Shown here: one piece after another, positions 1 through 23,815 of the stretch
Layout: every line of letters starts with the position of its first letter
Numbering within the stretch: position 1 is the stretch's first letter
NCBI GenBank assembly: GCA_027322375.1
Contig: DAHVRS010000383.1
Coordinates: 1-23,815 of the forward strand
DNA length: 23,815 nt
Direction of reading: 5' to 3'
From: Brachybacterium sp.
Lineage (GTDB): Bacteria; Actinomycetota; Actinomycetes; Actinomycetales; Dermabacteraceae
The notes under the pieces: model-generated
Seen by the model: the letters and a program-made list of their open reading frames with translations, nothing else
The model's database searches: none
What the model was told of the DNA's origin: nothing
Position numbers and translations under genes: made by a program

Positions 1-751
1 CACCGTCGGTGAAGCCCCAGGTGAGGACCGGGGCGATGGAGCGCTCGGCCATGCCGAGGACGAGGCGGTCCTCCGCGTTCAGCACAGCGCGGCCGTCGGC
101 GGTGAGAGCCTCGACGAGCTCGCCCTTGGCGCGGGCGGTCGCCTCGATGCTGCCGAACTCGCCGAGGTGGGCGGAGCCGACGTTCAGGACGAGGGAGATG
201 TCCGGGCGGGCGATGGCGGTGAGCTGGGCGATGTGGCCGATACCGCGCGCACCCATCTCGAGGACGAGGAAGCGGGTGTCCGCAGCGAGGCGCAGCACGG
301 TCAGGGGCAGACCGAGCTCGTTGTTGAGGCTGCCGGCGGGGGCGATCGTCGGCCCCTGGGCGGACAGGATCGTGCCGAGCAGGTCCTTGGTGCCGGTCTT
401 GCCGGCGCTGCCGGTGGCGGCGAGGACCACGAGGTCCGGGTTCTCGGTGCGGGCGCGCTCGAGCTGGGCGCGGGCGAGGGCGGAGAGCGCCTCGCGCACA
501 TCGTCCACCTGCACGCCCGGGACGCCACGGTCCTCGGAGAGCAGGGAGAGGGCGGCGCCTGCGGTGCGGGCCGCCTCGAGATAGTCGTGGCCGTCCACGT
601 GCTCGCCGCGGAAGGCGGCGAAGAGGTCACCGGGGGTGACGTCCCGCGAGTCGATGCGTGCGATGCCGGTGACGAGCTCATCCCCGGTCGCACCGCCCAC
701 GAGGGTCCCGCCGGTGAGGGCAGCGATGTCCCGTGCCGTGATCTGGAGCAT
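1..751 (-). CDS. murF: UDP-N-acetylmuramoyl-tripeptide--D-alanyl-D-alanine ligase MurF (3' end outside window)
   Basis: MurF adds D-Ala-D-Ala to UDP-MurNAc-tripeptide, the last cytoplasmic step of peptidoglycan precursor synthesis. The visible 250 codons start MLQITARDIAAL and include an N-terminal substrate-binding part with DSRDVTPGDLF, as in Mur ligases. The ATP-binding P-loop follows at about residues 112-120 (ATGSAGKTGTK), then LEMGARGIGHI and the NVGSAHLGEFGS stretch of the central domain. The frame is open to the left window edge, so the C-terminal half is missing here. The ATG at 751-749 sits 2 nt after the murE stop and is preceded by GAAGGA inside the end of murE, so translation is probably coupled. 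It is the sixth visible gene of the dcw operon. P-loop and context make the assignment firm. Confidence 0.95.
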   Translation of the reverse strand, partial: MLQITARDIAALTGGTLVGGATGDELVTGIARIDSRDVTPGDLFAAFRGEHVDGHDYLEAARTAGAALSLLSEDRGVPGVQVDDVREALSALARAQLERARTENPDLVVLAATGSAGKTGTKDLLGTILSAQGPTIAPAGSLNNELGLPLTVLRLAADTRFLVLEMGARGIGHIAQLTAIARPDISLVLNVGSAHLGEFGSIEATARAKGELVEALTADGRAVLNAEDRLVLGMAERSIAPVLTWGFTDG

Positions 752-753
752 GC

Positions 754-2391
754 TCAGCGTCCTTCATCCCGTGTCTCGGTGTCCTGCGCCCCGGAGTTCT
801 GCGTCCCGGCGGCCCCGTCCCCCGCACCACCGCGGCGGCCGGGTGCGGAGCGCAGCGCGTCCCGCAGCCGGAGGCGATCGTCGAACGGATGGACGATACC
901 GCCGATCTGCTGTCCGGTCTCGGCGCCCTTGCCTGCGACGAGGATGGTGTCGGACACGTCGGCCAGATGCGCGGCCAGCGCGATCGCGTCACCACGCCCA
1001 TCCACCTCGTGGACCTGCGCGTTCGTGTCCTTCGGGATGCCGGCGAGCACCTCGGCGCGGATCGCGGCGGGGTCCTCGGTGCGGGGGTTGTCGTCCGTGA
1101 CGATGACCACGTCCGCGAGGCGCGCGGCGACCTCGCCCATCGCGGGGCGCTTGCCCCGGTCGCGGTCCCCTCCGGCGCCCATCACGACGAGGAGGCGGCG
1201 GGTGCCGGGGACCTCGCGGAGGGTGAGCAGGGCCTGCTGGAGGGCGTCGGGGGTATGGGAGTAGTCGACGATCCCGCGGATCGGGTCGTGGGCGACAGGC
1301 TCCATCCGGCCGGGGACAGTGCCCTCGGTGCCGAGCGCCTCGTCGACCTCTGCCCCGCTGCGGCCTATCGCGGTGAGCAGCAGATCGGCGGCGAGGGTGT
1401 TGGCGACGTAGTGGCGGCCGGGCAGGGCCGCGCGCAGGGTCCGCTCCCCCTCCGGGCCGCGGACGGTGAACATGGTGCCGTAGCCGTCGCTGCGCAGGTC
1501 GGTGGCGACGTGGTCGGCCTGCACCTCGGGCCGTGTCGCGTAGGTGGTCACGGGGATCTCCGCCTCGGCGGCGAGGCGGCGGCCCCATTCGTCGTCCACG
1601 CACACCACGCCGCGCTTCGCGTGGGCCGGCGTGAACAGGGTGCGCTTGGCCTCGTAGTAGCGCTCCATCGTGCCGTGGAAGTCCAGGTGGTCCTGGGTGA
1701 GGTTCGTGAAGCAGGCGACGTCGAAGACGACCTCGTCGGCGCGATGCAGCACGAGGGCGTGGCTGGAGACCTCCATCGAGACGATCTCGACGCGGTCCTC
1801 GGTCATGCGGGCGAGGAGGCCGTGCAGCTCGGGCGCCTCGGGGGTGGTGCGCACGGTCGCGACGGCGTGGTCGGCGCCGTCGGCGTCGCGATAGCTGGTG
1901 CCGCTGGTGCCGATCACACCGGCGGGGACGCCGAGGGCGAGGAGCGCACGGGTGATCGCGGTGGTGATCGAGGTCTTCCCGTTGGTGCCGGTCACGCCGA
2001 TGGTGGCGAGCTGCTCGGCGGGACGGCCCTGCACCTCGGCGGCGGCGATCGCGGTCGCGGCGCGGGGGTCCTCGACGACGAGGGCGGGCAGGCCCGCGGC
2101 CTCGCAGCGCTCGCGGCCCGTGGGGTCGGTCAGCGCCATCGCGGCGCCGAGGGAGGCGGCCTGCACGGCGAAGTCGGCGCCATGCGCGTTCGCACCGGGC
2201 AGGGCGGCCCAGAGGTCCCCGGGCTCCACGGCACGGGAGTCGAGGGTGACGCCGATGAGGTGGACATCCTGCGCCGGGGCGGGGGCGCCGAGCCGTGCCG
2301 CGAGGTCGCTCGCGCCCACGCCGTGAGGACGGCGCGGACGGGCGGGTTCGGGGACGGGGCCGCTGGAGGAGGTCACGGGGGTGCTCACCAT
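754..2391 (-). CDS. murE: UDP-MurNAc-L-Ala-D-Glu--meso-diaminopimelate ligase MurE
   Basis: MurE adds the third peptide-stem residue to UDP-MurNAc-dipeptide in the cytoplasm. The 545-aa product has the N-terminal Mur ligase domain with DSRAVEPGDLW, the P-loop VTGTNGKTS at about 133-141, the lysine expected to be carbamylated at about K249 (YYEAKR), GRMEPV at 361-366, and a C-terminal domain with DNPR at 434-437. DNPR is the known signature of meso-diaminopimelate-adding MurE, as opposed to the lysine-adding type. This fits the presence of dapF at 20815-21663. The ATG overlaps the ftsI stop by 7 nt with little ribosome binding site of its own, so it is probably translationally coupled. The last ~30 residues are a low-complexity Gly/Ala/Asp tail that is probably dispensable. 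Confidence 0.96.
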   Translation of the reverse strand: MVSTPVTSSSGPVPEPARPRRPHGVGASDLAARLGAPAPAQDVHLIGVTLDSRAVEPGDLWAALPGANAHGADFAVQAASLGAAMALTDPTGRERCEAAGLPALVVEDPRAATAIAAAEVQGRPAEQLATIGVTGTNGKTSITTAITRALLALGVPAGVIGTSGTSYRDADGADHAVATVRTTPEAPELHGLLARMTEDRVEIVSMEVSSHALVLHRADEVVFDVACFTNLTQDHLDFHGTMERYYEAKRTLFTPAHAKRGVVCVDDEWGRRLAAEAEIPVTTYATRPEVQADHVATDLRSDGYGTMFTVRGPEGERTLRAALPGRHYVANTLAADLLLTAIGRSGAEVDEALGTEGTVPGRMEPVAHDPIRGIVDYSHTPDALQQALLTLREVPGTRRLLVVMGAGGDRDRGKRPAMGEVAARLADVVIVTDDNPRTEDPAAIRAEVLAGIPKDTNAQVHEVDGRGDAIALAAHLADVSDTILVAGKGAETGQQIGGIVHPFDDRLRLRDALRSAPGRRGGAGDGAAGTQNSGAQDTETRDEGR

Positions 2392-4214
2392 TCGTTCTCG
2401 AGCTGGATGCCGGGCTTGCCGGTGGGGGCGATGCCCTGGTTCTGCAGGGCGAAGGTGGTCAGCTCCGAGTATGCCGGGGCCGCCGCTCGGCTGCCGGAGA
2501 TGAAGGAGTTCAGGCCGAACACGAACACGCCGACCACGATCTCGGGATCATCCGCGGGGGCGACGCCGATGAAGGAGGCGGTGTAGGTGCCGTCGGAGAC
2601 CTGCGCGGTGCCGGTCTTGCCGGCCACGGCGTAGCCGGTCACCGCCGCGGAGGAGGTCTCGTCGTCCACCGCGTTGTCCATCATCTCGCGCATCGTCTCG
2701 GCGGTCTCGCTGGAGACCACGCGGGTGCTCTCGGGCTCGCCGAGGGGGCGGATCGTGCCGTCGGCCTGGCGGGTGCCGGCGATGAGCGACGGCTGGACGC
2801 GCACGCCGTCGTTCGCGAAGGTGCCCACGGCGGAGACCATCTGGAGGGCGTTGACGCTGTAGCCCTGGCCGAAGGCGGTCGTGTAGCGGGTGCGTCCGGT
2901 CCAGTCCTCCGGCGGGTGGACGACGCCCGCGGACTCGCCGGGCAGCTCCACGCCGGTGCGCTCCCCCAGCCCGAAGGCCTTGAGGTAGTCGTAGCGGACC
3001 TGCGGGGTGAGGGTCTCGGAGGCCTGCACGGTGCCGACGTTCGAGCTCTCCTTCAGGACGCCGGCGAGGGTGAGGCGCTGATCGGGGTGGGAGTGGGAGT
3101 CCTTGATCCGCTCCCCCTCGAAGTACATCTCGTAGGGGATCTCGTACTCGGTCTCCGGCGTGACGGTGCCCTCTTCGATCGCGGCGGCCATCGTGAACAG
3201 CTTGCCGGTCGAGCCGGGCTCGAAGACGTTGGAGATCGAGCGGTTGCCGCGATCCTCCTCGTCGGCGGCGCCGGGGTCGTTGGGGTCGTAGCTGGGGTAC
3301 TCGGCCAGCGCCAGCACCTCGCCGGTGCGGGCGTTGTAGACGACGGCGCTGCCGCCTTCCGCGCCCCACTTCTCGACGGCGCCCGCGACGATCTGCTGGG
3401 ACTTCCACTGCAGGTCGCGGTCGATGGTCAGGACCACGTCGCTGCCGTCGACGGCGGGGGTGGTCTCCTGCTTGCCCGTGGGGATGATCTGCCCCTGGGC
3501 ACCGCGCTCGTAGGTGGTCTTGCCGTCGGTGCCGCTGAGCTCCTCGTCGAAGGAGAGCTCCGTGCCGGCCAGCGCCGTGCCGTCCGCACCGACGAAGCCG
3601 ATGATGTTGCCGGCCACGGAGCCCGCCGGGTAGATGCGGTCCGCGACCGGGTCGGAGCCGATGCCGGGGATGCGCAGCGACATCACCGCATCGCGCACCT
3701 CGGGCTCGACGTTCTTGCGCAGGTAGGAGAAGCCGGCGTCGCCGGTGAGGGCTTTCTCGGTCTTGGACACGCTCCAGCCGAGGACCGGAGCGAGCTTCTC
3801 CGCCGCCGCCTCGACACCGGTGGTCTTCGCGGTCTTCGAGCCCTTGCGGTAGTCGACCACCTGCATCTGGTTGACCCAGAGGTCGTAGCGCTGGACGGAG
3901 CTGGCGAGCACCACGCCGTTGCGGTCGGTGATCTCGCCGCGCAGCGCGGGGATCGTCCGGGTCACGGTGCGCTGGGCGATGGCCTCCTCGGCGCGGGCGC
4001 TCGCATCCAGGCCCTGCACCCAGATGAGGCGGCCGGACAGAGCGAGCACCGCCACCATCACCAGAGCGATGAGGAGGCGGTGACGGGTCGCGGGCTCGCC
4101 GATGCGCGCCTGCGGGATCCGCAGGCGCGCTGCGCCGCCGCTGGAACGGGGTCGACGCGATCCGCCCTGGGAGCGGGCGGTCCTCTGCGTGCCGTTCCTG
4201 CGCGATGAGGTCAT
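2385..4214 (-). CDS. ftsI: septal class B penicillin-binding protein FtsI (PbpB)
   Basis: This is the septum-specific peptidoglycan transpeptidase, acting at the outer face of the membrane with FtsW and FtsL. The 609-aa product has a basic cytoplasmic tail, one membrane anchor at about 46-62, a dimerisation/pedestal domain starting with LRGEITDRNG near 91-100, and a transpeptidase domain from about 255. Catalytic motifs are visible: S335-T-G-K338 (EPGSTGKLF), the SxN motif S390-S391-N392, and K533-T-G-T. The length is normal for actinobacterial FtsI. The start follows the ftsL stop by 3 nt with AGGA immediately upstream, and murE overlaps its end. In mycobacteria the LysM SOS protein ChiZ, similar to the product at 15089-15484, is reported to contact FtsI, which links two regions of this window. 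Confidence 0.96.
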   Translation of the reverse strand: MTSSRRNGTQRTARSQGGSRRPRSSGGAARLRIPQARIGEPATRHRLLIALVMVAVLALSGRLIWVQGLDASARAEEAIAQRTVTRTIPALRGEITDRNGVVLASSVQRYDLWVNQMQVVDYRKGSKTAKTTGVEAAAEKLAPVLGWSVSKTEKALTGDAGFSYLRKNVEPEVRDAVMSLRIPGIGSDPVADRIYPAGSVAGNIIGFVGADGTALAGTELSFDEELSGTDGKTTYERGAQGQIIPTGKQETTPAVDGSDVVLTIDRDLQWKSQQIVAGAVEKWGAEGGSAVVYNARTGEVLALAEYPSYDPNDPGAADEEDRGNRSISNVFEPGSTGKLFTMAAAIEEGTVTPETEYEIPYEMYFEGERIKDSHSHPDQRLTLAGVLKESSNVGTVQASETLTPQVRYDYLKAFGLGERTGVELPGESAGVVHPPEDWTGRTRYTTAFGQGYSVNALQMVSAVGTFANDGVRVQPSLIAGTRQADGTIRPLGEPESTRVVSSETAETMREMMDNAVDDETSSAAVTGYAVAGKTGTAQVSDGTYTASFIGVAPADDPEIVVGVFVFGLNSFISGSRAAAPAYSELTTFALQNQGIAPTGKPGIQLENEW

Positions 4215-4217
4215 TCC

Positions 4218-4736
4218 TCAGGCCCCTTCGTTCCCCATGCCGTGGTAGGCGGAGGGCTCGTCGTAGATCTGAGCCGGCGGCACGGCAACCTCAGCGGGCA
4301 CCTGCGCGAGCTCCGGACTGCCCTCAGTCTGCGCCGCCGGGGACGTCTCACCGATGATCTCGCCCGTGTCGAGGTCGATGTATGCCGGATCCGACACCGG
4401 GACCATGCCGATCTCGCGCGCCTGGCGCTCGAGCTCCTGCGGGGTGCCGAGGCGCTCATCGGTCTCGGAGAGGGCCTGCGCCTCCTCCTGGAGCCGCTGG
4501 GACTGGCCCTGGAGGCGAGTGATCTCGTAGCTCGCGTCGGACATCTGGATGTTCAGGAAGAGCAGCGCGGCGAGGGTCGCGGCGACGATGACGGTGCACA
4601 GCAGCGTGAAGGGCATCGAGCTGCCGGTCGTCTTCGGCGTGGCGACGACGGTGAGGCGGGGCCGCTCGGAGGCGGCGGGCCGGGTCCCGCGGACGGGACG
4701 GATCGCGGGCGCATGAACGGCGGTGGTGCTGGCCAT
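4218..4736 (-). CDS. ftsL: FtsL-like division protein (single membrane span plus coiled coil)
   Basis: FtsL-type proteins bridge FtsQ/FtsB and the FtsW-FtsI synthase in the divisome. Sequence identity in this family is low, so the call rests on architecture and position. The 172 aa comprise a ~40-residue basic cytoplasmic tail, one membrane span at about 42-62, a heptad-like segment at about 65-95 (ITRLQGQSQRLQEEAQAL), and the typical motif with GTPQELERQAREIGMV at 97-112. After that comes an acidic, proline-rich tail of about 60 residues of unknown role, longer than in compact FtsL proteins. The gene lies between rsmH (1-nt gap, TGA-G-ATG) and ftsI (3-nt gap), exactly where actinobacterial ftsL sits. 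Confidence 0.88.
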   Translation of the reverse strand: MASTTAVHAPAIRPVRGTRPAASERPRLTVVATPKTTGSSMPFTLLCTVIVAATLAALLFLNIQMSDASYEITRLQGQSQRLQEEAQALSETDERLGTPQELERQAREIGMVPVSDPAYIDLDTGEIIGETSPAAQTEGSPELAQVPAEVAVPPAQIYDEPSAYHGMGNEGA

Positions 4737-4737
4737 C

Positions 4738-5733
4738 TCAGTGTGCTCTCTTCGCGGGTCGGGTGCGGGTCAGGGCGCGCAGCCGGACCGAGGCTGCGCG
4801 CGAGTTCGTGCCGCGCTCGTGGTCGTCGGCCTGGAGGGCGCCGCGCACGAGCGGGGAGAAGGTGGGCTTGTGCTCCTCGAGCTCGACCGGCAGGCCGGGC
4901 GGGGCACTGGAGCGGGTGCGCCGGGTGAACGCGGTCTTCACCAGACGGTCCTCGCCGGAGTGGTAGGACTCCACGACGATGCGGCCGCCGACGAGCACGC
5001 TGTCCAGCGCCCCCTCGATCGCGCTCGCGAGGATCTCGAGCTCCTCGTTCACGGCGATCCGCAGGGCCTGGAAGGTGCGCTTGGCAGGGTGGCCGCCGCT
5101 CGCCTTGGAGGCGGCGGGGATCGTGCGGTCCAGCAGCTCGACGAGCTCACCGGAGCGGGTCAGCGGCGCGGTGGCGCGCTGCTCCACGACGCGGCGGGCG
5201 ATCTTGCGGGCGAAGCGCTCATCGCCGAGGTCTCGCAGGATCCTCGCGAGCTCCGCCTCGGGCAGGTCGCGCAGGAGGTCCGCGGCGGTGGGGCCGTCAG
5301 AGGAGGGGTCCATCCGCATGTCCAGCGGCGCGTCGACCGAGTAGGAGAAGCCGCGGTCGGTGGTGTCGATCTGGAAGCTGGAGAGTCCCAGGTCCATCAT
5401 CACGGCGTGCGCGCCGGGCAGGTCGAGGTCGGCGAGGACCTCGGGGATGCGGTCGTAGGTGGCATGCACGAGGGTCGCGCGGTCGCCGACGCCCTCGCGG
5501 TCCAGCCGTTCGCGGGCCAGGCGCAGCGCCTCGGGGTCGCGGTCGATGCCGACGAGCCGCGCCTCGGGGGCGGCCTGCAGGACCGCCAGGGCATGGCCGC
5601 CCATGCCGAGGGTGGCATCCACGTAGATCGCGCCGGGCTCGGTGAGCGCCGGGGCGAGCAGCTCGACGGAGGTGCGCAGGAGGACGGGGACGTGCCGATC
5701 CTCTGCCGGCAGGTCGCTGCGATCCTGGTCCAT
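4738..5733 (-). CDS. rsmH: 16S rRNA (cytosine-1402-N4)-methyltransferase RsmH (MraW)
   Basis: RsmH methylates N4 of C1402 in the 30S P site using S-adenosylmethionine. The product begins MDQDRSDLPAEDRHVPVLL, contains the SAM-binding motif VDATLGMGGHA at about 38-48, and has the family blocks GIDRDPEAL, MMDLGLSSFQID, RGFSYSVDAPLDMRMD and KRTFQALRIAVN. The length of 331 aa is normal. I chose ATG 5733 because AAGGGG lies 4 nt upstream in the coding direction. A GTG at 5784 would add 17 residues (MGDHRRTPHSTRS...) that do not resemble the family. It follows mraZ after a 192-nt spacer and is nearly fused to ftsL. Confidence 0.95.
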   Translation of the reverse strand: MDQDRSDLPAEDRHVPVLLRTSVELLAPALTEPGAIYVDATLGMGGHALAVLQAAPEARLVGIDRDPEALRLARERLDREGVGDRATLVHATYDRIPEVLADLDLPGAHAVMMDLGLSSFQIDTTDRGFSYSVDAPLDMRMDPSSDGPTAADLLRDLPEAELARILRDLGDERFARKIARRVVEQRATAPLTRSGELVELLDRTIPAASKASGGHPAKRTFQALRIAVNEELEILASAIEGALDSVLVGGRIVVESYHSGEDRLVKTAFTRRTRSSAPPGLPVELEEHKPTFSPLVRGALQADDHERGTNSRAASVRLRALTRTRPAKRAH

Positions 5734-5925
5734 GTCACCCCTTGGCGATCTCGTGCTGTGCGGCGTTCTGCGGTGGTCCCCCACCGCGGTCCTGCCCGGC
5801 CCCGCGTGCTGTCCGCGGTGCCGTCCTGTCAGATTCCCCGTCGTCCCCGACCCGCCACCGGGGAAGTTGCGTCGGGGCGGGAACGACGAGAGGTCTCACA
5901 GGACGGAAGGTCCTTCGGGCCGTGC
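5734..5925 (-). other. mraZ-rsmH spacer with potential hairpins
   Basis: This 192-nt gap is the largest inside the dcw cluster. It contains a perfect 7-bp stem with a 4-nt loop (GCGGTGG 5770-5776 / CCACCGC 5781-5787). It also contains a longer-range pair, TTCCCCG with CGGGGAA, around 5834-5876, within a run of CCCCGAC and GTCGGGG segments. I see no convincing promoter and no coding frame of its own. Folding or RNA processing of the mraZ-rsmH transcript is possible but not shown. Confidence 0.4.
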
Positions 5926-6357
5926 TCAGAACAGGCCGGGGATCACCTCCTCGGAGGTCTCGGCGAAGCCCTCCTCCTTCTGCTCGAGGTAGGTCTCCCA
6001 GGCCGGGAGCGACCAGACCTCGAGGCGGTCGAGTGCGCCGATGACGGCGCATTCCCGATCCAGCCCCGCGTAGGTGCGCAGATGGCTCGGGATGGTGATG
6101 CGGCCCTGCTTGTCCGGGATGACGTCCTCCGCGCCCGACATCAGCACGCGCAGGTAGTCGCGTGTGCGCCGGTCGGTGGTGGGCGCCCGACGTGCTTCCT
6201 CGAGCTTCTGGCGGAACTCCACGAGGGGGTACACAGCGATGCAGTGCTCCTGTCCGCGGGTCATGACCAGTCCTGAGGCGAGCTCGTCACGGAACTTCGC
6301 CGGAAAGATCAGGCGTCCCTTGTCGTCGAGCTTGGGCGTGTAGGTGCCGAGGAACAT
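5926..6357 (-). CDS. mraZ: transcriptional regulator MraZ
   Basis: MraZ is an AbrB-fold DNA-binding protein that regulates the dcw operon; in E. coli it represses its own promoter by binding repeated TGGGN boxes. The product (143 aa) has the family start [23 protein letters not shown] and a second swapped-hairpin repeat with [13 protein letters not shown] near residues 81-93. Each repeat carries the conserved DxxGR core. ATG 6357 is chosen because GGAGG lies 6 nt upstream. A GTG two codons earlier directly abuts that GGAGG and cannot use it. The promoter region just upstream carries five boxes matching the MraZ operator rule, so autoregulation is likely. Confidence 0.96.
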
Positions 6358-6395
6358 CTGCACCCTCCTTCACACCGACGCTGACGACCTTGAAA

Positions 6396-6440
6396 CCCCA
6401 TCTCCTCCCAACACGCTCCACTTTACCCCACCTCCCCCCA
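6396..6440 (-). promoter_or_regulatory. MraZ operator: five TGGNN boxes at exact 10-bp period
   Basis: On the coding strand of mraZ, going downstream, the boxes are TGGGG (6440-6436), TGGGG (6430-6426), TGGAG (6420-6416), TGGGA (6410-6406) and TGGGG (6400-6396). Each pair is separated by exactly 5 nt. Direct TGGGN repeats with 5-nt spacers are the established E. coli MraZ target, where three are present. Here four of five fit TGGGN and the middle one has A for G at position four. The array ends about 40 bp before the mraZ start codon. Confidence 0.88.
6420..6425 (-). promoter_or_regulatory. probable -10 element of the mraZ/dcw promoter
   Basis: TAAAGT on the minus strand fits the TANNNT form of actinobacterial -10 elements. 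It would give a transcript start near 6413 and a leader of about 56 nt. It sits inside the MraZ box array, and its final T is the first base of the degenerate third box. The -35 position (about 6443-6448, TCCCGA) is poor. Binding of MraZ here would physically block polymerase. Inference from sequence only. Confidence 0.45.
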
Positions 6441-6659
6441 CCTCGGGACCCAGAGTTGGTGATTCCCGGAGGACTTCAGATGAACACCGCAGGTCACAGG
6501 CGTGGTGTGAAGTGGGGAGTTTTTCCCGCGAATCTGCCTCGGCGCGTCGCTCCACTCCGCTCCCCGCAGCTGGCCGCGCTGCCACTCCCCTGGGCCCGAT
6601 CCGCATCTGCGCAGGTCAGAGCACCCCGCCCCCGCGGATATCGGGCCGTGGGGGCGGGG

Positions 6660-6770
6660 TGGAGGGAGGTGGAGGGCCCCGGTGGAGCGATGTGGGGAAC
6701 CCCGGGGAGGAGGGTGGGAGAAACGCTGGAGGAGGGTGGGAGAGGCGCTGGAGGAGGGTGGGAGGAGGGC
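6660..6770 (+). repeat. five-copy 22-bp tandem repeat containing paired TGGAG-N5-TGGGA motifs
   Basis: Units start at 6660, 6683, 6705, 6727 and 6749; the first is 23 bp and the rest 22 bp. Each has the form TGGAG-N5-TGGRR followed by a more variable 7-8 nt segment. Units three to five are almost identical (AGGGTGGGAG core), and units one and two are diverged. The first T is G in unit three. The internal 10-bp offset and TGG core resemble MraZ boxes but lie on the opposite strand, some 235-340 bp upstream of the mraZ promoter. The role is unknown. It could be a secondary binding array or simply a purine-rich satellite. Confidence 0.8.
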
Positions 6771-6803
6771 ACCGACCACGTGGTGGGGCGGGCCCGAACG
6801 CAC

Positions 6804-6834
6804 GAGGACCCCGGCTCATCGAGCCGGGGTCCTC
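6804..6834 (-). terminator. hairpin terminator after the DUF3040 gene
   Basis: A perfect 14-bp inverted repeat (GAGGACCCCGGCTC 6804-6817 / 6821-6834) with a 3-nt loop lies about 95 nt past the stop of the DUF3040 gene. There is no clear T-run, which is common in high-GC actinobacteria. It would insulate the mraZ control region from upstream transcription. Confidence 0.7.
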
Positions 6835-6929
6835 AGGGGTTCAGTGTCGACGTGGTGCCGACTGGTGGGGCGCAGTGGTGGAGCGGGCGGGAGCAGGCGC
6901 GGTGGGGCGGGGGCCGTCGCGCCGTGCGG

Positions 6930-7346
6930 TCAGAAGCCGGAGTCGTCCCCCGCGCGCTTCTCCCAGCGCTCCTCCATCTTGCGCAGGAAGGAGCCATCGT
7001 CACCGGGGCTGTGCGGGGTGGAGCCGCCGCCGTGGCCGCCGTTGCCGCCGCCGGGGCTGCCGCTGCCGGTGCCCTCGGAGGTGCCGCCGGGGGCGGTGAC
7101 CGCGTAGACCGCGCCGGCGAGCATGCCGATGAAAGCGATGACCCCGAGCCAGACGGCCGGCAGGCTCACGGCGAGCACCAGCACGCCGAGCCCGACGACG
7201 ACGGCGCCGAGGCCGATCAGGATGCGCCGACCGTTGCGGCGCGGTGCGCGCTGGGGCGCGAAAGCCCGCGCGAGGCGTGGATCGTCGGCGAAGAGCTGAC
7301 GCTCCATCTCGTCGAGCATCTTCTGCTCGTGTTCAGACAGCGGCAT
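6930..7346 (-). CDS. DUF3040 family small membrane protein
   Basis: The 138-aa product begins MPLSEHEQKMLDEMERQLFADDPRLARAF, the hallmark N-terminus of the actinobacterial DUF3040 family. Function is unknown. Two adjacent membrane spans are visible at about 41-60 and 63-84, with RRNGRR before the first. They are followed by a Gly/Ser/Pro-rich linker and a charged C-terminus (RKMEERWEKR). The start is set by AAGGAG 7 nt upstream of ATG 7346; an upstream in-frame start at 7400 would add 18 residues without support. DUF3040 genes commonly lie near the dcw cluster and dinB in actinobacteria, as here. It is transcribed toward mraZ but ends in its own terminator. Confidence 0.9.
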   Translation of the reverse strand: MPLSEHEQKMLDEMERQLFADDPRLARAFAPQRAPRRNGRRILIGLGAVVVGLGVLVLAVSLPAVWLGVIAFIGMLAGAVYAVTAPGGTSEGTGSGSPGGGNGGHGGGSTPHSPGDDGSFLRKMEERWEKRAGDDSGF

Positions 7347-7453
7347 GATCCCGCTCCTTGTCCCCGTCCTCTCGCGCCGTTCGGCGCTCCGATCGCCCAC
7401 GGAGGCGAGTGGCCTCCATCGGCGGTCATCCCAGTTTAGAGCGTGTTCCTGAG

Positions 7454-8728
7454 TTATGGGAACCGAAGGGCTGAAGGGTCACCTCCAGGGGCCGACTCGG
7501 GGCTCTGGGGTCCTGCTCGTCCGGGTGTCCGCGGCGCGCCGTCGAGGGTCGATCCGCGCCCGAGGCTCCCCGCGCCGAAGCGTTCGATCGCTCTGTCCAT
7601 CGCGCTCTCGAGGTCCTGCCAGCCTGCCGGGCGCTCGCTGAGCTCGCTCTGCTGGGCGCGGCCGTCCGCAGTCTCGAGGTGGGCGGCGCGGACCCCGGCC
7701 AGGCGGATGCGGGGCAGGGAGCTGTGCTCCCGCTCCCAGAGGGCGACGACCTGCTCGCGCAGCCGCTCCCCGCTCGAGGTGGGCTGGTCGAGGGTCGAGG
7801 AGCGGGTGCGGGTGGTGCCGTCGGGGGCGCGGAGCTTGAGCACGACGGTGCGGGTGACGAAGCCTCCTCGGCGCAGCTGCCGGGCGACGTCGTCGGCCAT
7901 GACGGTGATGCGCCGTCGCACCTCGTCCGGGTCGGTGAGGTCCTCGTCCCAGGTCCGCTCGGTGCCGAGCGAGCGGTCCTTCGTGCGGCGGCCGAGCCCG
8001 GTGCGGTCGTTGCCGTCGGCGAGCGCGCGGATCTCGGGGGCGCGCGGGCCGAGTGCGCGAGCGAGGGTGGCGGGCGGGATGTCGCGCAGCTGCCCGATGC
8101 GGTGGACGCCGAGCCGTTCCAGCGCGGTCTGGGCTTTGGGGCCGATGCCGGAGATCGCGCCGACGGGGAGCGGGGCGAGGAAGTCGGCGGTGCGGTCGGC
8201 GGGGATGATGAGCTGGCCGTCGGGCTTGGCGCGGGCGGAGGCGATCTTCGCGACGGGCCGGGAGACGGAGCCGCCGACGGAGCTGGGCAGGTCGAGCTCC
8301 TCGCGGATCCGGCGGCGCAGCAGGGCCGCGATCTGCTCGGGCTCGCCGAAGAGGCGCCGGGCACCGCGTACGTCGAGGAAGGCTTCGTCGACGCTGATCT
8401 GCTCGACGTCCGCGACGACGTCGTGGAGGATCGTCATGACCTGGGCGGAGACCTCGCGGTAGAGGTCGCCGCGGGGCGGGACGATGATGAGGTCCGGGGC
8501 GAGGCGACGCGCGGTGGCCATGGGCATCGCGGAGCGGATCCCGCGGGTGCGCGCGGGATAGCTGGCGGCGGCGACCACGCCACGGGCCCCGGTGCCGCCC
8601 ACGACCACGGGCAATCCGGCCAGGCGGGGGTTCTCCCGCACCTCGACGGAGGCGAAGAAGGCATCCATGTCCAGGTGCAGGACCCCGGGGATCTCCTGCG
8701 GCGATCCGTCGCTGACCTGCTCGTCCAT
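7454..8728 (-). CDS. dinB: DNA polymerase IV (Y-family, DinB)
   Basis: This is a translesion DNA polymerase that copies damaged templates and makes frameshift-prone products. The 424-aa product has the Y-family catalytic blocks HLDMDAFFASVE (D20, D22) and ISVDEAFLDV (D114, E115). YPARTRGIRSAMP and KIASARAKPDGQ follow, then the GIGPKAQTALERLGV helix-hairpin-helix at about 193-210 and a little-finger domain. The C-terminal ~45 residues are a Pro/Gly/Ser-rich tail ending ALRFP, without an obvious canonical clamp motif. ATG 8728 has GGAGG 5 nt upstream; a GTG at 8734 lies within that site. It lies 52 nt after the HEPN-like gene and probably shares its transcript. I see no LexA box in front of it, so SOS control is not supported here. 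Confidence 0.95.
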   Translation of the reverse strand: MDEQVSDGSPQEIPGVLHLDMDAFFASVEVRENPRLAGLPVVVGGTGARGVVAAASYPARTRGIRSAMPMATARRLAPDLIIVPPRGDLYREVSAQVMTILHDVVADVEQISVDEAFLDVRGARRLFGEPEQIAALLRRRIREELDLPSSVGGSVSRPVAKIASARAKPDGQLIIPADRTADFLAPLPVGAISGIGPKAQTALERLGVHRIGQLRDIPPATLARALGPRAPEIRALADGNDRTGLGRRTKDRSLGTERTWDEDLTDPDEVRRRITVMADDVARQLRRGGFVTRTVVLKLRAPDGTTRTRSSTLDQPTSSGERLREQVVALWEREHSSLPRIRLAGVRAAHLETADGRAQQSELSERPAGWQDLESAMDRAIERFGAGSLGRGSTLDGAPRTPGRAGPQSPESAPGGDPSALRFP

Positions 8729-8749
8729 CGGCACCTCCCTTGCCGCTCC

Positions 8750-8755
8750 ACTCTA
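8750..8755 (-). promoter_or_regulatory. possible -10 element for dinB
   Basis: TAGAGT on the minus strand lies 21 nt before the dinB start codon, with the ribosome binding site GGGAGG in between. No good -35 is seen. Weak evidence; dinB may instead be read through from the gene at 8781-9263. Confidence 0.25.
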
Positions 8756-8780
8756 CCGTCGCGCCTCGGGAGGGCCATGG

Positions 8781-9263
8781 TCAGCGCTGGCCGGGATCAG
8801 CGAGCAGGTCCGGCAGGTCCGCGACGAGCTCGCGGGCGACATGGTCGAGGTGCGCTGAGGTCTCCTCGAGGTGGCGGCGCAGCAGCTCCGGTGCGGGCAG
8901 GGCGTGGGCGTCCCGATCCAGGCGCGAGCGCTCGGCGACCAGGGGGCGCAGCGCCTCGGCGCGCTCGGCCTCCTCTCCTCCGAGCTTCTCCAGGGCGGTC
9001 CACACGTTCAGCGGGAGCCGGCGGCGACGAGACCGGTTCGCGCGGGCCACGAGCACCCCCGCGCCACGCAGTGCCGCGCGGTGAACGAGCTCGAATCCCT
9101 CACGGGGGTCGATGCCTTCGAGAATCCGTGCCTGCTGGAGCAGGTCGCGGGCGCGTTCCAGGTCAGCCTGGTCCTGGTCGAGCTGGGCGAGGAGCAGACG
9201 GCGCGAGCGCGCATCCCCGGTGAGCGCGGTGGGTGCGGTTCGGCGCTGGGTGGTGCGGGCCAT
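8781..9263 (-). CDS. SAV_6107-type HEPN-domain protein
   Basis: The 160-aa product begins MARTTQRRTAPTALTGDARSRR. Its helical core contains FELVHRAALRGAGVLVARAN at about 81-100 and LPLNVWTALEKLGGEEAERA after it. This pattern matches the SAV_6107-like HEPN family of actinobacteria as I recall it, typically found beside dinB. HEPN domains are often nucleases or RNA binders, but I see no clear RxxxxH catalytic motif. The biochemical role is therefore unknown. ATG 9263 has GGAGGAGGAG a few nt upstream. The C-terminal half is rich in Arg, Glu and Leu and is probably all helical. Confidence 0.7.
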   Translation of the reverse strand: MARTTQRRTAPTALTGDARSRRLLLAQLDQDQADLERARDLLQQARILEGIDPREGFELVHRAALRGAGVLVARANRSRRRRLPLNVWTALEKLGGEEAERAEALRPLVAERSRLDRDAHALPAPELLRRHLEETSAHLDHVARELVADLPDLLADPGQR

Positions 9264-9352
9264 GTCTCCTCCTCCGTGAGTCCTTCGTGCGTACGTCCTG
9301 TGTCCTGCGTTGAGAGGGCGGTGCCGTGGGTGGCGCCGTGTCCATGTCCTGA

Positions 9353-9358
9353 ACAGTA
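9353..9358 (-). promoter_or_regulatory. possible -10 element for the HEPN-dinB unit
   Basis: TACTGT on the minus strand, about 90 nt before the start at 9263, fits TANNNT. The -35 region is not recognisable. An 11-bp palindrome GTGTGACACAC (9367-9377) lies just upstream. Speculative. Confidence 0.25.
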
Positions 9359-9449
9359 GGGAGGGGGTGTGACACACGACGCCGCGCTTCCCCGCGCTGT
9401 GGAGGGGACGGGATGGGGAGGGAGGGAAGGCGGGCGCGCCCGGATCTCC

Positions 9450-9455
9450 TACAGT
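9450..9455 (+). promoter_or_regulatory. -10 element giving a probable leaderless transcript (gene at 9462)
   Basis: TACAGT ends exactly 6 nt before the ATG at 9462, so transcription would begin at or next to the start codon. No purine-rich ribosome binding site fits between. The same geometry recurs at five other genes in the window. Confidence 0.55.
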
Positions 9456-9461
9456 GGGGCG

Positions 9462-10313
9462 ATGGCGCGCCGCGACTCCTCCCGCCCCTCTGCCTTCTCG
9501 CAGCTGGGGCCCCTCGACACTCCGATCCCCATCTCCACCGGGACGACTCGCCTCACCCGGGAGAACGATGGGTCGGTGCTGCTGGACGTCAACGGCGTCC
9601 CCTCCTCGCACCTCCACCCCGATCCCACGCACCTCGTCTTCGAGTACATGCGCTGGATGCTGCTGGTGATCGAGCTGCACCTCGCCGAGCGCGAGGGCGC
9701 GGCTGACCGGCCCAGCGGGCAGGGCGCTGCCCAGCTGGCGCACCTCGGCGGCGGCGGCTGCTCCCTCCCGCGCGCGATCGCCGCGCTCCACCCGCGCTCG
9801 CGCCAGATCGTGGTCGAGATCGATGCGCTGCTGGCTGAGCAGGTGCGCACCTGGTTCGATCTGCCCCGCTCGCCGCAGCTGCGGATGCGGACCGAGGACG
9901 CGCTGTCCGCGCTCACCGCGTGGCGGGATGACCGCTTCGACGTGCTGGTGCGGGATGTCTTCTCCGGAGCCACGACCCCGTCAGAGCTCGTCACGATGCA
10001 GGCCGCGCGCCACGCCCAGCGGGTGCTGCGGCCGGGCGGGATCTACCTCGCGAACTGCGCCGCCCCGCCCGGGACCGGGCTCATGGCTGACGAGGTCGCG
10101 ACGCTCTCGGCCGTGTTCGCGCATGTCGCGGTGATCGCCGAGCCCGCGCACCTGTCCGGGAAGCGCCGCGGCAACTGCGTGCTGCTCGCTTCTGACCTGC
10201 CCTTGCCCGATGGCGTGGATCGGGCGCTGCGCTCGGACGCGGTCTCGGTGCGCCTGGCGCGCGCGGACCGGGTGGAGGCACTCGCCCGCGCCGGGCGGGT
10301 GCTGGGCGCCTGA
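9462..10313 (+). CDS. spermidine-synthase-like SAM-dependent methyltransferase
   Basis: This 283-aa protein has the Rossmann fold of the spermidine synthase superfamily. Visible blocks are a motif-I-like loop AHLGGGGCSLPRAIAA at about 88-103, an acidic strand end VVEIDALLAEQVRTWF near 112-127, and FDVLVRDVFSGATTP near 158-172. The usual spermidine synthase catalytic Asp/DPxGPA region is replaced by RDVFSG. I therefore doubt it makes polyamines; an orphan methyltransferase is more likely. The substrate is unknown. ATG 9462 is preferred because the -10 TACAGT lies 6 nt upstream. In-frame codons further upstream encode low-complexity sequence. It is monocistronic, ended by the hairpin at 10320-10342. 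Confidence 0.75.
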   Translation: MARRDSSRPSAFSQLGPLDTPIPISTGTTRLTRENDGSVLLDVNGVPSSHLHPDPTHLVFEYMRWMLLVIELHLAEREGAADRPSGQGAAQLAHLGGGGCSLPRAIAALHPRSRQIVVEIDALLAEQVRTWFDLPRSPQLRMRTEDALSALTAWRDDRFDVLVRDVFSGATTPSELVTMQAARHAQRVLRPGGIYLANCAAPPGTGLMADEVATLSAVFAHVAVIAEPAHLSGKRRGNCVLLASDLPLPDGVDRALRSDAVSVRLARADRVEALARAGRVLGA

Positions 10314-10319
10314 GGCGTC

Positions 10320-10342
10320 GGCTGGGCACCGACCGCCCAGCC
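10320..10342 (+). terminator. hairpin after the methyltransferase gene
   Basis: GGCTGGGC (10320-10327) pairs perfectly with GCCCAGCC (10335-10342) around a 7-nt loop, 6 nt past the stop codon. No T-run follows. It is a probable intrinsic terminator for the plus-strand gene. Confidence 0.55.
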
Positions 10343-10436
10343 CCTCGGTCGCCGCGTTCCCTGGCTGACCGGCTGGCCCGTCGGTCCCGCGCTCTCCGAT
10401 GAACCCATCGGCCGAAGAACCCACCTGCACAGAATG

Positions 10437-10475
10437 ACGGACCGGGCAGGAGCGCCATGCTCCTGCCCGGTCCGT
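10437..10475 (-). terminator. strong terminator after the cold shock gene
   Basis: Perfect 17-bp arms (ACGGACCGGGCAGGAGC at 10437-10453 and its complement at 10459-10475) enclose a 5-nt loop, 23 nt past the cold shock stop codon. Its symmetry means it may also stop plus-strand transcription from the methyltransferase gene. Confidence 0.85.
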
Positions 10476-10498
10476 GAGTTCACGGGAGTTCCGTGGAA

Positions 10499-10702
10499 TC
10501 AGACGGGGCGGACCTGCTCGGCCTGCGGCCCCTTGTCGCCCTGGCTGACCTCGAACTCCACTCGCTGACCCTCTTCGAGGGAGCGGTAGCCGTCCATGTC
10601 GATCTTGCTGTGGTGGACGAAGACGTCAGCGCCGCCCCCGTCGATCTCGATGAAGCCGTAGCCCTTTTCGGCGTTGAACCACTTGACCGAGCCCTGTGCC
10701 AT
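10499..10702 (-). CDS. cspA: cold shock domain protein (CspA family)
   Basis: This is a single OB-fold RNA/DNA-binding protein of 67 aa that melts RNA secondary structure. RNP1 KGYGFI is at 13-18 and RNP2 VFVHHS at 27-32, with the family start [20 protein letters not shown] 10702 is chosen over an in-frame GTG three codons upstream because AGAAGG lies 8 nt before the ATG. It lies 261 nt downstream of the PAC2 stop and ends in a very strong hairpin, so it is probably an independent unit with a leader. Which paralogue (CspA, CspB, CspC) cannot be decided from this window. Confidence 0.95.
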
Positions 10703-10963
10703 ACCTGTCACCTTCTGTGTCGTCCATCATCGATCGCACGACGCGACCGCGGTGCCGCGTGACGCCGTCCCCCGCCGGAGCGGGTGGCGCATTGGTGGTG
10801 CCGTACTGCTGTGCCGGAAGCACCGTCGACGACTGTCCTGCTTGAACTGCATCACCGCAACGCGCCCATTCTGGCATGACCGTGGCCGGGTTCACACACG
10901 CATTCTGCGAGCTGGATCACGAAGACGTAACGACTTGGGGATGCGGGGACCCCCGGACGCTCC
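10703..10963 (-). other. 261-nt region upstream of the cold shock gene
   Basis: No gene fits here. On the minus strand there is TTGCGG, a 17-nt spacer and GACAGT around 10830-10862, a poor promoter match. A transcript starting there would give a leader of over 100 nt, in line with the long structured leaders of csp genes in other bacteria. No cold-box sequence is recognised. Confidence 0.3.
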
Positions 10964-11947
10964 TCAGAAGCCGGAGGGATCGTCCGGGGAGTCGGCGTCC
11001 TGGTCGGCGAGGAAGCGCTCGAAGTGCTCGCCGATCTCCTCCGCGGTGGGGAGGTCCATCGCGGTGGCGAGCGGGCCGGGGCTGTCGTCGGCCTCCATCG
11101 AGTCGTACTGCTCCTCGAGCGCTCCCACGATCTGACGGACCTCGTTGTTCTGCGCGATCGTGCCCTGCAGCGCGACGATCGCCGCGTCCGAGAGATCGCC
11201 GAGGTGGACCAGCGGCAGGTCCAGGTCCGCCGCTTCGCTCACGCGGCGCAGCAGGGCCAGGGCCCCGGCCGGGAAGTCGGTGCGAGCCAGGTAGTGCGGG
11301 ATCTGCGCCGCATAGCCCATCGCGGGATGCCCGGCCTTGCCCAGTCGATGCTCGAGCATCGCGCTGAAGGCGGCGGGGATCAGCATCTCGATCGTCCCGT
11401 CCTCCTCCGCGTCCGCACCAGGATCCGTGCCCGGGGCCGGGGTCGCACCTGCGCCGGGACTGCGCAGCAGCGCCGGATCGTTCGTATGGGCGAACAGTCC
11501 GATCGGGCGGGTGTGCGGGACGGCCATCGGGATGCCCTGCATCCCCACGACGCGCTCGACGTCGAAGTACTCGACCAGATCGATCAGCGCTTCCGTGAGC
11601 CGGCGCCACTGGAGGTCCGGCTCCGGCCCGTCGAGGAAGAGGAAGGGACGGTCCTTCTCGTCGTACATCAGCCACAGCGTGAGCTCAGGCGCCTCCACCT
11701 CGGTGAAGGAGGTGCCGTCGAAGGTGGCCTGGGGCCGGGCGCCGCGGTAGTCGATCAGCTCATCGGTCTCGAAGGTGACCAGGCGCAGATGGCGCAGCAC
11801 GTCACGGAGGTACTTCGAAGCGATGCGGCAGGAATTGCCCGCATCGACCATGCCGGGCAGCGCGTGGACGAGGGTGAGACCGGTGCGGGGAACGGCTTCC
11901 AGGACCTCGGTGGACTCGAACCGGTAGAGATCTCGAGGATCGCGCAT
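10964..11947 (-). CDS. PAC2 family protein
   Basis: The 327-aa product (MRDPRDLYRFESTEVLEAVP) shows the PAC2-family pattern: LTLVHALPGMVDAGNSCRIASKYL early on, then ELTLWLMYDEKDRPFLFLDGPEPDLQW, ERVVGMQGIPMAVPHTRPIGLFAHTND and MGYAAQIPHYLARTDFPAGALALL. PAC2 proteins resemble eukaryotic proteasome assembly chaperones, and actinobacteria have several copies. Their role is not settled, and a link to the Pup-proteasome system is only inference. The C-terminal ~45 residues are acidic. ATG 11947 has GGAGGAG 5 nt upstream. A 100-codon in-frame extension to 12247 runs antisense into the helicase gene and is rejected. It is divergent from helR. Confidence 0.85.
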   Translation of the reverse strand: MRDPRDLYRFESTEVLEAVPRTGLTLVHALPGMVDAGNSCRIASKYLRDVLRHLRLVTFETDELIDYRGARPQATFDGTSFTEVEAPELTLWLMYDEKDRPFLFLDGPEPDLQWRRLTEALIDLVEYFDVERVVGMQGIPMAVPHTRPIGLFAHTNDPALLRSPGAGATPAPGTDPGADAEEDGTIEMLIPAAFSAMLEHRLGKAGHPAMGYAAQIPHYLARTDFPAGALALLRRVSEAADLDLPLVHLGDLSDAAIVALQGTIAQNNEVRQIVGALEEQYDSMEADDSPGPLATAMDLPTAEEIGEHFERFLADQDADSPDDPSGF

Positions 11948-12009
11948 CGGAGCTCCTCCCTCGCGGCCTGCGGGTACTCGGTCACCTGATGGCACGCACA
12001 CCCAGGCCC

Positions 12010-12025
12010 GTCCACCATAATGGAC
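12010..12025 (+). promoter_or_regulatory. possible -10 region and small inverted repeat between PAC2 and helR genes
   Basis: CATAAT (12016-12021) is a plausible plus-strand -10 for the helicase gene; the complementary strand reads CATTAT for the PAC2 gene. GTCCA and TGGAC (12010-12014 / 12021-12025) flank it as a 5-bp inverted repeat. No good -35 is seen. A plus transcript would have about a 70-nt leader before the GTG at 12101. Confidence 0.35.
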
Positions 12026-12100
12026 CACTGCGCTTCGCCGGTCCCGGGTCCGCCGGGTCCGCAGCGCAGCACGTGGACGATCTGGCTGGGAGGCAGGCCT

Positions 12101-14344
12101 GTGAACGACGCCGAGGAACTCTTCACGCGGGAGATCTCGAGGGAGCAGGAGTACGCGGACCGGCTGTACGCACGACTCGATGAGCTGATTGCGCAGGTCG
12201 AACGGAATCTCGACCAGATCCAGGCGTCTCAGCACGCCTCGACACATCAGAACCGCTCCGAGCGAGACTCCTTCATGGCGCTGTACGAGGACCGCCTCGC
12301 GCTGCTGCGCTCTGTGGCCCGCTCAGTGGTCTTCGGACGCCTGGACATGGACGATGCGCAGCGCCACTACATCGGCCGCATCGGCCTGTTCACCCCTGAC
12401 CGCGAGCAGCTGCTCGTGGACTGGCGCGCGCCCGCCGCGGCCGCCTTCTACCGCGCCACGAGCACCGAGCGGCTCGGGGTGCGCCTGCGCCGCCACCTCA
12501 TCAACCGCGGCCGGGAGGTGATCGGCCTCGAGGACGACGTGCTGGACCAGTCCGTGCTCGAGGACGCCGACCACGATGTGGTCCTCCACGGCGAGGGCGC
12601 GCTGCTCGCAGCCGTCTCCGGCAAGCGCACCGGCCGCATGGGCGACATCGTCGCGACGATCCAGGCGGAGCAGGACCGCATCATCCGCTCCGAGAACCGC
12701 GGCGTGCTCGTGGTCCAGGGCGGGCCCGGCACCGGCAAGACCGCCGTCGCGCTCCACCGCGCCGCCTACCTCCTGTACACGCACCGGCGCCGCCTCGAGC
12801 ACACGGGCGTGCTCATCATGGCGCCCACCCCCGGGTTCCTGCGCTACATCGAGCGGGTCCTGCCGAGCCTCGGCGAGTCCGGCGTCGTCATGCTCACCCC
12901 CGGAGAGCTGTTCCCCGGCGTGGAGACCTTCATCCATGACGAGGACCCCGTCGCCGCGGTCAAGGGCGACATCGCCATGGCCGAGCTGCTCTCCCGCGCG
13001 GTGCGCCAGCGCCAGATCGTGCCCGAGCAGGACATCCACCTGCGGATCGACGGCACCCCGCTGGTGCTCACGAAGGACATGCTGCGCGGGGCACGGCGCG
13101 AGGCCCGCTCCTCCCACAAGCCGCACAACGCCGCCCGCACCGTGTTCGTGCGCGCCGCGCTCGACCGCCTGGTCCAGGCCTACGAGGCGGCGCTGCGCGC
13201 CCAGGGCAGCACGATCGTGCCCGAGGACCGGCCGGAGCTGCTCTCCGACCTGCGTCACGACCCGGACATCAAGCGCGCGCTGAACCTCGCCTGGCTGCCG
13301 TACACACCCCAGGGCTTCCTGCGCATCCTCTTCTCCCGCCGGGACCGGCTGCGTGCGGCCGCGCCCCGCTCCCTCGCCGGCCAGGTGGACCGCCTGCTGC
13401 GCCCCAAGGACGCGCCGTGGACGATCGAGGACGTCCCGCTGCTGGACGAGGTCGCCGAGCTGCTGGGCGAGGATTCCGCCCCCGCCGAGGCGCGAGCGCG
13501 CGATGACGCGGAGCGCCGCCGCGCGGACGTGGAGTACGCGCGCAAGGTCATCGAGAACATCGACACCTCCGGCATCATCCGCGCCGAGGACCTCGCCGAT
13601 CAGGTGGGGCAGATCCGGGACGGCCGCTCCCTCGCTGAGCGCGCTTCCGCCGAGCGCAGCTGGACCTACGGCCACGTGGTCGTGGACGAGGCGCAGGAGC
13701 ACTCCCCCATGAGCTGGCGGGCGCTCATGCGCCGCGCTCCCACGAAGTCCTTCACCGTGGTGGGCGATGTCGCCCAGACCTCCTCCGCCGGCGGCACGGA
13801 CTCCTGGGCGGCGGCGCTCTCGCCGTACATCCAGGACCGGCTGCAGGTCGAGCACCTCACGGTCAACTACCGCACGCCGAGCCGCATCATGGACCGGGCC
13901 GTAGCGATGGCGCAGGCGCATGACCTGCCCGTCACTGAGGTGAGCTCGGTGCGTGAGGGCGATCGCGATGTGCTGATCGAGCAGGCCGGGGCCGATGAGC
14001 TGCCGGCGCGCACCGCGGACTCGGTCGCCGCCGTCCACGCCGAGAGGCTGGGGCGGATCGCCGTGATCGCGGCGGAGGAGCGGATCCAGGATCTCGCCGC
14101 GGCGCTGCGTGCCCGCGAGGAGCTGGGCCGGATCGGCGTGGGCTCCTCCGGAGTGGACGACGAGATCGCCGTGATGACGGCGCAGGATGCGAAGGGCATC
14201 GAGTTCGACGTGGTCCTCGTCGTGGAGCCGGCGGATCTGATCGAGGCGCATGGCGCCGGGGACCTCTACGTCGCGATGAGCCGGTCCACCCAGCATCTGG
14301 GGATCGTCCACGCCCGCCCGCTGCCTGCCGGGATCGCGGGCTGA
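12101..14344 (+). CDS. helR: HelR/HelD-type RNA polymerase recycling helicase (UvrD-like)
   Basis: This family of SF1 ATPases inserts an N-terminal arm and a loop into RNA polymerase and dislodges nucleic acids. The actinobacterial HelR group can also displace rifamycins and give tolerance. The 747-aa product has an N-terminal helical arm and the family block RIGLFTPDREQLLVDWRAPA near 92-111. Walker A GGPGTGKT is at 207-214, Walker B DEAQ at 529-532, VNYRTPSR at 587-594, and motifs with DAKGIEFDVVLV and LYVAMSRST near the end. GTG 12101 has GGGAGG 7 nt upstream; the open frame to ATG 12020 adds a Pro/Gly-rich stretch unlike the family. Ordinary UvrD, PcrA and Rep lack this N-terminal block. 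Rifamycin tolerance here is inference. Confidence 0.85.
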   Translation: MNDAEELFTREISREQEYADRLYARLDELIAQVERNLDQIQASQHASTHQNRSERDSFMALYEDRLALLRSVARSVVFGRLDMDDAQRHYIGRIGLFTPDREQLLVDWRAPAAAAFYRATSTERLGVRLRRHLINRGREVIGLEDDVLDQSVLEDADHDVVLHGEGALLAAVSGKRTGRMGDIVATIQAEQDRIIRSENRGVLVVQGGPGTGKTAVALHRAAYLLYTHRRRLEHTGVLIMAPTPGFLRYIERVLPSLGESGVVMLTPGELFPGVETFIHDEDPVAAVKGDIAMAELLSRAVRQRQIVPEQDIHLRIDGTPLVLTKDMLRGARREARSSHKPHNAARTVFVRAALDRLVQAYEAALRAQGSTIVPEDRPELLSDLRHDPDIKRALNLAWLPYTPQGFLRILFSRRDRLRAAAPRSLAGQVDRLLRPKDAPWTIEDVPLLDEVAELLGEDSAPAEARARDDAERRRADVEYARKVIENIDTSGIIRAEDLADQVGQIRDGRSLAERASAERSWTYGHVVVDEAQEHSPMSWRALMRRAPTKSFTVVGDVAQTSSAGGTDSWAAALSPYIQDRLQVEHLTVNYRTPSRIMDRAVAMAQAHDLPVTEVSSVREGDRDVLIEQAGADELPARTADSVAAVHAERLGRIAVIAAEERIQDLAAALRAREELGRIGVGSSGVDDEIAVMTAQDAKGIEFDVVLVVEPADLIEAHGAGDLYVAMSRSTQHLGIVHARPLPAGIAG

Positions 14345-14393
14345 GACACAGTGGGCTGGATAGCCACCGTCGGTGGAGCCGCCCAGGAATGAG

Positions 14394-14431
14394 GATCGGC
14401 GGCCGCGGCTTCCCCTCCGCGACCGCCGATC
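14394..14431 (+). terminator. hairpin terminator after helR
   Basis: GATCGGCGGCCGCGG (14394-14408) pairs with 14417-14431 over 15 positions with one mismatch, around an 8-nt pyrimidine-rich loop, 49 nt past the stop. There is no T-run. Confidence 0.7.
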
Positions 14432-14435
14432 TGGT

Positions 14436-14454
14436 GTGCACTGCGTGAGTGCAC
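14436..14454. repeat. 7-bp inverted repeat GTGCACT-N5-AGTGCAC
   Basis: Perfect arms at 14436-14442 and 14448-14454 lie just past the helR terminator, between two convergent genes. It could be a second terminator stem or an operator remnant. No T-run follows directly (next comes GAGCGCTATCTTAAG). Confidence 0.5.
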
Positions 14455-14577
14455 GAGCGCTATCTTAAGCACAGCCGCGAGGTGCTCGGTGCACGTTCCA
14501 CGGAATGTGGGATGAGCGCCCCGCTCGTCTCCCCCTCCGCAGCGCGGCGGAGACGGGCGCGAGCCACAGCCCGAGGC

Positions 14578-15060
14578 TCAGGAGGTCGCAGCCTCGGCGG
14601 CAGGGACCCCGCTCTGACCCTCTGCACGGAGCCGCTCGATCGCGGACTCGAAGTCCTCGAGGGAATCGAAGTCCTGGTAGACGCTCGCGAAGCGGAGATA
14701 GGCGACGACGTCCAGCTCCTGCAGCGGCTGGAGGATCGACAGGCCCACCTGATGGGCGTCGATCTCGGCGAGGCCGCTGAGGCGGATGGTCTCCTCGACC
14801 CGCTGGGCGAGCAGTGCGAGCTGGTCATCGCTGACCGGCCGACCCTGGCAGGCCTTGCGCACGCCGGAGATCACCTTCGCCCTGCTGAAGGGCTCGCTCA
14901 CGCCGGAGCGCTTGAGCACCGAGAGGGACGCGGTCTCCGAGGTGGAGAAGCGGCGAGAGCAGTTCGGGCACTGGCGGCGCCGGCGGATGGTCGCACCGTC
15001 GTCGGACGTGCGGGAGTCGACGACGCGCGAATCGGGGTGGCGACAGAACGGGCAGTGCAT
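14578..15060 (-). CDS. nrdR: transcriptional repressor NrdR
   Basis: NrdR represses ribonucleotide reductase genes in response to ATP/dATP. The 160-aa product begins [17 protein letters not shown]. The four zinc-ribbon cysteines are C3, C6, C31 and C34, and an ATP-cone domain follows from about 46 ([25 protein letters not shown]). The end is an Ala-rich tail. The start is fixed by the conserved MHCPFC and by TACCCT 6 nt upstream, which implies a leaderless mRNA. It follows the LysM gene by 28 nt on the same strand, the usual actinobacterial order lexA / LysM gene / nrdR. No ribonucleotide reductase gene is in the window, so its targets are elsewhere. Confidence 0.96.
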
Positions 15061-15066
15061 CCGCCC

Positions 15067-15072
15067 AGGGTA
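15067..15072 (-). promoter_or_regulatory. -10 element, probable leaderless nrdR transcript
   Basis: TACCCT on the minus strand ends 6 nt before the nrdR ATG. It lies in the 28-nt gap after the LysM gene, so nrdR may have its own promoter independent of SOS control. Same geometry as the dinG element. Confidence 0.5.
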
Positions 15073-15088
15073 CCGGCACCGGCCCCGA

Positions 15089-15484
15089 TCAGCGGGCGAG
15101 ATCCTCCGCAGCGGGCAGCTCGATGACCTGACCGGCGGTGACGCGGCCGGTGGGGAGGTGGTTCATCGCGCGGACCTCGGCGATGAACTCCTGCTCGTCC
15201 ACACCCTCGGGCGCGTACTCCTCGGCGTAGCCCCACAGGCTATCGCCCGCCTCGACCGTGACGGTGACGGGCTGCTCGCCCTCGGAACCTGCGAGAGCGG
15301 ACGGGAGGTCCACCGTCAGCAGCACCGCGGCGGCGACGAGGAGGCCCAGCAGGAAGGCGAGCGCCGTGAGGAGCATGCGCCCCCGACGGGTGGGCTCGAG
15401 TCGAACGCGCGCTCGAGCGGAGTCCCCGTCGCCCTGCGCGGGCCGCGAGGGGAAGGGCAGGACCGTGGCGGTCTCGGTACGCAT
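15089..15484 (-). CDS. LysM-domain membrane protein, probable SOS cell-division inhibitor (ChiZ/YneA/DivS-like)
   Basis: The 131-aa product has a cytoplasmic N-terminus of about 36 residues, one membrane span at about 37-58, and an external LysM domain at about 73-124 ([20 protein letters not shown] ... AGQVIELP). A small single-span LysM protein divergent from lexA is the established arrangement of mycobacterial ChiZ (Rv2719c), Bacillus YneA and corynebacterial DivS. These are SOS-induced proteins that delay septation. ATG 15484 has AGGAG 7 nt upstream. A perfect LexA box (15487-15502) covers that ribosome binding site and leader, so LexA control is strongly suggested. No catalytic domain is present beyond LysM. 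The inhibitor role is by homology of architecture and position, not proven. Confidence 0.82.
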
Positions 15485-15486
15485 AT

Positions 15487-15502
15487 CCGAACTCCTGTTC
15501 GA
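15487..15502. promoter_or_regulatory. LexA (SOS) box 1, perfect
   Basis: CCGAACTCCTGTTCGA contains CGAAC-N4-GTTCG, the actinobacterial/Gram-positive SOS operator. It begins 3 nt upstream of the LysM gene start and overlaps its AGGAG site. It is about 150 bp from the lexA start codon. Confidence 0.9.
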
Positions 15503-15517
15503 TCGAATGTCTGTGCG

Positions 15518-15523
15518 ACTGTA
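15518..15523 (-). promoter_or_regulatory. possible -10 element for the LysM gene
   Basis: TACAGT on the minus strand has TTGCGT (15547-15542) 18 nt further upstream as a candidate -35. The transcript would start near 15511, placing LexA box 1 in the first transcribed bases, where a bound repressor would block initiation or clearance. Confidence 0.45.
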
Positions 15524-15556
15524 GCCCCGGTCGAGTGCGACACGCAAGAGGGAGCC

Positions 15557-15572
15557 TCGAACACCTGTTTGG
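15557..15572. promoter_or_regulatory. LexA (SOS) box 2, one mismatch
   Basis: TCGAACACCTGTTTGG has the form CGAAC-N4-GTTTG, one base off the perfect operator. It overlaps the candidate lexA -35 (TTGGAT 15569-15574), so it is the likely autoregulatory site of lexA. Confidence 0.8.
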
Positions 15573-15597
15573 ATTCCGCGTGCCGCCGTTCTACTGT
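15569..15597 (+). promoter_or_regulatory. lexA promoter
   Basis: TTGGAT (15569-15574), a 17-nt spacer and TACTGT (15592-15597) fit a housekeeping sigma promoter. The leader would be about 50 nt. The -35 overlaps LexA box 2. Confidence 0.6.
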
Positions 15598-15654
15598 GGG
15601 TCACAGGACAACGGAACCGCGAGGGTCCGACAGACGACGCCAGGAGGCCGCACG

Positions 15655-16356
15655 ATGACGCCGAGGACGCCCAAGCCGATCCGTGCACGGGAGGATGTGC
15701 CCAGCGATGAGCGCACCGCGGGGCTGACCCGTCGTCAGCGCCTCGTGCTCGAGACCATCAGCGAGGCGGTCGCGACCCACGGCTATCCGCCCACGATGCG
15801 CGAGATCGGTGATGCCGTGGGGCTGACCTCGTCCTCCTCCGTCGCCCACCAGCTCCAGGCCCTCGAGCGCAAGGGCTTCCTGCGCCGGGACCCCAAGCGC
15901 CCCCGAGCGATGGAGGTCGTGATGCCGGAGGCCGACGACGCCCCCGCACCGGCTGTGGTCGTGGAGCCGGAGCGCACCGCCGCCTCTGTGACCGTGCCGC
16001 TCGTGGGCCGGATCGCGGCCGGCGTCCCGATCACCGCTGAGGAGCAGGTCGAGGACGTCTTCACCCTCCCCCAGCGTCTTGTGGGCGATGGCGACCTGTT
16101 CCTCCTGCAGGTGGTCGGCGACTCGATGGTGGACGCGGCGATCTGCGACGGCGACTGGGTCGTGGTCCGCTCCCAGAACACTGCGGAGAGGGGCGAGATC
16201 GTCGCCGCGATGATCGACGGTGAGGCGACGGTGAAGACCTTCGTGCAGCGCGACGACCACGTCTGGCTGATGCCGCACAACCCGGCCTTCGCCCCGATCC
16301 TCGGGGACCACGCCGAGATCCTCGGCAAGGTCGTGGCGGTGCTGCGCGCCGTCTGA
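15655..16356 (+). CDS. lexA: SOS repressor LexA
   Basis: LexA represses DNA-damage genes and cleaves itself when stimulated by RecA filaments. The 233-aa product has a winged-helix domain with [12 protein letters not shown] at 24-35 and [20 protein letters not shown] at 44-63. The cleavage site Ala122-Gly123 lies in GRIAAGVPI. The S24-type catalytic dyad is Ser157 (GDSM) and Lys194 (VKTF). ATG 15655 has AGGAGG 7 nt upstream; an in-frame opening back to 15535 is not needed. Two LexA boxes lie in the upstream region shared with the LysM gene. The gene converges on dinG with a 57-bp gap that holds only a weak imperfect hairpin. Confidence 0.97.
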
Positions 16357-16413
16357 GCGGTGACGGTGCCCCCAGCCTGACCTGCGGGGCAGGAAGACGG
16401 CCTGCGCCCCGGC

Positions 16414-18456
16414 TCAGGCGCGGGCGTGCTCAGGTATCCGCGAGACGCCGCAGCGCCGCGAGCGCCATGTCCGGATCCGAGGTGGGCCACAGCGGCGGCA
16501 TCGCCTCGCGCAGGAACCCGCCGTAGCGGGCCGTCGACAGGCGCGGGTCGAGCACGGCGACATGCCCCGGTCCTCGTGGGTGCGGATCAGGCGCCCCGCA
16601 CCCTGTGCGAGCAGCAGCGCGGCGTGCTGGGCGGCGACGGCCATGAAGCCGTTGCCACCATGCTCGGCGATCTTCTCCTGGCGTGCGGACATCAGCGGAT
16701 CGTCCGGTCGTGGGAACGGGATCCGGTCGATCGTCACCAGGCGCAGCGCCCTGCCGGCCACGTCCACGCCCTGCCAGAGTGTGAGAGTGCCGAAGAGGGA
16801 CGCGTCCTCGTCCTCGCGGAAGGTGCGCACCAGGTTCGCCATCGAGTCCTCGCCCTGCACCGCGATCGTGAGGTCCAGCCGGGCTCGCACATGCTCCGCC
16901 GCGAGCTCTGCACCGCGGCGGGAGGAGAACAGGCACAGCGCACCGCCGCGGGAGGCGTCCACCAGGTCGGTGAGATGGTCGAGCATCTGCGGCGAAGGAC
17001 CCTCGCGGCCAGGCTGCGGCAGGTGCCGCGCGGTGTAGAGGATCCCCTGCTTGCGGTAGGCGAAGGGGCTGCCCACATCGATGCCGGCCCAGGAGCCGGT
17101 GTCACGACGGGAGGGCAGCTCCTCCGCCCCGATCCGGTCCCGGCGCGCCAGGCCCACCTCGCCGGCGGCCGGTTCGAAGCGCCCGCCGAGGGCGAGGGTC
17201 GCGGAGGTGAGCACGGCGGTGCGGTCCTCGAGGATCGCTCCGCGCATCGCCGCGGCGACACTGAGCGGCGCGACCTGGATGCTCGAGCGCCCGGTGGCCT
17301 GGGAGTGCGAGACGGAGACGACGTCATCCTCCGCTGGGGCGGTCAGTCGCTCGCAGACGTCGATGATCTCCTGCAGGCTCGCGCGGACCGTCTTGCGCGC
17401 CCCCGCGAAGGAGTCGTCCCCCGCGTCCTTCGCATCCGAGTGGGCGCTGCGGGCCTCGACCCGCACCTGCACGATCGCATCGCCGAGCCGTTCGGGCAAT
17501 GCCTCGAGCACGCGGCCGTCGGGGGCGAGCTCGAGCGCGGCGCGAAGCTCCTCCCCCGCATCATCGAGCGCGGTCCCTGCCACACCGAGACTGCGCAGGT
17601 CCCGGACGGTGCCTCGCAGCATGCCGGGGGTGAGCACCTCCGTGACGGCGCTGGTCACTCGGGCGGTGAGGTCATGGGCCTCATCGAAGACCACCACGTC
17701 GTGGTCGGGGATGATGCCGTGGCGGTCGAAGGCATCGATCGCGAGGAGGGCATGGTTGGTGACCACCACGTCGACCTCGCGGGCGAGCTCGCGGCTGCGC
17801 TCGGCGAAGCAGTCCTCGAACATCGGGCAGCTGTTGCCCAGGCACTGATTGCCGGTCACGGAGACCTGGCGCCAGGCCCGGTCGGAGACGGCATCCTCGA
17901 GGGAGTCGCGGTCGCCGGTGTCGGTCTCCTCCGCCCATTCGCGCAGGCGCCGCACCTGGTCGCCGAGCCGCTCCCCCGAGATTCCGCCCGGCACTGTCGA
18001 TCCCGCCGCCGGAGCGAACAGGGCGCCGGGGTCGATATCCACGGGATAGCCGCCGGCGATCTTGTGCTTGCACAGATAGTTCGCGCGTCCCTTGAGCAGG
18101 GCGTAGGTGGGAGTGCGCGGCAGGTGCGGGGCGAGCGCCTCCACGAGCCGCGGCAGGTCCTTGCGCACGATCTGCGACTGCAGCGCGATCGTCGCGGTGG
18201 AGATCACGACGGGACGCCCCGAGACCAGGGCGTGCCGCAGCGCCGGCACCAGATAGGCGAGGGACTTGCCGGTGCCGGTGCCGGCCTGGACCAGCAGGTG
18301 GCGGCCCCCGGACATCGCGAGATCGACTGCCTCGGCCATCGTCTGCTGACCGGGCCGGGAGGTGCCGCCGATCGCCGCGACCGCGGCGTCCATCAGAGTG
18401 GACAGCGGGATGTCCCCGGCCGCGGGGGCGGCAGGGTGCTCAGGCGCGGCGGTCAT
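16414..18456 (-). CDS. dinG: DinG-type ATP-dependent DNA helicase, C-terminus frameshifted
   Basis: This is an XPD/DinG superfamily 2 helicase that unwinds DNA, R-loops and G-quadruplexes. Numbering from ATG 18456: Walker A AGTGTGKS 58-65, four cysteines fitting an iron-sulfur domain (C129, C205, C210, C216), DEAH 258-261, and motif VI QGAGRLIRTHEDRG near 618-631. After G631 the frame is lost. The expected family ending (VAVLDPRLSTARYGG and onward, 43 codons) lies in another frame and stops at 16430, while the open frame reads 49 unrelated Arg/Cys-rich residues to 16414. A one-base deletion near 16556-16568 explains this. All helicase motifs precede it, so activity may survive. ATG 18456 is preferred over GTG 18486 because TACCCT lies 6 nt upstream. 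It follows hflX by 30 nt. Confidence 0.85.
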   Translation of the reverse strand: MTAAPEHPAAPAAGDIPLSTLMDAAVAAIGGTSRPGQQTMAEAVDLAMSGGRHLLVQAGTGTGKSLAYLVPALRHALVSGRPVVISTATIALQSQIVRKDLPRLVEALAPHLPRTPTYALLKGRANYLCKHKIAGGYPVDIDPGALFAPAAGSTVPGGISGERLGDQVRRLREWAEETDTGDRDSLEDAVSDRAWRQVSVTGNQCLGNSCPMFEDCFAERSRELAREVDVVVTNHALLAIDAFDRHGIIPDHDVVVFDEAHDLTARVTSAVTEVLTPGMLRGTVRDLRSLGVAGTALDDAGEELRAALELAPDGRVLEALPERLGDAIVQVRVEARSAHSDAKDAGDDSFAGARKTVRASLQEIIDVCERLTAPAEDDVVSVSHSQATGRSSIQVAPLSVAAAMRGAILEDRTAVLTSATLALGGRFEPAAGEVGLARRDRIGAEELPSRRDTGSWAGIDVGSPFAYRKQGILYTARHLPQPGREGPSPQMLDHLTDLVDASRGGALCLFSSRRGAELAAEHVRARLDLTIAVQGEDSMANLVRTFREDEDASLFGTLTLWQGVDVAGRALRLVTIDRIPFPRPDDPLMSARQEKIAEHGGNGFMAVAAQHAALLLAQGAGRLIRTHEDRGMSPCSTRACRRPATAGSCARRCRRCGPPRIRTWRSRRCGVSRIPEHARA
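16556..16568 (-). other. single-base frameshift site in dinG
   Basis: On the coding strand the bases read GGGGC-ATG-TCGCC. Restoring one base (for example a fifth G in the run, or ATG-GTC) reconnects HEDRG to VAVLDPRLST and a 675-aa protein. The cause may be a real mutation, an assembly error at the G-run, or a recoding event. Confidence 0.85.
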
Positions 18457-18462
18457 CCCGTC

Positions 18463-18468
18463 AGGGTA
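18463..18468 (-). promoter_or_regulatory. -10 element, probable leaderless dinG transcript
   Basis: TACCCT on the minus strand ends 6 nt before ATG 18456, identical in sequence and spacing to that of nrdR. It supports this ATG as the true dinG start and a promoter separate from hflX. No LexA box is seen nearby. Confidence 0.5.
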
Positions 18469-18486
18469 TCGGGGAGCCGTGTCCAC

Positions 18487-20046
18487 TCAGGAGGAGGCGC
18501 GCAGCTCTGCGGCGAGCGCCTCATCCACCCGGGCGTGCAGGCGGGTGCCCTCCATGAGGTGCTCCTCGGCGAGGACCTCTCCGGTGGTGTGCACGCGGGA
18601 GACGAGATCACCTCGCGAGTAGGGCACGACCAGGTCCACCTCGACCGCGGGACGGGGGAGCCGCTCCGCGATCAGCTCGCGCAGCTCCTGGATCCCCTCG
18701 CCGGTGCGGGCGGAGACGACCACGCTGTCCTCGACCTGGCTGCGCAGGCGGGCGATGGTCTCGGGCTCGGCGAGATCCGCCTTGTTCAGCACCACCACCT
18801 CGGGCACGTCGAAGCCCTCGATCTCGCCGAGGACGGTGCGGACCGCCATGATCTGCCCCTCGGGATCGGGGTGGGAGGCGTCGACCACATGCAGCAGCAG
18901 ATCGGAGCCGCCCACCTCCTCGAGGGTCGAGCGGAACGCCTCGACCAGCTGGGTGGGCAGATGCCGGGCGAAGCCGACCGTGTCCGCGAAGGTGAACTCG
19001 CGTCCGTCGGGCGTGGTCGCGCGGCGGACTGTCGGGTCCAGGGTCGCGAACAGGGCGTTCTCGACCAGGACCCCGGCGCCGGTGAGCCGGTTCAGCAGCG
19101 AGGACTTCCCGGCGTTGGTGTAGCCGGCGATCGCGACCGCGGGCACCTGGTGGCGCTGACGGTCGGCGCGCTGCGCCTCGCGTCCCGGTGCCATCGCCTT
19201 GATCTCGCGGCGCAGCTTCGCCATGCGGTCGCGGATGCGGCGCCGGTCCAGCTCGATCTTCGTCTCACCGGGACCGCGCGAGCCCATGCCCGCGCCCGCG
19301 CCGCCCACCTGGCCACCGGCCTGGCGGGACATCGACTCGCCCCAGCCGCGCAGGCGGGGCAGGAGGTACTCGAGCTGGGCGAGCTCGACCTGCGCCTTGC
19401 CCTCACGGGACTTCGCGTGCTGGGCGAAGATGTCGAGGATCAGCGCGGTGCGGTCGATGACCTTCACCTTGACGATGTCCTCGAGGACGCGGCGCTGGCC
19501 GGGCCCGAGCTCGCCGTCGGCGATGACCGTGTCCGCGCCGGACGCGGCGACGATGTCGGCGAGCTCGGCGGCCTTGCCCTTGCCGAGGAAGGTCGCGGGG
19601 TCGGGATGGGCGCGGCGCTGGAGGATGCCGTCGAGTACCTCGGAACCGGCGGTCTCGGCGAGCGCAGCGAGCTCGCGCAGGCTGATCTCCGCCTCCTCGG
19701 CATTGCCGGTGGTGTACAGGCCGGCGAGGACCACGCGCTCCAGGCGCAGCTGGCGGTACTCGACCTCGCTGACGTCCTCGAGCTCGGTGGAGAGCCCGGC
19801 GACGCGGCGCAGCGCCTGTCGGTCGGCGAGGTCGAACTGCTCCCCGTCCGTGTCGGAGGTGAAGGTCACGGGGTCCACGGAGGCGTCGCCGCGGGCGAGG
19901 ATCCGGGCGGTGAGGGGGTCCCTGCGGTGCTCGGGACGGAGCGTGGGCCCCGCGCCGTCGGCCTGCTCCGCTGACCCGGCCTCATCCGTGCTGGTCCCGT
20001 CGACAGCGAGGTCGGGTTCGGGATCGGGATGAAAGGCGATGGGCAC
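18487..20046 (-). CDS. hflX: GTPase HflX
   Basis: HflX is a ribosome-associated GTPase that splits stalled or hibernating 70S ribosomes under stress. The 519-aa product has an N-terminal actinobacterial extension of about 95 residues and the HflX domain with LGKGKAAELA at 154-163 and ELGPGQRRVLED at 179-190. A Gly-rich linker (GAGAGMGSRGPGETKIELDRRRI) follows, then the G domain: G1 GYTNAGKSS 308-316, G3 DTVG 355-358, G4 NKAD 421-424, G5 SARTG 445-449. The switch region reads DTVGFARHLPTQLVEAF, with Ala where Ile is usual. GTG 20046 has AAGGAG 10 nt upstream. It is divergent from the RsmC-like gene, and dinG follows on the same strand. Confidence 0.96.
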   Translation of the reverse strand: MPIAFHPDPEPDLAVDGTSTDEAGSAEQADGAGPTLRPEHRRDPLTARILARGDASVDPVTFTSDTDGEQFDLADRQALRRVAGLSTELEDVSEVEYRQLRLERVVLAGLYTTGNAEEAEISLRELAALAETAGSEVLDGILQRRAHPDPATFLGKGKAAELADIVAASGADTVIADGELGPGQRRVLEDIVKVKVIDRTALILDIFAQHAKSREGKAQVELAQLEYLLPRLRGWGESMSRQAGGQVGGAGAGMGSRGPGETKIELDRRRIRDRMAKLRREIKAMAPGREAQRADRQRHQVPAVAIAGYTNAGKSSLLNRLTGAGVLVENALFATLDPTVRRATTPDGREFTFADTVGFARHLPTQLVEAFRSTLEEVGGSDLLLHVVDASHPDPEGQIMAVRTVLGEIEGFDVPEVVVLNKADLAEPETIARLRSQVEDSVVVSARTGEGIQELRELIAERLPRPAVEVDLVVPYSRGDLVSRVHTTGEVLAEEHLMEGTRLHARVDEALAAELRASS

Positions 20047-20086
20047 GATCGGGGCACTCCTTCGGCAGGGGTTCTGTGGAGCGTCC

Positions 20087-20115
20087 AGGATCCCACGCCC
20101 TCTGACGGAGGTCGA
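20087..20115 (-). promoter_or_regulatory. possible hflX promoter
   Basis: On the minus strand TCGACC (20115-20110), a 17-nt spacer and GATCCT (20092-20087) form a moderate promoter match upstream of hflX, giving a leader of about 35 nt with the AAGGAG site. Low confidence. Confidence 0.3.
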
Positions 20116-20179
20116 GCGATTTTGCGGTGGGCAGAGCGGACGGCGGCTCGCCGAGCGGCGAAGGACGGGTCAGGCTCCG

Positions 20180-20185
20180 TATCCT
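20180..20185 (+). promoter_or_regulatory. -10 element, probable leaderless transcript (gene at 20192)
   Basis: TATCCT ends 6 nt before GTG 20192. No ribosome binding site lies in the intervening GCTCCC. This supports the GTG start. Confidence 0.55.
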
Positions 20186-20191
20186 GCTCCC

Positions 20192-20818
20192 GTGGACGAG
20201 CACTACTTCACCCCCTCCCCCGCGACCGACGACAGGCGCCACCCGCTCCGGGTGCGCCTGGCCGGTCAGGACCTCGACCTGGTCTCGAGCGCCTCCGTGT
20301 TCAGCGGGCATGGCCTGGACAAGGCGACCGCCGTGCTGCTCGCCCGGCTGGACGAGGTCACGGAGCCCCCGGCCGACGGCGACATCCTCGATCTCGGCTG
20401 CGGGTGGGGGCCGATCGCGCTCACCGCGGCGCTGCTGCATCCCGAGGCGCGGGTCTGGGCGGTCGATGTCAGCGAGCGCGCCCGTGCGCTGACGGCGGAG
20501 AACGCGCGCCGCGCGGGGCTGGAGAACATCACGGTGCTCGCGCCCGAGGAGGTCCCGGCCGATCTGGCGCTGGATGCGATCTGGTCGAACCCGCCGATCC
20601 GGATCGGCAAGAGCGCGCTGCACGAGCTGCTGCGCGAGTGGACGGCGCGGCTGCGGCCGACGGGCACGGCCGCCCTCGTGGTCGGCAAGAACCTGGGCGC
20701 GGACCCGCTCGCGCGCTGGCTCGGCGAGCAGCTGCCCGAGCGTACGGTCGCGAAGGTCGCGAGCGCGAAGGGGTTCCGGATCCTCGAGATCGGGCCCGAG
20801 GACCAGCTAGCCGCCTAG
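20192..20818 (+). CDS. RsmC-like class I methyltransferase
   Basis: The 208-aa product (VDEHYFTPSPATDDRRHPL) matches the MTS (small domain) methyltransferase family, whose members RsmC and RlmG make N2-methylguanosine in rRNA. SAM motif I is ILDLGCGWGPIAL at about 65-77, the acidic strand end is AVDVSERA, and the catalytic SNPPIRIG is at 132-139. GKSALHELLREW and KGFRILEIG are typical of the C-terminal half. It corresponds to only the catalytic half of E. coli RsmC, as is usual in actinobacteria. The target guanine cannot be told. GTG 20192 is supported by conserved HYFT near the N-terminus and the -10 placement. Its TAG overlaps the dapF stop. Confidence 0.85.
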   Translation: MDEHYFTPSPATDDRRHPLRVRLAGQDLDLVSSASVFSGHGLDKATAVLLARLDEVTEPPADGDILDLGCGWGPIALTAALLHPEARVWAVDVSERARALTAENARRAGLENITVLAPEEVPADLALDAIWSNPPIRIGKSALHELLREWTARLRPTGTAALVVGKNLGADPLARWLGEQLPERTVAKVASAKGFRILEIGPEDQLAA

Positions 20819-21663
20819 ATCAGGGTGGTGCCGTCGGCGACGAGCTGTGCGGGCCCGGTGAGCGTGACTTCCCCGGTCTGCGTCCAGCCGACCTCGAGCC
20901 GCCCGCCGGGAACGTCCACGGTCCACGGCTCCCGGCTCTCATCGCCTGCGCGCAGCGCCGCAGCGACCGCGACGGCGGCGACGCCGGTGCCGCAGGAGCG
21001 GGTCTCCCCCACTCCGCGCTCGTGCACCCGCATCGCGACATGGCGGGGGCCGCGGGTGCTGACCAGCTCGATGTTCGCGCCGTGGGCCGGCTCGGGGTCC
21101 AGGGCGGGGCGGCGGGTGAGGTCGAGCTCCGCCAGGTCCGTGCCCTCGGGCAGGAAGGCGACAGCGTGGGGGTTGCCCATGTCGACGTCGGTCACGGGCA
21201 GGCGCAGCCCGGCGATCTCGACCTGCCGGTTCGTCTTCGGGAGCCGGGCGGGGCCCATGCCCACGCGGACGCTCCAGGGCGCGCCGTCGGTGGCGGGGCG
21301 GGCGAGGATCTCGACGGCGCGCACCCCGGCGCGGGTCAGCAGTGCAAAGCGGTCGGCGGTGACATGCCCGGCGCGGTGGAGGTGGGCGGCGAGGACTCGC
21401 ACCCCGTTCCCGCACATCTCGGCGAGGGAGCCATCGGCGTTGCGATAGTCCATGAACCATTCGGGGGCATCCGCGGCGGCGTCCACGCCGGCGGCGCGGG
21501 AGCGGACGGCGCGGATCACGCCGTCCCCGCCGATCCCGGCGCGACGGTCGGCGAGCGCGACGACGGTCGCGGCATCGAGGTCGAGGGCACCGTCGGGGTC
21601 GTCCAGCAGCACGAAGTCGTTCTCGGTGCCGTGGCCCTTGGTGAAGTGGATGCGCCCGTTCAT
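20815..21663 (-). CDS. dapF: diaminopimelate epimerase DapF
   Basis: DapF converts LL- to meso-diaminopimelate, the third stem residue used by MurE and the lysine precursor. The 282-aa product has FTKGHGTENDFVLLDD at the N-terminus. The two catalytic cysteines are C84 in EMCGNGVR and C224 in ETRSCGTG, with the substrate-binding blocks MDYRNADGS, DMGNPHAVAF and GANIELV. Family members usually read GNDF where this has END, a small variation. ATG 21663 is preferred over TTG 21669 because TATTCT ends 6 nt upstream. It follows miaA by 43 nt and converges with the RsmC-like gene, sharing the CTA of the stop codons. Confidence 0.96.
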   Translation of the reverse strand: MNGRIHFTKGHGTENDFVLLDDPDGALDLDAATVVALADRRAGIGGDGVIRAVRSRAAGVDAAADAPEWFMDYRNADGSLAEMCGNGVRVLAAHLHRAGHVTADRFALLTRAGVRAVEILARPATDGAPWSVRVGMGPARLPKTNRQVEIAGLRLPVTDVDMGNPHAVAFLPEGTDLAELDLTRRPALDPEPAHGANIELVSTRGPRHVAMRVHERGVGETRSCGTGVAAVAVAAALRAGDESREPWTVDVPGGRLEVGWTQTGEVTLTGPAQLVADGTTLI

Positions 21664-21669
21664 GGACAA

Positions 21670-21675
21670 AGAATA
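21670..21675 (-). promoter_or_regulatory. -10 element, probable leaderless dapF transcript
   Basis: TATTCT on the minus strand ends 6 nt before ATG 21663, within the 43-nt miaA-dapF gap. The -35 region is not recognisable. Confidence 0.55.
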
Positions 21676-21706
21676 CGGCCCGCGTTGTTCGGCCAGCCGC
21701 TCCGGT

Positions 21707-22663
21707 TCACGCGTCAGGGTGCGAACGCGCCGCGGTGAGGGCCGCTTCGACAGGGGCGAGCGCTGTCTCGACGAGGTCCGGGGCGGCGGCGTCCAGCCAG
21801 GTGACGCGCGGGTCGCGGCGGAACCAGGTGTCCTGTTTGCGGACCAGGCGCCGGGTGCCGACGACGGTCGACTCGATCGCCTCAGCGCAGCTCATCGTGC
21901 CATCGAGCACCGCCAGGCCCTGCTCGTAACCGATCGCGCGGCGGGCCGTGCGCCCCTTGTCCAGGCCCTGCTCGCGCAGAGTGCGGATCTCCTCGAGCAG
22001 CCCGCGCTCGACCATGCGGTCCACGCGCACGGCGATCCGCTCGTGGAGGACGGGGCGCGGCAGGTTGAGGCCCAGCTGGAGCGTGCCGGGCTCGAGGTAC
22101 TCGTGGCGCGGGAGGAAGGCGGTGAACGGCTTCCCGGTCAGCTCCCCCACCTCCAGGGCGCGGACGATGCGGCGCGCGTCCTGGGCGCCGATGGTCGCCG
22201 CCGCCTCGGAGTCCTTTTCGGCGAGCTCGCGGTGCAGCGTGTCAGTGCCCTCGGTCGCGAGGCGCGCCTCGAGGCGGGTGCGGACGGCGGGGTCGGTGGG
22301 TGGGAAGGCGATGTCGTCCACCGCGGCGCGGACGTACAGTCCGGAGCCGCCCACGAGGATCGGGACGCGGCCGCGGGAGCGGATCTGCGCGATCGCGGCG
22401 CGGGCCGCGGACTGGTAGGCGGAGACGCTCGCCTCCTCGGTGACGTCGAGGATGTCCAGGAGGTGGTGCGGGATGCCCTGACGCTCCTCGGCGGTGACCT
22501 TCGCGGTGCCGATGTCCATGCCGCGGTAGAACTGGAGGGCATCGGCGTTGAGGACCTCGCCGTCCAGCGCGCGGGCGAGTGCGATCGCGAGGTCGGACTT
22601 GCCGGTCGCGGTGGCACCGACGACGGCCACCAGCGGAGGGGTCGGGGCGGCGGGCTCGTCCAT
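21707..22663 (-). CDS. miaA: tRNA dimethylallyltransferase MiaA
   Basis: MiaA transfers a dimethylallyl group to N6 of A37 in tRNAs reading UNN codons, the substrate then methylthiolated by MiaB (encoded at the right edge). The 318-aa product has the P-loop VVGATATGKSDLA at 14-26, NADALQFYRGMDIGTAK at 39-55 and VGGSGLYVRA at 104-113. Also seen are the QDARRIVRALEV block and RRAIGYEQ and TRRLVRKQDTWFRRD near the C-terminus. ATG 22663 is chosen over an in-frame opening to 22816, because the extension is Arg/Pro-rich and runs past the -10 TAGCAT at 22676-22671. It is transcribed toward dapF. Confidence 0.96.
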   Translation of the reverse strand: MDEPAAPTPPLVAVVGATATGKSDLAIALARALDGEVLNADALQFYRGMDIGTAKVTAEERQGIPHHLLDILDVTEEASVSAYQSAARAAIAQIRSRGRVPILVGGSGLYVRAAVDDIAFPPTDPAVRTRLEARLATEGTDTLHRELAEKDSEAAATIGAQDARRIVRALEVGELTGKPFTAFLPRHEYLEPGTLQLGLNLPRPVLHERIAVRVDRMVERGLLEEIRTLREQGLDKGRTARRAIGYEQGLAVLDGTMSCAEAIESTVVGTRRLVRKQDTWFRRDPRVTWLDAAAPDLVETALAPVEAALTAARSHPDA

Positions 22664-22670
22664 GCCGGGA

Positions 22671-22676
22671 ATGCTA
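22671..22676 (-). promoter_or_regulatory. -10 element, probable leaderless miaA transcript
   Basis: TAGCAT on the minus strand ends 7 nt before ATG 22663, with no ribosome binding site between. Confidence 0.45.
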
Positions 22677-22785
22677 TCGGGACCGGCTGGCAGGACACGG
22701 CCGACGGGACACAGCCGACGGGCAAGGCGTGGCCGGGTCGCCGGGATCACGCGTCGCATCCAGCCGGGCCAGCGGCGGAGGGAGT

Positions 22786-22819
22786 AGGGTGATCCGCGAT
22801 CCGGACTTCGGATCACCCT
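22786..22819. promoter_or_regulatory. perfect 11-bp inverted repeat upstream of the YbjN gene
   Basis: AGGGTGATCCG (22786-22796) and CGGATCACCCT (22809-22819) flank 12 nt that contain a second GATCCG (22798-22803). That copy can instead pair with CGGATC (22809-22814) in a tight hairpin. TAGGGT (22785-22790) overlaps the left arm and could be a -10 for the plus-strand gene at 22850. The position between two divergent starts argues for an operator or leader element rather than a terminator. Confidence 0.7.
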
Positions 22820-22849
22820 GATGTTCGCCCTCTAGCCCCGAGGTGGGAA

Positions 22850-23341
22850 GTGACTGCACCGAACGAGTCCCCTGTGAATGCGGGAATGGACTCGGCCGAC
22901 GCTCTGGCCCCGCTGACCCTTGCGCGCGTGGAGGACAGCCTCACGCGGCACGGCTACGCCTTCGTCCTGGACGAGGAGCACCCCGATGTGCTCCGGGCCC
23001 GCTTCGACGACTACCGTTTCCAGTTCATGCTCGCCGGCGAGCGCGGCGGCGTGCTGCAGACCCGCGGCCGCTGGAGCCACTCCGTGGACGTCTCCCGCAA
23101 GGTCGAGATGGTCAAGCTCTGCAACGAGTGGAACATGAACCGGATCTGGCCCAAGGTCTACGTGCGCCGTGAGTCCGAGGGACTGCTCGGCGTGTACGGC
23201 GAGCTGGCCGCGGACTACCGCGCCGGTGCCCTCGACTCCCAGATCGACAGTGCGATCTCCTGCGGCCTGTCCACCGTGATCGCCTTCTTCCACAGCCTCG
23301 AGGAGCGGCTCGGCGCCGAGCTCGACGACCTCGAGCGCTGA
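22850..23341 (+). CDS. YbjN-domain protein
   Basis: The 163-aa product matches the YbjN (type III secretion chaperone-like fold) family common in actinobacteria. Visible family features are LTLARVEDSLTRHGYAF near 22-38, RARFDDYRFQFMLAGERGGVLQTRGRW near 48-74, MVKLCNEWNMNRIWPKVYVRR near 87-107, and a C-terminal helix with ISCGLSTVIAFFHSLEERL. Function is unknown; E. coli YbjN affects stress response and motility, which cannot be extended to this host. GTG 22850 has AGGTGG 3 nt upstream, a short spacing, so ATG 22886 is a possible alternative. It is monocistronic, with an inverted repeat upstream and a strong terminator downstream. Confidence 0.85.
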   Translation: MTAPNESPVNAGMDSADALAPLTLARVEDSLTRHGYAFVLDEEHPDVLRARFDDYRFQFMLAGERGGVLQTRGRWSHSVDVSRKVEMVKLCNEWNMNRIWPKVYVRRESEGLLGVYGELAADYRAGALDSQIDSAISCGLSTVIAFFHSLEERLGAELDDLER

Positions 23342-23380
23342 CAGCGGCGGGGATCCTCTCCGCCCCTCCCCCAGACAGCC

Positions 23381-23425
23381 GACGAGCCGGGGACCTGCGC
23401 GATTGCGCCAGGTCCCCGGCTCGTC
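23381..23425 (+). terminator. strong, probably bidirectional terminator between YbjN gene and miaB
   Basis: Arms of 17 bp pair perfectly (23381-23397 with 23409-23425). An inner CGC/GCG pair and a GATT loop extend the stem past a single bulged base. CGTTTCTG follows on the plus strand. It lies between two convergent stops (23341 and 23441), so it can end both transcripts. Confidence 0.88.
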
Positions 23426-23440
23426 CGTTTCTGCGAGTTC

Positions 23441-23815
23441 TCAGGCACGCCGCAGGGAGGGCATGCCGAGAGTGACGGGGCCAGCCGGTGCCGAGGCGCC
23501 GGTGCCGCAGGAGCTGCCTGCAACCAGACCGGTGACCCCCGCCTCCCAGGCGTCGCCTGAGCGGGTACGGCGCACCGAGAACAGGTCCCCACCGTCGGCC
23601 GCTGAGGCCTCCAGCTGGAGCGCGCTGTCGGCGAGGAGGTAGAACGGGGCCGCGCGGGTCACGGTCGCGGTGACCATGTCGCCGGGGCGCGGACGCTGCG
23701 CCTCGGGCAGATCCTCGGGCAGCGCGAAGTGGACCAGGCGATGGTCCCGGGCACGGCCGGAGAGACGGTGCGTCTCCGCATCACGGGTCCCCTCCCCCTC
23801 GGCGACGAGGATCTC
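23441..23815 (-). CDS. miaB: MiaB C-terminus (TRAM domain), 5' part outside window
   Basis: MiaB is the radical-SAM, iron-sulfur tRNA methylthiotransferase that acts on i6A37 made by MiaA. Only the last 124 codons are inside the window. They read EILVAEGEGTRDAETHRLSGRARDH, then LVHFALPEDLPEAQRPRPGD and VTATVTRAAPFYLLADS. This matches the TRAM RNA-binding domain of actinobacterial MiaB, followed by a ~45-residue low-conservation tail. RimO also has a TRAM domain, but the sequence pattern and the nearby miaA favour MiaB. The radical-SAM cysteines are off the right edge and cannot be checked. Confidence 0.88.
   Translation of the reverse strand, partial: EILVAEGEGTRDAETHRLSGRARDHRLVHFALPEDLPEAQRPRPGDMVTATVTRAAPFYLLADSALQLEASAADGGDLFSVRRTRSGDAWEAGVTGLVAGSSCGTGASAPAGPVTLGMPSLRRA

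Follow-up and report, generated by a model that had tools for sequence, protein, structure and literature searches.

What function would a tandem repeat of about 22 bp serve upstream of mraZ, being built from boxes that resemble those of the MraZ operator and that lie on the opposite strand? MraZ is a widespread bacterial regulator heading the division and cell wall (dcw) cluster, and to our knowledge little is known about the use made of its ring form on DNA in vivo. The repeat is found in a contig of 23,815 nucleotides (hereafter the window) from an assembly of Brachybacterium sp. that is 74% complete, with 567 contigs and 2.68 Mb. The closest named relative of its MraZ is from Brachybacterium paraconglomeratum (95% identical), the next named relatives being also from Brachybacterium, and rsmH (PF01795) comes after mraZ in the dcw cluster. 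The original prediction offered three readings of the repeat: a secondary MraZ array, a looping partner for the operator or a variable-number repeat. The comparison described here (Table 1) shows that the element is more than a tandem repeat; it is best read as a set of putative auxiliary inverted MraZ operators, and the array probably works together with the MraZ operator.

Table 1. Features of the mraZ upstream region, in window coordinates.
Feature	Position	Strand	Evidence
mraZ, first gene of the dcw cluster	5926-6363	-	Pfam PF02381 (MraZ), E 2e-40; MraZ relatives in the PDB, E 1e-21 to 6e-21
Main MraZ operator, five TGG boxes at exact 10-bp pitch	6396-6440	-	CCA at 6398, 6408, 6418, 6428 and 6438; predicted from sequence
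TAAAGT, probable -10 element inside the operator	6420-6425	-	Invariant in the genus; -10 role putative
GCAGGTCA, motif 1	6489-6496	+	Fixed at 72-73 bp from the operator anchor
Proximal inverted box pair, GTGGTGTGAAGTGGGG	6502-6517	+	37/38 genus genomes, 52/78 order genomes
GCAGGTCA, motif 2	6611-6618	+	Second CAGGTCA, found in most genus genomes
Distal inverted box pair 1 (repeat unit 1)	6659-6674	+	Exact GTGGAGNGANGTGGRG match; position common to the genus
Distal inverted box pair 2 (repeat unit 2), with the best conservation in the genus	6682-6697	+	Comparison of genus genomes
Repeat unit 3, first box changed to GGGAG (first T lost)	6704-6719	+	Sequence comparison
Repeat unit 4, CTGGAGGAGGGTGGGA	6726-6741	+	TRF, pattern search
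Repeat unit 5, 16 bases identical to unit 4	6748-6763	+	TRF, pattern search
Hairpin after the DUF3040 gene, probable terminator	6804-6834	-	RNA fold -37.2 kcal/mol, z -7.35
Upstream neighbour of mraZ, a DUF3040 gene on its strand	6930-7346	-	PF11239, E 3e-25

The repeat array is located between the hairpin that follows the DUF3040 gene and the mraZ promoter. The hairpin has no T-run and is not listed by a simple terminator scan; it would nonetheless be a probable terminator, separating the DUF3040 gene from the dcw control region. A scan of positions 6300-7400 for sigma-70 promoters and terminators found nothing. Structured RNA was considered as a candidate and discarded, because the array folds no better than its shuffles (z of +0.43 on the plus strand and -1.09 on the minus strand) and the two Rfam matches in 6300-7000, at 21 and 19 bits, are well below their gathering scores (91 and 74).

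To place the array in context, the mraZ upstream regions of 38 Brachybacterium genomes were compared, together with 78 other genomes of the order and 46 genomes from other orders of the class, an incomplete sample; the collections hold one genome per species. The operator anchor is present in all 38 genomes of the genus, and it is the main operator only, not the array, that overlaps TAAAGT. No conserved -35 was seen in the genus alignment. Moreover, three genomes without a MraZ match (L258, L259 and L260) keep upstream of rsmH the sequence GTGGACTAAAGT, a decayed MraZ box with TAAAGT, which suggests that the TAAAGT of the operator is a -10 element and that the boxes decayed once mraZ was lost. 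In L258 and L259, not in L260, TTGACC is found 16 bp before TAAAGT.

The array itself comprises five units, the first step being of 23 bp and the others of 22 bp, so the predicted period of ~22 bp holds for the later steps and is one base short for the first. Tandem Repeats Finder (TRF), run on the window, confirms the repeat with both periods, 22 at 6706-6764 (94% match) and 23 at 6658-6722 (72%). A unit consists of two GTGG(A/G)G boxes set 10 bp apart on the strand opposite to that of the MraZ operator, with plus-strand TGG boxes at 6660/6670, 6683/6693, 6715, 6727/6737 and 6749/6759. The claim that the array shares the 10-bp offset of the operator is thus borne out, since array pairs and operator boxes are both at exactly 10 bp. 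The predicted form of the unit, TGGAG-N5-TGGRR in all five, is more than the sequence allows: a TGG-N7-TGG pair is present in four of the five units, whereas the first box of unit 3 (at 6705) is altered. Also, a 15-mer common to units 4 and 5 is absent from all of the other 163 upstream regions compared. Units 1 and 2 had been taken for diverged copies, but they have the form conserved across the genus and are not decayed. Judged by this comparison, they are the older, conserved core of the array, and units 3-5 are a local expansion. Species-specific extensions of the array are found elsewhere in the genus as well (for example in G011, G018, G029 and G035), and differences between species in copy number and spacing agree with the idea of a variable-number repeat. 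In addition to the conserved status of units 1 and 2, the original prediction had overlooked the proximal inverted pair at 6502-6517 and the two CAGGTCA motifs.

Inverted pairs were searched as GTGGNGN4GTGGNG with up to one mismatch, 50 first-order Markov shuffles serving as the null. Among 37 genus genomes, a pair is found upstream on the strand of the array (the plus strand) in 37/37 and on the other strand in 2/37, whereas in the shuffled genus upstreams a mean of 5.2 genomes, and at most 10, have one. The same bias is observed in the order, with 68/78 genomes on this strand and 2/78 on the other (shuffle mean 7.7), and it fades in other orders of the class, where the counts are 20/46 and 12/46 (shuffle mean 2.7); a plus-strand pair is lacking in 10/78 and 26/46 genomes, respectively. 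In a control stretch 700-1065 bp away, plus-strand pairs occur in 2/34 genus and 1/78 order genomes, and minus-strand pairs in 0/34 and 4/78. By position, distal inverted pairs are present in 33 of the 34 genus genomes with enough sequence (11% in shuffles), the positions of units 1 and 2 included. For the order, the proximal pair is found in 52/78 genomes, the distal pair in 52/78 and both in 36, compared with 1.3% (proximal) and 6.9% (distal) in shuffles; for the other orders of the class, the figures are 7/46 proximal and 16/46 distal.

These pairs are also specific to the locus. In the 38 genus genomes, GTGGAGNGANGTGGRG has 34 matches in 23 genomes (five for a reversed-pattern control), and 30 of them, in 22 genomes, are at most 500 bp upstream of mraZ. 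A repeat scattered at unrelated loci, the outcome named beforehand as contrary to the original prediction, is therefore ruled out, with only 4/34 matches off-locus. Two of the four (G017 and G019) are at the same place, ~8.5 kb from the mraZ start, and the other two (G026 and G031) are elsewhere; each of the four is covered by a long open frame on one strand or the other, although this says little where the DNA is GC-rich. The suggested genome-wide search for TGGAG-N5-TGGGA in the 2.68-Mb assembly gave four matches, namely one inside the operator (6406-6420, minus strand), one each in units 4 and 5 and one elsewhere, against one match for the reversed control. Moreover, seven genomes without a MraZ match were examined for rsmH and four had an rsmH match; in these four, no inverted pair was found on either strand within 1500 bp upstream of rsmH (0/4). 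Three of the four share a genus code, and at most two independent losses are represented.

A resemblance between the auxiliary and the operator boxes is apparent beyond their common core, GTGG(A/G)G. Over genus and order genomes, the counts for the free fourth base of the TGGN box are A140 G127 T17 C2 for the operator and A170 G148 T29 C3 for the auxiliary boxes, C making up 30-31% of these upstream regions. Related genomes are, however, numerous in these counts, and the search for the anchor gives a slight preference to A or G at this base of the operator boxes. When 37 genera are compared, the A fractions of operator and auxiliary boxes are weakly correlated (rho 0.34, p 0.04), and auxiliary boxes also track GC content (rho -0.33, p 0.05). 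Taken with the locus specificity in the genus and with the lack of pairs in genomes without mraZ, the same box and the similar free base support well the proposal of a secondary MraZ array, the MraZ sites themselves being predicted.

Between the operator and the array, the proximal pair is 84-86 bp from the operator anchor in the genus (85 bp in the window). Across genera, it is found at 84-88 bp in 22 of the 35 having one, at 96-99, 106-108 or 117-120 bp in 12 genera and at 135 bp in one, and the distinct positions are periodic (p 0.0165). Motif 1, with at most one mismatch to CAGGTCA, is present in 37/38 genus and 39/78 order genomes and precedes the proximal pair by 12-13 bp in the genus. 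The sequence from the operator to motif 1 is little conserved, mostly at 0.0-0.7 bits per column, with a few columns up to 1.5 beside the motif. The composite CAGGTCA-N3-6-GTGGNG was tried as a regulon marker and rejected, since it occurs in 37/38 genomes with most of the matches listed at other places.

The cleanest stepping in the genus is that between the CAGGTCA motifs, rather than that of the GTGG pairs. For 35 genus genomes, the spacings from motif 1 to motif 2 are 111-112, 120-122, 133-134, 145 and 156 bp, with a period of 11.25 (R 0.93, n 35), the nine distinct values alone giving a p of 0.0015. The spacing is not one inherited length, since a tree of 33 genomes requires at least seven changes of spacing class among the 30 scored. 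The distal pairs behave similarly, with 80 of 99 (at most one mismatch, 36 genus genomes) within 2 bp of a fitted 11.1-bp grid, where ~45% are expected, and 39/45 when only exact pairs are counted. The 19 pairs off the grid include six in G030 and three in G012, and eight further genomes have one or two each. In the genus, spacings change mostly by ~11 bp while the intervening sequence drifts, a behaviour that a looped or stacked complex would be expected to produce.

Outside the genus, the first distal pair per genus, in 34 genera, has a period of 11.05 (R 0.54, p 0.00025), a value obtained against uniform positions, maximised over periods 9-14 and under a null that treats genera as independent, which they are not fully. 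However, in a replication with 13 named non-Brachybacterium loci at period 11.05, the phasing is not significant (R 0.39, p 0.135). Distal pairs in two loci of the Dermabacter group step by 19 bp, off the 11-bp grid (L202, at 290, 309 and 328; L203, at 290 and 309), as do those of L216 (259 and 278), and those of L205 step by 22-23 bp. Because the order-wide replication is not significant and some loci step by 19 bp, phasing is claimed here for Brachybacterium only. The idea of a looping partner for the operator is accordingly favoured by the ~11-bp stepping within this genus and is less clear across the order.

A comparison with known systems places the array close to a MraZ operator. The core site of Mollicutes MraZ is (AAAGTGKN3)3, octamer binding being mentioned (PMC5282649), and the Burkholderia cenocepacia operator consists of four 7-nt repeats with 3-nt spacers, the octameric MraZ complex being toroidal (PMC7761207). 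The array has in common with such operators the GTGG(A/G)G box, the direct repeat at 10-bp pitch and the mraZ locus. However, it is inverted relative to mraZ and upstream of the promoter, about 220-325 bp from the edge of the operator and without promoter overlap, and it carries two boxes per site, followed by a 12-13-bp step to the next unit instead of at least three contiguous boxes, with up to five sites 22-23 bp apart. Because box and pitch are those of a MraZ operator, whereas contiguity and promoter overlap are not, the array is not classed as an ordinary one. In the lac system, extra sites of the promoter's own repressor (O3 and O2) are used and helical phase matters (PMC1762422). Candidate extra sites are present here at a similar distance: the centres of the operator and the proximal pair are ~90 bp apart, near the 92 bp from lac O3 to O1, and the steps are of the size of the helical repeats, 11.08 and 11.60 bp, that were fitted to DNA looped in vivo in E. 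coli (PMC1762422). Nonetheless, MraZ differs from the lac repressor in being a ring on direct repeats, with auxiliary sites that are inverted and arrayed, and looping would here be a deduction from the sequence. The available portions of the open-access literature describe no inverted, upstream-arrayed or looped MraZ sites, which is not proof of their absence in print.

From box identity, strand, position, conservation and the ~11-bp stepping of most genus spacings, all of them established by comparison, we infer MraZ binding, DNA folding and repression. We lean slightly towards a model where the array forms the distal portion of a group of auxiliary MraZ operators, MraZ oligomers folding the promoter. 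According to this model, an oligomeric MraZ ring would bind the five-box operator over the probable -10 element, and MraZ would also bind inverted two-box sites centred ~90 bp (proximal) and ~250-340 bp (array) upstream. The DNA would fold back as a hairpin, and the inverted auxiliary boxes would then point the same way as the operator boxes. Such an alignment would explain the near-invariant inversion of the boxes in the order. One ring, or two stacked rings, would hold both segments and tighten the autorepression of the dcw cluster, and the copy number of the array, raised from two to five units in the window, would tune this repression. Against the model, the auxiliary sites have two boxes at 10 bp and then a 12-13-bp step, unlike the contiguous known operator with its three or more boxes. 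Also against it are the distal pairs off the grid, the weaker phasing across the order, the fading of the strand bias in other orders, the weak correlation of the free base, the small number of independent mraZ losses and the fact that the cleanest stepping belongs to the CAGGTCA motifs.

A wider proposal, advanced tentatively and on balance rather doubtful, is that a folded nucleoprotein switch would control the start of the dcw cluster, both in Brachybacterium and in a large part of its order; in such a switch MraZ rings clamp the operator and the helically placed inverted arrays in an antiparallel hairpin, and lineages tune their division genes by adding or removing 22-23-bp pairs. We know of no earlier looping-type architecture for MraZ, and this would be the first, a ring-protein variant of operator looping. 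Conserved inverted boxes with helix-sized stepping lead to a testable prediction, phase-dependent repression by a ring protein, and the array sizes across species provide a natural series relating dose to output.

The same box evidence would also fit a sponge, or reservoir, that binds MraZ at the inverted boxes without any loop and sets the threshold for filling the operator, copy number tuning the threshold. The variation of copy number and position between species agrees with such a role, as does the failure of the cross-order phasing to replicate in the named set. However, a sponge requires neither a fixed distance nor a fixed strand, whereas the proximal position is restricted and periodic and the strand hardly varies within either the genus or the order; this explanation is regarded as unlikely. 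It is quite improbable, too, that the GTGG pairs and CAGGTCA are merely MraZ-like and belong to another protein, either an activator or a response regulator such as MtrA. The fixed placement of CAGGTCA in the genus with respect to both the operator anchor and the proximal pair would be in keeping with a second protein, as would the lack of a visible conserved -35. In Dietzia, MtrA binds the mraZ promoter by EMSA (PMC9602371), an example of a candidate second regulator on an actinobacterial mraZ promoter, and this work makes MtrA a candidate for a CAGGTCA-linked factor. Nonetheless, no MtrA motif was identified in the window locus, and the Dietzia motif, described as seven imperfect TCG (PMC9599347), is unlike CAGGTCA. 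Moreover, the boxes are like those of the operator in their core and in the composition of the free base, the examined genomes without mraZ yielded no pairs, and the composite CAGGTCA-GTGG pattern is not confined to the mraZ locus.

Two further explanations dispense with a binding protein. Slippage in GC-rich DNA would give a neutral tandem repeat, and the near identity of units 4 and 5, with their 15-mer in 0/163 other upstream regions, fits a recent duplication. As an account of the whole element it is very unlikely, since conservation of units 1 and 2 and of the proximal pair extends over the genus and a large part of the order, the strand and locus bias is strong, and the interval between motifs 1 and 2 steps by 11 bp although TRF reports no tandem array for this interval of the window. 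Folding of the G-rich strand into a G-quadruplex controlling mraZ, as proposed for the S. aureus mraZ promoter (PMC11796246), has in its favour the G-rich DNA at mraZ in both cases and a canonical G3 motif upstream on this strand in 18/37 genus and 19/78 order genomes. However, overlap with the motif is limited to 13/74 exact genus pairs and 15/97 exact order pairs, and neither 10-bp pitch nor helical stepping would be needed for such a structure. Conservation here follows the TGG boxes and their pitch, not G-tracts, and within the distal pair the T of GTGG is one of the best conserved bases. Four G3 tracts are not conserved at the pairs, and a G-quadruplex is rejected as a conserved feature, its control of mraZ being extremely improbable.

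Some minor observations were made in the wider collection. Between the distal array and the DUF3040 gene, beside the terminator hairpin, L014 and L018 contain short tandem repeats, GGCACT-type hexamers in the former and TTCAGTGC-type octamers in the latter. In one genome (G168), two matches each cover most of MraZ, with 58% and 56% identity to the query, and an mraZ match with one internal TGA (G088:C6:58928-59344) could be a sequencing error or a pseudogene. Finally, inverted MraZ-like pairs stepping by 12 and 22/23 bp form long arrays in the genus coded g7 (G129, which is L145, and also L156, L149, L140 and L146); in G129, where the array is at about 220-421 bp from the operator anchor, 13 matches were counted, overlaps included, corresponding to 12 distal ones and the proximal one.
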